A stretch of DNA of 64,000 nucleotides from Thermoleophilia bacterium SCSIO 60948 (lineage in GTDB: Bacteria; Actinomycetota; Thermoleophilia; Solirubrobacterales; 70-9). Location: NCBI GenBank assembly GCA_021496505.1, contig CP053031.1:744001-808000 (forward strand), read 5' to 3'. A program made the translations under genes and the position numbers. Positions 1-64,000 of this stretch are shown piece by piece. The notes under the pieces were generated by a model. That model was not told where the DNA came from. It saw only the letters and a program-made list of their open reading frames with translations, and made no database searches. Numbering within the stretch: the stretch's first letter is position 1; each line of letters begins with the position of its first letter.

Positions 1-170
1 TCCATCCCGAACTGGGTCGGATCCCAGACGGCGAAGCAGGTGCCACCGGCCCAGCACTCGTACTCGGCGTGAGGATCTCGCTTGAGCCCGAGGGTCTCCT
101 GGTAGAAGGCGCGGGCGCGGTCGACGTCCGTGGCCGGGACGCCGATGAAATCGGTTCTCGTAACTGTCAT
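1..170 (-). CDS. VOC (glyoxalase/bleomycin-resistance) family protein, C-terminus cut by window edge
   Basis: The first 56 codons are visible, read leftward from an ATG at 170. They translate to MTVTRTDFIGVPATDVDRAR, then AFYQETLGL, then an acidic stretch with ECWAGGTCFAVWDP. The pattern 'FIGVP..D..RA..FY.ETLGL' is the opening beta-alpha unit of VOC-superfamily proteins (glyoxalase I, dioxygenases, antibiotic-binding proteins). Substrate and metal ligands cannot be judged because the second half is outside the window. It is read in the same direction as the TVP38 gene to its right, 65 bases downstream of it. The family call is fairly secure; the function is unknown. Confidence 0.75.
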   Translation of the reverse strand, partial: MTVTRTDFIGVPATDVDRARAFYQETLGLKRDPHAEYECWAGGTCFAVWDPTQFGM

Positions 171-235
171 GGAGTCGATCCTCCCACCGCGCGCAAGTCG
201 CGATGTGACGGTCCGGCGAAGCCTCCGTGAGAGCG

Positions 236-1006
236 TCAGGCGAGGAGTGGAGCCGGGCGCCGGGCGCGGCGGCGCCAGGCGACGCCGAGCGTCACGGTCG
301 TGACCGCCGCCAGCAGCCCGAAACCGACATACGCGGCGGGTGAGGTCAGGTCCCCGCCGGTCGAACCGAGCGCGGCGTAGGCGACGTGTCGCGGCGCGCC
401 GCCGATCGCGATCGCGCCGGTGAACTGAGCGAGGCGGACGCGCGAGAGGCCGGCGGCGTAGTGCAGGATCGTCGCCGGCGCCGGCGCGATCCGCGCGATG
501 AGGACCGCCCAGAAGCCACGCTCGGCGAGCCGAGCCTGCCACCGCGACAGGCGCGAGCCGCAGACGCTCTGGGCGGCGCCGTGCCCGAAGCGACGGGCGA
601 TCGCGAAGGCCAGCACGCCGCCGAGCGTCGCGCCGAGAATCGATGCGCCGGCGCCGAGACCCGTGCCGAGGACGAACCCCGTTGCGATCGCGAGCGGCGT
701 AGCCGAGATCAGCAGCGGCGTGAGGAAGATCCACGCCGCGACGATCGCGATCAGCAGCAACGGCCCAGGGGCGGGCAACAGCGCGGCCAACTCCTCCGGC
801 GATCCCGGCAACAGGATCCAAGCGGCGGCGAAGGCGAGCGCGAGCACCGCGGCGAGCGCGGCGAGGCGGACCCAGGGGCGGCTCACCGGGCTGACCCTAG
901 GAAGCTCGAGGAGGTACCCCGCCGATCTTTCCCGAAGCCTTAGACGGGCCCATCCGGCGCGCGGGAGCGCCGTTGCTCGGACGAGCAACCCGTCATCTGA
1001 GGACAT
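236..1006 (-). CDS. TVP38/TMEM64 (VTT domain) membrane protein
   Basis: 256 aa. A basic cytoplasmic N-terminus of about 45 residues is followed by several hydrophobic segments. The central part (about residues 95-205) has the VTT/SNARE-associated pattern: TPLLISATPLAIATGFVLG, a Gly/Ala-rich helix ending in FAIARRFG, then RIAPAPATILHYAAGLSRV. This family (DedA relatives) includes lipid scramblases and membrane-homeostasis proteins; the role here is unknown. It starts 32 bases after mrpG ends on the same strand, so it may be the last gene of the Mrp operon. The ATG at 1006 is the only well-placed start. Confidence 0.8.
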   Translation of the reverse strand: MSSDDGLLVRATALPRAGWARLRLRERSAGYLLELPRVSPVSRPWVRLAALAAVLALAFAAAWILLPGSPEELAALLPAPGPLLLIAIVAAWIFLTPLLISATPLAIATGFVLGTGLGAGASILGATLGGVLAFAIARRFGHGAAQSVCGSRLSRWQARLAERGFWAVLIARIAPAPATILHYAAGLSRVRLAQFTGAIAIGGAPRHVAYAALGSTGGDLTSPAAYVGFGLLAAVTTVTLGVAWRRRARRPAPLLA

Positions 1007-1038
1007 CGGCTCGCGCCTCGACGGGGCGGGCCACGCCG

Positions 1039-1350
1039 TCAGCTGCCCTCGGGCTCCTCACCGTCGTGGCGCATTCCCCGTCGCCAGGCCGCGCGAGCGA
1101 TCGCGTGCCCGGCGAGCGGCGTCGTCACGAAGAGGAAGACGATCACGAGGACCGCGCTCGTGATGATCTCGGCCTCGCCGGTGGCGAACGACGCCAGCAG
1201 GACGAGCATCGTCGCCGGCCCGGTGATAAGGCCGGAGGCGTGGAGCTGCTCGAAGATGTCGTCCCGCCGAAGCAGTCCGACGAGCCCGATCGTCGACAGC
1301 GCGAGGCCGAGGAGGGCGAGCGCCGACCCGAGCCATTCGACGACGGCCAT
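1039..1350 (-). CDS. mrpG: Mrp Na+/H+ antiporter subunit G
   Basis: 103 aa, three predicted membrane helices. The start MAVVEWLGSALALLGLALS and the segment GLLRRDDIFEQLHASG are typical of MnhG/PhaG/MrpG subunits. MrpG is a small membrane subunit needed for assembly and activity of the multi-subunit Na+/H+ antiporter. The ATG at 1350 overlaps the mrpF stop by one base (TGATG), which fixes this start over an in-frame upstream extension. Last mrp gene of the operon. Identification rests on motif and gene order. Confidence 0.9.
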   Translation of the reverse strand: MAVVEWLGSALALLGLALSTIGLVGLLRRDDIFEQLHASGLITGPATMLVLLASFATGEAEIITSAVLVIVFLFVTTPLAGHAIARAAWRRGMRHDGEEPEGS

Positions 1351-1616
1351 CAGAACGGCCTTCCGCGGGTCACGTAGCGGGCCGCGACGAAGGTCGCGAC
1401 GAGCGAGAGCAGTGCGAGGGCGAGCGCCGCATCGACGTAGTAGGAGACGTCGCGAAGGTAGCTCAGCAACGTCAGCAGCGAGATCACGATCGCGACGAGC
1501 ACGTCGAGCGCGAGAACCCGGTGCAGGGTGTCGCGCGTTCGCAGCAGCAGGATGCCGCCGCCGAACAGGAGCAGCGTCGCCCACGCGACCCCGATCTCGA
1601 GTACCAGCTCAGGCAT
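1350..1616 (-). CDS. mrpF: Mrp Na+/H+ antiporter subunit F
   Basis: 88 aa from the ATG at 1616; an alternative start at 1628 would add four residues. Three hydrophobic helices with the central signature RTRDTLHRVLALDVLVAI are characteristic of MnhF/MrpF/PhaF. The start lies inside the end of mrpE (8-base overlap), suggesting translational coupling. Part of the membrane complex that exchanges Na+ for H+ and supports pH and salt homeostasis. Confidence 0.9.
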   Translation of the reverse strand: MPELVLEIGVAWATLLLFGGGILLLRTRDTLHRVLALDVLVAIVISLLTLLSYLRDVSYYVDAALALALLSLVATFVAARYVTRGRPF

Positions 1617-2088
1617 CGTCGTCCTCACCCGGCGTCTCGACCTCGGCGTGCGGGCGGTGGCGGGCGCGGACCCGGTCCGGCTCCGCCGACTCGATCACGT
1701 GGATCAGCATCCGCTCGGGATCGTCCTCCTCCTCGACGTCGACGACGACCTCACCCGGCGCAACCCCGGTCAGGATCGTCCAGCGAGCGACCGCGCGCCG
1801 ACTGCGCCCGTCGCGCGGGACCTCGACGAAGCCGGGGCTGCAGGGACGCCCGAGGCAGAAGCGGACGACCTGCCAGCTGCCGCGGACCATCTCGACCGCC
1901 GTGGCGAGCAGCTGGCGCGCCGCCTCGGGTGCGGGGGTCGCGTCCGCGCGCCCGTGCTCCGGCCGCAGCGCCGCGGCGCTCGCGAAGCCCAGCGCCAGGG
2001 CCACGATCACGTCGCCGAGCCTCAGGCTCGTGAGCACGAGGAGATAGATCGCGCTCAGCACGAGACCCCTGACGAGCAGCTGCTTCAC
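1609..2088 (-). CDS. mrpE: Mrp Na+/H+ antiporter subunit E
   Basis: 159 aa starting at a GTG (2088) that overlaps the mrpD stop as GTGA. Two N-terminal membrane helices are followed by the MnhE-type soluble part, including SWQVVRFCL, a conserved-looking 'CSPGFVEVP' stretch and 'ILTGVAPGEVVVDV'. The C-terminal tail (EPDRVRARHRPHAEVETPGE) is charged and probably cytoplasmic. MrpE is a structural subunit of the antiporter. The reading frame stays open far upstream, but that part is only the shadow of mrpD. Confidence 0.9.
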   Translation of the reverse strand: MKQLLVRGLVLSAIYLLVLTSLRLGDVIVALALGFASAAALRPEHGRADATPAPEAARQLLATAVEMVRGSWQVVRFCLGRPCSPGFVEVPRDGRSRRAVARWTILTGVAPGEVVVDVEEEDDPERMLIHVIESAEPDRVRARHRPHAEVETPGEDDDA

Positions 2089-3455
2089 GAGCCGGACCCC
2101 CCGAGCGCTTCGGCCGCGTCCTGGCTCAGGGCGAGCAGCGGCTCGGGCCAGATGCCGATCGCCAGCACGAGCAGAGCGAGGACCGCGACGACCGCGCGCT
2201 GACCGGCGTGCCCGACCGCGCCCTCGCGCTCCAGGCGCCAGAAATCGAACTGGTAGATCTGGAACGCGTAGATCAGCGACAGGATGCTGCCGAGCAGCAG
2301 CAGCGCGATCAGGACGGGCTCGCCGGCGACGGCGCGAAACAGCTCGAGCTTGCCGACGAAGCCCGCAGCCGGCGGGACCCCCGCGATCGAGAGCGCGCCG
2401 AGCGCGAACGCGGCGCCGACGAGCGTGCCGCGCATCCGTGAGCCGAGGAACATCAGCGTCTTGTTGAGGGCGTTGACGACCGCGTAGAGGATCGCCGCCC
2501 CGAAACCGACCGGCCCTCCGATGCCGATCGCGATCAGCACGTAGCCGACCTGACCGATCGCCGAGTAGGCGAGCATCTCGCCGGCGCTGCGCCGGGAGAT
2601 CGCGAGCAGACCCCCGTAGAGGACCGACGCGCTGCCGAGGACGATCAGCGCGACGGCCGCGAGCTCGAGCTCGGCCGGCAGCAGCTCGCCACCGAAGCGC
2701 AGCAGACCGTAGGCGCCGATGTTGGCGAGCCCGCCGCTGAGGATCGCGGCGACCGCGGGTCCGGAGCCGGTATAGACGGTCGGCAGCCAGAAATGGAACG
2801 GAAACAGCCCGAGCTTGACCGCGAAGGCGACGAAGAAGCCGACGGCGATCAGGACCGCGGTGCTCGCGTCGACACCCGCCAGGCGCTCGCCGATCTGGGC
2901 CATGTCGAGGCTGCCGGTGACGTGGTAGACGCCCGCGACCGACAGCAGGAAGACGAAGGTCCCGAGCAGGTTGACGGTCGTGAAGACGAGCGCCGAGCCG
3001 AGCTCGCGACGTGTCCCGCCGTAGGTCGAGAGCACGTAGGCGGCCGCCATCGCGAGCTCGAAGAAGACGTAGAAGTTGAACAGGTCGCCGGTCAGGAACA
3101 CACCCGTGAGCCCCGTCGTCAGCAGCACGGTCAGGCCGGGGAAGACGCGGTCGTGGCAGCCCTCGAGCGTCTCGTGGATCAGGGCCGCGAGCACCGCGAG
3201 CGAGCTCAGGAGGGCGAACAGGATTCCGAGCTCGTCGGCCCGCACCGTGATGCCGACGCCGAGCGGCCAGTCGCCCGTCGTCTCCGACATCGCCCCGCTC
3301 GCCAGCACCTCTGACGCGAGCACGACCAGCGCGACGAGGTTCGCCGCCACGGCCGCGACCGCGGCCCAGCCGATGGCCGGGCGCCGCCCGTCGCAGACGA
3401 CCAGGATCGCGCCCGCCGCCCACGGGATCACGAGCGAGATCCACAGCGCGCTCAT
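2085..3455 (-). CDS. mrpD: Mrp Na+/H+ antiporter subunit D (NuoN/L-like proton channel)
   Basis: 456 aa, strongly hydrophobic throughout with about 13-14 helices. It contains the proton-conducting antiporter (Proton_antipo_M) pattern: FVAFAVKLGLFPFHFWLP around residues 208-225 carries the conserved Lys, followed by SRRSAGEMLAYSAIGQVGYV with the conserved histidine position replaced by Ala/Tyr-type residues, and LNKTLMFLGSR near residue 330. MrpD and MrpA are the two complex-I-like channels of the antiporter. Start ATG overlaps the mrpC stop (ATGA). Confidence 0.93.
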   Translation of the reverse strand: MSALWISLVIPWAAGAILVVCDGRRPAIGWAAVAAVAANLVALVVLASEVLASGAMSETTGDWPLGVGITVRADELGILFALLSSLAVLAALIHETLEGCHDRVFPGLTVLLTTGLTGVFLTGDLFNFYVFFELAMAAAYVLSTYGGTRRELGSALVFTTVNLLGTFVFLLSVAGVYHVTGSLDMAQIGERLAGVDASTAVLIAVGFFVAFAVKLGLFPFHFWLPTVYTGSGPAVAAILSGGLANIGAYGLLRFGGELLPAELELAAVALIVLGSASVLYGGLLAISRRSAGEMLAYSAIGQVGYVLIAIGIGGPVGFGAAILYAVVNALNKTLMFLGSRMRGTLVGAAFALGALSIAGVPPAAGFVGKLELFRAVAGEPVLIALLLLGSILSLIYAFQIYQFDFWRLEREGAVGHAGQRAVVAVLALLVLAIGIWPEPLLALSQDAAEALGGSGS

Positions 3456-3859
3456 TCGGCCGCCGCCTCCTCGCGATCGTGCTCGCCCGCGTCCTCGCGC
3501 TCGAGCTCGGCGTCGCGCGCAGCCTCTTCCGAGGCGATCTCATCGAGCTCACGCGACCGGAAGGCGGTCACCGTTCGGAGGATCAGGACGAGCAGAAGCG
3601 CCACGACGGCGAAGCCGATGACGATCGCGGTGAGCGCCATCGCCTGGGTGAGCGGGTCGCTCGTCTCCCCGGCCGCGGCGTCGTCGAACGGGTAGATCGG
3701 CGCCTCGCCCCGAGACAGTCCCGAGGCCACGATCGTCAGCGTCGCCGCCTGGGAGATCAGCACCACGCCGAGCGCGACGCGGACGAGGTCGCGGTTGAGG
3801 AGCAGGTACGCGCCGGTTCCGAACAGGACCGCCGCCGCCAGTGCGAAGGCGAGGTTCAC
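3452..3859 (-). CDS. mrpC: Mrp Na+/H+ antiporter subunit C (NuoK-like)
   Basis: 135 aa with three helices: FALAAAVLFGTGAYLLLNRD at the N-terminus, then LVRVALGVVLISQAATLTIV, then PLTQAMALTAIVIGFAVVAL. This is the NuoK/MnhC fold. The last 35 residues are an unusual highly acidic tail (EEAARDAELEREDAGEHDRE) not needed for the fold. The GTG start overlaps the mrpB stop as GTGA. Confidence 0.92.
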   Translation of the reverse strand: MNLAFALAAAVLFGTGAYLLLNRDLVRVALGVVLISQAATLTIVASGLSRGEAPIYPFDDAAAGETSDPLTQAMALTAIVIGFAVVALLLVLILRTVTAFRSRELDEIASEEAARDAELEREDAGEHDREEAAAE

Positions 3860-4338
3860 GCGTCGGCCTCCCGCTCGGCCGTGGCCTCGACGTCCGTGTT
3901 GAGCGAGCGATCGTCGTGGACGAGGTGCGCGAGGTGGTGGATGAGGACGACGAGCGACCCCGCGACGAGGAAGAACAGGCCGACGTCGAACGCGACCGCC
4001 GTGATCAGCTCGATCGTGCCCACCTTGACGACGGCGTCGCCGGGCGGCGGGATGTTCGTGAACGCCGGATCCCCGAACGGGACCCCGAGGAACGCGACGG
4101 CGAGCGCGACCAGCAGCCCGCCCATCGCGATGACGGGCGCGTGTCTGAGTACCGGGAGCTCGGCCTCGGCGCGGTCGGGTCCGAGGCTGATGTAGCGGAG
4201 CGAGATCGCCAGCGCGACGATCACGCCGGCCGAGAAGCCATCGCCGACGTCCGTGTAGCCCTTGACGATGATCGCGGCCGCGAGCATCAGCGCCGGGGCG
4301 AGCAGACGCGGGGCGACCGTCTCGACGACCGGGCTCAC
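3856..4338 (-). CDS. mrpB: Mrp Na+/H+ antiporter subunit B
   Basis: 160 aa from a GTG (4338) overlapping the mrpA stop (GTGA). It carries the MnhB domain with four helices and the characteristic GYTDVGDGFSAGVIVALA followed by KVGTIELITAVAFDVGLFFLV. MrpB is a membrane subunit that packs against MrpA. The frame is open for hundreds of codons upstream, but those codons overlap mrpA in another frame and do not look like protein; the GTG was chosen from the overlap pattern of this operon and from the family's N-terminus. Confidence 0.92.
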   Translation of the reverse strand: MSPVVETVAPRLLAPALMLAAAIIVKGYTDVGDGFSAGVIVALAISLRYISLGPDRAEAELPVLRHAPVIAMGGLLVALAVAFLGVPFGDPAFTNIPPPGDAVVKVGTIELITAVAFDVGLFFLVAGSLVVLIHHLAHLVHDDRSLNTDVEATAEREADA

Positions 4339-6593
4339 CACGTCCTCCCGCGTCGCGAGAGCAACGATGCGACTCCGACCATGGCGACCGCCAGGACCGT
4401 GATCTCGACCATCGTGTCGAGGCCGCGGAAGTCGGCGAGGATCACCGTGACGACGTCGCCGCCGTGTGCGTCGGGGGTCAGCTCGATCAACTCCGTCGCG
4501 ACGCTCGGGCCCTGGCTCGTCCGCGACAGCGCGCCCCAGATCGTGACGAAGGCCGCGCACCCGGCGAGGATCCCCGCGATCGCGTTGCGGCGCGTGCGAG
4601 TGCTCCCGGCGCTCGGCGCGCGCGAAGCGGGCAGACGGCTGAAGACCCCGACGAAGAGAAGCGTGAAGACCGTCTCGACCAGCACGGCGACGAGCGCGAC
4701 GTCGGGGGCGCCGACGATCGCGTAGACCGCGGCGAGCGCGAAGCCGACGACCGACAGGGCGAGCACCGGGCGCAGGCGCGAGGGATCGAGCATCGCCGCG
4801 AGCGCGGCGGCGACCGCGAGCACGAGCAGGACGACGATCGGGAGGTCCCCGGCGACGATGTCGCCGACGATGTAGGCGTTGTCGAACGGTGTCGCGGCGA
4901 ACGCGATCCCGACGAGGACGGCGGTCGGGATCAGGACCGCGGAGACGCTGTTTCGCAGGTCGCGCACCTCGGCGTCGTGGATCCGGTCCGAGAGCGTGTT
5001 GAGGCCGCGCAGCCCGAGCGCGTACGCGCGGCGGGGCCCGAAGGCGGCGCCGGCGCGATCGACCGCGGTGGCGACGGGGATCCGCACGCGGGCTCCGGCG
5101 AGGATCAGCGTGCCGACCAACCACGCGGCGATCGCCATGACGTTGGCCGCGCGCAGGTCGAGGTGGTAGGCGGGCGAGAGGTCGACCGGAGCGCCGTAGG
5201 TGACCGCGGCGGCGTCGGCGGCGAGGTCGGCGAACGGGCCGACCACGACACCGCCGGCGATCGCCACCGTCGCGAGCACGGCGACGGGCCAGACCAATAG
5301 CGGGGAGATCCGCTTGACCGCGAGGCCGCGGCGGGGCCGACCAGCGAAGGTGCCGAGCCAGAAGCGCCCGATGTAGGCGAACGTGAGCGCCGCGGCGAGG
5401 ACCGAGACCACGACCGCGACCGGCCCGGCGTCGAGCGCGGCGTAGAAGAAGAGCTCGTCCTTGAAGAAGCCGAGCGTGAGCGGCAGCGCCGCCAGCGTCG
5501 CAGCGGCGACCCCGCTCGCGGCGGCGAGCAGGGGCATCCGCCGAGCGAGACCGCCGACCCGGTCGAGGGTCGACTCGCCGGTCGCCACGAGGACCGCGCC
5601 GGCGGTCATGAACAGCGCGCTCTTGGCGATCGCGTGCGTGATCACGTAGAGCGCCGCCGCGCCGGCGCCGCTCGCGCCCCCGATCCCGTAGCAGACGACC
5701 ACGTAGCCGTACTGCGAGATCGTCGAGTGGGCGAGGATCTGTTTGAGGTCGCGCTGCGCGAGCGCGAGCACGCCGCCGACCACGATCGACGCCACGCCGA
5801 TCCAGAACAGCGAGTCGAGCAGTACGTCGCTGAGCGAGATCAGGGGGTGGACCCGTCCGATCACGAGCACCCCCGCCGCGACCATCGCCGCGGAGTGCAG
5901 GTAGGCGGAGACCGGCGTCGGCGCCTCCATCGCCCGCGGCAGCCAGAAGTGCAGCGGGACCTGGGCGGACTTCGCGAGCGCGGCGATCACGATCAGCGCG
6001 GTCGCGACCACCGTCGTGGTCGTCGGCTCGGCGACCGCGAACAGCTCCGGCAGCGAGAACGTGCCGTACTCGACCTGGAGCAGGACGGCTCCGATAAGCA
6101 GGCAGACGGCGCTCCCACCGGTGACGAGCAACGCCATGAGCGCCGCGCCGCGCGCCTCTCGGCGCTCGCGATCGAAGCCGATCAGGAAGTACGACGCGAC
6201 CGCGGTCAGGTCGAAGAAGACGAACAGGAGGATGAGGTCGCGCGAGCACGCGAGGCCGACCATCGACGCCATGAACAGCGCCAGCCAGGGCCAGAAGCGC
6301 CGCGCGTCGGCGAGCGGGCGCCCGGCCTTCTTCAGGTGCCACGGCAGGTAGGCGATCCCGTAGGCGAAGACCGCGAAGCCGATGCCCGTGGCGAGCAGCG
6401 AGTAGAGCGCGCCGAGGCCGTCGAACGCGAGCTCGAGCCGCAGTCCCAGCGTCGGAGCCCACGGGAGGTCGACCGAGCCGCCGCCGGCGAGCCATCCCGC
6501 CAGACAGGCGGCGAAACCGACCGCCGCGCTGAGCGCGGTCGCGAGAGCTGGGAGGCGAGCGGACGTCATCGAGGAGTTCGGGCTGATTCTCAC
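4335..6593 (-). CDS. mrpA: Mrp Na+/H+ antiporter subunit A
   Basis: 752 aa polytopic protein. Residues about 105-400 are the NuoL-like antiporter core (LILLFVFFDLTAVASYFLIG, KSAQVPLHFWLPRAMEAPTP with the conserved Lys and Pro, and HSAAMVAAGVLVIGR). The C-terminal third (YAIVGAPDVALVAVLVETVF and DFRGLDTMVEITVLAVAMVG) is the DUF4040/MnhA extension typical of full-length MrpA. It is the largest subunit and one of two proton/sodium pathways. Start GTG at 6593 overlaps the upstream permease stop (GTGA); an ATG nine codons in (6569) is a possible alternative. Confidence 0.93.
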   Translation of the reverse strand: MRISPNSSMTSARLPALATALSAAVGFAACLAGWLAGGGSVDLPWAPTLGLRLELAFDGLGALYSLLATGIGFAVFAYGIAYLPWHLKKAGRPLADARRFWPWLALFMASMVGLACSRDLILLFVFFDLTAVASYFLIGFDRERREARGAALMALLVTGGSAVCLLIGAVLLQVEYGTFSLPELFAVAEPTTTTVVATALIVIAALAKSAQVPLHFWLPRAMEAPTPVSAYLHSAAMVAAGVLVIGRVHPLISLSDVLLDSLFWIGVASIVVGGVLALAQRDLKQILAHSTISQYGYVVVCYGIGGASGAGAAALYVITHAIAKSALFMTAGAVLVATGESTLDRVGGLARRMPLLAAASGVAAATLAALPLTLGFFKDELFFYAALDAGPVAVVVSVLAAALTFAYIGRFWLGTFAGRPRRGLAVKRISPLLVWPVAVLATVAIAGGVVVGPFADLAADAAAVTYGAPVDLSPAYHLDLRAANVMAIAAWLVGTLILAGARVRIPVATAVDRAGAAFGPRRAYALGLRGLNTLSDRIHDAEVRDLRNSVSAVLIPTAVLVGIAFAATPFDNAYIVGDIVAGDLPIVVLLVLAVAAALAAMLDPSRLRPVLALSVVGFALAAVYAIVGAPDVALVAVLVETVFTLLFVGVFSRLPASRAPSAGSTRTRRNAIAGILAGCAAFVTIWGALSRTSQGPSVATELIELTPDAHGGDVVTVILADFRGLDTMVEITVLAVAMVGVASLLSRRGRTW

Positions 6594-7714
6594 CGCTGCC
6601 GCGCCCGGACCCGGCGCAGGGTCCAGCGCACGGCGATCGGCGCGAGCAGGACCATCGCGATCACCCGCAGGCTCTGGACTCCGACGATGAAGGTCGTATC
6701 CGCGCCGCTCCCGAAGGCGACCGCGACGACCGCGTAGAGGCCGCCGGGCGTCGTGGCGAGATAGGAGTCGAGCAGGGTCGCGTGCGTCGTCGCCGCGAGC
6801 GCCGCGGCGAACCCGAAGCAGACCACGATCAGGAAACCGATCATCGCGAGGGTCGGGGCGGCGACCCGGCGCAGGTCGCGAACCGCCTGCGGCGTGAACC
6901 CGAGCCCGACCTGGAGGCCGATCAACCCGAAGGCCGCCTGGCTCAGGATCGCCGGTACGTCGAAACCGCCGCCGAGGCCCGTGAGGACGACGATCCCGGT
7001 CAGGACCATCGGGCCCAGCAGGACGCCGGCCGTGACGCGCAGGCGCATCGCGGCGAACGCTCCCGCCGCGGCCAGCGCGGCGGCGATCGGCCAGTCGAGC
7101 GGATCGCCGAGCAGGTCGGCCTGGGGGGCGGATCCGACATCGACGTCGCCGAACAGGAGGGCGATGCCGAGCGGCGTGACCGCGACGACGATCAGCACGC
7201 GCAGGTACTGCATGAACGCGACGGTCCGGTCATCGGCTCCGAGCTCGCCGGCCATGCCGACGATCCCTGACGCGCCGCCGGCTATCGATCCAAGCGCCGC
7301 CGTGGGCGCGTCGAGCGACGTCGTCCGCGCGAGGACCACGCCGGCGAGCAGGCTGGCGCCGAGCGTCGCGAGCGACACGAGCGCGACCGCAAGCCAGGAG
7401 TCGGCGAGGGCAACGAGCGAGTCCTCCTGCAGGTAGGTGCCGAGGGCGACCCCCGCCATCGCCTGGCTGGCACGGAAGACGCCGGCCGGCATCACCGGCG
7501 AGCGAAGCGGGGACAGCGCCACCGCGAGCCCGACGAAGAGGGCGGCGAGCAGCAGCGAGGAGGGGAGCCCGACGGCGTCGAGAGCGATCCCAGCGGCGAC
7601 CGAGACGACGCCGATCGCGATCCACCTGAGCACCGGCGCCACCGCCTTCGACGCTATCCGGAGCGCGGCCCGGTGGAGGAGAAGCGCGGAAAGTCCGCCG
7701 CTCACACCCCCCAT
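6590..7714 (-). CDS. AbrB-family (AbrB duplication) membrane permease
   Basis: 374 aa, about 10 helices in two similar halves, each with a glycine-rich segment: SIAGGASGIVGMAGELGADD in the first and LATTPGGLYAVVAVAFGSGA in the second. This is the pattern of the 'AbrB duplication' or 'ammonia monooxygenase-like' membrane proteins, now usually called AbrB family permeases. Substrate unknown. It is the first gene of the transcription unit that continues into mrpA through a 4-base overlap. The ATG at 7714 was chosen because the protein becomes hydrophobic and family-like just after it; upstream codons are arginine-rich shadow sequence. Confidence 0.82.
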   Translation of the reverse strand: MGGVSGGLSALLLHRAALRIASKAVAPVLRWIAIGVVSVAAGIALDAVGLPSSLLLAALFVGLAVALSPLRSPVMPAGVFRASQAMAGVALGTYLQEDSLVALADSWLAVALVSLATLGASLLAGVVLARTTSLDAPTAALGSIAGGASGIVGMAGELGADDRTVAFMQYLRVLIVVAVTPLGIALLFGDVDVGSAPQADLLGDPLDWPIAAALAAAGAFAAMRLRVTAGVLLGPMVLTGIVVLTGLGGGFDVPAILSQAAFGLIGLQVGLGFTPQAVRDLRRVAAPTLAMIGFLIVVCFGFAAALAATTHATLLDSYLATTPGGLYAVVAVAFGSGADTTFIVGVQSLRVIAMVLLAPIAVRWTLRRVRARQR

Positions 7715-7802
7715 CGACGTGCCCCGGGAGTCGCCGGACCGTAGTCCACCGCAGAAGCGGGGGCACCCGCCTGCGGGAATCCACGCAATTTGCATTCGGA
7801 AC

Positions 7803-7851
7803 TTCGCCGCAGGCGCTAAAGCCGGGCGGCGCGGTTGCCGATCCCGGGAGC
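7803..7851 (+). promoter_or_regulatory. Structured leader, possibly a short c-di-GMP (GEMM-like) riboswitch
   Basis: Just before the diguanylate cyclase start, the sequence around 7812-7847 reads GCGCTAAAGCC, then a hairpin in which CCGGG pairs with CCCGG and an inner GGC pairs with GCC around GCGGTT. The blocks 'GC.AAAGCC' and 'GGTTGCCGA' resemble parts of the class I c-di-GMP riboswitch, but the full two-helix aptamer is not evident. The hairpin ends four bases before the ATG, so it could hide the ribosome-binding region. Tentative. Confidence 0.3.
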
Positions 7852-9078
<1,227 letters not shown>

Positions 9079-9214
9079 GCGCTCGGGGCCGGGTCCGCTA
9101 CACGACGGAGTACGCAAGCTCCGAGGTTTCGACGCTAAATCGATTGCGCACCAACGCGCTCACTGATTTCCTACCGCTCTTCCGGGGGTTGGAGAACAGG
9201 GGAGAGGTGCGTGC

Positions 9215-11344
9215 ATGTCGGAGACCGGTGACGGGACGAGCGAGCGCGACGGCGACGGGATCAGCCGCCGAGACTTCCTCGACGGGGTAGCGATCACGGG
9301 AGCCGGGCTGGCCGCCGCTGCGGCAGCGCCGTACATGACCGGCGCCGAGGCGGCCGCGGCCGCCGCGGAGAACCTGACCTACTCCAAGCCGCTGCCCGCC
9401 GGCTACGACCCGACGGTCGAGACCGGGGTCAAGGGCCACACCGCGAACGTCGTCAAGAAGACGATCCGGATCGATGGCCCCCCGAACCAGCGCAACGTCC
9501 ACTCGTCCAAGCCGGGCCCGGGCATCGACCCGAAGAAGGTCCGCGACACCGGCGAGGAGTACGACTGCGTCATCGTCGGCGCCGGACTCAGCGGCCTTTC
9601 GGCCGCGAAGTGGTACCGCGATCGCTTCGGAGAGAACACGCGCATCCTGCTGATCGACCCGCTGCGCGATTTCGGCGGGCACGCGACCCGCAATGAGTTC
9701 AACGTGCCCAACGGCGCCGATGGCGGCAACAACGTGACGCTGCTGCGAAACGGCGGCACGTTCAACCTCGACAGCACGGGCACCTGGGACAAGCGCACCG
9801 GCAACCTCAACGACATCCCGGGCTCCTACGGCGAGCCGGCGCTCGAGCTCCTCGACTACGCGGGTGTCGACGTCGACAACTGGCCGGACCAGAGCACGCC
9901 GACGATCCCGTCGAGCTACGGCCTGCGCTCGATGCTCCTGTTCCCGAAGGAGGACTGGGGCTCCGACCACCTCGTCCAGAACAAGACGAGCGCCGAGAGC
10001 TGGCAGACGTTCCTCGACCGGACCCCGTACTCGAACGAGGCGAAGGCCGCGATCCTCGCGATCCAGACCGACACGACGACGGACTGGATCGAGCAGAAGG
10101 AGGGCCCGATGACGACCGAGGAGAAGCTGAAGCTCCTCGGGCGGATCACCTACCGCCGCTACCTGCTCGACTACGTGGGAGCGCCCGAGGAGGCGCTGAT
10201 CCAGTACCAGCGCAACTCGCACAGCCTGCTCGGCGCGGGCATCCAGGTCGCCGGTGCCGGCGACTGCTGGGTCCTCGGCCAGCCGGGCTTCGCCGGCCTC
10301 AACCTCGGCGATCCGGTCCCGTTCCCGGGCATCGGGCGCACGCCGCAGATGGCGACTATGGAGGAGGGCGAGACGCAGCTCTGGCCCGATGGCAACTCGT
10401 CGCTGGCGAGGCTGCTCGTCTCGAAGATGATCCCGGCGGCCTTCCCCGACGTCGATGGCGCGCGACCGAACCAGGAGACGATCGTCAAGGCCGAGTGCGA
10501 CTACTCGCAGCTCGATCGCCCGAATCGACCGGTCCGTGTGCGCCTGAACAGCCTCGTCACCAACGTCGCGCCCGCGCGCCGAGACGGCGGCTGGGCGAAC
10601 GTCGAGTACCTCGACGCCGGCAAGGGCCGTCGCGTCAAGGCACGGCATGTCGTCATGGCGTGCTGGAACCGGGTCACCGCGCACCTCGTCGACGGACTGC
10701 CGAAGAAGCAGGTCGAGGGGCTCTGCTACGCGCGCAAGGTGCCGCTCATCTACGCCCGCGCCGCTCTCAACAACTGGCAGGCGTGGGCCGACGCCAAGAT
10801 CAGCTCGGTCTCCCCGCGCGGCAACTCGCTGTTCTGGGACTCGACGTCGATCTCCGCGGGGGCGAAGTTCGGCGACTCCTACGGGCCGACCCCGAACGAG
10901 CCGCCGACCGCGCCGGCGATGCTGAACTTCCAGGTCGTCGCGACCGACCACACCGCCGAGCCGCAGCTGGCCGCCTACGAGGGCGGGCGCAAGCGGCTGC
11001 TCGAGATGACCGGTAAGGAGCTCGAGGCGGCGCTCTATGACGTCATCGATCGCAGCGTCAATCAGGCCGGGGGCGACTTCGATCCCGAGCGCGACATCGA
11101 CTCGATCATGATCAACCGCTGGAACTACGGCTACGCGCACGAGCTGACGGGCGTCTGGGATCCGTCGCTCTACGGCCCGTGGGAGAAGCAGCCACACCGG
11201 CGCGGATCGGTCCCTTACCGCAACGTGTCGATCGCCAACAGCGACTCGCAGGCGTTCGCCTACACGCATTCGGCGATCCAGGAGGCGGCCCGCGCCGTCC
11301 AGGATCTGCCCGAGGCGCCGCGGCGGCGTAAGCGACGCGGTTAG
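9215..11344 (+). CDS. Tat-exported FAD/NAD(P)-binding oxidoreductase, spermidine-dehydrogenase-like
   Basis: 709 aa. The N-terminus has a twin-arginine signal (ISRRDFLDGVAITGAGLAAA, about residues 16-35). After about 120 residues a dinucleotide-binding fold starts with DCVIVGAGLSGLSAAKWYRD, the GxGxxG motif for FAD. FGGHATRNEF and the late segment NRWNYGYAHEL are what I associate with periplasmic spermidine-dehydrogenase-type flavoproteins, which also begin with an '(S/T)RRDFL.G' Tat motif. Substrate is not provable from sequence; a polyamine or other amine is plausible. GGAGAGG lies 8 bases before the ATG. It stands alone between the cyclase and an ArsR-type regulator. Confidence 0.75.
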   Translation: MSETGDGTSERDGDGISRRDFLDGVAITGAGLAAAAAAPYMTGAEAAAAAAENLTYSKPLPAGYDPTVETGVKGHTANVVKKTIRIDGPPNQRNVHSSKPGPGIDPKKVRDTGEEYDCVIVGAGLSGLSAAKWYRDRFGENTRILLIDPLRDFGGHATRNEFNVPNGADGGNNVTLLRNGGTFNLDSTGTWDKRTGNLNDIPGSYGEPALELLDYAGVDVDNWPDQSTPTIPSSYGLRSMLLFPKEDWGSDHLVQNKTSAESWQTFLDRTPYSNEAKAAILAIQTDTTTDWIEQKEGPMTTEEKLKLLGRITYRRYLLDYVGAPEEALIQYQRNSHSLLGAGIQVAGAGDCWVLGQPGFAGLNLGDPVPFPGIGRTPQMATMEEGETQLWPDGNSSLARLLVSKMIPAAFPDVDGARPNQETIVKAECDYSQLDRPNRPVRVRLNSLVTNVAPARRDGGWANVEYLDAGKGRRVKARHVVMACWNRVTAHLVDGLPKKQVEGLCYARKVPLIYARAALNNWQAWADAKISSVSPRGNSLFWDSTSISAGAKFGDSYGPTPNEPPTAPAMLNFQVVATDHTAEPQLAAYEGGRKRLLEMTGKELEAALYDVIDRSVNQAGGDFDPERDIDSIMINRWNYGYAHELTGVWDPSLYGPWEKQPHRRGSVPYRNVSIANSDSQAFAYTHSAIQEAARAVQDLPEAPRRRKRRG

Positions 11345-11393
11345 GCGCGAGCGCAACCCTTTGCGCCGGAATCGGTGGGACTGACATAGACTC

Positions 11394-11969
11394 GTGTCCA
11401 CCTTGTCTGGGGGACGCGAACAGGGGGAGGCGACCACGAAGCTGATGCGGGTGCTCAGCCACCCGTTGCGTCAGCGCATCCTCAACGAGCTCAACGAGCG
11501 CGAGGCCTCGCCGAGCGAGCTCTCACAGGCGCTCGGCGAGCCGCTCGGCAACGTCGCCTACCACGTCAAGATCCTCGAGCGAAACGAGGCTGTCGAGCTC
11601 GTCGGCACGCGGCCCGTCCGCGGCGCGCTCGAGCACTTCTACAAGGCGGTCGTCAAGGCGCGGATCGACGAAGGAACATGGTCGGAGCTGCCGCGCTCGG
11701 TGCGCGGGACGCTCGTCGGTGATTCGCTCTCGGGGCTGTGGTCCGACCTCGTCGCCGCCGCGGGAGAGTCGGGCCTCGATTCCTCGACCGCGCGGGTCGA
11801 GCGCGTCGGCCTCGAGCTCGACCGCGAGGGAGCCGACCGGATCGCCGCGAAGCTGGCCGACTTGCTCGACGAGGCCCGGGCTGAGCAGAGCGCAGCCGCG
11901 GAGAGGCTGGCCTCCGGCGGCGAGGCCGAGCGCGTCGAGCTCGCGCTGCTGCTCTTCGGTCGCGGCTAG
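11394..11969 (+). CDS. ArsR-like winged-helix transcriptional regulator
   Basis: 191 aa. The N-terminal 80 residues are a winged helix: KLMRVLSHPLRQRILNELNE, then SELSQALGEPLGNVAYHVKI (recognition helix), then a wing. The C-terminal half is helical and acidic with no metal-binding cysteines, so it is probably not a metal sensor. The GTG at 11394 is the longest start, but a TAGACT hexamer at 11387-11392 could be a -10 box; if so translation must begin later, e.g. at the ATG at 11445. Its stop shares CTAG (11966-11969) with the convergent csoR gene. Confidence 0.8.
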   Translation: MSTLSGGREQGEATTKLMRVLSHPLRQRILNELNEREASPSELSQALGEPLGNVAYHVKILERNEAVELVGTRPVRGALEHFYKAVVKARIDEGTWSELPRSVRGTLVGDSLSGLWSDLVAAAGESGLDSSTARVERVGLELDREGADRIAAKLADLLDEARAEQSAAAERLASGGEAERVELALLLFGRG

Positions 11970-12256
11970 CCGCGGCGCATCAGCCGGCCAACCGCGCCCA
12001 TCAGCTCCGCCGTGCGCTCGTCGCGCTTGTCGGGGTCGGCGGCGCCGGCGACGCAGTGGCGCGCGTGCTCGTCCATCAGCCCGAGCGCGACTTTGTCGAG
12101 GGCGGCCTGGACGGCGGAGATCTGGGTCAGGACGTCGATGCAGTAACGGTCTTCCTCGACCATCCGCTCGATTCCCCTGACCTGCCCCTCGACACGGCGG
12201 AGCCGTTTGGTCAGCTGGTCCTTCGACGCCGTGTAGCCGCGTGTCTCAGTAACCAT
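11966..12256 (-). CDS. csoR: CsoR-family copper-sensing repressor
   Basis: 96 aa from the ATG at 12256. All-helical CsoR/RcnR fold with [20 protein letters not shown] at the start. The Cu(I) ligands are in place: Cys39 (RYCIDVL), His64 and Cys68 (DEHARHCV), with the Cys-His-Cys spacing (25 and 4) of Mycobacterium CsoR. It is divergent from the copper ATPase gene, with two inverted repeats between them, so copper-relieved repression of both genes is the likely control. An in-frame ATG at 12280 would place the start inside the operator and is less likely. Confidence 0.92.
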
Positions 12257-12272
12257 GCGGCGATTGTACCAG

Positions 12273-12287
12273 TACCCCAAGGGGGTA
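12273..12287. promoter_or_regulatory. Inverted repeat, probable CsoR operator 1
   Basis: TACCCC AAG GGGGTA, a perfect 6-bp inverted repeat around 3 bases, lies 17 bases upstream of the csoR ATG. Known CsoR sites are G/C-rich palindromes of the TACCCC..GGGGTA type, so the match is good. Confidence 0.65.
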
Positions 12288-12307
12288 TCTGCTACCGTGG
12301 TCCTTCG

Positions 12308-12324
12308 ATACCCCTCATAGGTAT
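12308..12324. promoter_or_regulatory. Inverted repeat, probable CsoR operator 2
   Basis: ATACCCCTCATAGGTAT has 5-bp inverted ends (ATACC/GGTAT) and directly abuts the first possible copA ATG at 12325. Together with the repeat at 12273-12287 it brackets the short csoR-copA intergenic region. Its position supports use of the second ATG (12340) for copA. Confidence 0.5.
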
Positions 12325-12339
12325 ATGGAGCAGCGACAG

Positions 12340-15222
12340 ATGCAGCCCGAAACGACCGAAGCCGACACCCACGCGCGTGAGCGCCTCGAACTCGAGCTCG
12401 AGGGGCTGAGTTGCGCCTCCTGCGCCGTCCGGGTCGAGAAGCGCCTGAACCAGATCGAGGGGGTCGAGGCGAGTGTGAACTTCGCGCTCGAGCAGGCCGC
12501 GGTCAGCTACGACCCCGACAGGGCCGCGACCCGGGAGATGGTCGATGCGGTCGGCGAGCTCGGCTACTCGGCGAGACCGGTCGGCGAGCCGCTCGCCCAC
12601 GACTCCCACGACGCCGACGATCACATGAATCACGACGTCGCCTCGGAGTCGAGCCTGCGACGCCGGACGATCGTCGCCGCGGTCCTCTCGCTGCCGATCC
12701 TGCTGGTCTCGATGATCCCCGCGCTGCAGTTCGCCGGCTGGCAGTGGGCCGCCTTCGCGCTCGCCACGCCGGTCGTGCTCTGGGCGGCATGGCCCTTTCA
12801 CCGCTCGACGCTGATCAACCTGCGCCACGGTGCCTCGACGATGGACACGCTCGTCTCGATCGGGACGCTGACCGCCTACCTGTGGTCGATTGCCGCGCTC
12901 GCCTTCGGCAGCGCGGGCGAGATCGGGATGACGATGCCGTTCGAGTTGCTGCCCCAGCGTTCAGGGGCGCTCGACCACGTCTACTTCGAGGTCGCCGCGA
13001 TCGTCGCGACCTTCCTGCTCGCCGGCCGCTGGTTCGAGGCCCGCGCGAAGCGCCGCTCCGGGGCGGCCCTCAGGGCGCTCCTCGATCTCGGGGCGAAGGA
13101 GGTCGCGCTGCTCGGCGACGACGGGTCCGAGCGCAGGGCACCGGTAGCCGAGCTCGAGCCAGGGATGCGCTTCGTCGTCCGGCCCGGCGAGAAGGTCGCG
13201 ACCGACGGCGTGATCGAGGACGGCGCGTCCGCGCTCGATGAATCGCTGCTGAGCGGCGAGTCGGTCCCGGTCGAGAAGCGGATCGGCGACTCCGTCGTCG
13301 GGGCGAGCGTGAACACGACCGGGCGTCTCATCGTGCGTGCGACCCGCGTCGGCTCGGACACCGCCCTGGGCCAGATCGGGCGGCTGGTCAGCCAGGCGCA
13401 GTCGGGCAAGGCGCCGGTCCAGCGGCTCGCCGACCGGATCTCGGCAGTGTTCGTTCCCGCGGTCGTGGTGATCGCGCTGCTGACGCTCGCGACGTGGCTG
13501 GTCACTGGCTCGGGCGTCGCGTTCGCGGTGACCGCGGCCGTCTCGGTCCTGATCATCGCCTGCCCCTGCGCACTCGGTCTCGCGACCCCGACTGCGTTGC
13601 TCGTCGGCACGGGTCGCGGCTCGCAGCTCGGCCTGCTGATCAAGGGCCCGGAGGTCCTCGAGTCGACCCGCCGCGTCGACACGATCGTGCTCGACAAGAC
13701 CGGGACGGTCACGACCGGTGAGATGGCGTTCTCCGGCATCGAGACCTCGCCCGGGACGAGCACCGACGAGACGCTTCGGATCGCGGGCGCGCTCGAGTAC
13801 GCCTCCGAGCACCCGATCGCGAGGGCGATCGCCGCCGCGGCTCGTGAGCGGGAGGCAACGCTGCCGAGCGTCGACGACTTCCGAAACCACGAGGGGCTCG
13901 GTGTCTCAGGCACCGTCGAGGGTCGCCGTGCTCTCGCCGGGCGCCCGGCGCTGCTCGCGGATCGTGGCGTGTCGCTGTCGCCCGAGCTCGAGGCGGCACG
14001 CGAGCGCTTCGAGGCCGAGGGCCGAACCGCGATCGCGCTCGCCTGGGACGGCGAGGCACGCGCGATCCTGAGCGTCGCGGACCGCCCGAAGCCCGGCGCC
14101 CGCGAGGCGATCGAGTCGCTGCGCCGCCTCGGCCTGCGACCCGTCCTGCTGACGGGCGACAACCGCCGCACCGCAGAGGCCGTCGCCGCTGAGATCGGCA
14201 TCGAGGCCGGCGACGTGGTCGCGGAAGTGCTCCCGGCCGACAAGGTGGCGCTCGTCGAGCGCCTGCAGGGCGAGGGCCGGACGGTGGCGATGGTGGGAGA
14301 CGGCGTCAACGACGCGCCGGCGCTGGCCCAGGCCGATCTCGGGCTGGCGATCGGGACCGGAGCCGATGTCGCGATAGAGGCCTCCGACCTGACGCTCGTC
14401 AGCGGCGATCCACGCGCCGCCGCCGATGCGATCCGACTGTCGCGCGCGACGCTGCGGACGATCAAGCAGAACCTGGTCTGGGCCTTCGGCTACAACGTGG
14501 CGGCGATCCCGCTCGCGGCCGCCGGTCTGCTCAACCCGATGATCGCGGGACTGGCGATGGCGCTATCCAGCGTCTCGGTGGTCACCAATTCGCTGCGGCT
14601 GCGCCGCTTCGGCTCGGAGCGCGAGGCCGGCGGACACAACACAGGAAGGATCCGGATGCGAAACAGGCTCGTCGCAGGCTCCGTCGCCGTTCTGGCCATC
14701 GTCGCGGTCGCGCTGGTCGCGCTGATCGGCGGCGAGGATCCCGCCGAGGCCTACAGCGTCGACGGCGCCTTCCTCGTCGAGATGGCTCCCCACCACGAGG
14801 GGGCGATCGAGATGGCCGCCATGGCGCGCGATCAGGCCGAGCATCCTCAGATCCTCGAGCTCGCCGACGACATCGCGAGCTCGCAGGCGGCGGAGATCGA
14901 TCGCTTCGACGAGATCCACAGGCGCCTGTTCGACGGTGCGCCGCTCAGCGAGGGCGAGCACGGGACGCTCGGCCTCGACCATTCCGAGATGGGGATGTCG
15001 ATGGACATGGGTGCGCTCGACGGCGCCGAGCCGTTCGACCGGGCGTTCATCGACGAGATGATCCCTCACCACCAGGGAGCGATCGAGATGGCGAAGGTTC
15101 AGATCGCCGAGGGCTCGGACCCCGAGGTGACGGAGGTCGCCCGCGACATCATCGAGGCCCAGTCGCGCGAGATCGCGGCGATGGAGCGCTGGCGCGATCG
15201 CTGGTACGGGGCCGGCGCCTAG
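12340..15222 (+). CDS. copA: Copper-exporting P1B-type ATPase fused to a C-terminal membrane-anchored DUF305 domain
   Basis: 960 aa from the ATG at 12340 (GGAG 9 bases upstream); the ATG at 12325 adds five residues and abuts an operator. Numbering from 12325: heavy-metal domain CxxC at Cys30/Cys33 (GLSCASC), CPC in the membrane at 413-415, phosphorylated Asp457 (DKTGT), then SEHP, TGDN and GDGVNDAP motifs, the complete set for a Cu(I) exporter. A normal CopA would end near residue 770. Here the frame runs on into a second unit from Met778: a membrane anchor, then two DUF305 half-repeats each with MxPHHxGAIEMA (His823/824 and His915/916), and a Met-rich link with Met889, 891, 893 and 895. The second unit resembles periplasmic copper-binding DUF305 proteins. 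Regulated by the adjacent CsoR. The fusion is unusual. Confidence 0.93.
14644..14658 (+). promoter_or_regulatory. Internal ribosome-binding site and in-frame ATG inside copA fusion
   Basis: GGAAGG at 14644-14649 stands 6 bases before an in-frame ATG (14656) that begins the DUF305 part ([14 protein letters not shown], a membrane-anchor-like start). It is an excellent Shine-Dalgarno and start for a free-standing DUF305 protein, so the C-terminal part may also be made alone. Confidence 0.6.
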
Positions 15223-15809
15223 CTCGAGACGAGCAGCCGGGCGGTGACGTCGGCGCCGGCGTCCTCGAGTCGCGCAACGTCGCCGCCCTCGTCGAGGACG
15301 CGGGCGGTCAGGTCGCGGAAGCCGCCGGTGATCACGACCGCGACCTCGATCGGCAGCGGGCGGATCCTGGGGTCCTCGGCCGCGGCCTCGGAGCTGATCG
15401 CGACGATGAGCTCCGCCCAGCGGCGATCGATGGCCCGCATCCGCTCGATCCCGCGGCGCCCGATGCTCGGCGTGTCGCGAATGCAGGCCCGCGCGAGCGC
15501 GGGGTCGGCGCCGAGCGCGCCGACGTAGGCGGCCAGCGCGGCGTTGATCCGCTCCTCGGCGTGCCCCCGCGTGGCCGCGGCCTCGGCGATCAGCGCCATC
15601 AACCGATCCCCGACGAGGTCGAAGAGCTCGAGGAAGCATTCCTCGCGGTCGGAGAAGTGCTCGTAGAAGGTCCGCCGCGAGGTGCGCGCGCGAGCGACGA
15701 CCGCGGCGACGGTGACGTTCTCGAGACCGTCCTCGCGCACCGCGTCGGCCATCGCGCCGAGCAGCCGCTGGCGATGGCCGCTAGCGAGTTGCGGCAGCAG
15801 GCTCGGCAT
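15219..15809 (-). CDS. TetR-family transcriptional regulator
   Basis: 196 aa. N-terminal TetR helix-turn-helix: [20 protein letters not shown], then [20 protein letters not shown]. The C-terminal ligand domain is alpha-helical. The start (15809) lies 29 bases inside the end of the P450 gene on the same strand, so the two are probably cotranscribed and the regulator likely controls the P450 operon. Its stop codon shares CTAG (15219-15222) with the convergent copA stop. Confidence 0.88.
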
Positions 15810-17160
15810 CGGCGATCGCCCCCTCCGGCGCGTGCCGGCTGGGCGCGGTGCGCTCGTGGAAGACGGCGGGGGCGCCGTCGCGCGGCGTCCACGCGACGCC
15901 CTTGAACCGCCAGCGCTCGTCGGGAGCGTCGGTCGTCTCGAGCTCGAGCCTCGAGAGCAGCGTTCGCAGGACGACGTCGAGCTCCATGTGGGCGAACGTC
16001 GCGCCGATGCAGCGACGGATCCCGCCGCCGAACGGGATCCACTCGTACGTCCCGGGATTGACCTCGAGGAAGCGCTCCGGCCGGAAGCGATCGGGCTCCG
16101 GGAAGAGGTTCGGGTCGTAGTGCGTGAGACCGGCGCTCAGCCCGATCAGGACGCCGGTCGGAATCGTGTACCCCCCGAGCTCGAACGGCTGCATCGCGAA
16201 CCGTCCGGCGAACATGATCACGGGTCGCATCCGCTGGACCTCGCGGATCGTCGCGTCGCGATAGGCCTTCGACTCGCCGGCGTCGATCTCGGCCACCAAG
16301 CGACCCAGCGCGTCGGGGTTCCTCGACAGTCGCTCGACCGCCCAGCCGAGCGTGTGGGCGGTCGTCTCGTGACCCGCGGCCAGCATCGTCACGAGCTGGT
16401 CGCGGATCTCGGCGTTCGTCATCGGCTGGCCGTTGACCCGCCGGGCCCGGACCATCAGCGCGAGGACGTCCTCACGCTCCTCCAGCGCGTCGTCGCGACG
16501 GGCGTCCTCGATCAACCCGTCGAGCTCGCGATCGACCCGCGCTCGCAGCCTCACGAACGCACCCCACGGGCTGCGCGGGCCGAGGTCGCGCTGCGCCTGC
16601 GGGAATCTCGACAGCCGCTGGCCGTCGTCGGTCAGCTTCGGCAGCATCGATTCGAGCCGGTCCAGGCGCGCCCCGGTGGCGCCGAAGACGGCGCGGAGGA
16701 TCGCCCGCAGCGTGATCCGCTGGAAGATCGGGGCGGTCTCGATTCGAACGCCTCGCGGCAGCGCGTCGATCTCCTCCGCGGCGAGATCGGCGATCAGCGA
16801 CTCGTAGGCGCGCATCCGCTGGCCCTTGAACGGCGGCAGCAGCAGCTTGCGCTGCTCGAGATGGTGCTCCTCGTCGATCGCCAGCAACGAGTTGTCGCCG
16901 AGGATCCGGCGCAGCGGGCTCCGAGACCCGGCATGCAGGACCTTGGGGTCGGCCTTGAACGTCTGCTTGATCAGTCCGGGGTCGGCGACGATCACCATCT
17001 GGCCGAGCGCCGCGAGCCGAACGGAGAACAGGGGCCCGAAGCGACGGCGCTGACGTTCGAGGAACGGACGCTGGCGGTTCATCATCGCCAACGTCTGCAG
17101 CGCCATCGGCATCCGCGGGCCCGGCGGCATACCGGTGGTCGCTCGTCGCTCGGAGGCCAT
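15781..17160 (-). CDS. Cytochrome P450
   Basis: 459 aa from the ATG at 17160, the usual P450 length. Visible landmarks: proline-rich start (GMPPGPRMPM), I-helix oxygen-activation motif AGHETTAHTLG, K-helix ExxR (EVQRMRP), and the haem loop FGGGIRRCIGATFA with the axial Cys384. All catalytic elements are intact. It looks like the CYP110/CYP102-like soluble bacterial class; substrate unknown. No ferredoxin partner lies nearby. Upstream codons open in frame (to 17343) are Arg/Pro-rich and not family-like, so the ATG at 17160 is preferred. Confidence 0.93.
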   Translation of the reverse strand: MASERRATTGMPPGPRMPMALQTLAMMNRQRPFLERQRRRFGPLFSVRLAALGQMVIVADPGLIKQTFKADPKVLHAGSRSPLRRILGDNSLLAIDEEHHLEQRKLLLPPFKGQRMRAYESLIADLAAEEIDALPRGVRIETAPIFQRITLRAILRAVFGATGARLDRLESMLPKLTDDGQRLSRFPQAQRDLGPRSPWGAFVRLRARVDRELDGLIEDARRDDALEEREDVLALMVRARRVNGQPMTNAEIRDQLVTMLAAGHETTAHTLGWAVERLSRNPDALGRLVAEIDAGESKAYRDATIREVQRMRPVIMFAGRFAMQPFELGGYTIPTGVLIGLSAGLTHYDPNLFPEPDRFRPERFLEVNPGTYEWIPFGGGIRRCIGATFAHMELDVVLRTLLSRLELETTDAPDERWRFKGVAWTPRDGAPAVFHERTAPSRHAPEGAIADAEPAAATR

Positions 17161-17414
17161 TGGTACGGCAGCGTACCAGACCCCCTGGCAACGGGGCTTC
17201 GGATGAGCGTTCAAGCCCGTGAACGATTGGAATCGCCCGACCGCGAGCAGCGCGACGCCGCGCCGGGTCCGCGCAATCCTCCCCACGGGCGCAGGCTGTT
17301 CGCAGGCCGTTAAGCGTGCTAGTCTCAGGAGTCCGGAAGGCATGCCAGCGAGGCCGATTCAGATCGGCAGCGCGCGGCTGACTTCCTCGTCCATCCCGTT
17401 CGAGAGGAGACGAG

Positions 17415-18224
17415 GTGTCTGTCGATACTTCCAACACCCTTCCCGGTCCCACGCGGCCCCTGAGTCGTGACGACGAGGCCGCCGCGCTGACGCGGTACTG
17501 CCATACGCGCGATCCACGACTCCGCGAGGAGCTCGTCGCGAGCTACCTGCCGCTGGCCCAGGCCCTGGCCAACCGCTATCGCGGTGGATCCGAGCCCGCC
17601 GAGGACCTGTTCCAGGTCGCGAGCCTCGGGCTCGTCAAGGCGATCGACGGCTACGTCCCGTCACGAGGCCGCTCGTTCAATGCCTACGCGGTGCCGACCA
17701 TCCTCGGCGAGCTGCGGCGACACTTCCGCGACCGCTCGTGGCGGATCCACCTGCCGCGCGGGCTCCAGGAGCTGACCGTGCGGGTCGCGAAGACCTCGCA
17801 AGAGCTGCGCCACGAGCTCGCCCGGGCGCCGACGGTGAGCGAGCTCTGTGAGCGGCTCGACGCATCGCCCGATGACGTCGTCGAGGCACTCGGTGCCGAC
17901 CAGGCGCGCCGGATGATGTCGCTCGACGTGCCGCAGGTCGTCGGCGACGACGAGTCCGCGCCGGTCATCGAGCGGATCGGTTCCGAGGAGCTCGGCTACG
18001 ACGCGGTCGAGTCGCGGCTGGCCGCGGAGGGCACGAACCTCGACGATCGCGAACGCCGGGTCCTCGAGTTGCGATTCGAGAACGGCTTCAACCAGTACGA
18101 GATCGCCGACGTCATCGGCGTTTCCCAGATGCAGATCTCGCGGATCATGCGGAAGGCGCTGAAGAAGCTGCTGCTCTCCGTTCGCGGCGAGGAGCACGAG
18201 GACGTCAGCCTCGTCACGAGCTGA
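17415..18224 (+). CDS. RNA polymerase sigma factor, SigF/SigB (general stress/sporulation) subfamily
   Basis: 269 aa. Region 2: SYLPLAQALANRYRGGSEPA, DLFQVASLGLVKAIDGY. Region 3: ELTVRVAKTSQELRHEL. Region 4: LDDRERRVLELRFENGFNQY followed by a helix-turn-helix (DVIGVSQMQISRIMRKALKK). This is a group 3 sigma factor of the SigB/SigF/SigG type. The GTG start follows GAGAGGAGACGAG. No anti-sigma or anti-anti-sigma gene is adjacent, although a SpoIIE-type phosphatase lies 6.4 kb away. Three sites in this window fit GTTN-N15-GGGTA(A/G), so it may regulate the alcohol dehydrogenase and the gas-vesicle genes. Confidence 0.92.
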   Translation: MSVDTSNTLPGPTRPLSRDDEAAALTRYCHTRDPRLREELVASYLPLAQALANRYRGGSEPAEDLFQVASLGLVKAIDGYVPSRGRSFNAYAVPTILGELRRHFRDRSWRIHLPRGLQELTVRVAKTSQELRHELARAPTVSELCERLDASPDDVVEALGADQARRMMSLDVPQVVGDDESAPVIERIGSEELGYDAVESRLAAEGTNLDDRERRVLELRFENGFNQYEIADVIGVSQMQISRIMRKALKKLLLSVRGEEHEDVSLVTS

Positions 18225-18235
18225 GATCGGGTGAT

Positions 18236-18263
18236 CCCGCGGCGGACCGACGACCGCCGCGGG
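18236..18263. terminator. Hairpin between convergent genes
   Basis: A perfect 10-bp stem (CCCGCGGCGG / CCGCCGCGGG) around an 8-base loop, 12 bases after the sigma-factor stop and 20 bases after the convergent DUF2294 stop. No T-run follows, so it is a terminator-like structure rather than a canonical Rho-independent terminator. Confidence 0.45.
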
Positions 18264-18283
18264 GCGCACCCCCGCTGACGCCG

Positions 18284-18637
18284 CTAGCGAGTCTCGAGTA
18301 CGAAGACCTCGGCGATCATGTCGGGGTTCTGCTGATTGCCGCTCATGAAACCGATCACCTTGCGGCTGGTCTCCTTCTCGATGAGCTCGACGAAGCTCGA
18401 GCGCATCATCTCCTGCCACTGCGCGCGCTGATCGGTCACCGCGTCGCCCCTGCCGGCCAGGCGAAGGTTCTCCTCCGCGCGGGAGAACCCGCCTCGCATC
18501 ACGCAGACGATGAGGTCGTCGTCGTAGTAGGTCTTGGCCTCGGTCGGGCCGATCCCGTACATCTCCTTGTGTAGGGCTACGAGCCCCCGCGAGATGTTGT
18601 TGCGTATCCCTCCCGCGTCGGGCCGGGCTTCCATCAC
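18284..18637 (-). CDS. DUF2294 domain protein
   Basis: About 117 aa from a GTG at 18637 with AAGGAG 8 bases upstream; an ATG at 18634 is next, and a longer TTG form (18691) overlaps a TTGACA sequence. The pattern NNISRGLVALHKEMYGIGPTEAK, then DDDLIVCVMRGGFSRAEENL, then RSSFVELIEKETSRKVIGFM matches DUF2294 proteins, whose function is not established. It ends convergently with the sigma-factor gene. Confidence 0.75.
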   Translation of the reverse strand: MMEARPDAGGIRNNISRGLVALHKEMYGIGPTEAKTYYDDDLIVCVMRGGFSRAEENLRLAGRGDAVTDQRAQWQEMMRSSFVELIEKETSRKVIGFMSGNQQNPDMIAEVFVLETR

Positions 18638-18712
18638 TTCGCGGGCTCCTTCCTCGCCGCCCTCAGGGCTAATTCTCGCCCTCGCTGTCAAACGGCTCCC
18701 GCTCGCCGGATC

Positions 18713-18737
18713 GTTACGGGCTCGGGGCGTCGGGTAG
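18713..18737 (+). promoter_or_regulatory. SigF/SigB-like promoter upstream of zinc alcohol dehydrogenase
   Basis: GTTA-N15-GGGTAG fits the SigF/SigB consensus (GTTT, about 15 bases, GGGTA). It ends 40 bases before the ATG of the dehydrogenase and lies about 490 bases from the SigF-type gene in this window. The same arrangement occurs at 31134 and 37909. Confidence 0.5.
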
Positions 18738-18777
18738 CGCGGCGCGCCGTGAGAGCGACACAGACACGGAGGCCCGG

Positions 18778-19947
18778 ATGAAGGCCGTCACATGGCACGG
18801 TAGGGTCGACGAGGTGCCGGACCCATCGATCCAGGAATCGACCGACGCGATCGTCCGGATCACCTCGACCGGGCTCTGCGGGTCGGACCTGCACCTCTAC
18901 GAGGTGATGGGCCCGTTCATGGGCGAGGGCGACATCCTCGGCCACGAGCCGATGGGCATCGTCGAGGAGGTCGGCCCAGGCGTCTCGAACCTGGCGGCCG
19001 GTGACCGGGTCGTCATCCCGTTCCAGCTCTGCTGCGGCTCGTGCTTCATGTGCGACCACGGCCTGCATTCTCAGTGCGAGACCACGCAGGTGCGCGATCA
19101 GGGCATGGGCGCCGCGCTCTACGGCTACACGAAGCTCTACGGACAGGTGCCGGGCGGTCAGGCCGAGTACCTGCGCGTCCCGCACGCCGACTTCGCGCCG
19201 ATCAAGGTCCCGGAGGGTCCGCCGGACGATCGCTTCGTCTACCTCTCCGACGTGCTGCCGACGGCCTGGCAGGCGGTCGAGTACGCCCACATCCCGGACG
19301 GCGGCTCGGTGGCGATCCTCGGCCTCGGCCCGATCGGCGACATGGCGTCCCGCATCGCGATGCACCGGGGCCACCGCGTGATCGGCGTCGACCTCGTGCC
19401 GGAGCGGCTCGAGCGCGTGCGCTCTCGCGGCGCCGAGGTGCTCGACCTGAACGATCACGGCAAGGACCTCGGCGAGCGCGTACGCGAGCTGACGGACGGC
19501 CGCGGGACTGACTCGGTGATCGACGCCGTCGGGATGGAGGCGCACGGCTCGCCGGTCGGCAAGATGGCGCAGACGATCGCCGGCCTGCTTCCGGACTCAG
19601 TCGCCCAGCAGTTGATGGCCAAGGGCGGGATCGACCGGATGAGCGCCATCTACGCGGCGTTCGATCTCGCGCGGCGCGGCGGGACGGTCTCGCTGTCGGG
19701 CGTCTACGGCGGCACGGCCGACCCGATCCCGATGCTGAACATCTTCGACAAGCAGCTGACGCTTCGCATGGGCCAGGCCAACGTCAAGAACTGGGTCGAC
19801 GACATCATGCCGCTGCTCAGCGACGACGACCCGCTCGGAGTCGAGGACTTCGCGACGCATCACGTGTCGCTCGCGGACGCCCCGTCGGCGTACTCGAAGT
19901 TCCAGAACAAAGAGGACGGAGCGATCAAGATCGTGTTCCGGCCCTGA
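18778..19947 (+). CDS. Zinc-dependent alcohol dehydrogenase (glutathione-independent formaldehyde dehydrogenase-like)
   Basis: 389 aa MDR-family enzyme. Catalytic zinc ligands are at GLCGSDLHLYE (Cys) and GHEPMG (His-Glu). The structural zinc lobe is CCGSCFMCDHGLHSQC. The Rossmann segment is SVAILGLGPIGDMASRIA, followed by VIGVDLVPERLE, suggesting NAD(H). The long form with extra residues after GMEAHGSP resembles formaldehyde dehydrogenase-like members. Substrate unproven. GGAGG precedes the ATG. A SigF-like promoter lies just upstream, hinting at stress induction. Confidence 0.9.
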   Translation: MKAVTWHGRVDEVPDPSIQESTDAIVRITSTGLCGSDLHLYEVMGPFMGEGDILGHEPMGIVEEVGPGVSNLAAGDRVVIPFQLCCGSCFMCDHGLHSQCETTQVRDQGMGAALYGYTKLYGQVPGGQAEYLRVPHADFAPIKVPEGPPDDRFVYLSDVLPTAWQAVEYAHIPDGGSVAILGLGPIGDMASRIAMHRGHRVIGVDLVPERLERVRSRGAEVLDLNDHGKDLGERVRELTDGRGTDSVIDAVGMEAHGSPVGKMAQTIAGLLPDSVAQQLMAKGGIDRMSAIYAAFDLARRGGTVSLSGVYGGTADPIPMLNIFDKQLTLRMGQANVKNWVDDIMPLLSDDDPLGVEDFATHHVSLADAPSAYSKFQNKEDGAIKIVFRP

Positions 19948-19964
19948 TCTCAGGTAGCTTCCCG

Positions 19965-19992
19965 CCCTCGCCGCCGAAACCGGCGGCGGGGG
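19965..19992. terminator. Strong GC hairpin downstream of alcohol dehydrogenase
   Basis: A 12-bp stem (with one G-T pair) around an AAAC loop sits 18 bases after the dehydrogenase stop and just before the hydrolase gene. There is no T-run. It may be an attenuating or terminating structure, or an RNA-stability element. Confidence 0.4.
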
Positions 19993-20011
19993 AGAGCCAG
20001 GAGGGCTGGGG

Positions 20012-21400
20012 ATGCAGGGTTCGGTCGGTGCTGTGTGGGTTCGTCCCGCTCGGCTGGTGGTCGCGATCGCGGTCGCCGTGGCGTTGCTGCTCACGCTCGC
20101 GGGTTCCGCCGATGCGCGATCGATCCGTGTCGCGAGCCCGGGCCCCGGACCAGATGAGTTCGACGGCGTCGACGTCTACCAGTACGGCCCGAAGAAGCCG
20201 CGAAAGGTCCTCGTACTCATGCCCGGCACCAGCGGTGGTGCCGGCAACTTCGCCCTCGTAGCGAAGGACCTCGTCCGGCGGGTCGACGGGCTCGCCGTCT
20301 GGGCACTCGACCGCCGCAGCCAGCCGCTCGAGGACACGTCGCGCTTCGAGCAGGCGCTGGCCGGCGAGATCACTCCGGACGCGGCGTTCGACTACTACCT
20401 CGGTTGGATCACCAACGGCGGCGAGCCCACCGACCACTACCGCTTCTTCGACACCGACGACGCGCCCTACGCGGTCGACTGGGGCATGCAGACGGCGCTC
20501 GACGACGCCCGGGCCGTCGTCCGTAAGGCGAAGGCTGCCGGCCCGAAGCGACCGAAGGTCTACCTCGGCGGGCACTCGCTCGGCGCGTCGCTCGCCGCCG
20601 CCTACGCCGCCTGGGACTTCGACGGCCGCGCCGGGTTCGAGGACCTCGCGGGGATCGTGATGATCGACGGCGGCCTGCTCGGCTCGTTCGACGCCTACGA
20701 CCTCGAGCAGGCCCAGGAGCAGATGGCGACGCTCGAGGATGATCCGTTCCTCGACCTGCTCGGCATCGGTATCCCCGAGTCGGCCGGTCTGTTCGCGGAG
20801 GCCGGCGCGATCTTCGCGCGCCTCGACCCGGACGGTGCCGCGACGACGCTCCAGGAGTTCCCGCTTCTGCCCGCCTCGTTCAAGCCCGACGTGCCGGTCA
20901 CGAGCAGAGCTCTGCTGGGCTACGTGTTCGATCGTGACACGTCGCCGCAGGACCTCAGGCTGCTGCACGTAAACGCGGGCGGGCTCGCCGATCAGGGTGA
21001 CCCGCGCGACTGGGTCGAGGGTGGTGTGACGACCTCCGCCGCCCTGGCGAAGACGTTCGGTCGCGAGCCCGCCAACGGGGTCGAGTGGTTCTTCCCGCGG
21101 CGCCTCACGATCGACACGAACGGCGCGAACCAGATGCGCCAGAACGAGGTCGCGGAATACCTCGGCCTGCGCCTCGAGCACACGAACGAGATCGACATCC
21201 CGATCTACGCGTTCCAGACCGACCTGACGAACGGCGGAGTCCTGATGGGCGCGGAGCGGCTCGTTCGGCGGGCGCGGACGACTTCGAAGCAGTCGCTGCT
21301 CGTCGACGGCGACCCGCGGTTCAGCCACCTCGATCCGCTGACCGCGACCCCGTCGAAGAACCTGTTCGCCAAGACCGTGGCGAGCTTCCTGCGCCGCTGA
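20012..21400 (+). CDS. Secreted alpha/beta-hydrolase
   Basis: 462 aa. A signal peptide covers residues 1-35 (LVVAIAVAVALLLTLAGSADA). The mature protein has the oxyanion strand KVLVLMPGTSGGAG and the nucleophile elbow GGHSLGAS with Ser189. A candidate late His is in DPRFSHLDPL near the C-terminus, where a catalytic His is expected. The family resembles uncharacterised secreted lipases/esterases of actinobacteria. AGGAGGG precedes the ATG. No linked pathway genes. Confidence 0.78.
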   Translation: MQGSVGAVWVRPARLVVAIAVAVALLLTLAGSADARSIRVASPGPGPDEFDGVDVYQYGPKKPRKVLVLMPGTSGGAGNFALVAKDLVRRVDGLAVWALDRRSQPLEDTSRFEQALAGEITPDAAFDYYLGWITNGGEPTDHYRFFDTDDAPYAVDWGMQTALDDARAVVRKAKAAGPKRPKVYLGGHSLGASLAAAYAAWDFDGRAGFEDLAGIVMIDGGLLGSFDAYDLEQAQEQMATLEDDPFLDLLGIGIPESAGLFAEAGAIFARLDPDGAATTLQEFPLLPASFKPDVPVTSRALLGYVFDRDTSPQDLRLLHVNAGGLADQGDPRDWVEGGVTTSAALAKTFGREPANGVEWFFPRRLTIDTNGANQMRQNEVAEYLGLRLEHTNEIDIPIYAFQTDLTNGGVLMGAERLVRRARTTSKQSLLVDGDPRFSHLDPLTATPSKNLFAKTVASFLRR

Positions 21401-21497
21401 GGGGCACGCGCTCGCGCGCCGCGCCCCGGACGATTAGCGGGACCCCCGCCGTTTGGCGGAGCCCCCGCCCGTCCGCGGCGTGCCGGCGACGAGAGGT

Positions 21498-21764
21498 TCA
21501 GCCGCGCTGCATCTCGCGATCGATCTCGTCCTCGCTGATCGCGCGGTTGCCCTTGAGGCCGAGCGCCTGGAAGCCGAGCCCGATCGCCATGCCGCCGATC
21601 GGCCAGACGGGCCAGAAGTAGCCGTCCGGCGTGGTCAGCGCCCAGATCGCGATCAACACGATCCAGACGACGACGAAGCTGATCGCGGTCGTCTTGAACG
21701 CCCGTCGCGCCTCGATTCGCTTGCGGGCCGCGGTGCGCTCTGGGGACTCCGTCGTATCGGTCAT
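21498..21764 (-). CDS. 2TM-domain membrane protein
   Basis: 88 aa from the ATG at 21764 (an upstream ATG at 21794 adds ten residues). A charged N-terminus (RKRIEARRAFKTT) is followed by two hydrophobic stretches, ISFVVVWIVLIAIWALTT and WPVWPIGGMAIGLGFQAL, then an acidic tail. This is the '2TM domain' layout found in small actinobacterial membrane proteins, often attached to histidine kinases. Function unknown. Confidence 0.7.
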   Translation of the reverse strand: MTDTTESPERTAARKRIEARRAFKTTAISFVVVWIVLIAIWALTTPDGYFWPVWPIGGMAIGLGFQALGLKGNRAISEDEIDREMQRG

Positions 21765-21830
21765 GCCCCCATCATCGGCCAGTCCGCGACGCAACCCAAA
21801 TCGCGGGCCGGCCGGTGCGGCGTCTCGCGT

Positions 21831-22934
21831 CTAGGTCGTCTGCTTGCGATCGGGGGTGTCGCGCGGCTCGAGCTGGATCTCCTTGTCGGCTCGCGGGATC
21901 CCCGCCCGCAGTTCGCGGCTGCGCTCGCGCTCTGCGTTGAGCTCCATGCCGAAGAGGATCGCCAGATTCGAGATCCAGGCCCAGACGAGCACCGTCACGA
22001 TCGCTCCTAGCGAGCCATACGTCTTGTCGTACGACCCGAAGTTCGCGACGTAGAACGCGAACGCGGCCGACGCCAGGATCCAGACCGCGACGGCGAACAT
22101 GCTGCCGGGCGTGATCCACTTGAAGCCCGGCAGCTTCACGTTCGGCGAGGCGTAGTAGAGCACCCCGATCATCAGGATCAGGACGGCCAGCAGGACCGGC
22201 CACTTGGCGATGTCCCAGACGGTCGTGAACGTCGATCCGACACCGATCGCGTTGCCGACGGCGTCGACGACCGGACCGGTCAGGACGAGCGCGATCGCGA
22301 CGAGAGCCAGCAGGAAGATGAGCAGCAGCGTCACGGCGAGCTGAAGCGGGCGGAGCTTGAAGAAGCCGCGGCCCTCGGGCGTCTCCCAGATCACATTCGA
22401 TGCGCGCATGAATGCGCCGATGTAGCCGGACGCCGACCACAGAGCGGTCGCGAGCCCGACGAAGAACAGCACTCCGGCCGCAGAGCGATTCGAGGTGATC
22501 GACTCGATCGGGTCAGCGAACGTATCCGCGGCCGTCGAGGGCCCGATGTCGCTGACGACGTCGGTCAGGGCGCGCGTCGTCGTCTGCGGGTCGCCGAACA
22601 ACCCGAGGATCGATACGAGCGCGATCAGTGCCGGGAACAGCGATAGCAGGCCGTAGTAGGTGAGCGCCGCGGCCCAGTCGGTCATGCCGTCCTCGCCGAA
22701 CTCCTTCGCGGTCCGCTTCAGGGTCGGCCAGGCGCCGGTGCCTGTGTCGGCTCCGGTCGGCGCGTAATCGACCCGCCGCGGCTCGACGTCCTCGCGAACC
22801 TCTTCGCGCTCCTCGGCGCGCTCCTGCGTCTCCGAGTCGTTGCGCTGCTGGGTGGCGACGGCGTCGCGGCGCGCCTCGGAGTCCGCCGTCGCCCCGTTCG
22901 CCTCGTCCTTCTTCTTGCGTGACCAGAAAGCCAT
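21831..22934 (-). CDS. YihY/BrkB-family membrane protein
   Basis: 367 aa. The first 75 residues are highly charged and cytoplasmic. Then come TAKEFGEDGMTDWAAALTYYG and SLFPALIALVSILGLFGD, the hallmark start of YihY/virulence factor BrkB proteins, and about six helices, ending with WISNLAILFGMELNAE. Transport or envelope function is assumed in the family but not proven. It is the last gene of a five-gene membrane operon (starting at 24497), separated from the DUF4235 gene by 42 bases. Confidence 0.88.
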   Translation of the reverse strand: MAFWSRKKKDEANGATADSEARRDAVATQQRNDSETQERAEEREEVREDVEPRRVDYAPTGADTGTGAWPTLKRTAKEFGEDGMTDWAAALTYYGLLSLFPALIALVSILGLFGDPQTTTRALTDVVSDIGPSTAADTFADPIESITSNRSAAGVLFFVGLATALWSASGYIGAFMRASNVIWETPEGRGFFKLRPLQLAVTLLLIFLLALVAIALVLTGPVVDAVGNAIGVGSTFTTVWDIAKWPVLLAVLILMIGVLYYASPNVKLPGFKWITPGSMFAVAVWILASAAFAFYVANFGSYDKTYGSLGAIVTVLVWAWISNLAILFGMELNAERERSRELRAGIPRADKEIQLEPRDTPDRKQTT

Positions 22935-22976
22935 CGTCCCCGTCCTCGCCCTAGTCCTCGACCTCGGAGCCCCGCC

Positions 22977-23255
22977 TCAGCGGGACTCCTGCTCCTGCTC
23001 GCCCGGCCAGCTCCCGGTCGTCCGCTCGAAGCCGATCCGCAGGCCGCGATCGACGAGTCCGCGGGTCAGGCGGAAGATCGCGCCCTCGAGGATGATCGCC
23101 GCCAGCAGCTGCGGCCAGTTCACGTCGCGGTGCTCGACGGACGGCGCCTCCTCGTCGGCGAAGCGGCCCCAGATGAAGCCGAATATCTTCGACGAGATCA
23201 TCCCCGCGAGCAGGCCCGTGAGGATCGAGACCGGCGGGAAGAGGTAGCGACTCAT
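22977..23255 (-). CDS. DUF4235 membrane protein
   Basis: 92 aa. Two hydrophobic segments: SILTGLLAGMISSKIFGFIW and QLLAAIILEGAIFRLTRGLV, the second carrying the family pattern followed by DRGLRIGFERTTGSWPG. DUF4235 proteins are small actinobacterial membrane proteins that usually sit beside DUF3618 and holin-like genes, as here. The ATG overlaps the DUF3618 stop (ATGA). Confidence 0.82.
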   Translation of the reverse strand: MSRYLFPPVSILTGLLAGMISSKIFGFIWGRFADEEAPSVEHRDVNWPQLLAAIILEGAIFRLTRGLVDRGLRIGFERTTGSWPGEQEQESR

Positions 23256-23665
23256 CGACGCCTCCTGCGGCGGGCGATGAGCACGAGAGCGACGAGCGCG
23301 GCGGCACCGATGGCCGCCGTCGCCTGCGGGTTCTGCTTCGCTCGCTCCTGCACCTGCGTGGGCGCCGCCTGCGCCGCCTGCTTCGCGTCCTCGGCCTTGG
23401 CGCGAGCCCGTTGCTTGGTCTCATCGACCTTCTGCTGGGCCTGAGCCTTGACGTCGGCCTTCTCGGCGAGCGCCTCGACGGTCTCGCCGAGCTGCTCGCG
23501 GGTCGCCGCGATCTCCGCCTCGATCTCTTCGGGGCTGCGCTGCGTCTTCCCGCCGTCGTCGTCGTCCGACAGCTCCGAGCTCTTCGACTCGGACGCAGCG
23601 CGCGCTGCGGCGGGCGTCTCGGTCGTCTCGGCGGGGTCGGCGCTCTTCTTCTCGGAACCGCTCAC
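23252..23665 (-). CDS. DUF3618 protein
   Basis: 137 aa. A disordered acidic N-terminus leads to the family core RSPEEIEAEIAATREQLGET followed by VEALAEKADVKAQAQQK, a coiled-coil, and a single C-terminal helix (AIGAAALVALVLIARRRRRR). DUF3618 proteins are thought to be membrane-anchored coiled coils of unknown role. The GTG start overlaps the upstream stop (GTGA). Confidence 0.85.
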   Translation of the reverse strand: MSGSEKKSADPAETTETPAAARAASESKSSELSDDDDGGKTQRSPEEIEAEIAATREQLGETVEALAEKADVKAQAQQKVDETKQRARAKAEDAKQAAQAAPTQVQERAKQNPQATAAIGAAALVALVLIARRRRRR

Positions 23666-24114
23666 GCGCGTCCCTCCTTCGCGCTGGTCTTGATCTTCTG
23701 GACGTCCTGCTGGGCGTTCGCGACGGTGCGCTCGGGGGCCGGCGGCGTCGCCTGCTGGACCTGGTTTCGGCCGGTCAGGGCGAGGACGCCGGCGAGCACC
23801 GCGTATACGGCGAACACGATCAGCGCCGCGATCCAGCCCTCGACTGCGGTCGCGAGCAGCATGATCGCAGCCGCGGTGAAGGCGCCGAAGGCGAACAGCC
23901 CGACGATCCCCGCGGCGCCGAACGCGCCGAGTCCGATGCCGGCTCGCTTGCCCTTCTCGCTCAGCTCCACCTTCGCGAGCTCGACCTCGGCTCTGACGAG
24001 GTTCGAGGTCTGCTCGGAAAGCTGCTTGACGAGATCGCCCATCGCGGCGTCCCGCGCCCGGCCAGAGTTGGCCGGGGCCGAGCTCTCTTCCGTTGCCATC
24101 GTCTTCTCCATCAT
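23662..24114 (-). CDS. Actinobacterial phage-holin-family (DUF1469-like) membrane protein
   Basis: 150 aa. A soluble N-terminal helix (LVKQLSEQTSNLVRAEVELA, KVELSEKGKRAG) precedes two or more membrane helices (GLGAFGAAGIVGLFAFGAFT; EGWIAALIVFAVYAVLAGVL). This is the 'phage holin family / Holin-X / YqjE' pattern. Despite the name it is chromosomal and probably a structural membrane protein here. Start ATG overlaps the preceding gene's stop (ATGA). Confidence 0.8.
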   Translation of the reverse strand: MMEKTMATEESSAPANSGRARDAAMGDLVKQLSEQTSNLVRAEVELAKVELSEKGKRAGIGLGAFGAAGIVGLFAFGAFTAAAIMLLATAVEGWIAALIVFAVYAVLAGVLALTGRNQVQQATPPAPERTVANAQQDVQKIKTSAKEGRA

Positions 24115-24497
24115 TCGTCGCTTGCGATCTCTGCGGCGCGTTCGCGCGCCCGTTCGGGCGAGAGGCCCGGGACCCGATCGAGCAGGTGCTCGATCTCCCC
24201 CGACAGCCGCCCCATCGACTCGTTGAGCGCCCTCGCGGTCTCGTTCAGGGCCCCGATCTCCTCGCGGCTCGTCTCAAGCTCTGCCCGCAACCGACCGGCG
24301 GATTCATCGAGCGAGCGGATCTCGTGGTGGATCGGTCCGAGGCGCGCATCGACCGACCGCAGCGTCTCGCCGACCTCGGCTGGCCCAGGCACGTCCTCGC
24401 CCCCCGGCTCGTCGCGTGGCGCGAGATCCTTGACGGCCCGGCCAACGACTCGCGGCGTGTTCCTGGCCGCGCCCAATATGTCGTTGAAGAACTTCAC
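24111..24497 (-). CDS. Hypothetical coiled-coil protein heading the membrane operon
   Basis: 128 aa, not recognised as a family. Residues 1-25 are amphipathic (KFFNDILGAARNTPRVVGRA). From about residue 40 a heptad-like coiled coil runs to the end (LGPIHHEIRSLDESAGRLRA, EIGALNETARALNESMGRLS). It is the first gene of an operon with holin-like, DUF3618, DUF4235 and YihY genes, all but the last joined by 4-base overlaps, which suggests a shared membrane-associated role. The GTG start lacks a clear ribosome-binding site. Confidence 0.7.
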   Translation of the reverse strand: MKFFNDILGAARNTPRVVGRAVKDLAPRDEPGGEDVPGPAEVGETLRSVDARLGPIHHEIRSLDESAGRLRAELETSREEIGALNETARALNESMGRLSGEIEHLLDRVPGLSPERARERAAEIASDE

Positions 24498-24572
24498 GCT
24501 GCGGGCGCCTACCCGCGTCGGCGTGACGACTCACGGTGGAGACCCAAGTCGAGCCGGTTGTGGCCCTAAATG

Positions 24573-24594
24573 GGACACGAAGTACGCCGTGTCC
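24573..24594. promoter_or_regulatory. Palindromic operator candidate upstream of TetR-SpoIIE fusion
   Basis: GGACACG aa GTAC gc CGTGTCC: 7-bp inverted arms around an inner GTAC palindrome with the same centre. It lies 17 bases upstream of the preferred ATG (24612), the position expected for autoregulation by the TetR-type DNA-binding domain. A related repeat lies at 26049-26084. Confidence 0.6.
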
Positions 24595-24611
24595 GTTCGA
24601 CATCGATCAGG

Positions 24612-26000
24612 ATGGGACTCGTGCGCGCCGACACGAAGCGAAATCGACAGCGGATCCTTGACGCCGCGGCACGGTTGCTCAGCCACTCGACGAGCGTCAG
24701 TCAGTCGGAGATCGCCACGGCAGCGGGGGTATCGCGCTCGACCCTCCACCGACACTTCCCCGACCGTCAGGCGCTGATCCGCGAGGTCTCGGCGATCGAG
24801 GCCGCCGCGGCCCCGGCCCCTGCGGCGTCCGCCCCGGAGGCGCCGATCGACCCCGGCAGGCTCGGACGCGATCGGCCCGTGGCGCTCGACGGCATCGATG
24901 TCTTCGACGCGGTTCCTCCCGCGATGCTGGCCGAGCAGCTGATCGCCGAGGCGCAGCGCGTCGCCGAGGTCCCGCTCGGTCTCTACGTCCTCGACATCGA
25001 TGGTTCGCACCTGCTCAAGGCCGCCGGCCCCGACCGCCTGCCCGCGTCGATCAGGGCGCCGCGCGCGATCGGCCCCGAGCTCGACGCAGACGGCCTCGTC
25101 GGCCTGCGTGAGGACCTGAGCGATCTGCCCGGAGCGGAGATCGTCCCACTGTGGCTGCGCGGCAGGGCTATAGGCGTGATCCTGACGCTCGGACGGCCGC
25201 GGCGTTCGCTGACCGAGATCGCTCGACAGGCCGCGGCCGCCGTCACGCTCGCCGAGCAGTACACGGACGTCTTCGCCGCCGCCCAGCGCCGCAAGACGCC
25301 CCGCGCGGCGGCTGAGATACAGCAGAGCCTGTTGCCGCCGCGGATCTCGAGGGTGACGGGCGGTGAGGTCGCAGGCAACGTCCTGCCGAGCTACGAGGTC
25401 GCTGGCGACTGGTTCGACGTCGTCGAGAACCACGATGGCGTCTGGATCAGCCTCGCCGATGGCATCGGCGAGAACACCCGAGCGGCGGCGAGCGGCGCTG
25501 TAGCGCTCGGTGCGCTCCGGGCCAGCCGGCGGTCGGGCGGCACTCCGACCGAAGCGCTGTTGCTGATGCATCACACCCTCAAGGAGATGCCGGGGCCGGG
25601 CGCGGAGATGTCGGCCTTGGTCGCCCGCTGGGACCCCGCGAGCTTCGAGTTGACGGTCGCGAACTGCGGGCACGTCGCGCCGATCGTGTTGCGTAACGGC
25701 GACCCCCAGCGCGCGGGGAAGGGGGGAGGGCGTGGACTCGGCGGTCGGTCGAGTCCGCGTCCGGACGAGCACACGTCGACGCTGGGTCCGGGCGACCGGC
25801 TGGTGCTGTTCTCGGACGGGGTAGTGAAGCCCGGAACGGGCCGGGCGGGGCTCGGGATGGAGGGCGTGGTGAGCGCGGCGCTCACCTCGGAGACCGCGAC
25901 CGCGGCCGACACCGTCCGACGCATACACCACTCCGTCCTCGCCGCGAGCGCGGACGGCCTCGCCGACGATGCGACCGTGGTGTGTCTCGCCGTGCAGTAG
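24612..26000 (+). CDS. TetR-type DNA-binding domain fused to a GAF-like domain and SpoIIE/PP2C phosphatase
   Basis: 462 aa from the ATG at 24612. Residues about 5-60 are a TetR N-terminal domain (RNRQRILDAAARLLSHSTSV, IATAAGVSRSTLHRHFPDRQ). About 85-215 is a GAF-like sensor (LAEQLIAEAQRVAEVPLGLY, VPLWLRGRAIGVILTLGRP). About 230-462 is a SpoIIE-type PP2C phosphatase with metal-binding Asp positions in VAGDWFDVV, ISLADGIG, FSDGV and LADDATVV. SpoIIE-type enzymes dephosphorylate anti-anti-sigma proteins in partner switching. A TetR DNA-binding head on such an enzyme is unusual and could link phosphatase and transcription control. An upstream ATG (24570) would lie in the palindrome and is rejected. 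Confidence 0.85.
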   Translation: MGLVRADTKRNRQRILDAAARLLSHSTSVSQSEIATAAGVSRSTLHRHFPDRQALIREVSAIEAAAAPAPAASAPEAPIDPGRLGRDRPVALDGIDVFDAVPPAMLAEQLIAEAQRVAEVPLGLYVLDIDGSHLLKAAGPDRLPASIRAPRAIGPELDADGLVGLREDLSDLPGAEIVPLWLRGRAIGVILTLGRPRRSLTEIARQAAAAVTLAEQYTDVFAAAQRRKTPRAAAEIQQSLLPPRISRVTGGEVAGNVLPSYEVAGDWFDVVENHDGVWISLADGIGENTRAAASGAVALGALRASRRSGGTPTEALLLMHHTLKEMPGPGAEMSALVARWDPASFELTVANCGHVAPIVLRNGDPQRAGKGGGRGLGGRSSPRPDEHTSTLGPGDRLVLFSDGVVKPGTGRAGLGMEGVVSAALTSETATAADTVRRIHHSVLAASADGLADDATVVCLAVQ

Positions 26001-26048
26001 GTGCGCCAGCGTCGGCCGCTCCGCTCAGGATGCTCGAGCGCGCGCCTC

Positions 26049-26084
26049 AAGTAGGACACGGAATCGGCATCCCGTGTCTCACTT
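26049..26084. promoter_or_regulatory. Second palindrome related to the TetR-SpoIIE operator
   Basis: AAGT-nn-GACACGG-N10-CCGTGTC-nn-ACTT between the fusion gene and the channel gene. It repeats the GGACACG/CGTGTC half-sites of 24573-24594 but with four more bases between them. A separate perfect 10-bp palindrome (CACTTAAGTG, 26080-26089) overlaps its right end. It lies 110 bases before the start of the channel gene. Confidence 0.45.
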
Positions 26085-26193
26085 AAGTGCTTGATCGGTA
26101 CAGGGTCGTTTCATGTCGGGCACCCGGGGCAATCCGCGCCGCGAGGCGGCCAAATCCTGTGCCCGCCCAGACCCCCCGAACTTTGGAGAGACC

Positions 26194-26994
26194 ATGCCCC
26201 TGACCCCCGTGGCTGCGGTCGATTTCGGCGCCAGCTTGCAGACGGCCTTGGACGGCCTTCTGGGCTTCCTGCCGAATCTGCTCGGCTTCCTGGCCATTCT
26301 GATCATCGGCTTCTTCGTCGCCCGCATCGTCAAGGCGGCGGTCGGCAAGCTGCTCGAGAAGGTCGGCCTCGACAGGACCCTGCACCAGAGCGACGCCGGC
26401 AAGTACGTCGAACAGGTGAGTCCAGGCTCGAAGCCGTCGAAGCTCATCGGAAGCGTCGTCTTCTGGTTCATTTTCATTTTCGCGCTGTCGGCGGCTGTCG
26501 GCGCGCTTGAGATCCCGGCCGTCACGACGTTCATGAATCAGGTGCTCGCCTACCTGCCGAACGTGATCGTCGCGGTGCTGATCTTCGTCGCGGCGGCAGC
26601 GATCGCCGGCGGCGTCGCCGCTCTCGTCCACAAGACGATGGGCGACACCCCGACCGGGCGCGTCGTTCGCGCCGCCGTCCCGGTCTTCGTGATGGGGATC
26701 GCGATCTTCATGATCCTCACCCAGCTCCAGATCGCCGAGCAGATCGTCCTGATCACCTATGCGGCGCTCATGGCGACCGCGACGCTCGGCCTCGGCCTGG
26801 CGTTCGGGCTCGGCGGCCGAGGCGTCGCCGCGGACATGCTCAACAACGCCTACGACAAGGGCCGCGATCAGAGCGATCAGGTCCAGCGCGACGTCGAGCG
26901 CGGCCGTGATCGTGCGGAGAGCCGCGTCGAGCAGGAGCGCTCGCAGCGCTCCTCGGGCGGCGGACCGGCGACCGGATCGCTCGGGAGCGCCTGA
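26194..26994 (+). CDS. Mechanosensitive-channel-like (CmpX/TM-helix repeat) membrane protein
   Basis: 266 aa from the ATG at 26194 (GGAGAG just upstream). Four to five helices, two with the conserved-TM-helix repeat pattern: LPNLLGFLAILIIGFFVARI and LPNVIVAVLIFVAAAAIAGG, each followed by a small soluble turn. ATATLGLGLAFGLGGRGVAA resembles the pore-lining glycine/alanine helix of MscS-type channels. The large MscS cytoplasmic beta domain is absent and the C-terminus is a charged, disordered tail. CmpX-type proteins act in envelope stress. It follows the TetR-SpoIIE gene and a shared palindrome. Confidence 0.8.
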   Translation: MPLTPVAAVDFGASLQTALDGLLGFLPNLLGFLAILIIGFFVARIVKAAVGKLLEKVGLDRTLHQSDAGKYVEQVSPGSKPSKLIGSVVFWFIFIFALSAAVGALEIPAVTTFMNQVLAYLPNVIVAVLIFVAAAAIAGGVAALVHKTMGDTPTGRVVRAAVPVFVMGIAIFMILTQLQIAEQIVLITYAALMATATLGLGLAFGLGGRGVAADMLNNAYDKGRDQSDQVQRDVERGRDRAESRVEQERSQRSSGGGPATGSLGSA

Positions 26995-27668
26995 TGGCTC
27001 GCCAGGAATCCAAGCGGCGGTTCCTGCCCGGATCGGGCAAGAACCGCGATACCGACGCTCGGACGGCCCGTGAGGCGCGCGATCGTGAGAGCCACGGCGC
27101 ACACAACGATGGCGGTGCGCCGGCGCGCGGCGTCGACCGCGCACGTCAGCGCGAGGAGTACGGCGGCTTCAACTTCGGAGCCGCGTTCTTCGGCTGGCTG
27201 GTCGCGATCGGCATCACGGTCCTGCTCACGGCGCTTCTGAGCGCAGCGGGGGCCGCGATCGGCATCACGTCGCTGAACGCGAACCAGGCCGAGCAGTCCG
27301 CGGACACGCTGAGCCTGATCGGCGGCATCCTGCTGATCGTCGTCCTGGCGCTCGGTTACTACGCCGGCGGATATGTGGCGGGCCGGATGTCTCGCTTCGA
27401 TGGCGCCCGTCAGGGCCTCGGCGTATGGCTCATCGGGTTGGCCGTGACGATCCTGCTCGCGGTCATCGGAGCGATCGCAGGCTCGCAGTACAACGTCCTC
27501 GGCCAGCTCAACCTGCCGCGAATCCCGATCGACGAGGGGTCGCTGACCACGGGCGCGCTGATCGCGCTGCTCGTCGTTCTCGTCGTGACCGCCGTGGCAG
27601 CTCTGCTCGGCGGCAAGCTCGGCGAGCGCTATCACCGCAAGATCGATCGGGTCGGCGAGCACCGCTGA
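26994..27668 (+). CDS. Hypothetical four-helix membrane protein
   Basis: 224 aa, function unknown. Residues 1-60 are basic and disordered. Four helices follow: GAAFFGWLVAIGITVLLTAL, LSLIGGILLIVVLALGYYAG (with GGYVAGRMSR after it), GLGVWLIGLAVTILLAVIGA and GALIALLVVLVVTAVAALLG. The layout resembles TIGR04086/YrzE-like proteins. Its ATG overlaps the channel gene's stop (TGATG), so the two are cotranslated. Confidence 0.7.
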   Translation: MARQESKRRFLPGSGKNRDTDARTAREARDRESHGAHNDGGAPARGVDRARQREEYGGFNFGAAFFGWLVAIGITVLLTALLSAAGAAIGITSLNANQAEQSADTLSLIGGILLIVVLALGYYAGGYVAGRMSRFDGARQGLGVWLIGLAVTILLAVIGAIAGSQYNVLGQLNLPRIPIDEGSLTTGALIALLVVLVVTAVAALLGGKLGERYHRKIDRVGEHR

Positions 27669-27687
27669 TCCGACCCCTTCGCAAGGA

Positions 27688-27719
27688 CCCGCCGCGGCGC
27701 CCAGCTGCGTCGCGGCGGG
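27688..27719. terminator. Hairpin between convergent genes
   Basis: A 9-bp perfect stem (CCCGCCGCG / CGCGGCGGG) with a 14-base loop, between the convergent membrane-protein gene and soxR. No T-run follows; terminator-like. Confidence 0.4.
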
Positions 27720-27732
27720 ACTTCGCGGAGCT

Positions 27733-28170
27733 CTAACCGGCCGGCTCGTCGCCGAGCCAGTAGCGCGGACCGGGCCCGAGTCGGGCAGCGCGGTCGCCGG
27801 GGTTGGCGAGCTGGCAGCGCTCGAGTGACAGGCAACCGCAGCCGATGCAGCCGGTCAGACCGAGCTTGAGACGCTCGAGCTCTGCGATCCGCGCATCGAT
27901 GCGTCTGCTCCAACCGGCCGAGATCCGCGCCCAGTCGGCCTTTCGCGGGACTTTGCCGGCGGGCAGCTTGTCGAGCTCCTCGCGGATCTCCTCGAGGGTC
28001 AGCCCGACCTTCTGCGCGAAGACGATGAAAGCGATCCGGCGCAGGGCGGGGCGGGGGTAGCGGCGATGTCCCGAGCCCGCGCGCTCCGAGGCGATCAGGC
28101 CGCGCTCCTCGTAATAACGAAGCGCCGAGGCCGCAACGCCACTGCGCCGAGAGACCTCGCTGATCGTCAT
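27733..28170 (-). CDS. soxR: Redox-sensing MerR-type regulator SoxR
   Basis: 145 aa from the ATG at 28170. The MerR DNA-binding head MTISEVSRRSGVAASALRYY is followed by the dimerisation helix and the [2Fe-2S] cluster loop CIGCGCLSLERC with Cys108, 111, 113 and 119 in the exact E. coli SoxR spacing. SoxR senses redox-cycling compounds by oxidation of the cluster. The gene is divergent from a metallo-beta-lactamase/ABC operon whose promoter holds a sox box. A longer in-frame ORF upstream crosses that promoter and is not used. Confidence 0.95.
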   Translation of the reverse strand: MTISEVSRRSGVAASALRYYEERGLIASERAGSGHRRYPRPALRRIAFIVFAQKVGLTLEEIREELDKLPAGKVPRKADWARISAGWSRRIDARIAELERLKLGLTGCIGCGCLSLERCQLANPGDRAARLGPGPRYWLGDEPAG

Positions 28171-28208
28171 CGGCTCCGCCACGGGCGAGAGGGAATCAGA
28201 ACCCGCGC

Positions 28209-28239
28209 TTGACTTCAAGCTCACTTGAGCTTTTACCTT
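28209..28239 (+). promoter_or_regulatory. SoxR-controlled promoter with sox box
   Basis: TTGACT (-35, 28209-28214), a 19-base spacer TCAAGCTCACTTGAGCTTT, and TACCTT (-10, 28234-28239). The spacer length is the over-long one used by MerR-family activators, and its TCAAG-N4-CTTGAG core sits at the same place as in the E. coli soxS promoter. It reads into the DUF5519-MBL gene, starting 38 bases later. Confidence 0.85.
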
Positions 28240-28276
28240 CGCATGACGCTTTCGACGCGACCTCGAGGAGGCGCCA

Positions 28277-29353
28277 GTGCAGACCGACACCACCGATCAG
28301 ATCTCCGGTCCTGGCGACCCGGACCCGGCTCGCGCCGCCGGGCACCGAGGCGTGCCGGGGGCCGGCGACAGGATCACCGCCGAGGTCACCTCGTGGGCGG
28401 GCGTGAGCTCGGGATATGGCAGCCGGGGGGAGTTCGCATTCAAGCTCGGACGCCGCGAGATCGGCCACATCCACGGCGACCACGTCCTCCACATCGGGTT
28501 CCCGAAGCGCGTCGGCCGCGAGCTGCGCGAGCGCGGCCGGGTGAGCGATCATCCGGTGTTCCCGGGCAACGACGGCTGGGCGGCGCGGCGAATCGAGGCC
28601 GACACGGACGTCGAAGACGTCGTCCGGCTGCTGCGTCTGAACTACGACCGGGCGGTCGAGCGCCACGGCCTCCCGGTGCCCGAGGCTCCCGCCGCCGACG
28701 GGTTCGAGCCGCTGCTGCCGGGCCTGCTCGCATCCGACCCCGCGTCGATCTTCGGCGGCTCGGTCGAGATCCGCTCGTACCTGCTCGTGCGCAGCGGACG
28801 GCCGAACTCGCTCGTCTACGCGTCTCCGAGCGCGGTGGCGGGTCGCGATGCGGTGTCGCGGCTCGGCGGGATCGAGGTCCGCTACCTCGTCCATTGGCAC
28901 GAGGCGATCTTCGGCGAGGAGGTCGCGGGTGCGCTCGGCGGCGAGCTCGTCGTCGGCGCCGGCGACGAGGCCGAGACCGCCGCGCGCGAGCCGGTCGGTC
29001 GGGTCATCGGCGAGCGTGGGTTCGACGGCTCGGACCTCGAGCTGATCCCGATCCCCGGCCACACGCCGGGCTCGACCGCCCTGCTCTGGGACTCGGGGTC
29101 GGACCGGATCCTGTTCACGGGCGACAGCCTGATGGTCGACGCGAACGGCGAGTGGCGCGTCGCCGTCCTCGACTCGAGCGAGCGCGAGGCCTACATCGGG
29201 AGCCTCGAGCTCATCCGCTCGCTGGACTTCGACGTCTTGGCGCCGTGGGCCGTGTGGGCGGGTGCCGAGCCGCTGGCGCGCATCGACCGCGCCGAGCGCG
29301 AGCGCCGTCTCGACGAGGTCATAGCGCGCGTCCGGGCGGGCGGGGACCGATGA
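28277..29353 (+). CDS. DUF5519 (luciferase-like) domain fused to a degenerate metallo-beta-lactamase domain
   Basis: 358 aa, GTG start with AGGAGG 5 bases upstream. Residues about 30-140 match the small DUF5519/'luciferase family' domain (SRGEFAFKLGRREIGHIHGD, VLHIGFPKRV, then VSDHPVFPGNDGW). Residues about 155-358 are a metallo-beta-lactamase fold with IPIPGHTPGSTALLWD and ILFTGDSLM, but the HxHxDH motif is reduced (VHWHEAIFG) and the last His is replaced (VLAPWAVW), so metal binding is doubtful. It is the first gene of a SoxR-driven operon and overlaps the ABC ATPase gene (ATGA). Function unknown; a role in handling redox-active compounds is inferred from control and neighbours. Confidence 0.82.
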   Translation: MQTDTTDQISGPGDPDPARAAGHRGVPGAGDRITAEVTSWAGVSSGYGSRGEFAFKLGRREIGHIHGDHVLHIGFPKRVGRELRERGRVSDHPVFPGNDGWAARRIEADTDVEDVVRLLRLNYDRAVERHGLPVPEAPAADGFEPLLPGLLASDPASIFGGSVEIRSYLLVRSGRPNSLVYASPSAVAGRDAVSRLGGIEVRYLVHWHEAIFGEEVAGALGGELVVGAGDEAETAAREPVGRVIGERGFDGSDLELIPIPGHTPGSTALLWDSGSDRILFTGDSLMVDANGEWRVAVLDSSEREAYIGSLELIRSLDFDVLAPWAVWAGAEPLARIDRAERERRLDEVIARVRAGGDR

Positions 29354-30252
29354 GTGAGCCGCCGCTCACCGAACAGCCCGGAGGTGGTGGAGAACCAAAA
29401 CGTCTGAGCCGTTCGTCGCCGCCGGCCGTAGGGCAACCCCGCGAGGACCGCCGACTAGCATCGCTCGCCGCCTTGAGCGACGCCCTCGACATCGACGACC
29501 TGCGAAAGAGCTATCCGAACGGGACCGAGGCGCTGCGTGGTGTCTCGCTCGAGATCCACGCCGGTGAGTTCTTCGGCCTGCTCGGTCCCAACGGCGCCGG
29601 CAAGTCGACGCTGATCCACTGCACGACCGGCCTCGCGTCACCCAGCTCCGGCTCGATCCGCGTATTCGGCCACGACGCGATCCGCGACTACCAGGGCGCC
29701 CGCGAGGCGGTCGGCCTCGCGCCGCAGGACATCAACCTCGACCAGTTCCTGACCGTCGCCGAGACGCTCGATTTTCACGGCGGCTACTTCGGGATGCGAA
29801 AGCGCGAGCGACGCGAGCGCACCGACGAGCTGCTCGAGGTCTTCTCGCTCACGAACAAGCGGAACGACCGCACCCGCGCGCTGTCGGGCGGGATGAAGCG
29901 CCGGCTCGTCCTCGCCCGGGCGCTCATGCACAGGCCGCGGCTGCTGATCCTCGACGAGCCGACCGCCGGCGTCGACGTCGAGCTGCGGCTCGAGCTCTGG
30001 CACTACGTCCAGCAGATCAACGCCGAGGGCACCTCGATCCTGCTGACGACGCACTACCTCGAGGAGGCCGAGCAGCTCTGCGACCGGATCGCCTTCATCA
30101 ACGAGGGTGAGATCGTCGCGCAGGGGACGAGCCCCGAGCTCGCGGGACGCTTCGGCGTCGCCAGCCTCGAGGATGCCTACCTCGAGCTCGTCGGTCGCAA
30201 GGAGCTCTCGCGCGCCAAGGTCGCGGCGATCGAGGCGGACGCCGCCGTATGA
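29350..30252 (+). CDS. ABC transporter ATP-binding protein (DrrA-like exporter)
   Basis: 300 aa. An extra N-terminal stretch of about 50 residues precedes the core. Walker A is GLLGPNGAGKST, the Q-loop is LAPQDINLD, the signature is ALSGGMKRR, Walker B is LLILDEPTAGVD, and the switch His is in LLTTHYLEEAEQLCDR. It resembles the ATPases of drug/antibiotic or polysaccharide ABC-2 exporters. Coupled by ATGA overlaps to genes on both sides; under the SoxR promoter. Confidence 0.93.
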   Translation: MSEPPLTEQPGGGGEPKRLSRSSPPAVGQPREDRRLASLAALSDALDIDDLRKSYPNGTEALRGVSLEIHAGEFFGLLGPNGAGKSTLIHCTTGLASPSSGSIRVFGHDAIRDYQGAREAVGLAPQDINLDQFLTVAETLDFHGGYFGMRKRERRERTDELLEVFSLTNKRNDRTRALSGGMKRRLVLARALMHRPRLLILDEPTAGVDVELRLELWHYVQQINAEGTSILLTTHYLEEAEQLCDRIAFINEGEIVAQGTSPELAGRFGVASLEDAYLELVGRKELSRAKVAAIEADAAV

Positions 30253-31064
30253 GCATCGTCGGCGAACGGGTCGCCCGCCGGACCGGCGGGCGCGGGTTGA
30301 GCGCGGGCCAGATCAGGTTCCTCTCGCTGCTTCGCCGCGAGCTCAGCCGCTTCCTGAAGATCAAGCGCCAGACGGTCGGCGCGCCGATGCTGGAGACGTT
30401 CCTCTACATCTCGGTGTTCGGCGCCGCCCTCGGCTCGCGGATCCGTGAGATCGACGGCATCGACTACGTCGTCTTCATCGTTCCCGGGCTGATCATGATG
30501 GCCTGGGCGATCAACGCCTTCTCGAACAACTCGTCCTCGATCCTGCAGCAGAAGTTCCTGCGCGCGATCGACGACCAGCTCTCATCGCCGGCCTCGCCGA
30601 CCGAACTGCTGCTCGCCTTCACGTTCGGCGGCTTCCTGCGTGGCCTGATCGTCGCGACCCTGACCTTCGCCGTCGCATCGCTCCTGATCGACATCCCGGT
30701 CGAGCACCCGCTCGTCCTCGTGCCGGCGCTGTTTCTCGTCGGCTTCTTCTTCTCGAGTCTCGGAGTGCTCGTGGGAACCCGCGCCGAGCAGTTCGATGAC
30801 GTCTCCTTCGCGCAGACGTTCGTGCTCCAGCCGCTGATCTTCCTCGGCGGCGTCTTCTACTCGGCCTCACTGCTCCCCGAGCCGTTCGAGACCATCACCC
30901 ACCTCAATCCCGTCTACTACATGATCGCCCTGGTCCGCTACGGATTCCTCGGCTACGAGAGCGTCCCGATCGCGCTCTCGCTCGCCGTCCTCGCGGCGTT
31001 CACGCTCGCGCTGTTCCTGCTGAACCGGACGCTGTTCATCCGCGGCTACAAGCTGCGCGCCTAG
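30249..31064 (+). CDS. ABC-2 type transporter permease
   Basis: 271 aa with six helices. GAPMLETFLYISVFGAALGS, then YVVFIVPGLIMMAWAINAFS, then PLIFLGGVFYSASLLPEPFE followed by HLNPVYYMIALVRYGFLGYE are typical of ABC-2 permeases (DrrB/NodJ type). It pairs with the preceding ATPase to form a small-molecule exporter in the inner membrane. SoxR control suggests export of redox-active compounds. The gas-vesicle cluster begins 137 bases later. Confidence 0.92.
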   Translation: MSIVGERVARRTGGRGLSAGQIRFLSLLRRELSRFLKIKRQTVGAPMLETFLYISVFGAALGSRIREIDGIDYVVFIVPGLIMMAWAINAFSNNSSSILQQKFLRAIDDQLSSPASPTELLLAFTFGGFLRGLIVATLTFAVASLLIDIPVEHPLVLVPALFLVGFFFSSLGVLVGTRAEQFDDVSFAQTFVLQPLIFLGGVFYSASLLPEPFETITHLNPVYYMIALVRYGFLGYESVPIALSLAVLAAFTLALFLLNRTLFIRGYKLRA

Positions 31065-31132
31065 CCCGTCGCGGTCGCCGATCGGGGTGACGGGGAGGGT
31101 GACACCCGGTCAGGTGGGTGTTTGCGCCCAGG

Positions 31133-31158
31133 GGTTGTCACGGTCGGAGCTCGGGTAA
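31133..31158 (+). promoter_or_regulatory. SigF/SigB-like promoter of the gas-vesicle cluster
   Basis: GGTTGT-N14-GGGTAA, i.e. GTTG-N15-GGGTAA, lies 43 bases upstream of the first gene of the cluster. It matches the element at 37908-37933 in both boxes and in spacing and fits a SigF/SigB-type consensus. Confidence 0.55.
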
Positions 31159-31201
31159 TTCGAGTGTGACGGAGAGCACATCTATCGGGAGGAGGCCAGG
31201 G

Positions 31202-31573
31202 ATGGCCGCAGGAAGCACAGCGACGCGCAAGCGACCGTCGAACAACGGCAACGGAGCGTCGGCGAGCGCGTCGAAGACCACCAAGGCCGCGGCCAAGAAG
31301 CCGGCGCAGAAGGCCAAGGAGACCACCGAGGCCGCGACCGACGAGAGCGGCGGGGTCGCCGAGAAGCTGAAACTGATCGCGATCGCGGGGAGCTCGGCGG
31401 CGGTCGGTGCCGCGGGCGGCTACGCGGGGGCGTCGATGACCGGGGCCGGATCGGGGTCGCGGTCGACCGTCAAGGTGCCGAAGTTCAAGACCAGCACCTC
31501 GGTGAAGCTGATCGCCGCGGCGGCGAAGATCGGCTACTCGATCGGCCGCAGGCGAGAGAAGCTCGCGAGCTGA
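31202..31573 (+). CDS. Basic Lys/Ala-rich gas-vesicle-associated protein with Gly/Ala hydrophobic segment
   Basis: 123 aa, no family recognised. The first 45 residues are Lys/Ala/Ser-rich (histone-H1-like composition, e.g. TTKAAAKKPAQKAKETTE). The middle is a Gly/Ala-rich hydrophobic helix (KLIAIAGSSAAVGAAGGYAG). The C-terminus has KVPKFKTSTSVKLIAAAAKI followed by GYSIGRRREKL. The same order (basic head, Gly/Ala helix, 'PK.K' linker, amphipathic helix) recurs in the gene at 37991 at the other end of the cluster. GGGAGGAGG precedes the ATG. An upstream in-frame GTG lies before the promoter and is rejected. Confidence 0.7.
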   Translation: MAAGSTATRKRPSNNGNGASASASKTTKAAAKKPAQKAKETTEAATDESGGVAEKLKLIAIAGSSAAVGAAGGYAGASMTGAGSGSRSTVKVPKFKTSTSVKLIAAAAKIGYSIGRRREKLAS

Positions 31574-31613
31574 GCCCGCGTCCACGCCGCAGGAACTCAT
31601 CACGGGAGGCGAG

Positions 31614-32744
31614 ATGAGCGCAAACGGGACGCAGGAGTCCGCGGGGGAGCACGCCCGCGAGGCGGTGACGCAATGGGGCCGGGCGATACGTCTCGGAGCC
31701 ATCGCGATGTCGCCCGCCGTACGCGGGCCGGGCAAGGTCGTCGAGGCAGCCAAGTCCGCGCTGCCCGACGAGCCGCCGGACCTGCCGAAGCCGAAGGCGC
31801 GATCCCTGCTGCGGCCCGGGGTCGCCGACGGGGGCGGCGTCGCCGACGCGGGTCTCTCGAAGCTCGGCGCGAAGGGCAAGGCGGCCGTGGCGCTCCGAAA
31901 GGGGTCTCGGGCCGCGCAGAAGCTCAAGCCCGGCACGAGCGGCGGTCTCATGGACAGGCTCACACCCGACGCCGGAGTGCTCGACAGGCTGACGCCCGAC
32001 GGCGGCGTGTTGGAGAAGCTGACGCCGGACGGGGGCCTGATCGGCGCGCTGCGCACCAACGGCGCCGGTGAAGATCACGCCACGGACTTCGACGACGCCC
32101 CGATCCCGATCCAGGAGTCGATCGTCGTCGCCGTCCCGGTCAACGTGGCCTACGACCTGTGCACTCGCTTCGAGGAGTACCCGGGTTTCGTCTCACACGT
32201 CGAGCGAGCCGAGCGCGAGGCCGGCGACGAGGTGTCCTTCGCGACGCGGATGCGCGGATCGTCGCAGCGGCTCGAGATCGAGATCTACGATCGGATCGAG
32301 AACGAGCGGATCGACTGGCGCAGCACCGGCGGCATCCGGCACTCGGGGGTCATCACCTTCCACGAGCTCGCCCCGCGGCTCACCCACATCGAGCTGTCGG
32401 TCGACTACGAGCCGCACGGTCTGGTGCAGCGGATCTCGCGCTCGACCCACCTCACCGAGCGCATGATCCGAGCGGAGATGCGCCGGTTCAAGGCCTTCGC
32501 GGAGCTCGGCGAGGACGAGGGCGGCGATCCGCCGCCTCTCGCCGAGCTGGAGGCCGACGAGGCCGAGGCGGCCGAGGCGGCATCCGAAGACGCCGAGGCA
32601 GCGGCCGACGACGCCGAAACGGGCGCGGAGTCCGGCGGTGATGATGACGGACCCGACGCGGCACTCGACGAGGACGAGGACGAGTACGACGACGAGGACC
32701 TCGAGGACCCCGAGGCGGACGGGGACGACGAGGCCCTCGAATGA
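31614..32744 (+). CDS. SRPBCC-domain gas-vesicle cluster protein with decapeptide repeats and acidic tail
   Basis: 376 aa. Residues 114-143 hold three tandem 10-residue repeats of the form (D/E)(R/K)LTPD(A/G)G(V/L)(L/I). About 160-300 is an SRPBCC/polyketide-cyclase domain (IVVAVPVNVAYDLCTRFEEY, SGVITFHELAPRLTHIELSV). The last 70 residues are almost entirely Asp/Glu/Ala. SRPBCC proteins occur in actinobacterial gas-vesicle loci, with unknown role, perhaps as assembly factors. GGGAGG precedes the ATG. It is separated by 40 bases from the preceding basic protein and by 127 bases from gvpA. Confidence 0.78.
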   Translation: MSANGTQESAGEHAREAVTQWGRAIRLGAIAMSPAVRGPGKVVEAAKSALPDEPPDLPKPKARSLLRPGVADGGGVADAGLSKLGAKGKAAVALRKGSRAAQKLKPGTSGGLMDRLTPDAGVLDRLTPDGGVLEKLTPDGGLIGALRTNGAGEDHATDFDDAPIPIQESIVVAVPVNVAYDLCTRFEEYPGFVSHVERAEREAGDEVSFATRMRGSSQRLEIEIYDRIENERIDWRSTGGIRHSGVITFHELAPRLTHIELSVDYEPHGLVQRISRSTHLTERMIRAEMRRFKAFAELGEDEGGDPPPLAELEADEAEAAEAASEDAEAAADDAETGAESGGDDDGPDAALDEDEDEYDDEDLEDPEADGDDEALE

Positions 32745-32871
32745 CCGGGGCGCGATGTTGACCTCGGGTTAAGGGCCGCGCCCGATCCGCACGGACCGTT
32801 TGCCGGTTTGGAGCCGGAGCAGTCGGGAGTGAGCCACGCAGTCGGACGTTCGACGAAGCAAGGGAGGCAGG

Positions 32872-33342
32872 ATGGCTACAGGAGTACAGCCGTACCGCGG
32901 GAGCGGCGGAGGCGGCGGCAATTACGTCGCGAGATCGAATTCGAGTGGTCTCTACGACGTCCTCGAGTTGATTCTCGACAAGGGTCTCGTCATCGACGTG
33001 TTCGTACGCGTGTCGCTGGTCGGGATCGAGTTGCTGACGATCGATGCTCGCATCGTGATCGCCAGCGTCGACACCTATCTGCGGTTCGCCGAGGCGGTCA
33101 ACCGGCTCGACCTCAACGCGGGCACCTCGGACAAGAAGGATCTCCCTGGCGTGCTCTCGGGCGCGACGGAGGGTGCCGCGTCGAGCAAGACCAAGGGCGC
33201 GCTGCAGGGTGCGAAGGAGTCGCTCTTCGGCTCCGACGACGACGATGATGATGACGGCGACGCCCGCGAGAAGAGCGGCTCGCGGAGCGGCTCGGGTTCG
33301 CGGTCGTCATCGGGCACGCGTCGCCGCAAGAGCTCGAGCTAG
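32872..33342 (+). CDS. gvpA: Gas vesicle structural protein GvpA with long charged C-terminal tail
   Basis: 156 aa. Residues about 24-85 are the GvpA shell fold: [20 protein letters not shown], then [20 protein letters not shown] followed by [14 protein letters not shown] 16-residue Gly-rich head precedes it. The tail is unusual: seven consecutive Asp at 122-128, then Ser/Gly/Arg/Lys-rich to the end. GvpA monomers form the gas-filled protein shell. AGGGAGG precedes the ATG. This is the protein with the most complete GvpA core here and is taken as the major shell protein; GvpJ and GvpS homologues lie downstream. Confidence 0.9.
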
Positions 33343-33347
33343 CCGGC

Positions 33348-34100
33348 GTGGCGGCCTCGGCCGACAGGCCCCGTTACGTCTACGGGGTGGTCCGCGCTTC
33401 GCGCGCCGACCCCAAGGGCGACGGGATTCGCGAGGAGGAGCTCGAACTGGTCGCCTCCGGCGACGTCGCGGCGCTGGTCAGCGCCGCGACGGAGGAGCCG
33501 CTCGAGGCCGGGCGCGACGAGTTGCTCACCCATGCGCGCGTGCTCGAGAAGGCGCTCGAGGGGGGCGTCGTGCTGCCGATGCAGTTCGGCGTGATCCTCC
33601 CCGACGCCGCCGCGGTCGAGGACGTGCTGCTCGCGCCGCACGAGACCGAGCTGATGGCGCAGCTCGACCAGATGGACGGTCGGGTCGAGCTCAACGTGAA
33701 GGGCATCTACGACGAGGACGCGGTGCTCCGCGACCTGGTCGAGCGCGATCGCGAGATCGCGGGCCTTCGCGAGCGCATCCGCGGAAGCGAGGAGGAGGCG
33801 ACCTACCCCGAGCGGATACGCCTCGGCGAGTTGATCAGCGAGGCGCTCGCGGCCAAGCGCGAGCAGGATGAGCAGACGATCCTCGAGCGCCTCAGCGGCT
33901 ACGCCGCGGCAACCGAGGTGAACCCGACGCTGCACGAGCGAATGGTCTGCAACATCTCGTTCCTGGTCGCCGAGGAAGAGGTCGATCCGTTCAACGAAGC
34001 ACTCGACGAGCTCGGCTCCGCCTACGGTGGTGACGTGCGGTTCAAGTACACGGGGCCGCTGCCCCCGCACAGCTTCGTCGAGCTGACATTGGACGCCTGA
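33348..34100 (+). CDS. gvpF: Gas vesicle protein GvpF/GvpL (first of three)
   Basis: 250 aa. RYVYGVVRASRADPKGDGIR opens the N-terminal domain; VLPMQFGVILPDAAAVEDVL, NVKGIYDEDAVLRDLVERD and the C-terminal KYTGPLPPHSFVELTLDA are the GvpF/L signatures. GvpF is a minor protein implicated in nucleation and shell assembly at the gas-facing surface. The GTG lies five bases after the gvpA stop; its own stop overlaps gvpG by one base. Confidence 0.9.
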   Translation: MAASADRPRYVYGVVRASRADPKGDGIREEELELVASGDVAALVSAATEEPLEAGRDELLTHARVLEKALEGGVVLPMQFGVILPDAAAVEDVLLAPHETELMAQLDQMDGRVELNVKGIYDEDAVLRDLVERDREIAGLRERIRGSEEEATYPERIRLGELISEALAAKREQDEQTILERLSGYAAATEVNPTLHERMVCNISFLVAEEEVDPFNEALDELGSAYGGDVRFKYTGPLPPHSFVELTLDA

Positions 34101-34396
34101 TGGGACTGTTCAAGGAACTGGTGCTGCTGCCGCTCGCGCCCGTGCGCGGAACCGCCTGGGTCACGGAGCAACTCGTCGACGAGGCGGATCGCCGGCTCTA
34201 CGACGAGGACAACATCAAGCGCGAGATGATCCAGCTCGAGATCGATCACGACGACGGAAAGATCGGCGACGAGGAGCGCGCCGCGATCGAGGCCGATCTG
34301 ATGGATCGCCTCGCCGTCGCCAGGGAGCGCCAGGCCGAGGAGCGCGAGCTCGGGGTCGAGCCGCAGGCGCCGAGAGAGGAGCGACCGGATGGCTGA
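34100..34396 (+). CDS. gvpG: Gas vesicle protein GvpG
   Basis: 98 aa. The start MGLFKELVLLPLAPVRGTAW followed by VTEQLVDEADRRLYD and a helical charged tail is the GvpG pattern. GvpG is a small assembly protein. It is coupled to gvpF (TGATG) and overlaps gvpO by 8 bases. Confidence 0.92.
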   Translation: MGLFKELVLLPLAPVRGTAWVTEQLVDEADRRLYDEDNIKREMIQLEIDHDDGKIGDEERAAIEADLMDRLAVARERQAEERELGVEPQAPREERPDG

Positions 34397-34727
34397 GAGC
34401 AAGAACTCGCAGAGTTCGGGCAAGGGATCGTCGGGTGGATCGGGCTCCGGAGGCTCGAACAACCAGAAGCGCAAGCCGCTTCGCGAGCTCGTCGAGGAAG
34501 CCCGCGATCAGGTCGGCGAGCTCCTGGGCCGTCCGATCGAATCCGTGCTCGGGATCGAACGCGGGGAGGATGGCTGGCAGGTGACCCTCGAGGTCCTCGA
34601 GCTGTCGCGGGTGCCGAGCACCACTGACGTGCTGGGCAAGTACCTGGTCGAGCTCGACGACGACGGTGAAGTCGTGGGCATGAACCGCCTCCGCCGCTAC
34701 AACCGCGCCGAAGCCGGGGAGGACTGA
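34389..34727 (+). CDS. gvpO: Gas vesicle protein GvpO
   Basis: 112 aa. A Ser/Gly/Lys-rich head of about 28 residues is followed by the GvpO domain: PLRELVEEARDQVGELLGRP, WQVTLEVLELSRVPSTTDVL, YLVELDDDGEVVGMNRLRRY. GvpO is required for gas vesicle formation in haloarchaea and occurs in actinobacterial clusters. Confidence 0.92.
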   Translation: MAESKNSQSSGKGSSGGSGSGGSNNQKRKPLRELVEEARDQVGELLGRPIESVLGIERGEDGWQVTLEVLELSRVPSTTDVLGKYLVELDDDGEVVGMNRLRRYNRAEAGED

Positions 34728-34732
34728 GGCCG

Positions 34733-35185
34733 ATGACGGCGGAGCCAGAACCCGAGCGCGCGCCCGAGCGCGCACTCACCAATCGGCGCCAGGTCGACCC
34801 TCGGCGCGTCGCGGCCCAGCCGGCCTCCGGTGGCCCGGCGAACCTCGCCGACATCCTCGAGCGCGTGCTCGACAAGGGGATCGTGATCGCCGGCGACATC
34901 CAGGTCAACCTGCTCGACATCGAGCTGCTGACGATCAAGATCAGGCTGCTCGTCGCCTCCGTGGAGCGCGCCCAGGAGATGGGGATCAACTGGTGGGAGA
35001 ACGACCCGACGCTGACGCGCGGGTCGGGCAGCACCTCATCGGCCGAAACCGCGGCTCTGGAGCAGGAGAACCGTGAGCTGCGCGCTCGCCTCGACCGGCT
35101 CGAGCGCGCCGTCGCCGGAGCGCTGCCTCCCGAGGGGGACGATCTCGCCGAAAGGGTCGTCCGGACGGACACCGAGGCGGGGTAG
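34733..35185 (+). CDS. gvpJ: GvpA/GvpJ-family gas vesicle protein with C-terminal coiled coil
   Basis: 150 aa. The GvpA-like core spans about residues 37-90 (NLADILERVLDKGIVIAGDI, LLDIELLTIKIRLLVASVER). A 35-residue charged head and a C-terminal coiled coil (ETAALEQENRELRARLDRLE) surround it. GvpJ-type proteins are minor shell parts thought to form the conical tips. It is five bases after gvpO. Confidence 0.87.
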   Translation: MTAEPEPERAPERALTNRRQVDPRRVAAQPASGGPANLADILERVLDKGIVIAGDIQVNLLDIELLTIKIRLLVASVERAQEMGINWWENDPTLTRGSGSTSSAETAALEQENRELRARLDRLERAVAGALPPEGDDLAERVVRTDTEAG

Positions 35186-35188
35186 GCA

Positions 35189-36355
35189 GTGCCGGGAAGC
35201 GACCCGAGCTTCGACGCCCTCCGCGAGGCGATCGCCGCGCTGGCCGATCGACACGCCGGCGAGCTGGTGGAGGAGGCTGAGGCGCAGGCGCGCGAGCGCG
35301 TACGCGCGAGTCTCACCGATGCGATCGCCGACGCGCTGTTCGAGCGCTCCGCCGCGGAGCTGGCCGCGCGCCACATCGACGTCGCCGCGTCCGGGCGGTC
35401 CGCCGCAGGGCCGGCCCACCGATCGCCGCCCGAGACCGCCGGAGATCGCCGGCCGGCCGAGCGCGCCGCGCCGGCTCGGCACGAGGGTGCCCTCCAAGAA
35501 GAGCCGGCGGCGCCGGCCCCGGGAGATCCCGCCGCCGCGACGGGCGGCGGTGAGGCGACATACGTCTTCGGCATCGCCGAGGCCACCGATCGGCTCGGTG
35601 ACCTCCCGGGATTCGAACCGCACCGCGGAGTTCGGCCGATCGCGCTCGGGTCGCTCTCGGCGATCGTCACGACTGTCGATCTGGCCGAATTCGGGGAGCA
35701 GGCGCTGCAGCAAAACCTCGAGGACCTCGAGTGGATCGAGCGCACGGCGCGGACCCACGAGACCGTCCTCGGCGCCCTGGCTCAGCAAACCGCCGTGGTG
35801 CCGATGCGCCTCTGCACGATCTACCGCGACGACGGACAGGTGGCGACGATGCTCACTGAGCGCGGCGAGGAGTTCGCGGCGACCCTGGGGCGGCTTCGTG
35901 GTCGCACCGAGTGGGGCGTCAAGCTGATCGCGGAGCCCGGCGCCCTGGAGGAGATCGCGCGCGGGCGCGGAGGTGGGGAGGAGTCGGCCGAGGCCGGACT
36001 CTCCCCGGGCCTCGCGTACCTCGACCGCAAGCAGCGCGAGCAGCGGGCACGCGGGGACGTAGAGACGACCGCCGCGGAGATTGCGGGCGACGCGCACGCG
36101 CGGCTTGCCGCGACGAGTGCGGCCGCGCGGCTGAACAAGCTCCAGGCCCGCGAGCTCGGCGGGCACAGCGGCGACATGATCCTGAACGGTGCCTACCTCG
36201 TCGACGACGGGGACTTCGACCGCTTCGAGGGCGCACTCGAAGCGCTTCGCGACGAGCTGGGGACCGACGCGATCGCCGCCGAGCTGACGGGCCCGTGGCC
36301 CGCCTACAACTTCGCCAGCGCTGAGGACGACGAGGTCCTGAGGGTCGCCGGATGA
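35189..36355 (+). CDS. gvpL: Gas vesicle protein GvpF/GvpL with extra N-terminal domain (second of three)
   Basis: 388 aa, about 120-140 residues longer than usual. Residues 1-65 are a helical, Ala/Glu-rich segment (ALREAIAALADRHAGELVEE); 65-115 are Pro/Ala-rich linker; from about 120 the GvpF/L domain starts (TYVFGIAEATDRLGDLPGFE, AVVPMRLCTIYRDDGQVATM, LNGAYLVDDGDFDRFEGALE, GPWPAYNFAS). The extension is not recognised. GTG start four bases after gvpJ; ends in an ATGA overlap with gvpS. Confidence 0.88.
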   Translation: MPGSDPSFDALREAIAALADRHAGELVEEAEAQARERVRASLTDAIADALFERSAAELAARHIDVAASGRSAAGPAHRSPPETAGDRRPAERAAPARHEGALQEEPAAPAPGDPAAATGGGEATYVFGIAEATDRLGDLPGFEPHRGVRPIALGSLSAIVTTVDLAEFGEQALQQNLEDLEWIERTARTHETVLGALAQQTAVVPMRLCTIYRDDGQVATMLTERGEEFAATLGRLRGRTEWGVKLIAEPGALEEIARGRGGGEESAEAGLSPGLAYLDRKQREQRARGDVETTAAEIAGDAHARLAATSAAARLNKLQARELGGHSGDMILNGAYLVDDGDFDRFEGALEALRDELGTDAIAAELTGPWPAYNFASAEDDEVLRVAG

Positions 36356-36570
36356 GCTCGGCACGGACGATGCACAGCGCGGAGATGCGGGAGGCGACGC
36401 TGCTCGACCTGCTCGACCGGCTGCTCGCCGGGGGGGTCGTGATCCACGGCGACATCACGCTGGCGGTCGCCGACGTCGACCTCGTCCACGTAGGTCTTCG
36501 CGCCGTCGTCGCAGCGGTCGAGTCGCTCGAGCCGGTCTCGGATCCGGTGCCACCGGAGCTGGAGAGCTGA
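36352..36570 (+). CDS. gvpS: Short GvpA/GvpS-family gas vesicle protein
   Basis: 72 aa. Residues 16-62 have the GvpA-like beta-strand/helix pattern: LLDLLDRLLAGGVVIHGDIT, then VADVDLVHVGLRAVVAAVES. The core is intact with no long tail. GvpS-type minor proteins follow gvpL in Streptomyces clusters, which supports the name. Coupled on both sides (ATGA before, TGATG after). Confidence 0.85.
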   Translation: MSSARTMHSAEMREATLLDLLDRLLAGGVVIHGDITLAVADVDLVHVGLRAVVAAVESLEPVSDPVPPELES

Positions 36571-37244
36571 TGCTCTACCTCTACGCGATCGCCGCAGCCG
36601 GGTTCACGGCGACGGGCGTCCGCGGACTCGCGGGCGCGCCGGTGGAGAGCTTCGAGGGCTCCGGCCTCGCGGTCCTCGCCACGCGTCATGAGGGCCTCGA
36701 CGTACGGCCCACCGAGACCTTCGTGTGGGCGCACCAGGACGTCGTCGAGCGCCTGGCCGAACGCGGCGACGTGCTGCCGCTGCGTATCGCGACCACGCTC
36801 GACGACGGCGACTCCGCGCGTGCGCTGCTGAGCGGTCGCAGGGCCGAGTTCAGCCGCTCGCTCGACCGGATCCGGGGCGCGGTCGAATTCGGGGTGCGGG
36901 CGATCGGCGAGGAGCCCGCCGAGGTGCCCGTCGACGATCGCGCGGCGTCCTCCGGCGGGCCCGGAACCGCTTACATGCTCGATCGGCTCGCTCGCCGGCG
37001 CGGGCGCGACGCGCTTCGCCGTGAGGTGCTCGAACCGCTGCGTCCCTACGCGCGCGACGCGACGGTGCGACCGGACCGTGCCGCCGGCACGGCGCTCTCG
37101 GTCGCCTACCTGGTCGACCGCGACGCGGCCTCGGATTTTCAGCTGCGCGTCGCCGAGCTCGACGATCGGCTTGCCGCGACCCGGCTGCTCTGCACAGGCC
37201 CCTGGCCTCCGTACAGCTTCGTAGACCCGAAGGGGTCTTCGTGA
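36570..37244 (+). CDS. Gas vesicle protein GvpF/GvpL (third of three)
   Basis: 224 aa. MLYLYAIAAAGFTATGVRGL, then VLPLRIATTLDDGDSARALL, then GTALSVAYLVDRDAASDFQL and GPWPPYSFVDPK are GvpF/L landmarks. It is the most divergent and shortest of the three in this cluster. Its stop overlaps gvpK (GTGA). Which of the three is functionally F or L cannot be decided from sequence. Confidence 0.88.
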   Translation: MLYLYAIAAAGFTATGVRGLAGAPVESFEGSGLAVLATRHEGLDVRPTETFVWAHQDVVERLAERGDVLPLRIATTLDDGDSARALLSGRRAEFSRSLDRIRGAVEFGVRAIGEEPAEVPVDDRAASSGGPGTAYMLDRLARRRGRDALRREVLEPLRPYARDATVRPDRAAGTALSVAYLVDRDAASDFQLRVAELDDRLAATRLLCTGPWPPYSFVDPKGSS

Positions 37245-37609
37245 GCGCGCGGGAGCGACCGACGGGGGCGAGCCGCGGACCGGGGCGCCTGGGTGAGGAG
37301 CCGGCGGTCTTCGGCGACGAGCTCGATCGGCTGAGCGACGCGCTCGGCAGGCGAATCAACGCCGACTCGGAGAGTCTCGAGAAGGGGCTCGCGCAGCTCG
37401 TCATGACCTTGATCGAGCTGCTTCGGCAGCTGATGGAGCGCCAGGCGTTGCGGCGGATCGAGGGCGGGACGCTGGAACCGGATCAGATCGAGCGACTGGG
37501 CGAGACGTTCATGTTGCTCGAGGAGAAGATGGAAGAGCTCAAGCAGCACTTCGAGCTCGAGGACGAGGATCTCAACCTCAACCTCGGCCCGCTCGGAAAC
37601 CTGATGTGA
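37241..37609 (+). CDS. gvpK: Gas vesicle protein GvpK
   Basis: 122 aa. After a 30-residue polar head comes the GvpK core: RRINADSESLEKGLAQLVMT, LIELLRQLMERQALRRIEGG, LEPDQIERLGETFMLLEEKM. The tail is acidic and ends NLNLGPLGNLM. GvpK is a conserved minor gas-vesicle protein. Confidence 0.93.
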   Translation: MSARERPTGASRGPGRLGEEPAVFGDELDRLSDALGRRINADSESLEKGLAQLVMTLIELLRQLMERQALRRIEGGTLEPDQIERLGETFMLLEEKMEELKQHFELEDEDLNLNLGPLGNLM

Positions 37610-37635
37610 GCGCGCGAGAGTCATAGGAGGACACG

Positions 37636-37869
37636 GTGGACGGCAACGAGTTGCAGCAGAGATACATCGACACGCTGCTCGATCGCATCACGGAGACGGA
37701 GTACCCGAGCGGGGAACTGCTCGACAGGGCGGAGAACCTCACGTTCACCCCCGAACAGGCCGAGCGGCTGGTCGCCTACCTGATCGACCGCGTCGACACC
37801 TGCCAGTACCCGAGCCATCAGTTGATGGATCGGGTCGAGCGGATCCTGTTCGGGGTCGTCGGGCGCTGA
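37636..37869 (+). CDS. Small two-repeat protein of the gas-vesicle cluster, unknown function
   Basis: 77 aa, GTG start preceded by AGGAGG. Not recognised. It consists of two tandem 27-residue units with a 35-residue period: residues 9-35 and 44-70. Both units share (L/I)DR(I/V)..T.(E/Q)YPS..L(L/M)DR.E. It is only 26 bases after gvpK on the same strand and so is probably made with the gas-vesicle proteins. Soluble, no membrane segment. Confidence 0.75.
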   Translation: MDGNELQQRYIDTLLDRITETEYPSGELLDRAENLTFTPEQAERLVAYLIDRVDTCQYPSHQLMDRVERILFGVVGR

Positions 37870-37907
37870 GCCGTGATTGCAAGCGGGATGTCAGTGGTCG
37901 CACCGAG

Positions 37908-37933
37908 GGTCGTGACCGCAGCGTGACGGGTAA
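37908..37933 (+). promoter_or_regulatory. SigF/SigB-like promoter upstream of Ser-rich protein
   Basis: GGTCGT-N14-GGGTAA, i.e. GTCG-N15-GGGTAA, 57 bases before the ATG at 37991. It has the same 6+14+6 layout as the element at the start of the cluster (31133-31158). Confidence 0.5.
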
Positions 37934-37990
37934 CGGGACGAGGACAGGAAAGTCCGCGAGCCGCACGGATGCGGGTCGTCGAAGGGAGAT

Positions 37991-39130
37991 ATGAAGATGG
38001 CCGAGGCGACGAAGTCCTCGAAGGCGAGTTCGAACGGTTCGTCGGCGAGCGCCAAGAACGGTTCCGGGGGCGGCGCGAAGTCCTCCGGGTCCTCGACGTC
38101 GGGGCCGAGCTCGACGAAGGGCGGCTCGAGCAGGAGCGGCTCGACCAAGAGCTCGTCAGGTAGCGGCTCCGGTTCGCGCGCGGGCGCTTCGACGAAGAGT
38201 GGGTCGACGAAGAGCAGTTCGACGAAGCGCGGCTCTACGAAGACTGCCTCGTCCAAGAGCGGCTCGACGAAGGCGGGCTCGAGCAGCTCCGGCTCACGGG
38301 CGAGCGGTTCGTCCAAGTCCGGTTCGTCCAAGAGCACTTCGAGCAGCTCCGGCTCGCGGGCGAGCGGCTCGGCGAAGGCGTCGTCGTCACGATCGAGCGG
38401 CGCGTCGAAGAGCGGTTCCTCCACACGCGCGAAGTCGGGCTCGAGCAAGAGCGGTGGGTCGCGCTCCAAGTCCGGCTCGGCGAAGGCCAGCTCGACGACG
38501 AAGAGCTCGCGCTCCGGTTCGTCGTCGACGTCGAAGCGTTCAACCTCGGGCTCGTCCAGCTCGCGTCGGTCCGGCGGCGGATCGAAGCCGGCCTCGCGGT
38601 CGCGCTCGGGAGGATCGAGCTCGAAGCGCTCCTCCTCCACGTCTCGATCGGGGTCCGGTGCGTCGGCGAAGCGCAGCGGTTCCTCGAGCGCGAAGTCCAG
38701 TGCTTCGAAGGCGCGGTCCGGAGCATCGAGAGCCTCCGAGACTGTCGCTTCGGCGAGCCCGCCCGACGCCGATCTCAGCCCCGGGGCGGCCGCCAGGCAG
38801 GCCGCGGCGGAGGGGACCCGCGCCGCCGGTCGCGCGGTCGGGACGGTCGTCTCCAAGGCCAAGGTCCCGCTGATCGCGGGCGGCGCGGCCGTCGCCGGGA
38901 TCGCCGGTGGAGCTGCGGCGCGCCGTCTCAGCGCCTCTAAGCCGGCCCCGCCGAGCAGCAGGTTCTCGGCCCTCAAGGGAGTCTCGCTCCCGAAGCCGAG
39001 GGGCAAGATCGATCTGTCCAAGGTCGACGTCGACTCCCTGACCCAGGCGGGCAAGCGGGCCGGCGAGATCGGGCGTCAGATCGGTGAGGTCGCCGGCGCG
39101 GTCGAGCGAGCGCGGAAGGGCAAGAGCTAG
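37991..39130 (+). CDS. Very Ser/Gly/Lys/Arg-rich basic protein at the end of the gas-vesicle cluster
   Basis: 379 aa. Residues 1-255 are low complexity, built of short Ser-Gly-Ser-(T/S)-Lys units without negative charge (e.g. SGSTKSSSTKRGSTKTASSK), probably disordered and strongly cationic. From about 275 the C-terminus looks folded: a Gly/Ala helix (VPLIAGGAAVAGIAGGAAAR), SLPKPRGKIDLSKVDVDSLT and an amphipathic helix (AGEIGRQIGEVAGAVERARK). The C-terminal plan resembles the first gene of the cluster (31202). AGGGAG precedes the ATG and a SigF-like promoter lies upstream. Possible roles (binding acidic tails of GvpA/SRPBCC protein, nucleoid or polyphosphate) are inference only. Confidence 0.75.
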   Translation: MKMAEATKSSKASSNGSSASAKNGSGGGAKSSGSSTSGPSSTKGGSSRSGSTKSSSGSGSGSRAGASTKSGSTKSSSTKRGSTKTASSKSGSTKAGSSSSGSRASGSSKSGSSKSTSSSSGSRASGSAKASSSRSSGASKSGSSTRAKSGSSKSGGSRSKSGSAKASSTTKSSRSGSSSTSKRSTSGSSSSRRSGGGSKPASRSRSGGSSSKRSSSTSRSGSGASAKRSGSSSAKSSASKARSGASRASETVASASPPDADLSPGAAARQAAAEGTRAAGRAVGTVVSKAKVPLIAGGAAVAGIAGGAAARRLSASKPAPPSSRFSALKGVSLPKPRGKIDLSKVDVDSLTQAGKRAGEIGRQIGEVAGAVERARKGKS

Positions 39131-39145
39131 CCGCGCCGAGGCCGG

Positions 39146-39811
39146 TCAGGGCTGGACGAGCCCGCGCCGAATCGCATAGCGCGTCAGCTCGACGCGGTCG
39201 CGCATCCCGAGCTTCTCGAGGATGTTCGCGCGGTGGCGCTCGACGGTCTTCTCGCTGATCACGAGGTCGCCGGCGATCTCGCGGTTCGTGAACCCCTCGG
39301 CGATCAACTTGACGACCTCGGACTCACGCGGTGTCAGCGCCTCGGCCGCCTCCGCGCCCTCGGCGTGGGCGCGCTCGAGCAGCTCACGTGTCGCCGCGTC
39401 GGTTGAGGCCGGGAAGGCGAAGCGTTCGCCGCGCAGGGCGCGGCGACAGACGTCGACGAGCTCGCGGTCGGCCGCGGACTTCAGGACGTAGCCGCGCGCC
39501 CCGAGACGCATCGCCTCGAACAGGTACTGCTCGTCGTCGTGCATCGAGAGCATCACGATCCGCAGCTCTGGCCGCCGCGCGCGCAGCTCGCGTGCCGCCT
39601 GGATGCCGGTCTGGCGCGGCATCGTGATGTCGAGGATGGCGAGGTCGAGGTCGGGTTCGGCGAGCACGCGCGCGACCGCGTCGCGGCCGTCGGAGGCCTC
39701 GGCGACCACCTCGAGGTCGGCCTCGGAGTCGAGCACCATGCGCAGGCCGCGCCGGACCATCGCGTGATCGTCGGCGAGCAGGACGCGGGCGACGAGCGGG
39801 ACGGCGCTCAT
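39146..39811 (-). CDS. NarL/LuxR-family response regulator
   Basis: 221 aa. Receiver domain: VLLADDHAMVRRGLRMVLDS, phosphoacceptor Asp in AILDITMP, and YVLKSAADREL. The LuxR-type DNA-binding domain is at the C-terminus (LTPRESEVVKLIAEGFTNRE, VISEKTVERHRANILEKLGM). It is coupled by an ATGA overlap to the histidine kinase gene, its likely partner. Confidence 0.94.
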   Translation of the reverse strand: MSAVPLVARVLLADDHAMVRRGLRMVLDSEADLEVVAEASDGRDAVARVLAEPDLDLAILDITMPRQTGIQAARELRARRPELRIVMLSMHDDEQYLFEAMRLGARGYVLKSAADRELVDVCRRALRGERFAFPASTDAATRELLERAHAEGAEAAEALTPRESEVVKLIAEGFTNREIAGDLVISEKTVERHRANILEKLGMRDRVELTRYAIRRGLVQP

Positions 39812-40866
39812 CGCTCGGTCTCCTGCGTGCGCGCCGGAACCTCGAGCCGGACCTCGGTGCCCCCGAGTTCGCTCGGACCGAGCCGCAGTCGCCCCCCGGC
39901 GAGGACCGCACGCTCGAGCATCCCGCGCTGGCCGCCGCCCGGTTCGGAGCCTGCGAGACCTCCTCCGTCATCGGAGACTTGGAGCACGAGCGCGCCGGCC
40001 GCGGTGGTCCGCAGCCGCAGCAGCACCCGGGTCGCGCCGGCGTGCCGGACGGCGTTCGTCATCGCCTCCTGAGCGACGCGGTAGACAGCGAGCTCGACCG
40101 CTGGGGAGAGGTCGGGCGGCTCGGACTCGATCCCGCCGACGACCGTCAAGTCCGGGTCGGTGGAGAAGCGGTGGGCGAGGCTTCGGAGCGCTCGGGCGAG
40201 CCCCAGGTCGGAGAGGACGTCAGGTCGCAGCCCGCGGACGACCTCGCGCACCTCGTCGGTCAGTCGTCGCGCCGTCTCGCGCGTCGATGCCAGCTCATCG
40301 GCGACCTCGGGTGGTGCCTTCCGCGCCGCGACGTCGAGCTCGAGCATCAGGCCGGTCAGGCTCTGACCGATCTCGTCGTGGAGCTCCCGGGCGAGCCGCA
40401 CCCGCTCTGCCTCCTGGGCCGAGAGCAGCCGCTCGCCCGATTCGCGTCGCTCGTGCTCGAGCCGCTCGGCCATCTGGTTGAACACCCGTGCAAGCTCCGC
40501 CGCCTCGCCGCCGCCCTCGACCGGCACCCTGCTGCCGCCGACGAGCGGGTCGACGCTCGCCATCGCCGCGGTCAGGCGCTCGAGCGGCGCCACGGCGCGC
40601 CGGATCAGGAGCAGGTTGACGGCGACGAGCGCGGCCAGCGCGCCGAGCAGCGCGATGGCCTGCTGCCACGAGAACGAGGCCGAGACGCTGAGGGGCGAGA
40701 ACGCGAGGGCGAAGACCGCGACCGCGAGGACCAGCGCGTTCGGTAGGAAGACGCGCCAGAAGAGCGCCGCGTCCGAAACGGCGCGTGCTCCCCGGCGGCT
40801 GTCCGGACGGTCGGTCAGGCCCCCAAGCTCTACCAGCCCCGTCGGGGCGCTCAGCGTTCGGTCCAC
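39808..40866 (-). CDS. NarL-type sensor histidine kinase
   Basis: 352 aa. Two membrane helices with a very short outer loop (LVLAVAVFALAFSPL; QQAIALLGALAALVAVNLLL), then a HAMP segment (RRAVAPLERLTAAMASVDPL), the HisKA_3 box ERVRLARELHDEIGQSLTGL with the phosphorylated His, and an ATPase domain (AMTNAVRHAGATRV, LQVSDDGGG). With almost no outer domain it probably senses something in or at the membrane. The GTG at 40866 lies two bases after the acyltransferase stop; a GTG 28 codons later is an alternative start. Confidence 0.9.
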   Translation of the reverse strand: MDRTLSAPTGLVELGGLTDRPDSRRGARAVSDAALFWRVFLPNALVLAVAVFALAFSPLSVSASFSWQQAIALLGALAALVAVNLLLIRRAVAPLERLTAAMASVDPLVGGSRVPVEGGGEAAELARVFNQMAERLEHERRESGERLLSAQEAERVRLARELHDEIGQSLTGLMLELDVAARKAPPEVADELASTRETARRLTDEVREVVRGLRPDVLSDLGLARALRSLAHRFSTDPDLTVVGGIESEPPDLSPAVELAVYRVAQEAMTNAVRHAGATRVLLRLRTTAAGALVLQVSDDGGGLAGSEPGGGQRGMLERAVLAGGRLRLGPSELGGTEVRLEVPARTQETER

Positions 40867-40867
40867 G

Positions 40868-42877
40868 TCAATCGAGCCGCGGCAGCTGTTCGCCGATCGC
40901 CGGAGCGAGCGTGGCCGAGAAGGTCGCGGTGATGTGTCCGCGGTCGCGATAGGTGATCGCGTCGCCGATCACCGCACGGCACGTCCGATCGGCGCAGACC
41001 GACGAGACGGTGTCGACGAGCTCGGCGCCCTCGACGCGCTCGACAGCGCGCCGTTCGACCTCGAGCGCGTCGTCGGGCTCGGGGAAGGTGCAGCTCTCGA
41101 GGTCGTCGCGGTTCTCCGATACGCAGTCGGGGATGTCGATCGGCGACTGCGGCAGGTCGGTCAGCAGCGCGACCCTCGCGCCACCCGAGCGCAGTTCCTC
41201 GAGCGTCTCGGCCCAGCCGTCGACCATCGCCTCGCGCCCGGTCTCCTCGTCGGCGGGGGTGCCGCCGACGAGCGGGTCGATCTGCTTCGAGCCGCCGACG
41301 ATGACCATGCGCGGCTTCTCCCTGTCCAGGATGCGCTCGATCGTGTTCTCCCGCCACTGCGGGCACTCGGTGAAGCGGCCGCTCTTCGTCGGGTGCGCCT
41401 GCTCGACCTCGGCCGGGGAGCAGAAGCTCTTCGTCAGCGCGACGAGGCGCCAGCCCTGACGCTCGGCGATCCGCTCGACCGCGGGGAAGTACTGCTCGCC
41501 GTGCGAGTCGCCGAACAGGACGACGGTCGTCTTCGAATCCTTGTCTCCGTAGACGCACTCGTCGTTCTCGACGACGCCGAGCTTGACGAAGCAACCGTCG
41601 TCGACGAGCTTCGTGCGGTCCTCGAACGCGGACTCGACCTGCGGCCGGACTGCCTCGGCCGAGTCCTGCACCTCGGTCGTCGAGGCGAGCGCGGTCGCGC
41701 CGTCGACACCGTCCTCGGGCGCGAGCGGGATCGTCGGCTGCGCTACCGCCAGCGCGAGCGCGCAGACCGCGGTCGCGCCGCTGCCGGCGACGAGCACGCC
41801 GACCGCGCGCCGCGGCCTGACGCTGATCGCCTTCGCGTGCCGGAGCGGGACCTCGACGAAGCGATGGGTCAACTCGGCCGGGACCCACGAGGCCGCGATG
41901 ACGAGCGCGCCCTGAACCGGGGTGAGCGAGCCCCAGATCGCCCCGGCGAAGATCAGCGCCGGCCAGTGCCAGAGATACCAGCAGTACGAGATCCGGCCGA
42001 CGTAGCAGAGCGGGCGCGACGCGAGCGCGCGCTGCGGCAGGCTCGAGACCGACCCGACTCCTGCGACGACGACGGCGCCCGCGCCGAGCACCGGGAAGAG
42101 CGCGAGCGCGCCCGGGAACGGCGTCGACTCGTTCAGCGTGACGAACGACCCGACGATCGCCGCGACGCCGCCGACGGTCAGCGCGCCGGCCGCCCTGGGG
42201 CCGAGCTTCGGGAGCGTGAAGACCGCCAGCAGGCAGCCGAGCCCGAGCTCCCAGGCGCGGGTCAGGGTCGAGAAGTAGGCCTGGCCGGGGGACTCCTGCG
42301 TGAACGAGATGCTGTAGGCGAGCGAGGCGGCGCCGGCGAACAGGATGAAGCCGCCGAGCAGCGTCCGGTGGCGGCCGCCGAGCTTCGCGACGACGAACGC
42401 GATGGCCACGATCACGAGCGGCCACAGGATGTAGAACTGCTCCTCGACCGCCAGCGACCAGAAGTGCTGGACCGGGCTGCCCTCGAAACCCTGCGCGAAG
42501 TAGTCGACCGACTGGTCGGCGAGGCGCCAGTTGACGAAGTAGCCGACCGAGGCGAGGACGTCGCCGGAGACGACCTCGTTTCGGACCGGCGAGAACAGGA
42601 TCAGCGAGCCGAAGACGATCGCGATCAGCACGACCGCGGCCGCCGGCAGGAGCCGCCGGATGCGGCGGGCGTAGAACTGCGCGAGCGAGATCCGGCCCGT
42701 CCTGTCGAGCTCACGCAGGATCAGGGTCGTGATCAGGAAACCCGAGATCACGAAGAAGACGTCGAGCCCGACGTAGCCGCCCTCGGCGAAGCCGAACCCG
42801 GCATGGGCCAGCAGGACGAGGATCATCGCGAGGCCGCGAAGCCCCTCGATGTCGGCGCGAAACCAGCGCTTCGTCAC
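40868..42877 (-). CDS. Acyltransferase 3 / SGNH-domain membrane protein (OafA-like)
   Basis: 669 aa. The N-terminal AT3 domain has about ten helices: FRADIEGLRGLAMILVLLAH, VGLDVFFVISGFLITTLI and HFWSLAVEEQFYILWPL with the family's catalytic His region. The C-terminal 280 residues are an extracellular SGNH hydrolase-like domain (VVLFGDSHGEQYFPAVE, and DRGHITATFSATLAP for the Asp-His part). Such proteins O-acetylate cell-surface polysaccharides. The GTG start overlaps the sulfatase stop (GTGA), suggesting linked modification of surface glycans. Confidence 0.93.
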   Translation of the reverse strand: MTKRWFRADIEGLRGLAMILVLLAHAGFGFAEGGYVGLDVFFVISGFLITTLILRELDRTGRISLAQFYARRIRRLLPAAAVVLIAIVFGSLILFSPVRNEVVSGDVLASVGYFVNWRLADQSVDYFAQGFEGSPVQHFWSLAVEEQFYILWPLVIVAIAFVVAKLGGRHRTLLGGFILFAGAASLAYSISFTQESPGQAYFSTLTRAWELGLGCLLAVFTLPKLGPRAAGALTVGGVAAIVGSFVTLNESTPFPGALALFPVLGAGAVVVAGVGSVSSLPQRALASRPLCYVGRISYCWYLWHWPALIFAGAIWGSLTPVQGALVIAASWVPAELTHRFVEVPLRHAKAISVRPRRAVGVLVAGSGATAVCALALAVAQPTIPLAPEDGVDGATALASTTEVQDSAEAVRPQVESAFEDRTKLVDDGCFVKLGVVENDECVYGDKDSKTTVVLFGDSHGEQYFPAVERIAERQGWRLVALTKSFCSPAEVEQAHPTKSGRFTECPQWRENTIERILDREKPRMVIVGGSKQIDPLVGGTPADEETGREAMVDGWAETLEELRSGGARVALLTDLPQSPIDIPDCVSENRDDLESCTFPEPDDALEVERRAVERVEGAELVDTVSSVCADRTCRAVIGDAITYRDRGHITATFSATLAPAIGEQLPRLD

Positions 42878-44361
42878 GAGCCGGAGCCCTCGCGTGCGAT
42901 CTCACCGCGGCATCCCTCGCCCTTGCAGCCGCGCAGGCGCTCGAGCTCTGCGCGCAGGCGATCGCGCTCGAGGGCGGCGCCGTCGCGGTCCGTCCTCAGC
43001 TCGCCCGTTTCGGGATCGAGCAGGTTGTCGAGCTGCTGGGGGTCGCGGCGCAGGTCGTAGAGCTCGTACTCCTTCGTCGCGTCGTACTCGATGTAGACCC
43101 AGCCCGGGGCGCGGACTCCGGCCGAGCCCTCGTTCTGGATCAGCAGCGCGCGGTCGGAGCGCAGCTCGGGGTCACGCGCGGCGTCGACGAGTGAGATGCC
43201 GTCCTGGGTGCGGCCCGGCTCGACGCCGGCGACGTCGTAGATCGTCGCCGCGAGGTCGATGTTGCCGACGATGCCGCCGCGCTCGGCGCCCTCGGGCAGC
43301 CCGGGGCCGGTCATCAGCAGCGGCACCCGGATCGAGTTCTCATACAGCAGCGTCTTCGCCGTCTGGCGATGCTCACCGAACAGGTAGCCGTTGTCGGAGG
43401 TGAAGATGACGTAGGTCTCGTCCTCGACGCCCGCCGCCTCGAGCTCCTCGTAGATCCCCTCGATCTGCTCATCGACTGCGAGCAGCGACGCCTCGCGTGA
43501 CTCGACCCGCTTGTCGAGCGTGCGCTTGCGCTTGCTCTTGAGCCGGCCCGACTCGCGCACCGCTCGCGGCTTGTCGGAGACATCGCTCTCGTCGAACGCC
43601 TCGTTGCGCTCCGCCTTGCGGCCGTCGAAGGCGCCGGTGTGGCGCTCGGCGGGCCGCGGGTTGTAGCGGCGCGAGTCGCCGCCGCGCTCGCCGTGCGGGG
43701 CCGAGAACGAGGTGAAGAGGAAGAACGGCTCGTCGCGCTGCGCGCTGCGCGAGATGAACTCGCGGGAGATCTCGCCGGTCACGTCGGTCTGATAGTCCGA
43801 GGGCTTCGATCCGTACTGCTCGATCTCGCCGTTTCGGTTCAGCTCGTAGTCGTAGACGCCGCCCTTCTTCGCCGCCCACAGGTCCCAGCCCGGCACGCGC
43901 TCCTCGATATCGAGGCCGTTCATGTATTTGCCGACGAAGCCGGTCCGGTAGCCGGCGGCGCGCAGCGTCTGCGGCACGCTGCCCGAGTCGTCGAAGTTCT
44001 CGAACGCGCCCTTGCCCTCGTCGTTGGCGCGGACCCCGTGGTTGTGTGCGTACTGACCGGTGAGGAAGGTCGCGCGGGACGGCGCGCAGAGGGGCAGTGT
44101 CGCGAACGAGTTGACGAAGTCGACGCCGCGCTCGCCCATCAGGCCGCGGGTGCGGTCCATCACCCGAAGGTCGCGCATCGTCGCGTCGTCGGTCATCACG
44201 ACGACGACGTTCGCCGCGTCGGGGCCGACCCGGGCGGCCGAGTTCCGGCCGACGAGCAGCCAGAGCAGCGAGGCGAGGAGCAGGGCAGCGGCGAGTGCCG
44301 CCGCGAGGGTGCGGCGGGTGCGCGGCTGACGGTGGGTGTCGAACGGCCGGGGGGAGGTCAC
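42874..44361 (-). CDS. Type I sulfatase, membrane-anchored or secreted
   Basis: 495 aa. An N-terminal signal/anchor (LAAALAAALLLASLLWLLVG) is followed by the alkaline-phosphatase fold: VVVVMTDDATMRDLRVMDRT with metal-binding Asp pair, and the sulfatase signature CAPSRATFLTGQYAHNHGV with Cys92 as the residue converted to formylglycine. FTSDNGYLFGEHRQTAK carries the second metal site. Target is likely a sulfated glycan. No formylglycine-generating enzyme gene is in the window. Divergent from the S9 peptidase gene. Confidence 0.92.
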   Translation of the reverse strand: MTSPRPFDTHRQPRTRRTLAAALAAALLLASLLWLLVGRNSAARVGPDAANVVVVMTDDATMRDLRVMDRTRGLMGERGVDFVNSFATLPLCAPSRATFLTGQYAHNHGVRANDEGKGAFENFDDSGSVPQTLRAAGYRTGFVGKYMNGLDIEERVPGWDLWAAKKGGVYDYELNRNGEIEQYGSKPSDYQTDVTGEISREFISRSAQRDEPFFLFTSFSAPHGERGGDSRRYNPRPAERHTGAFDGRKAERNEAFDESDVSDKPRAVRESGRLKSKRKRTLDKRVESREASLLAVDEQIEGIYEELEAAGVEDETYVIFTSDNGYLFGEHRQTAKTLLYENSIRVPLLMTGPGLPEGAERGGIVGNIDLAATIYDVAGVEPGRTQDGISLVDAARDPELRSDRALLIQNEGSAGVRAPGWVYIEYDATKEYELYDLRRDPQQLDNLLDPETGELRTDRDGAALERDRLRAELERLRGCKGEGCRGEIAREGSGS

Positions 44362-44444
44362 GATCGATCATGCTGGGGCCGAACCGCCGCGATCCCAATG
44401 GGGTCGAGACCTCAAACGCCCGCGGTCGCGATACTCAGCCGCCG

Positions 44445-46385
44445 ATGCCGACCGAGCTCCCCTACGGCGCCTGGCCCTCCGAGTTCGGCGTCGAGCGACT
44501 CGTCTCCTCGGGGGTCCGCCTCGGCGCGCCGGCCTTCGCTCCCGACGGTGGGCTGGTCTTCGCCGAGCGCCGGCCTTCCGACGCCGGACGGACGACGCTC
44601 GTCCACGTCGCTCCAGGCGGCGAGCGGACCGACCTGACCCCGCCCGGAGCCGACGTCCGCACGCGCGTCCACGAGTACGGCGGCGCCGCCTGGTGGCCCT
44701 GTGGCCGCGGCGTGGTGTTCTCCGACGACCGCGACGGTCGCCTGTACCGGCTGGAGCCGGGGTCAGCGCCCGAGCCGATGACACCCGAGCCGAGATCGCC
44801 GCGCGCGCTGCGCTACGCCGACGGTTCGGTCTCGCCCGACGGCGAGACGATCTGGTGCGTGCGCGAATCGCACGCGCCGGGCGGAGAACCGGTCAATGAG
44901 ATCGTCGAGCTGTCCGCGCGCGGGCGCGGGGGTGAACCGCGCGTCGTCGCAGGCGGGCGCGACTTCTACGCCGCACCGAGGATCTCGCCGGACGGCGAGC
45001 GGCTCGCCTGGATCGAGTGGGACCACCCGCGGATGCCGTGGGACGGCACCGAGCTCGTGGTCGCGGCCCCCGACGGATCGGATTCGAGGTCGGTCGCCGG
45101 CGGCCAGGAGGAGTCGATCGTCTCTCCCGCCTGGAGCCCGGCCGGTGAGCTTCACTTCTGCTCGGATCGCAGCGACTGGTGGAACCTCGAGCGGATCGGC
45201 TCCGAGGGCGAGCGAGTCGCGGTCGCGCCGATCGCCGCGGAGGTCGGCGGACCCGCCTGGGTCTTCGGGATGCAGGCGTTCGCATTCCTCGACGACGGCC
45301 GGATCGCCTGCGTGGTCGTCGAGGGCGGCAGGGTATGGGTCGGTTCGATCGCTCCCGCCGGTGATCGGATCGAACCGCTCGGGCTCGAGCGCGCCCCGGG
45401 TTATCCGGTCCTCGCCTCCGACGGTCGCCGGATCGCGTTCGCGGGGGCGGCGCCGACACTCGGCCAGGCGATCGTCATCGCCGACCCGGCGAGGGGCATG
45501 GAGAGCGTCGTCGCGGCACCCGGGGGAGGGGCGCTCGACCCCGGCCTGATCTCCGTCGCTCGCGAGATCAGCTTCCCGGCCGAGGACGGCTCGAGCGCGC
45601 ACGCGCTCTTCTACGCGCCGGTCAATCCCGCGGTCGCCCCGGTCCCGGGCGAGCGCCCGCCGTTGATCGTGCTCTCCCACGGCGGACCGACCGGCAACTC
45701 GACCGACGAGTTCGATCTCGAGATCCAGTTCTGGACGAGCCGAGGAATCGCGGTCTGCGACGTCAACTACGGCGGTTCGACCGGCTACGGGCGCCGCTAC
45801 CGGAAGCGGCTCGAGGATGCGTGGGGCATAGTCGACGTCGCCGACTGCGCCGCCGCCGTCCGCCATCTCGTCGAGGTCGGCGCGGTCGACCCTGAGCGGG
45901 TCGCGATCAGCGGCGGCAGCGCCGGTGGTTACACGACGCTTCGCGCGCTGACGACCCGCGACGAGTTCTCCGCCGGGGCGAGTCACTACGGCGTCGCCGA
46001 CCTCGGCGCCCTGGCCCGCGACACGCACAAGTTCGAGTCGCGCTACCTCGACGGGCTCGTCGGGCCCTATCCCGAGCGCAGCGACGTCTACGACGAGCGC
46101 TCGCCGATCAACCACGTCGACGGGCTGTCGTGCCCGGTGATCCTCCTCCAGGGTCTCGAGGACGAGGTGGTGCCACCCGCGCAGGCCGAGCAGATGGTCG
46201 CCGCGCTCGAGCGCAAGGGGATCGCTCACGCCTACCTCGCCTTCGAGGGCGAGCAGCACGGCTTCCGCCGCGCGGAGACGATCCGGCGCGCCGCCGAGGC
46301 CGAGCTCGCCTTCTACGGCCTGATCTTCGGGTTCGAGCCCGCCGACGAGCTACCGCCGCTCGAGCTCCGCGGCTCGCGCGACTGA
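44445..46385 (+). CDS. S9-family prolyl oligopeptidase-like serine peptidase
   Basis: 646 aa from the ATG at 44445. The N-terminal 390 residues are beta-propeller-like WD/PD40 repeats (SPDGETIWCVRESHAPGGEP, ISPDGERLAWIEWDHP). The C-terminal alpha/beta-hydrolase has the nucleophile in ISGGSAGGYTTLRAL, the Asp near LLQGLEDEVVPPAQAEQM and the His in FEGEQHGFRRAETI. Resembles dipeptidyl/acylaminoacyl peptidases of the S9C type, cytoplasmic. First gene of a plus-strand run with the cyclase and MFS gene. Confidence 0.92.
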   Translation: MPTELPYGAWPSEFGVERLVSSGVRLGAPAFAPDGGLVFAERRPSDAGRTTLVHVAPGGERTDLTPPGADVRTRVHEYGGAAWWPCGRGVVFSDDRDGRLYRLEPGSAPEPMTPEPRSPRALRYADGSVSPDGETIWCVRESHAPGGEPVNEIVELSARGRGGEPRVVAGGRDFYAAPRISPDGERLAWIEWDHPRMPWDGTELVVAAPDGSDSRSVAGGQEESIVSPAWSPAGELHFCSDRSDWWNLERIGSEGERVAVAPIAAEVGGPAWVFGMQAFAFLDDGRIACVVVEGGRVWVGSIAPAGDRIEPLGLERAPGYPVLASDGRRIAFAGAAPTLGQAIVIADPARGMESVVAAPGGGALDPGLISVAREISFPAEDGSSAHALFYAPVNPAVAPVPGERPPLIVLSHGGPTGNSTDEFDLEIQFWTSRGIAVCDVNYGGSTGYGRRYRKRLEDAWGIVDVADCAAAVRHLVEVGAVDPERVAISGGSAGGYTTLRALTTRDEFSAGASHYGVADLGALARDTHKFESRYLDGLVGPYPERSDVYDERSPINHVDGLSCPVILLQGLEDEVVPPAQAEQMVAALERKGIAHAYLAFEGEQHGFRRAETIRRAAEAELAFYGLIFGFEPADELPPLELRGSRD

Positions 46386-46390
46386 GCCCC

Positions 46391-46415
46391 GCCACCGGTA
46401 GGTTCAGCCGGTGGC
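46391..46415 (+). promoter_or_regulatory. Hairpin enclosing the start codon of the cyclase
   Basis: GCCACCGG (46391-46398) and CCGGTGGC (46408-46415) form a perfect 8-bp stem around a 9-base loop. The GTG start of the cyclase (46411) lies inside the right arm, so the folded mRNA would hide it. This may couple cyclase translation to the upstream peptidase gene, whose stop is six bases before the stem. Confidence 0.45.
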
Positions 46416-48009
46416 CGGCGGCGAGGAAGGGGAGTCCGGTTCGCGCGGCGGCCGGCGGCTGATCCGCCTCGCGCGGGTCGCCACGTTCTTCGTAGTCCTG
46501 TCGGCGAACGCGATCGGGGCGCTCGTCGTCTTCGTGCTCCTCGCGGTCGTCCTGCCGTCCGTCCCGCTCAGCGACGAGGGCAGCGCCCGCCTGATCAACG
46601 GGGTTATGGCCGGCGTCTACGTGATCGTGGCCGTCTTCGGGGGCTATGCGTTCGGGATCCGGCGCCAGGCCCGGGCGACCCGCTGGCTGTATGAGGGGCG
46701 CGACCCGACCGAGCGCGAGCAGCGGCGCACCCTGCGGATCCCGCTCTCGATCCTCGTGCTCGAGATGGTCCTGTGGATGGCCGCGGCACTGATCTTCGGC
46801 CTCGTCAACTCGCTCGTCTTCAACATCGAGCTCGGTGTCCGGATCGCCGTCGTCGCGGGCTTCGGCGGCGTCACGACCTCGGCGATCTCCTACCTGCTCG
46901 CCGAGCGAGTCCAGCGCCGGATCGCGGTTCGCGCGCTGCGAAACCTGCCGCCGGGCCGGCTCTCGGCTCCGGGCGTCGGCGTGCGCTTCCTGCTCACCTG
47001 GGCGCTCGGGACTGCGGCCCCGGTCCTAGGTCTCGTCCTGCTCGGCGTCTCGGCGCTCGTCGACGACGACGCGTCGGCCGACGAGCTCGCGCTGACGATG
47101 ATCGTCCTCGGCGTCGTCGCGTTGACGGTCGGCCTGCTGGCGATCCTCGTGACCGTCCGTGCCGTCTCGGGGCCGGTCCGCAGCATGCGACGGGCGCTCG
47201 AGCGCATCCGAGAGGGCGAGTTCGACACGGAGGTCCGCGTCGACGACGGCTCCGACCTCGGGCAGATGCAGGCCGGCTTCAACCAGATGGCCGCCGGCCT
47301 TCGCGAGCGCGAGGAGCTCCGCGACCTCTTCGGGCGGCACGTCGGGGAGGACGTGGCCAAGGCGGCGCTCGAGAAGGGCGTCGAGATGGGCGGAGAGGTG
47401 CGCGACGTCGCGGTGCTCTTCGTCGATGTCGAGGGCTCGACCCGGCTCGCCGTCGAGCGTCCGCCTGAGGAGGTCGTCGAGCTGCTGAACGACTTCTTCA
47501 CCGTCGTCGTCGAGTCGATCGACGAGGAGGGCGGCTGGGTCAACAAGTTCGAGGGCGACGCGGCACTGGCGATCTTCGGCGCGCCCTCGGAGCTCGAGAA
47601 TCGCGACGAGCGCGCGCTGCGCGCCGCGCGCCGGATCGCCGAGCGGCTGCGCTCGGAGGTCGAGGGCGTCCGCGCCGGCGTCGGCGTCTCGGCCGGCGAG
47701 GCGGTCGCGGGGAACATCGGTTCGACCGCGCGCTTCGAGTACACGGTGATCGGCGATCCGGTCAACGAGGCGGCGCGTCTCACCGAGGCGGCGAAGGACG
47801 CGGACTCCGGGGTGCTCGCCCGGCGCGCGATGCTCGACGCCGCCGGGGACGAGGCGGAGCACTGGCGAGAGTGCGGTGAGATCGAGCTGCGCGGCCGCGG
47901 CGAGCCGACCGAGGTCATCGGGCTCGCGGAGGAGCCGGACCGAGGGGAGGGCGCCGCCGACACGGGCGAAGCGAAGGCTCGGGCTGCGCAAGAGTCACGA
48001 GCGACGTGA
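46411..48009 (+). CDS. Class III adenylate/guanylate cyclase with six-helix membrane domain and HAMP
   Basis: 532 aa. Six hydrophobic helices (residues about 18-250), then a HAMP segment (RAVSGPVRSMRRALERIREG), then a class III catalytic domain. The active-site set is complete: metal Asp in VAVLFVDVEGSTRL, second Asp and substrate Lys in WVNKFEGDAALAIFG, purine-side Asp in YTVIGDPVNEAARL and the Asn/Arg pair in NEAAR. The plan matches mycobacterial Rv1318c/Rv3645-type cyclases. The Lys/Asp pair favours ATP. A hairpin covers the start codon; the stop overlaps the MFS gene (GTGA). Confidence 0.93.
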   Translation: MAGGEEGESGSRGGRRLIRLARVATFFVVLSANAIGALVVFVLLAVVLPSVPLSDEGSARLINGVMAGVYVIVAVFGGYAFGIRRQARATRWLYEGRDPTEREQRRTLRIPLSILVLEMVLWMAAALIFGLVNSLVFNIELGVRIAVVAGFGGVTTSAISYLLAERVQRRIAVRALRNLPPGRLSAPGVGVRFLLTWALGTAAPVLGLVLLGVSALVDDDASADELALTMIVLGVVALTVGLLAILVTVRAVSGPVRSMRRALERIREGEFDTEVRVDDGSDLGQMQAGFNQMAAGLREREELRDLFGRHVGEDVAKAALEKGVEMGGEVRDVAVLFVDVEGSTRLAVERPPEEVVELLNDFFTVVVESIDEEGGWVNKFEGDAALAIFGAPSELENRDERALRAARRIAERLRSEVEGVRAGVGVSAGEAVAGNIGSTARFEYTVIGDPVNEAARLTEAAKDADSGVLARRAMLDAAGDEAEHWRECGEIELRGRGEPTEVIGLAEEPDRGEGAADTGEAKARAAQESRAT

Positions 48010-49202
48010 TCGAGCGCCGCCGCCTCGCCGTCCTCGCCGGCGCCCACGCCAGCGCCGATCTCTGCCAGGGCGCGCTCGCGGCGCTGATCCCCTTCCTGAT
48101 CGCCGGGCGCGGAATCTCCTACGGCCAGGCCGGGTTGCTGCTGATGGTGATGGCGGTCGCCTCCTCGGTCCTCCAGCCGCTGTTCGGTGTCGCGTCGGAT
48201 CGTTGGCGCAGCCCGGCGACCGTCCCGCTCGCCCTGCTCGTCGCGGGCGCCGGCATCACCGCCGTCGGCCTCGTCGACAGCGTCGGCGGGATGGTCGCTG
48301 GGGTCGCGGTCGCCGGCCTCGGGGTCGGCGCGTTCCATCCCGACGCCGCCCGCCGCGCCCGGCTCGCCGGGGCAGCGCGGCCGTCGAGCGCGCTGAGCGT
48401 CTTCGCGTTCGGGGGTAACGCCGGATTCGCTGCGGCGCCGGCGCTGATCACGCCCGCCGTCCTGATCGCGGGTCTCGCGGGAGCCGCGATCGTGCTCGTT
48501 CCGATCGCGATCGCGATCGCCCTGATGTGGGCGAGCGGCGAGCTCAGCCCCCCGGCGGGTGGCGGTCGCGAACCGGTCGCCGCGACCGGTGGCGATCGCT
48601 GGGCCCCGTTCGCCGGTGTCGCGACGATCGCGACGCTGCGCTCGGGCACCTACTTCGGGCTGCAGGCGTTCCTCGCGACCTACCTCATCGCGACGCTCGG
48701 CGCGACCGAGGCCCAGGGGAACCTCGCGCTGACTGTCATGCTCGTCGTCGGCGCGGCCGGAACGCTCGCCGGCGGCGTTCTCGCCGACCGCTTCGAGCGC
48801 CGCTTCGTGATGGCCTCGTTCTCAGCGGCCGCGGCGCTCGCGACCGCATTGCTGGCGCTCGCGCCGACGATCGGCCTCGCGACCATCGCATCGGCCCTGG
48901 TCGGGTTCTGCCTGTTCGGCAACTTCAGCCTCAGCGTCGCGTGGGGCCAGGAGCTGTTGCCGAGCCGTCCGGGTTTCGCGACCGGAGTCACGCTCGGGCT
49001 CGCGATGGGGATCGGCGGCGCCTTCGCGGCGGGGTTCGGAGCGGTCGCCGATTTGGTCGGGATCGAGGCCGTGTTCTGGGCGCTGGCCGCGCTCCCGTTG
49101 CCCGGCGCCCTGATCGCGACGCTGCTGCCGCGCGGCGCCGAACCCGGCCCCGGCACGGAGAGCGCCGGGGGCCGGGCCGCGACCGTCGGTGACTCGCTCT
49201 AG
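48006..49202 (+). CDS. MFS transporter, fosmidomycin-resistance (Fsr)-like
   Basis: 398 aa, twelve helices. AGAHASADLCQGALAALIPF, then GQAGLLLMVMAVASSVLQPL followed by FGVASDRW, and in the second half GGVLADRFERRFVM, are like Fsr-type major facilitator proteins. Substrate unknown, likely small-molecule efflux. Translation is coupled to the cyclase gene. The stop shares CTAG (49199-49202) with a tiny ORF on the other strand. Confidence 0.9.
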   Translation: MIERRRLAVLAGAHASADLCQGALAALIPFLIAGRGISYGQAGLLLMVMAVASSVLQPLFGVASDRWRSPATVPLALLVAGAGITAVGLVDSVGGMVAGVAVAGLGVGAFHPDAARRARLAGAARPSSALSVFAFGGNAGFAAAPALITPAVLIAGLAGAAIVLVPIAIAIALMWASGELSPPAGGGREPVAATGGDRWAPFAGVATIATLRSGTYFGLQAFLATYLIATLGATEAQGNLALTVMLVVGAAGTLAGGVLADRFERRFVMASFSAAAALATALLALAPTIGLATIASALVGFCLFGNFSLSVAWGQELLPSRPGFATGVTLGLAMGIGGAFAAGFGAVADLVGIEAVFWALAALPLPGALIATLLPRGAEPGPGTESAGGRAATVGDSL

Positions 49203-49273
49203 AGAACCCTCCGAGCGAGGAAGATGATGAGCAGGACCAGGATGATCACGATCAGAACGGTCACGATGTCCAA
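49199..49273 (-). CDS. Tiny 24-aa single-helix membrane ORF
   Basis: TTG at 49273 with GGGAGG seven bases upstream; codons read (M)DIVTVLIVIILVLLIIFLARRVL-stop (written here in parts: DIVTVLIVIILVLLIIF then LARRVL). This is a near-perfect single transmembrane helix with a positive C-terminus, the form of many real bacterial small membrane proteins. Its stop shares CTAG with the MFS gene. No start other than TTG is available. Function unknown. Confidence 0.5.
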   Translation of the reverse strand: MDIVTVLIVIILVLLIIFLARRVL

Positions 49274-49456
49274 GCGGTTGCCTCCCGAAGTGCTTGCGTT
49301 TGACTGGCCCCGCCGAGTGACGGCGCTCACATAGATGAGGTGCCCGCTCGGAGCCTCCCGCTAACTCCGGCTCATGAAAGCCGCGTGCGCGGCCGATGGG
49401 GACGATGTGGAGCCGGGACTGAGCGGCGGGGCATGAAGGTCGCGAAGGGAGAGCGC

Positions 49457-50623
49457 ATGGGGGCGAGCTTCGGCATCGCCGCGCTACCCGAACCTGCGCT
49501 CCTGGTCGACTCGGCGGGCAACGTCGTCGAACTCAACCGACTCGCCGCTGAGACGTTCGACCGTCCGCGCAAGGCCGGATTCCCGGTGTCGGAGGTCGTC
49601 GCGGCACGCCCGCTCGCCGAATGGCTCGCGAGCGAGCGCGCGGAGCCGCTTCGTATCCGCGCCGAAGCGCGGCGCTCGGACGGTGTGCCGATCACGGTCG
49701 AGCTGCGTGCGTCCGACATCGGTTCCGGTGCCCTCTGCCTGCTTCGCGAGCTGCCACGCGACCGCTTCGGCGGAGAAGCTCAGCGCTACTTCGACGGCGC
49801 CTTCGATCGCTCGCCGATCGGGATGGCCCTGTTCGACACCGCCGGGCGGTACACGCGGGTCAACGATGCGCTCTGCGAGCTCCTCGGGATCTCGCGCGAA
49901 GAGTTGATCGGGCGCCGCGACCAGGAGTTCACCCACCCCGACGATCGTCAGTCCGACATCGACGAGGCGTGGCGGATCCTTCGCGGGGAGATCGACACCG
50001 CCTACCAGCACAAGCGCTTCGTCCGGCCGTCGGGCGAGATCGTCTGGGTCATCGCCTGTATGACCTTCCTCCGCGACGACGCCGGCAACCCGCTGAGCTG
50101 GGTCGGCCAGTTCGTCGACGTCACCGACGCGAAGCTGCTCGAGGCGGATCTGCGGCGGCTCGCGGGCGTCGACACCCTCACGGGAATGCCGAACCGCCGC
50201 GCGCTCGAGGAGCGCATCCAGGCCGCGCTCGACGCCGATCGGGAGGGCGCACTGCTGCTCATCGACATCGACGGGTTCAAGCAGATCAACGATTTCGGCG
50301 GCCACCCGTTCGGCGACCAGGTGCTGCGCGACGTGGGGCGGGCGATCGCCGCGTCGGTTCGCAGGGACGACGAGGCCGGGCGCTGGGGTGGCGACGAGTT
50401 CGCGGTGTTGATCTACGACGCGGATCCGCGCAGCGTCGAACGCGTCTCCGATGCGGTCGAGGCGGCGGTCGCCGACCTCGACGTCTCGCCCGTCACGATC
50501 TCGGCGAGCGTCGGCAGCGCGAGCTTCGGCGACGGGTCGCTTCCGGCCCGCGACCGCGATGAGCTCTTGGCCGCCGCCGACGCCGACATGTATCGGCGAA
50601 AGCGCCTGCGAAGCGAGGAGTAG
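49457..50623 (+). CDS. PAS-GGDEF diguanylate cyclase
   Basis: 388 aa from the ATG at 49457 (AAGGGAG 5 bases upstream); longer starts at 49433 and 49340 lack that spacing. A first PAS-like region (PEPALLVDSAGNVVELNRLA) is followed by a PAS domain (about 110-230: FDRSPIGMALFDTAGRYTRV, VNDALCELLGISREELIGRR) and a GGDEF domain with active site GGDEF at 311-315 and an inhibitory RxxD (RRDD) five residues before it. Soluble cytoplasmic c-di-GMP synthase. It converges with the CDF gene, 21 bases apart. Confidence 0.9.
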   Translation: MGASFGIAALPEPALLVDSAGNVVELNRLAAETFDRPRKAGFPVSEVVAARPLAEWLASERAEPLRIRAEARRSDGVPITVELRASDIGSGALCLLRELPRDRFGGEAQRYFDGAFDRSPIGMALFDTAGRYTRVNDALCELLGISREELIGRRDQEFTHPDDRQSDIDEAWRILRGEIDTAYQHKRFVRPSGEIVWVIACMTFLRDDAGNPLSWVGQFVDVTDAKLLEADLRRLAGVDTLTGMPNRRALEERIQAALDADREGALLLIDIDGFKQINDFGGHPFGDQVLRDVGRAIAASVRRDDEAGRWGGDEFAVLIYDADPRSVERVSDAVEAAVADLDVSPVTISASVGSASFGDGSLPARDRDELLAAADADMYRRKRLRSEE

Positions 50624-50644
50624 CCGCCCGGCCGCCGCGGGTCG

Positions 50645-51559
50645 CTAGCGATCGAGCTTCGCGTCGGCGAACGAGCGCGGGTCCTCGAGCGGCTCGAGGT
50701 GGGTGAACACGCTGGCGTGTCCGAGCTCCTCGCGGATCCGGTCCTCGAGGCGCTCGACGAGATCGTGGCCGGCGCGGACCGACCAGTCGCCGGGCACGAG
50801 GACGTGGACGGATACGAACGCGCGGCGACCCGCGCGACGGCTGCGCAGCGCGTGGAAGCGGACTACGTCGCGGCTCGAGAACTCGTCGAGGACGACCTCG
50901 ATCCGGGCAAGCTCGCCGGGCTCGAGCGCCCGGTCCATCAGCCCCCCGGTCGAGCGCCTGATCATCGCCGCGCCCGTGAGGACGATGTTCCCCGCGACCA
51001 CGAGCGCGATCAGCGGGTCGATCACCTCGGCGCCGGTCAGCGCCACGGCCGCGACCCCGGCGATCACGCCGACCGAGGTCCAGACGTCCGCCATCAGGTG
51101 ACGGCCGTCCGCCTCGAGCGTGAGCGAGCGGTGCTCGCGTCCCGCACGGATGAGGACCGTCGCGACCGCGAGGTTGATCACCGTCGCGACGCCGTTGACG
51201 ATCAGGCCGACGGCGGCGCCCTCGATCGGCTGTGGATTCGCGAGCCGCTCGATCGCCGCGATCGCGATCGTCACCGCGGCGACGACGATCAGCGCGCCCT
51301 CGATACCGGCCGACAGGTAGTCGGCCTTCTCGTGCCCGTAGGCGTGCTCCTCGTCGGGCGGCTGTGCGGCCCAGCGGATCGCGCCGAAGGCGATCACCGC
51401 GGCCACCAGGTTGACGACGGACTCCGCGGCGTCGGACAACAGGCCGACCGATCCGGTGACCAGCCACGCGGTCGTCTTGAGCGCGATCGTCAGGATCGCC
51501 GCGACGATCGACAGGACGATCAGGCGCGTCAGCTTGCGTGTGGTCTCGGCGGCATCCAT
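50645..51559 (-). CDS. Cation diffusion facilitator (CDF) metal transporter
   Basis: 304 aa from the ATG at 51559. Six helices with metal-site pieces in KTTAWLVTGSVGLLSDAAES (SDAAES in place of the common SDALHS) and GRHLMADVWTSVGVIAGV (HxxxD). The C-terminal cytoplasmic domain (VVLDEFSSRDVVRFHALRSR, FVSVHVLVPGDWSVRAGHDL) is complete. Likely exports Zn2+, Fe2+ or related ions in exchange for protons. Codons upstream are Ser/Arg-rich shadow sequence. Confidence 0.92.
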   Translation of the reverse strand: MDAAETTRKLTRLIVLSIVAAILTIALKTTAWLVTGSVGLLSDAAESVVNLVAAVIAFGAIRWAAQPPDEEHAYGHEKADYLSAGIEGALIVVAAVTIAIAAIERLANPQPIEGAAVGLIVNGVATVINLAVATVLIRAGREHRSLTLEADGRHLMADVWTSVGVIAGVAAVALTGAEVIDPLIALVVAGNIVLTGAAMIRRSTGGLMDRALEPGELARIEVVLDEFSSRDVVRFHALRSRRAGRRAFVSVHVLVPGDWSVRAGHDLVERLEDRIREELGHASVFTHLEPLEDPRSFADAKLDR

Positions 51560-51611
51560 CCGGGGCCGGACATCTTCGACGATCGCCCCGTGACGGGGGC
51601 GGTTCCCGGGC

Positions 51612-53786
51612 TCAGGCGCGCAGCTCGGCTCCGGTCCCGACGACCTCGAGTCTCGCCGCGAGCTGCGCCGCGAACGCCTCGACGATCGCGACGTCGTCGA
51701 TCGCGAACGCGTCGACATCGAGGTGCTCGAGGTTGAGGGCGCCCCAGTCCTCGCCATCGGCGACGATCGGCACCACGAGCTCCGAGCGGACGCCGCGGGT
51801 CGCCTCCGTCCCGCGGTAGGCGGGCTCGCGCTGGACGTCGGAGGAGATCACGGCCGCCCGTTCGCTGAGCGCGCGCCCGATCAGCCCCGTCGTGGCCGCC
51901 TGGTCCCAGGTGCCGGGGGTCGGGGAGCCGGCCTCGCCGACCAGCGCCAGGCGGTCCCCGCGGCGCTCGACCACGTGGACGACGTGGCAGCCGTAGGCGG
52001 CCGCGAGGTGGCGCGAGGTCACGACGGCGGCCTCGTGCGGGTCGTGCGCGGCGGCGAGCTCGCGCGCGTGGGCCGTGACGCGCTCGGCGAGCTCGATTCG
52101 CGCCGCGGTCGCGGAGGACGCGTGGTCCGGATGCAGCGGCGGCATCACGGACTGGACCAGGAGCCGCAGGGCGCGCTCGGCGCGCTCGGGCTCGTGGGTG
52201 CGCTCGTCGCCGAACAGCTCGACCATGAACGATCCCTCGGTGCAGCTCGAGACCGCGGTCACCACGGAGCTCATCCGTAGCTCGGCGAGCATCGCCGCCT
52301 CCGCGGGATCGGCTTCGGGGTCATCGGCGAGGACCGAGAACGAGCCGCAGCCCGCACTGATCAGCTCGGCGCTCTGCGGATAATCGGCCAGCGGGTACTG
52401 CTCGCTCGCCGGCGCGAAGCGCACGCTCTGAAGCGCGTCGGCATCGCGGTTCCAGCCGTTGGCGATGTCGATCAGGTGATCTCCGCGCGGGGGCACGATC
52501 GAGATCGCGAAGCTCGCGAAGTCGAAGCCCTGCATGAAGGCGCTCGCGACCACCTCGAGGCGATCGATCGCGGACTCCTCGGGCCCGGCGTCCTCGAGAG
52601 CGCCGGCGATCGCATCGACGACGCGGTCGAGCTCACGCATCGGGGAGTCCTCGCGGCGTAGCGACCCGACCGCCTCGACGAGCGTCTCGGTCGCGGTCTC
52701 GGCGACGCTGCACACCCGGCCGCCGCCGCGGCGCTTGGCGGCATAGAGCGCCGCGTCGGCGGCTCGCAGCAGCTCGGAGCCCGAATCGCCGAACCCGGCG
52801 CTCGCGGCCCCGCACGAGAGGCTGATCGACTCTCGGCCCGCCGCGCCCGAATCGATCGACTCGAGCACGGCCATTCCCATCGAGACGGCGCCGAACAGGT
52901 CGCGCCCCTCGAGCAGCACGCAGAACTCGTCGCCCGACAGTCGCGCGGCGAAGGCGCCGCGCCGGCCGGCCGCCGTCCGCACGAGTGCCTGCGCCGCGGT
53001 CTTGAGAGCCCGGTCGCCGGCCGCATGTCCGCGCGTGTCGTTGATCTGCTTGAGGCCGTCGAGGTCGCAGACGAGCAGCGCGAGCGAGTCGCCCTCCCGC
53101 AGCCTCGCCAGCGCGCGGTCGAGGCGCTCCTCGAACGCCCGCCGGTTCGGAAGGCCGGTGAGCGGATCCTCGTAGGCGAGCCGGCTCACGCGGCCGAACA
53201 TCTCGGCGCGGGTGATCGCGGTCGCGATCTGGCCGGCGATCAGCTCGAGCAGGCTGACGTCCTCGGCTCGGAACGCCGGCTCGCCGATCCCCTTCGCGGC
53301 CCAGACCTCGCCCCAGATCAGGTCCTCGACGATGATCGGGACCGCGAGGTCGGACGAACGTCCGAGTTCGCCCAGCAGTCGCACCTGCGTCGGGTCGGCG
53401 TCGTGGGCGTCGACCGCGGTGAAGTAGGGCTCGCCGTCCTCGAGCATCCGGGCGAGCAACGGGAAGCTCTCGAGCGGGTAGTTCTCGTCCTCCGGGAAGC
53501 GCTCCTCGAGCTCGCTCAGCTCACCGACGTTGATCAGGACCTGGAGCGACCTGGCGTCGCGATCGAAGCGCCCGACCGACAGGGAATCGGCGCCGACAGC
53601 CAGGAGCGCCTCCTCGGCCGCGAGCTCGAGCACGTCGTCGAGCTGGTTCGCGCCGGCGCATGCCGCCGCCACCCGAAGCAGCGCGGAGTGCTCCTGCTCG
53701 CCGGCTCGCAGCGACTGCGCTGCATGTCCGTCGCGCCGCCTCGGGTCGGAGAGCGAGCGGCGTGTTTCGGGCCCCCGGATCGTCAC
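51612..53786 (-). CDS. GAF-GGDEF-GAF signalling protein with degenerate GGDEF motif
   Basis: 724 aa, soluble. GAF-like domain 1 covers about 40-195; GGDEF about 205-365 (DPLTGLPNRRAFEERLDRAL) with active site SGDEF in place of GGDEF and no RxxD inhibitory site; a middle GAF-like region about 385-540; and a third GAF about 560-715 (ATTGLIGRALSERAAVISSD, VPIVADGEDWGALNLEHLD). Whether it makes c-di-GMP is uncertain; it may be a sensor. Start GTG at 53786, with later starts possible. Confidence 0.85.
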   Translation of the reverse strand: MTIRGPETRRSLSDPRRRDGHAAQSLRAGEQEHSALLRVAAACAGANQLDDVLELAAEEALLAVGADSLSVGRFDRDARSLQVLINVGELSELEERFPEDENYPLESFPLLARMLEDGEPYFTAVDAHDADPTQVRLLGELGRSSDLAVPIIVEDLIWGEVWAAKGIGEPAFRAEDVSLLELIAGQIATAITRAEMFGRVSRLAYEDPLTGLPNRRAFEERLDRALARLREGDSLALLVCDLDGLKQINDTRGHAAGDRALKTAAQALVRTAAGRRGAFAARLSGDEFCVLLEGRDLFGAVSMGMAVLESIDSGAAGRESISLSCGAASAGFGDSGSELLRAADAALYAAKRRGGGRVCSVAETATETLVEAVGSLRREDSPMRELDRVVDAIAGALEDAGPEESAIDRLEVVASAFMQGFDFASFAISIVPPRGDHLIDIANGWNRDADALQSVRFAPASEQYPLADYPQSAELISAGCGSFSVLADDPEADPAEAAMLAELRMSSVVTAVSSCTEGSFMVELFGDERTHEPERAERALRLLVQSVMPPLHPDHASSATAARIELAERVTAHARELAAAHDPHEAAVVTSRHLAAAYGCHVVHVVERRGDRLALVGEAGSPTPGTWDQAATTGLIGRALSERAAVISSDVQREPAYRGTEATRGVRSELVVPIVADGEDWGALNLEHLDVDAFAIDDVAIVEAFAAQLAARLEVVGTGAELRA

Positions 53787-53847
53787 CTACTCGCTATCGG
53801 CAATCTCGCGACCGGTGTTGAGCCTTTGATCGAGAAATGCCGAGCGA

Positions 53848-54887
53848 TCAGGCCGTGCTCGTGACCTCGTCGCGGATCTCACCGACCAGCTCCTCGATGA
53901 CGTCTTCGAGCGCAGCGATCCCGAGCGTCTTGCCGGAGGCGTCGGTCACCCTCGCCAGATGCGAGCCCGATCGGCGCATCGTCGCCATCACTGAGCGCAG
54001 TGGATCGGAGATCGAGACCCGCGGAAGGCGGCGGATCCACGACTCGGCGATCGGCCGGTTGCGATGGCGATCCTCGAACTCGAGCGCGTCCTTCAGGTGC
54101 AGGTAGCCGGCCATCTCGCCGCTGTCGCGAACGATCGGGAAGCGGGAGAAGCCGGTCCGCGCCGCGACCTCCTCGACCTCGGCCGGGGTCACGCTGAGCG
54201 GCAGCGTCTCGAGGTCGTCGAGCGGCAGTAGAACGGCGCTCGCGTCGCGCTCGGTGAAGCTCAGGGCGCCGGCGAGCAGGCCACCCTCGTGGTCGTCGAG
54301 CAGCCCCTCACGGTGGGACTCCGAGACCAGGTCGGAGACCTCGTCGCGGGTGAACGAGCTCGTCACCTCCTCCTTCGGCTCGACCCCGACGAGCCGCAGC
54401 AGGATGTTGGCGAAGCCGTTCAGGCCGCGGATGATCGGCCCGAGGACGCGCGCGACCAGCGACAGCGGGGTCGCGTAGATCAGCGCCGAAGCCTCGGGCC
54501 TGGCGAGCGCGACGTTCTTCGGGACCATCTCGCCGAGGATGATGTGGAGCAGCGAGACGATCAGCAACGCGAGCGCGAAGGCGATCGCCGACGTCGCCGC
54601 CTCGGGAATCCCGGTCAGGCCGAGCGGCCCCTCGAGCAGGTGGTGGAGGGCCGGCTCGGCGAGGCGACCGAGGCCGAGCGTGCAGATCGTGATCCCGAGC
54701 TGGGCGCAGGCCATCATCAGGGTCACGTTCTCGATCGCCTTCAGCGCGACCCGCGCGGCACGGCTTCCCTCCTCGGCCCGGGGCTCGATCTCCGAGCGGC
54801 GGGCCGAGATCAGCGCGAACTCGGCGCCGACGAAGAAGGCGTTTCCGGCCAGCAGCAGGACGCCGAGACCGAGAGCGGCGAGATCGC

Positions 54888-54891
<4 letters not shown>
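53848..54891 (-). CDS. CNNM/CBS-domain hemolysin-family membrane protein (short form)
   Basis: 347 aa. The N-terminal DUF21/CNNM domain has four helices (FFVGAEFALISARRSEIEPR, MMACAQLGITICTLGLGRLA, EMVPKNVALARPE). A CBS pair follows (SAVLLPLDDLETLPLSVTPA to the end, with GYLHLKDALEFEDRHRNRPI and GKTLGIAALEDVIEELVGEI). The CorC_HlyC domain is absent, unlike in its neighbour. Such proteins affect Mg2+/Co2+ handling or envelope resistance. Start ATG overlaps the neighbour's stop (ATGA); the two may form a heterodimer. Confidence 0.92.
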
Positions 54892-56243
<1,352 letters not shown>

Positions 56244-56386
56244 TGTGCGCCCTCAGCCTCGGGTCTGGGCAGGGGCGCGGCGGGACTGGAGCCGGGTTCG
56301 TCGCTCAAGCGAGGAGCTCGGGGCGCGTCATTTCACGGCCGACTGTAGCCGGTCGCGCGGTCGGCCGACGGCTAAGGTGCTCGCTC

Positions 56387-57079
56387 GTGGAAGCGCGCTC
56401 TGAGGTCACTGGACAGGCGGGGCGGCAGACCACCGAAGCGGGCGAAGCCGACTCGCAGGCCGCCGAGGAGAAGCCGAAGCGCCGCCGCTCGCCACTGGCC
56501 GAGCTCGCCGTGATCATCGCACTGGCCGCCGGGCTCGCCTTCTGCGTCCAGGCCTTCGTCGTCAAGCCGTTCCGGATCCCGTCGGAGTCGATGGTCCCGA
56601 CGCTCGTCCCCGAGCAGAAGATCCTCGTCAACAGGCTCGCCTACACGTTCGGTGATCCGAAGATCGGCGACGTGGTGGTCTTCCACCCGCCGACCGGCGC
56701 CGTGAGCCAGGGTGGGTCCGAATGCGGTGTCAACAAGGCGCTCTCGGAGCCGTGCCCTGAGTCCACGGGGGTCGAGTCGGACACGAACTACGTCAAGCGG
56801 ATCGTCGCCGGGCCCGGGGACACGCTGAGCGTCCGCGACGGGCACCCGGTGGTCAACGGCGAGATCGTGACCGACGAGGACTACATCCGCCCCTGCGGGG
56901 CCGGCAACGGTTGCAACATGCGCCAGGAGATCACGATCCCAGAGGGGCAGTACTTCATGATGGGCGACAACCGCGGCGCCAGCGACGACTCGCGATTCTG
57001 GGGGCCCGTCGACGAGGACTGGCTGATCGGCGAGGCCTTCTTCACCTACTGGCCACTCGACAGGGTCGGAGGCATCTAG
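56387..57079 (+). CDS. lepB: Signal peptidase I
   Basis: 230 aa from the GTG at 56387. One N-terminal helix (LAELAVIIALAAGLAFCVQA) is followed by the catalytic Ser box FRIPSESMVPTLVPEQKILV, the general-base Lys in TNYVKRIVAGPGDTLSVRDG and the closing box MMGDNRGASDDSRFWGPVDE. It cleaves signal peptides of Sec-exported proteins on the outer face. A TAAGGT hexamer 8 bases before GTG could be a -10 box for a nearly leaderless mRNA. An open frame further upstream is Arg-rich and not family-like. Confidence 0.95.
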   Translation: MEARSEVTGQAGRQTTEAGEADSQAAEEKPKRRRSPLAELAVIIALAAGLAFCVQAFVVKPFRIPSESMVPTLVPEQKILVNRLAYTFGDPKIGDVVVFHPPTGAVSQGGSECGVNKALSEPCPESTGVESDTNYVKRIVAGPGDTLSVRDGHPVVNGEIVTDEDYIRPCGAGNGCNMRQEITIPEGQYFMMGDNRGASDDSRFWGPVDEDWLIGEAFFTYWPLDRVGGI

Positions 57080-57190
57080 CCCCGTCCCCCGCCTTGCGGG
57101 TGGGCCGTTTCCGGCTCCGAATTGCGGACAATCGAAGTCGTGGAGGCCCTGCCCCGGGGCCGTCTGACCACGACTCCTAGGAGGCCACCG

Positions 57191-57772
57191 ATGGCCGAAG
57201 ACCTAAGCGGAAAGAAGATCGCGATCCTCGTCGCCGACGGCTTCGAGCAGGTCGAGTACGACGAGCCGAAGAAGGCCGTCGAGGACGCCGGCGCGACGAC
57301 GGAGCTGCTGTCGATCGACGACGGTGAGGTCCAGGCGATGAACGGCGAGATCGACAAGGGCGACACCTACTCGGTGGACAAGCTGGTCGGTGACGCCTCG
57401 GTCGACGACTACGCGGGGCTGATCCTGCCCGGCGGAGTCGCCAATCCCGACAACCTCCGTGCCGACGAGAACGCGACCGGGTTCGTCCGCGACTTCTTCG
57501 CGACGGGCAAACCGGTCGGCGTGATCTGCCACGGGCCCTGGACGCTGATCGACGCGGGCGTCGCCGAGGGGCGGACGATGACGTCCTTCCCGAGCATCCG
57601 CACCGACCTGCGCAACGCCGGCGCGACCGTCGTCGACGAGGAGGTCGTGACCGACGCGGGCCTCGTCTCGAGCCGCAACCCCGACGACCTCCCGGCCTTC
57701 TGCGCCAAGATCGTTGAGGAGTTCGCCGAGGGAGCGCACGAGGTCGCCGACGCCGGCGCGACGGCGGGCTAG
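57191..57772 (+). CDS. DJ-1/PfpI-family protein (type 1 glutamine amidotransferase-like)
   Basis: 193 aa from the ATG at 57191, AGGAGG six bases upstream. GKKIAILVADGFEQVEYDEP, then SVDDYAGLILPGGVANPDNL, and the nucleophile elbow VGVICHGPWTLIDAGVAEGR (Cys followed by His) define the PfpI/DJ-1/YhbO class. These are stress-related hydrolases or deglycases. Followed by the gene-free repeat region. Confidence 0.92.
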   Translation: MAEDLSGKKIAILVADGFEQVEYDEPKKAVEDAGATTELLSIDDGEVQAMNGEIDKGDTYSVDKLVGDASVDDYAGLILPGGVANPDNLRADENATGFVRDFFATGKPVGVICHGPWTLIDAGVAEGRTMTSFPSIRTDLRNAGATVVDEEVVTDAGLVSSRNPDDLPAFCAKIVEEFAEGAHEVADAGATAG

Positions 57773-57801
57773 TTCGCTTCGGACCCCGGGCGCTCGCTGC
57801 T

Positions 57802-57821
57802 GGCGGGCGCTCGGGCAGTCC
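57802..57821 (+). repeat. 20-base direct repeat, copy 1
   Basis: GGCGGGCGCTCGGGCAGTCC occurs here and again at 57837-57856. The second copy is the start of the left arm of the 31-base inverted repeat. Confidence 0.85.
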
Positions 57822-57836
57822 CCCAGCGCACCCGCA

Positions 57837-57953
57837 GGCGGGCGCTCGGGCAGTCCACCCGGATGAGGGGGCCGACCCCATCCATGGGGCCCCGGCAGGT
57901 GCGGGCATCCATGCCCGCACAGCTCATCCGGGCGGACAACCCGAGCGCCCGCC
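57837..57953. repeat. Cloverleaf-like inverted repeat with two inner hairpins
   Basis: Arms 57837-57867 and 57923-57953 are 31 bases each and pair at 28 positions. Inside are two further hairpins: CCCCATCCATGGGG (57876-57889) and GTGCGGGCAT-CC-ATGCCCGCAC (57899-57920, perfect 10-bp stem). Both inner loops carry the same ATCCAT. Could be a structured RNA, a REP-like element or a DNA cruciform. Confidence 0.75.
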
Positions 57954-58011
57954 CCGGAAGCGCACGGAACCCCGAACAACGGCGCACCGAGGACACACCG
58001 GAGCGCTACGG

Positions 58012-58049
58012 ATCGCCCCAGCGTCGTCGTGCGAGAGGCGTGGGGCGAT
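58012..58049. repeat. Inverted repeat
   Basis: ATCGCCCCA (58012-58020) and TGGGGCGAT (58041-58049) pair perfectly over 9 bp around a 20-base loop. Confidence 0.6.
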
Positions 58050-58079
58050 TTCGTCGCGATCGGCGCGGCCGTTCGAAGC

Positions 58080-58125
58080 CGAACGTCCCAAACGTGCACG
58101 TATAGGGGCACGTCCGGGACGTTCG
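58080..58125. repeat. Inverted repeat
   Basis: GAACGTCCCAAACGTGC (58081-58097) pairs with GCACGTCCGGGACGTTC (58108-58124) at 15 of 17 positions, plus one outer C-G pair, around a 10-base AT-containing loop. Confidence 0.65.
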
Positions 58126-58261
58126 AGCCTGAGGGACGCCCTGCGACCTCCCCAGCCGCCCGAACCCGTTCCCCTCGGTGCCATCAGCCGCGCCGGAGAC
58201 CCGCCCGCGGGGCGGAGAGCGGGACGCCACCCACCCATCCGCCTCTCACCACACCAAAGAA

Positions 58262-58285
58262 AAAACCCCGCTCTTGCGGGGTTTT
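58262..58285 (-). terminator. Rho-independent terminator of the LysR/GH65 operon
   Basis: AAAACCCCGC-TCTT-GCGGGGTTTT, a perfect 10-bp stem with a tetraloop. Read on the minus strand the stem is followed by a run of six T and then CTTT; on the plus strand by four T and CTCT. It is thus strongest for minus-strand transcripts coming from the LysR gene, and may also stop plus-strand transcripts. Confidence 0.88.
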
Positions 58286-58480
58286 CTCTGGGTACAGGGA
58301 GGAGAGATATTTGGTTGCGCGGGGCCCGCGATAGGGCGACGGTGTTTTGGCCGAAGGGCCCGTCTCGTGTATGGCCTTGCGCTGTGATTCGAAGGTAGCC
58401 GCCCCGCCGCCCCTGTGAACCCCCGGGACCGTGCTCGTGGGGGCCAGACGGTTCTGCCGGTCCAAACCGCTGGTTATGGG
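58286..58480 (-). other. Non-coding spacer between LysR stop and terminator
   Basis: 195 bases with no gene seen. On the minus strand it would be a long 3' UTR of the LysR operon or a separate small RNA ending at the terminator. It has a few AT-rich patches (GAGATATTTGG, GTGTTTTGG) that are unusual in this genome. No match to tRNA, tmRNA, SRP or RNase P RNA was recognised by eye. Confidence 0.4.
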
Positions 58481-59425
58481 TCAGGCGACCTCGTCGTGCG
58501 GCTCGCCGGGGCCGCGGCGCCGGCGCAGGAATGCGACGAACTCGCGCTCGTCTCGCGAAAGGGAACCGCTCGCGCGGACGACGATGACGAACCTGCGCGG
58601 GAAGCGCAGCCCCTCGACCGGCTTGGCCACGAGCCTGTCGCGGCCCTCGTCGAGCGCCAGTCGCGACAACAGCACGGGGGCCGAGCGCTGGAGCGCTTCG
58701 CGTTTCGCGACCGAGGTGCTTCCGACCTCGACGAGCGGGCTGAGCGAGCCGAGGCCGCGGTCGGCGAGCACCGCCTCGACCGAGCGCCGGTCGTGCGCGC
58801 CCGGATCGCGCATCACCAGCGGTGTCGAGAGCAGGAGTCGCACGGGGATCGAGTCGCGGTGGTGCCAGGGGTGCGAGCTCGGTACGGCGACGATCACCTC
58901 GTCGTCGAGCAGGTCGAGCTCCTCGAGCCGGTCGCCGACGCGCTCGTTCGCGTCGCGCGCGGTGATCCCGATCTCGGCCCGGGTGTCGGCGACCATCCGC
59001 CGGACCGCGTAGGAGTTGGCCACGGTGAGCTCGATCGGGTTGTGGCGCATTCCATCGGCCTGATGGGCGACGAGCTCGGGCGGCAGATGGAATTCGGCGA
59101 TCGTGTGCGAGACCGCGAGCCGGATCGGGCTGCGCTCCTCGGCGACCCCTCCGAGCAGACCCTCGACCACCTCTGCCTGGTCGAGCAGCCGCCTTGCCTC
59201 GGGATAGAGCCGGCGGCCCGCGTCGGTCAACGTGACGCCGCTCGGCGAGCGCTCGAGCAGCGAGACCCCCGCGATCGCCTCGAGCGAGCGCAATCGCTTC
59301 GACAGCGCCGGCTGGCTGATCCGCAGCGCGACCGCAGCCCGCCCCAGCGTCCCGAGGTCGGCGGCCGAGCAGAAGGCGCGCAGCTCGGGGATGTCCGGAG
59401 TGCGTATCGGCCGCCGCGCCGTCAT
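58481..59425 (-). CDS. LysR-family transcriptional regulator
   Basis: 314 aa from the ATG at 59425. The N-terminal helix-turn-helix is PELRAFCSAADLGTLGRAAV, then ALRISQPALSKRLRSLEAIA and GVSLLERSPSGVTLTDAGRR, followed by a two-lobe ligand-binding domain. It begins 16 bases after the GH65 stop on the same strand, so it is cotranscribed with GH65 and beta-PGM genes and may control sugar-dependent expression of the operon. Followed by a terminator 196 bases later. Confidence 0.93.
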   Translation of the reverse strand: MTARRPIRTPDIPELRAFCSAADLGTLGRAAVALRISQPALSKRLRSLEAIAGVSLLERSPSGVTLTDAGRRLYPEARRLLDQAEVVEGLLGGVAEERSPIRLAVSHTIAEFHLPPELVAHQADGMRHNPIELTVANSYAVRRMVADTRAEIGITARDANERVGDRLEELDLLDDEVIVAVPSSHPWHHRDSIPVRLLLSTPLVMRDPGAHDRRSVEAVLADRGLGSLSPLVEVGSTSVAKREALQRSAPVLLSRLALDEGRDRLVAKPVEGLRFPRRFVIVVRASGSLSRDEREFVAFLRRRRGPGEPHDEVA

Positions 59426-59441
59426 CGCAGCCGCCCGAGAC

Positions 59442-61799
59442 CTACAGCCCGTTCCGGGGCGGGCGGCTCGGTTCGCGGCCGGGCGGCTGCGTCGGTGGTG
59501 GGCCGGGATCGGGCGGCGACCACTCTCGCGCCACGGTCTCACCGGGCTCGAGCTCGATCAACTCGCCGTAGTGGCGCAACTCGAGCGGCGGGCCGGAGAC
59601 GTGCTCGTAGCGGGCCTCGCCGGCGACGATCTCGACGCGCAGGAGCGTTTCGCAGTAGGTCAGTCGGAACGCGATTCGCCGCAGGGAGTGGGGGAGCCGC
59701 GGCGCGAACTCGATCCGCCCGCCGATGTCGCGCATGCCGCCGAACCCCGCGACGACGATCAGCCACGAGCTGGCGAGCGCCGCCAGGTGGACGCCGTCGC
59801 CGGTGTTGCCGTGAATGTCGGAGATGTCGGTCAGCACCGCCTCCGCGAAGTAGTCGAACGCGAGGTCGAGGTGCCCGACCTCGGCGGCGATGATCCCCTG
59901 CGGGGTGACCGACAGCGACGAGTCGCGGACCGTGATCGCTTCGTAGTAGTCGAAGTCGCGCGCCTTCTCCTCGGCGGTGAACGCATCGCCGCGCTTGTAG
60001 AGCGCCAGCACCAGGTCGGCCTGCTTGACCACCTGCGACCGGTAGAGGACGAAGTACGGGTAGTGCAGGAGCATCGGATAGTTCTCGTCGGAGTCCGAGC
60101 GGAACTCCCAGCGGCGGTGACGCGTGAAGTTGTCGTCCTGCGGATGCACCCCGAGGTCCTCGTCGAACGGGATCCAGATCCGCTCGGCCGCCCGGCGCCA
60201 GCTCTTGACCTCGTCCTCGGTCACCCCGAGCGCCTCCGACTCGGCCGGGTGGCGCTCGACGGCCTCCGCGGCACCGAGCATGTTTCGCTGAGCCATCAGG
60301 TTCGTGTAGGCGTTGTCGTCGACGAGCGCCGTGTACTCGTCGGGGCCGGTGACGCCGTCGATGTGGAAGTTGCCCTGCGGGCCCGTGCTCCCGAGCGATC
60401 GCCAAAGCCGGGCGGTCTCGACGAGCAGCTCGAGCCCGTAGTCGCGCTCGAACTCGCAGTCGCCGGTGACCTCGATGTGGCGGATCACCGCATCGGCGAT
60501 GTCGGCCGAGACGTGGAAGCCCGCGGTCCCGGCGGGCCAATAGGCCGAGCACTCCTGGCCCTCGATCGTCCGCCACGGGAAGGCGGCGCCCTTGAAGCCG
60601 AGCGTCGCGGCGCGCTCGCGCGCCATGTCGAGCGTCGAGTGGCGCCAGCGAAGCGCGTCGGCCGCGGCGCTCGGCGCGGTGTAGGTGAGCACCGGCAGCG
60701 TGAACGTCTCCGCGTCCCAGAATGTGTGCCCGTCGTAGCCCGGACCGGTCAGGCCCTTCGCGGGGATCGCCCGGCGCTCGGCGCGGACCGAGCTCTGGAG
60801 CGCCTGGAAGATCGCGTAGCGGATCGCCTGCTGGAGCTCGGGGTCGCCGTCGATCTCGACGTCGGCTCGGCTCCAGAAGTCGTCGAGGAAGTCGCGCTGG
60901 TGCTCGAGCAGCTCGTCGAAGCCGGCATGCCGGGCCGAGGCGAGCGCGGCGTCGACCTGATCGCGGATCGACGGCAGCGAGCGATGCGCCGACCAGCCGT
61001 AGGCGACGTACTTCGTGACGACGAGCGACTCGCCCTCGTCGAGCTCGGCGGCGACGGTCAGGCGGCCGAGGTCGGCGGTCGACTCGACGCTGCAAACCGT
61101 CCCGTCAGGCCCGTCGATCAGGTGGTCCATCGCCGCCGCGATCCGCAGCCCGGAGCGCTCGGTCGAGTGGATCAGCATCGCGCGGAGCTCGTGCGTCATG
61201 TCCTGTTCGGCGACGAGCGGCTCGGCCAGGGCGGCCGCGGCGCGAGGGTCCTTGGACTGCTCGGGGACCGGCTCGTTGGCGACGAGCTCGGACTGGATGA
61301 CGACGCGCGCGTCGTCGCCGACCGGGCGCACCTCATAGCGGACCGCAGCGACCGAGCGCTGCCAGAACGAGACCAGGCGGGTCGAGGAGATCTCGACCTC
61401 GCGCCCGGACGGGGAGCGCCAGCGAACCTGGCGGCGCAGGGTGCCGGCCCGCAGGTCGAGCTCGCGCTCGTGGGCGAGGAGCTCGCCGTAGCGGACGTCG
61501 AGCACCTCGTCGTCGACCATCAGCCGGATCACCTTGCCGTTCGTCACGTCGACGACGGTCTGGCCGGCCTCGGGGTAGCCGTACCCGGCCTCGGCGTAGG
61601 GGAGCGGACGCGACTCATAGAAGCCGTTCAGGTAGGTCCCGGGAATGATGTGCGGCTCGCCCTCATCGAGGTTGCCGCGCAACCCGACGTGCCCGTTCGA
61701 GAGCGCGAACAGCGTCTCCGTCCGCGCGAGCGCATCGAGGTCGAGCGCCCGCTCGCGCAGCGACCAAGGTTCGACCGAGAGCAGCGGCTCGTCGCTCAA
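59442..61799 (-). CDS. Glycoside hydrolase family 65 (disaccharide phosphorylase: maltose/trehalose/kojibiose type)
   Basis: 785 aa. N-terminal domain ARTETLFALSNGHVGLRGNL followed by LDEGEPHIIPGTYLNGFYES; the (alpha/alpha)6 barrel contains YDGHTFWDAETFTLPVLTYT and the catalytic acid Glu488 in VTGPDEYT; a C-terminal beta-sheet cap ends the protein. GH65 phosphorylases cleave alpha-glucosides with phosphate to give beta-glucose 1-phosphate. The adjacent beta-phosphoglucomutase-type gene, overlapping by ATGA, would convert that product to glucose 6-phosphate. The exact disaccharide is not decidable by eye. Confidence 0.93.
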   Translation of the reverse strand: MSDEPLLSVEPWSLRERALDLDALARTETLFALSNGHVGLRGNLDEGEPHIIPGTYLNGFYESRPLPYAEAGYGYPEAGQTVVDVTNGKVIRLMVDDEVLDVRYGELLAHERELDLRAGTLRRQVRWRSPSGREVEISSTRLVSFWQRSVAAVRYEVRPVGDDARVVIQSELVANEPVPEQSKDPRAAAALAEPLVAEQDMTHELRAMLIHSTERSGLRIAAAMDHLIDGPDGTVCSVESTADLGRLTVAAELDEGESLVVTKYVAYGWSAHRSLPSIRDQVDAALASARHAGFDELLEHQRDFLDDFWSRADVEIDGDPELQQAIRYAIFQALQSSVRAERRAIPAKGLTGPGYDGHTFWDAETFTLPVLTYTAPSAAADALRWRHSTLDMARERAATLGFKGAAFPWRTIEGQECSAYWPAGTAGFHVSADIADAVIRHIEVTGDCEFERDYGLELLVETARLWRSLGSTGPQGNFHIDGVTGPDEYTALVDDNAYTNLMAQRNMLGAAEAVERHPAESEALGVTEDEVKSWRRAAERIWIPFDEDLGVHPQDDNFTRHRRWEFRSDSDENYPMLLHYPYFVLYRSQVVKQADLVLALYKRGDAFTAEEKARDFDYYEAITVRDSSLSVTPQGIIAAEVGHLDLAFDYFAEAVLTDISDIHGNTGDGVHLAALASSWLIVVAGFGGMRDIGGRIEFAPRLPHSLRRIAFRLTYCETLLRVEIVAGEARYEHVSGPPLELRHYGELIELEPGETVAREWSPPDPGPPPTQPPGREPSRPPRNGL

Positions 61800-62527
61800 A
61801 GCAGCTCCTCGAGATCGGCGACCACGACATCCGCACCGTGCTCGCGAAGCGCCTCGGCGTGACCCGCGCGGTCGACGCCCACGACGTAGCCGAAGTCACC
61901 GGCCCTGCCCGCCTCGACGCCGGCGAGCGCATCCTCGAAGACCGCTGCGTGCCCCGGCTCCGCGCCGAGCTCTCTGGCAGCCTCGAGGAAGGTGTCGGGC
62001 GCCGGCTTGCCCGGCAGCCCACGCTCGGCGGCGACGCTGCCGTCGACCCTGGTCTCGAACAGGTCGGCGATCCCGGCGGCGTCGAGGATGACCGGCGTGT
62101 TCCGAGACGAGGAGACGACCGCGGTGCGAAGCCCGGCGTCGCGAGCAGCTCGCAGGTAGTCGATCGATCCGCTGAAGACCTCGACGCCGTCGCGCTCGAT
62201 CAACTCGCCGACGAGGTCGTTCTTTCGCCGCGCCACTCCGTGCACGCTCTCCGCCTCGGGCGGGTCGGAGTCCTCGCCCTCCGGCAGCTCGATCTCACGC
62301 GAGGCGAGGAAGTCGCGGACTCCGGCCTCCCGCGGCTTGCCGTCGACGTGGCGGGTGTAGTCGGTCGGCTCGAACTCGCGGAACTCCGAACCGTCGCGCT
62401 CGGCGCGCGCGCGGAGCAGCTCGTCGAACGTCTGCTTCCACGCCGCGGCGTGGACGTCGGCCGTCCGCGTGAGGACGCCGTCGAGGTCGAACAGCAGCGT
62501 GGTGATGTCGTCGGGGAGCCCGAGCAC
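61796..62527 (-). CDS. HAD-family beta-phosphoglucomutase-like enzyme
   Basis: 243 aa from a GTG at 62527. HAD nucleophile motif TLLFDLDGVLTRTADVHAAA, cap domain, then TAVVSSSRNTPVILDAAGIA, the Lys region GLPGKPAPDTFLEAARELGA and the metal Asp in AVFEDALAGVEAGRAGDFGY. The long cap and motif set match beta-phosphoglucomutase-family hydrolases that pair with GH65. First gene of the operon; only 21 bases separate its start from the divergent reductase. No ribosome-binding site is evident, so its mRNA may be leaderless. Confidence 0.9.
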   Translation of the reverse strand: MLGLPDDITTLLFDLDGVLTRTADVHAAAWKQTFDELLRARAERDGSEFREFEPTDYTRHVDGKPREAGVRDFLASREIELPEGEDSDPPEAESVHGVARRKNDLVGELIERDGVEVFSGSIDYLRAARDAGLRTAVVSSSRNTPVILDAAGIADLFETRVDGSVAAERGLPGKPAPDTFLEAARELGAEPGHAAVFEDALAGVEAGRAGDFGYVVGVDRAGHAEALREHGADVVVADLEELL

Positions 62528-62548
62528 TCGGATACATTCCCAAAAACC

Positions 62549-63739
62549 ATGGCCGACGCATCCCGACCCTTCGACGTCGTCCTCTTCGGCGCGACCGGCT
62601 TCACCGGCGGACTGACCGCCGAGTACCTCGCCGCCCACTCCCCGCAGGGCTCGAAATGGGCGATCGCGGGCCGCAACGCGGACAAGCTCGAGCGCGTCCG
62701 CGAGCGGCTCAGCGCCCTGGCGCCCGAGGGGGTCGAGGTGGGGACGGTGCGCGCCGACGTCACCGACGCCTCCTCGCTCGCCGAGCTCGCACGCTCCGCG
62801 CGGGTGATCGCGACGACGGTCGGGCCCTACGTGAACTACGGCGAGCCGCTCGTGCGCGCATGCGCCGAGGCCGGCACCGACTACCTCGACCTGACGGGGG
62901 AGCCCGAGTTCGTCGACCGGATGTACGTCGAGTACAACGACCGCGCGCTCGCAAGCGGCGCTCGTCTGATCCACTGCTGCGGTTTCGACTCGATCCCGCA
63001 CGACCTCGGCGTGCTTCACACGGTCGAGCGGCTCCCGCAGGGCGCGGCGCTCGAGATCGAGGGCTTCGTCCGCGCCGACGCGCAGTTCTCCGGCGGGACG
63101 TTCCATTCGGCGATCACCGGGTTCTCGCGCCCGAAGCAGAACGTCGATGCGGCCAAGGCACGCAAGCGGGTCGAGCCGCGACCGGGCGGTCGCAAGGCGC
63201 ACGGCATCCGCAGGCGCCCGCACCGCGAGCCGGCGATCGACGGCCACTGGGCTGTCCCGATGCCGACGATCGACCCGCAGATCGTCCTGCGCTCCGCGAG
63301 AGCGCTCGAGCGCTATGGGCCCGAGTTCTCCTACGGCCACTACGCCGACGTGAAGCGCCTACCGGTTGCGCTCGGTGCCGTCGCCGGCATCGGCGGCGCG
63401 TTCCTCGGCGCCCAGATCCCGCCGGTCAAGCGCCTGATGCTGTCGCGGATCGACGCTGGTTCAGGGCCATCGCAGGAGCGCCGCGAGCGCTCGTGGTTCC
63501 GCGTCCGCTTCGTCGGCCGTGGCGGCGGGCGGAGGGTCGTGACGCAGGTCTCCGGAGGCGATCCCGGCTACACCGAGACGGCGAAGATGCTCGCCGAGGC
63601 GGCGCTCTCGGTCGCCCACGACGACCTTCCGCAGACCGCCGGTCAGGTGACGACCGCGCAGGCGATCGGCCGGCCGCTCATCGACCGGCTCGACGCGGCG
63701 GGAATCAGGTTCGAGACCCTCGAGGAGGGGCCGGCCTAG
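62549..63739 (+). CDS. Saccharopine dehydrogenase-like NAD(P)-binding protein (enoyl-reductase-like)
   Basis: 396 aa. The Rossmann start DVVLFGATGFTGGLTAEYLA, then WAIAGRNADKLERVRERL, IATTVGPYVNYGEPLVRACA and LIHCCGFDSIPHDLGV are characteristic of the saccharopine-dehydrogenase-like/trans-acting enoyl reductase family found in actinobacteria, where some members act in lipid synthesis. Substrate unknown. An AT-rich TACATT 11 bases before the ATG and no ribosome-binding site suggest a leaderless transcript. Its stop shares CTAG (63736-63739) with the convergent esterase. Confidence 0.88.
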   Translation: MADASRPFDVVLFGATGFTGGLTAEYLAAHSPQGSKWAIAGRNADKLERVRERLSALAPEGVEVGTVRADVTDASSLAELARSARVIATTVGPYVNYGEPLVRACAEAGTDYLDLTGEPEFVDRMYVEYNDRALASGARLIHCCGFDSIPHDLGVLHTVERLPQGAALEIEGFVRADAQFSGGTFHSAITGFSRPKQNVDAAKARKRVEPRPGGRKAHGIRRRPHREPAIDGHWAVPMPTIDPQIVLRSARALERYGPEFSYGHYADVKRLPVALGAVAGIGGAFLGAQIPPVKRLMLSRIDAGSGPSQERRERSWFRVRFVGRGGGRRVVTQVSGGDPGYTETAKMLAEAALSVAHDDLPQTAGQVTTAQAIGRPLIDRLDAAGIRFETLEEGPA

Positions 63740-64000
63740 CGACCCGGGGGCGGCTGCTCGGTCGAGCAGCGACTCAACGCATCGGCATAGAAGCCGACGT
63801 AGCTCGCCCACTCCGCGGACCAATACTCCGATTCGTGGCCCCCGGGCCCGCGCTTGGACTCGAGCCGCCCGGTCGGCGCTAGCTCGGCCTCGAGCGTGTC
63901 GACGCCGGGCTCCAACGGGTCGGACTCCCCGATGTCGACCCAGAGCTCCGTGTCGCCCGCGAAGCCCTCGGGGTCCGACTCCGCAGCGCCGAGGACGTCG
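63736..64000 (-). CDS. Putative esterase (alpha/beta hydrolase), N-terminus outside window
   Basis: The last 87 codons are visible, ending at TAG on 63738-63736. They read in part ELWVDIGESDP, TLEAELAPTGRLES and GPGGHESEYWSAEWASYVGF followed by YADAL. The GGHE..YW segment is the usual catalytic-His region of esterase D/mycolyltransferase-like (PF00756) proteins. The catalytic Ser and Asp are upstream of the window. The stop codon is shared in CTAG with the convergent reductase gene. Confidence 0.7.
   Translation of the reverse strand, partial: DVLGAAESDPEGFAGDTELWVDIGESDPLEPGVDTLEAELAPTGRLESKRGPGGHESEYWSAEWASYVGFYADALSRCSTEQPPPGR

Follow-up and report, generated by a model that had tools for sequence, protein, structure and literature searches.

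SpoIIE-type phosphatases are known as signalling enzymes of the cytosol or membrane whose N-terminal sensors can be exchanged, and an enzyme of this type normally turns on stress responses. In this study, we analysed a gene in a 64-kb stretch of DNA (the window) whose product resembles the RsbU/RsbP/Rv1364c-type SpoIIE (PPM) phosphatases, in which a GAF or other sensor is linked to a PP2C domain that has conserved metal ligands. Unlike them, it has a TetR head and a conserved operator, and anti-sigma genes are not nearby. It is like TetR/AcrR regulators in that its TetR_N helix-turn-helix (HTH) has a canonical recognition helix, inverted half-sites are conserved close to its gene, and that gene is frequently divergent from its neighbours, but in the short form represented here GAF-PP2C replaces the C-terminal helical ligand domain. 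Bacillus CodY also combines a GAF-fold sensor and a DNA-binding domain in one protein; it differs in that its winged HTH lies at the opposite end and there is no phosphatase. The GAF-SpoIIE proteins of Streptomyces and Nocardiopsis (L011-L015) share a homologous GAF-PP2C core (24-27% identical) without the TetR head. Neither half is new. For their fusion, we found no published description of a TetR protein joined to SpoIIE/PP2C in open-licence full texts, an absence that counts as weak evidence.

The positions of the gene, its predicted domains and the surrounding features are listed in Table 1. An alternative ATG at 24570 would give a protein of 476 aa, and the start at 24612 is more likely because the predicted operator overlaps the first ATG. 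The preliminary description had proposed, from the letters alone, a TetR head, a GAF-like sensor and a PP2C/SpoIIE phosphatase with its metal-binding aspartates, and all three domains were recovered. The TetR_N match scored 38.7 bits against a Pfam cut-off of 24, with AGVSRSTLHRHF as its recognition helix, and a structure prediction of the N-terminus, suggested earlier as a check, returned an HTH of four helices (residues 2-65, pLDDT ~90 in the full-length AlphaFold model). The helical TetR C-terminal ligand/dimerisation domain is absent. Since a disordered linker (residues 68-96, AF2 pLDDT <50) and GAF-PP2C follow the HTH instead, we do not class the protein as a standard TetR regulator.

Table 1. 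Features of the locus, in window coordinates.
Feature	Coordinates	Strand	Basis or remark
SigB/SigF-type sigma factor	17415..18224	+	TIGR02980 E=2e-68
Divergent five-gene block: hypothetical, Phage_holin_3_6, DUF3618, DUF4235, YihY/BrkB	21831..24497	-	
Predicted operator, own/divergent promoter: CTAAATGGGACACGAAGTACGCCGTGTCC	24566..24594	.	top PWM match of 64-kb window, 17.4 bits
TetR_N - linker - GAF-like - SpoIIE/PP2C protein	24612..26000	+	462 aa, open reading frame
TetR_N helix-turn-helix, residues 15-59	24654..24788	+	Pfam PF00440 E 8e-10
Flexible Ala/Pro-rich linker, HTH to GAF, residues ~66-96	24807..24899	+	AF2 pLDDT
GAF-fold sensor domain (modelled), residues ~97-213	24900..25250	+	domain model + fold searches
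SpoIIE/PP2C phosphatase domain, residues 232-462	25305..25997	+	PF07228 E 4e-27
Second predicted operator, before downstream gene: AAGTAGGACACGGAATCGGCATCCCGTGTCTCACTT	26047..26086	.	PWM 17.0 + 10.9 bits
Mechanosensitive-channel TM-helix protein (MS_channel_1st_1), downstream	26113..26994	+	

The middle region of the window protein had no Pfam match, and Pfam GAF was reached in 2/46 homologues. Folded alone (pLDDT 78, pTM 0.75), this region matched the GAF domains of Acinetobacter PtsP (3ci6) and DevS (2vjw) in Foldseek and the CodY GAF domain in VIA (Z ~10.8, 3.0 Å over 115 residues). Judged by these models, the middle domain has a GAF fold. The SpoIIE domain scored 95.9 bits against a cut-off of 25, and the RsbU domain of Rv1364c (3ke6) was its best PDB match (Z 26.0, 2.5 Å, 218 residues). 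All metal-binding aspartate positions (D266, D269, D283, D402, D452/453) are present, and they are kept in 42-46 of 46 homologues. The stretch before the PP2C domain (residues 215-230), where an RsbU-like phosphatase would be expected to have an alpha-helical linker, was modelled at pLDDT <50 in the AF2 monomer.

We found a full-length paralogue in the same genome (69%), homologues of 60-66% in four Thermoleophilia MAGs, and a 61% homologue on a plasmid of Miltoncostaea oceani; the last of these is annotated simply as a SpoIIE family phosphatase. In M. oceani (L006 = NZ_CP064357; L101), one copy sits on a megaplasmid, whose record agrees with the C2 coordinates of genome G480, and a second is apparently chromosomal. 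Of 399 genomes covered by a class-wide profile search, 52 contained the family, and 46 full-length members from Thermoleophilia genomes were taken as the homologue set. TetR_N and SpoIIE were both found by Pfam in 46/46, a share that follows by construction, since members were picked because the family profile matched from its first positions. The informative point is that, by sequence score, the heads stay canonical and are recognised as TetR_N in every one. Homologues whose N-terminus lacks a DNA-binding fold had been named as the observation that would count against the idea, and the opposite was found. Residues R5, D7, A35, R42, R47, F49 and R52 are invariant in all 46, and R42 and R47 lie in the recognition region.

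These headed members come from several families within Thermoleophilia. Across 396 genomes sampled from the phylum, the TetR head was confined to this class; elsewhere the match begins after the head. In a tree of the GAF-PP2C part, the TetR-headed members formed one group (support 91/75) that excluded headless relatives and outgroups. Four longer members (L160-L163) carry TetR_N, an extra stretch, PAS, GAF and SpoIIE. They also depart from TetR/AcrR regulators, keeping a helical-looking stretch after the HTH, followed by PAS-GAF-SpoIIE; the TetR C-terminal domain may be retained there. A candidate second TetR-SpoIIE fusion in Streptomyces hilarionis (L016) was rejected, being two separate ORFs in one locus.

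To define the candidate operator, an EM motif search was run on the sequence upstream of the 46 genes with coding sequence excluded; a first EM motif had been rejected as dominated by the coding sequence of a conserved RRADA stretch. The search gave a half-site consensus AAnTGRGACA (longer form CGAAnTGRGACA), mostly paired. Its palindromic form scored 86.9 versus at most 39 in dinucleotide shuffles, and the half-site 139 versus at most 58. At a PWM threshold of over 9 bits, the 250-bp stretches preceding the start contained 72 matches (6.26/kb), compared with ~0.25/kb elsewhere. A match lay within 300 bp in 41/46 loci versus 90/1733 (5%) random 300-bp chunks, a count that is not independent because the PWM was trained on those upstream regions, for which the shuffles control. 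No PWM site was found upstream of relatives without the TetR head (0/6); the site tracks the head (Fisher p=0.014 when counted more simply), with a small headless control.

The two best PWM matches in the 64-kb window, at 24566 and 26075, flank the gene, and the latter falls outside the PWM-trained region. The upstream element consists of a half-site (24566-24577) and an exact palindrome (24573-24594) that occurs as a single exact copy in the genome. A 36-bp version of the second operator recurs in a relative (L010) between the TetR-SpoIIE gene and the YihY operon, with no other copy of the pattern in the window's genome. Strict AANTGRGACA has nine copies in the 3.4-Mb genome, two of which flank the window gene; most of the other seven apparently lie in coding sequence, with ORFs judged by codon-position GC only. 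A strong half-site at C1:811719 (L057:5718) was discounted as coding sequence, since it falls within the opening codons of a sigma-70 gene. Used as a regulon marker, the exact N8 palindrome gave one genome copy, its 2-mismatch matches resembling background. A 17-bp N3 palindrome pattern, allowing at most 1 mismatch, yielded 3 sites across 8 genomes. Half-site spacing varies (gaps of 3, 12 and 15-16, plus direct repeats), a pattern not typical of a rigid TetR dimer; the flexible linker would allow such variation. The paralogue in the same genome (L053) has a best site of ~10 bits directly upstream and one of 16 bits at 1.5 kb. Conserved and specific as these sites are at the sequence level, they make DNA binding likely.

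The usual neighbours of the family are envelope or osmotic-stress genes, found within 7 kb in 26/46 loci and mostly on the divergent side. This count includes YihY/BrkB, DUF3618, Phage_holin_3_6, the mechanosensitive-channel homologue or an adjoining membrane gene. The five-gene block divergent from the window gene is a conserved neighbour in several relatives, and homologues of the downstream MS_channel_1st_1 protein adjoin the gene in 9/46 loci, the window locus included. YihY was present within 7 kb in 15/46 loci, though the genomes carry only 2-7 copies.

The preliminary description also pointed to a SigF/SigB-type sigma gene 6.4 kb away. The gene is present (230.2 bits, just under the TIGR02980 cut-off of 234.35), but this neighbour is not conserved: any SigB-type match lay within 7 kb in only 7/46 loci, and we rejected it as the conserved partner. 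No anti-sigma gene stands beside it; an MpsC-type protein (PF10057, E 3e-13) at 18284-18691 on the minus strand adjoins it. Among the closest relatives, two (L102 and L107) have a SigB/F-family gene directly downstream in the same direction, scoring 243.4 and 232.4 bits against the same TIGR02980 cut-off. Several TGTCCCA-type half-sites, some below the 9-bit PWM threshold, occur between the two genes. From gene order, this arrangement may revive the sigma-switching idea by a different route. Possible substrates in the window genome come from two STAS-RsbW pairs, one of which has a DSTG phosphosite context; one pair lies 43 kb past the window gene, beside another SpoIIE gene. Around L057:5662-10427 (C1 ~811.7-816.4 kb), a sigma-70 family gene, STAS, GAF/PAS-SpoIIE and RsbW occur together.

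Taken together, these data suggest that the protein is probably a bifunctional sensor-regulator, with a TetR head at operators and a GAF-controlled SpoIIE/PP2C domain that frees a SigB/F-type sigma factor. The head would bind AAnTGRGACA half-sites in its own promoter and in adjacent stress-gene promoters and would therefore control its own and its neighbours' transcription. The GAF domain would take a signal and relay it to the SpoIIE/PP2C domain via a linker that is helical. RsbU-type phosphatases are activated or controlled through N-terminal linkers (PMC12143880), so the GAF signal could reach PP2C likewise. The phosphatase would dephosphorylate a STAS anti-anti-sigma protein, and a SigB/F-type sigma factor would therefore be freed. 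More tentatively, promoter occupancy may be coupled to partner switching in the one polypeptide, the head sitting at its own, stress-gene and, in close relatives, SigB/F sigma operators, the phosphatase freeing that same sigma factor, and DNA binding and catalysis possibly controlling each other.

Several observations weigh against the bifunctional reading. No anti-sigma gene lies near the 46 loci (RsbW within 7 kb in 0/46) and STAS genes are within 7 kb in only 2/46. In addition, the operator may be that of a different regulator, the spacing of the half-sites varies, the TetR C-terminal dimerisation domain is missing from the short form, and the paralogue has no strong site directly upstream. 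The scarcity of RsbW and STAS genes, together with the conserved operator and adjacent stress genes, would also suit a protein that is mainly a local transcription regulator, in which GAF-PP2C replaces the TetR ligand/dimerisation domain and the phosphatase has a target other than an anti-anti-sigma protein or only tunes DNA binding. We regard this as unlikely, given that the metal-binding aspartates are nearly invariant, the PP2C fold is closest to RsbU-type enzymes, and a SigB/F gene is directly downstream in two close relatives.

The varied spacing could instead mean that the head is an adaptor that binds a protein, or DNA without specificity, and that another regulator binds the upstream element and controls the gene; HTH folds can indeed be repurposed. 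That the element tracks the head (41/46 headed loci versus 0/6 headless relatives) and that conservation within the head falls on the recognition-helix residues make this improbable. That the protein is an ordinary GAF-SpoIIE phosphatase, its N-terminal fusion being accidental or arising at the level of annotation, would be in keeping with the headless GAF-SpoIIE proteins common in Actinomycetota, but it is very hard to credit with the head in all 46 aligned members, several families and one tree group; we take a chance fusion as already refuted because the head is conserved.

On the bifunctional reading, one molecule may both occupy promoters and set a stress transcription factor free. If true, transcriptional and post-translational stress control would be fused in it, and a class-wide family bearing a DNA-binding head and a conserved operator of its own would extend partner switching by a self-regulating branch that binds DNA. 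The finding also offers a specific operator and regulon to test in the poorly studied Thermoleophilia.

Further along the window, at 31118-37244 on the plus strand, we observed several ORFs resembling a gas-vesicle cluster, with GvpA-like short proteins and GvpF/L-like proteins, judged by eye from the translations.
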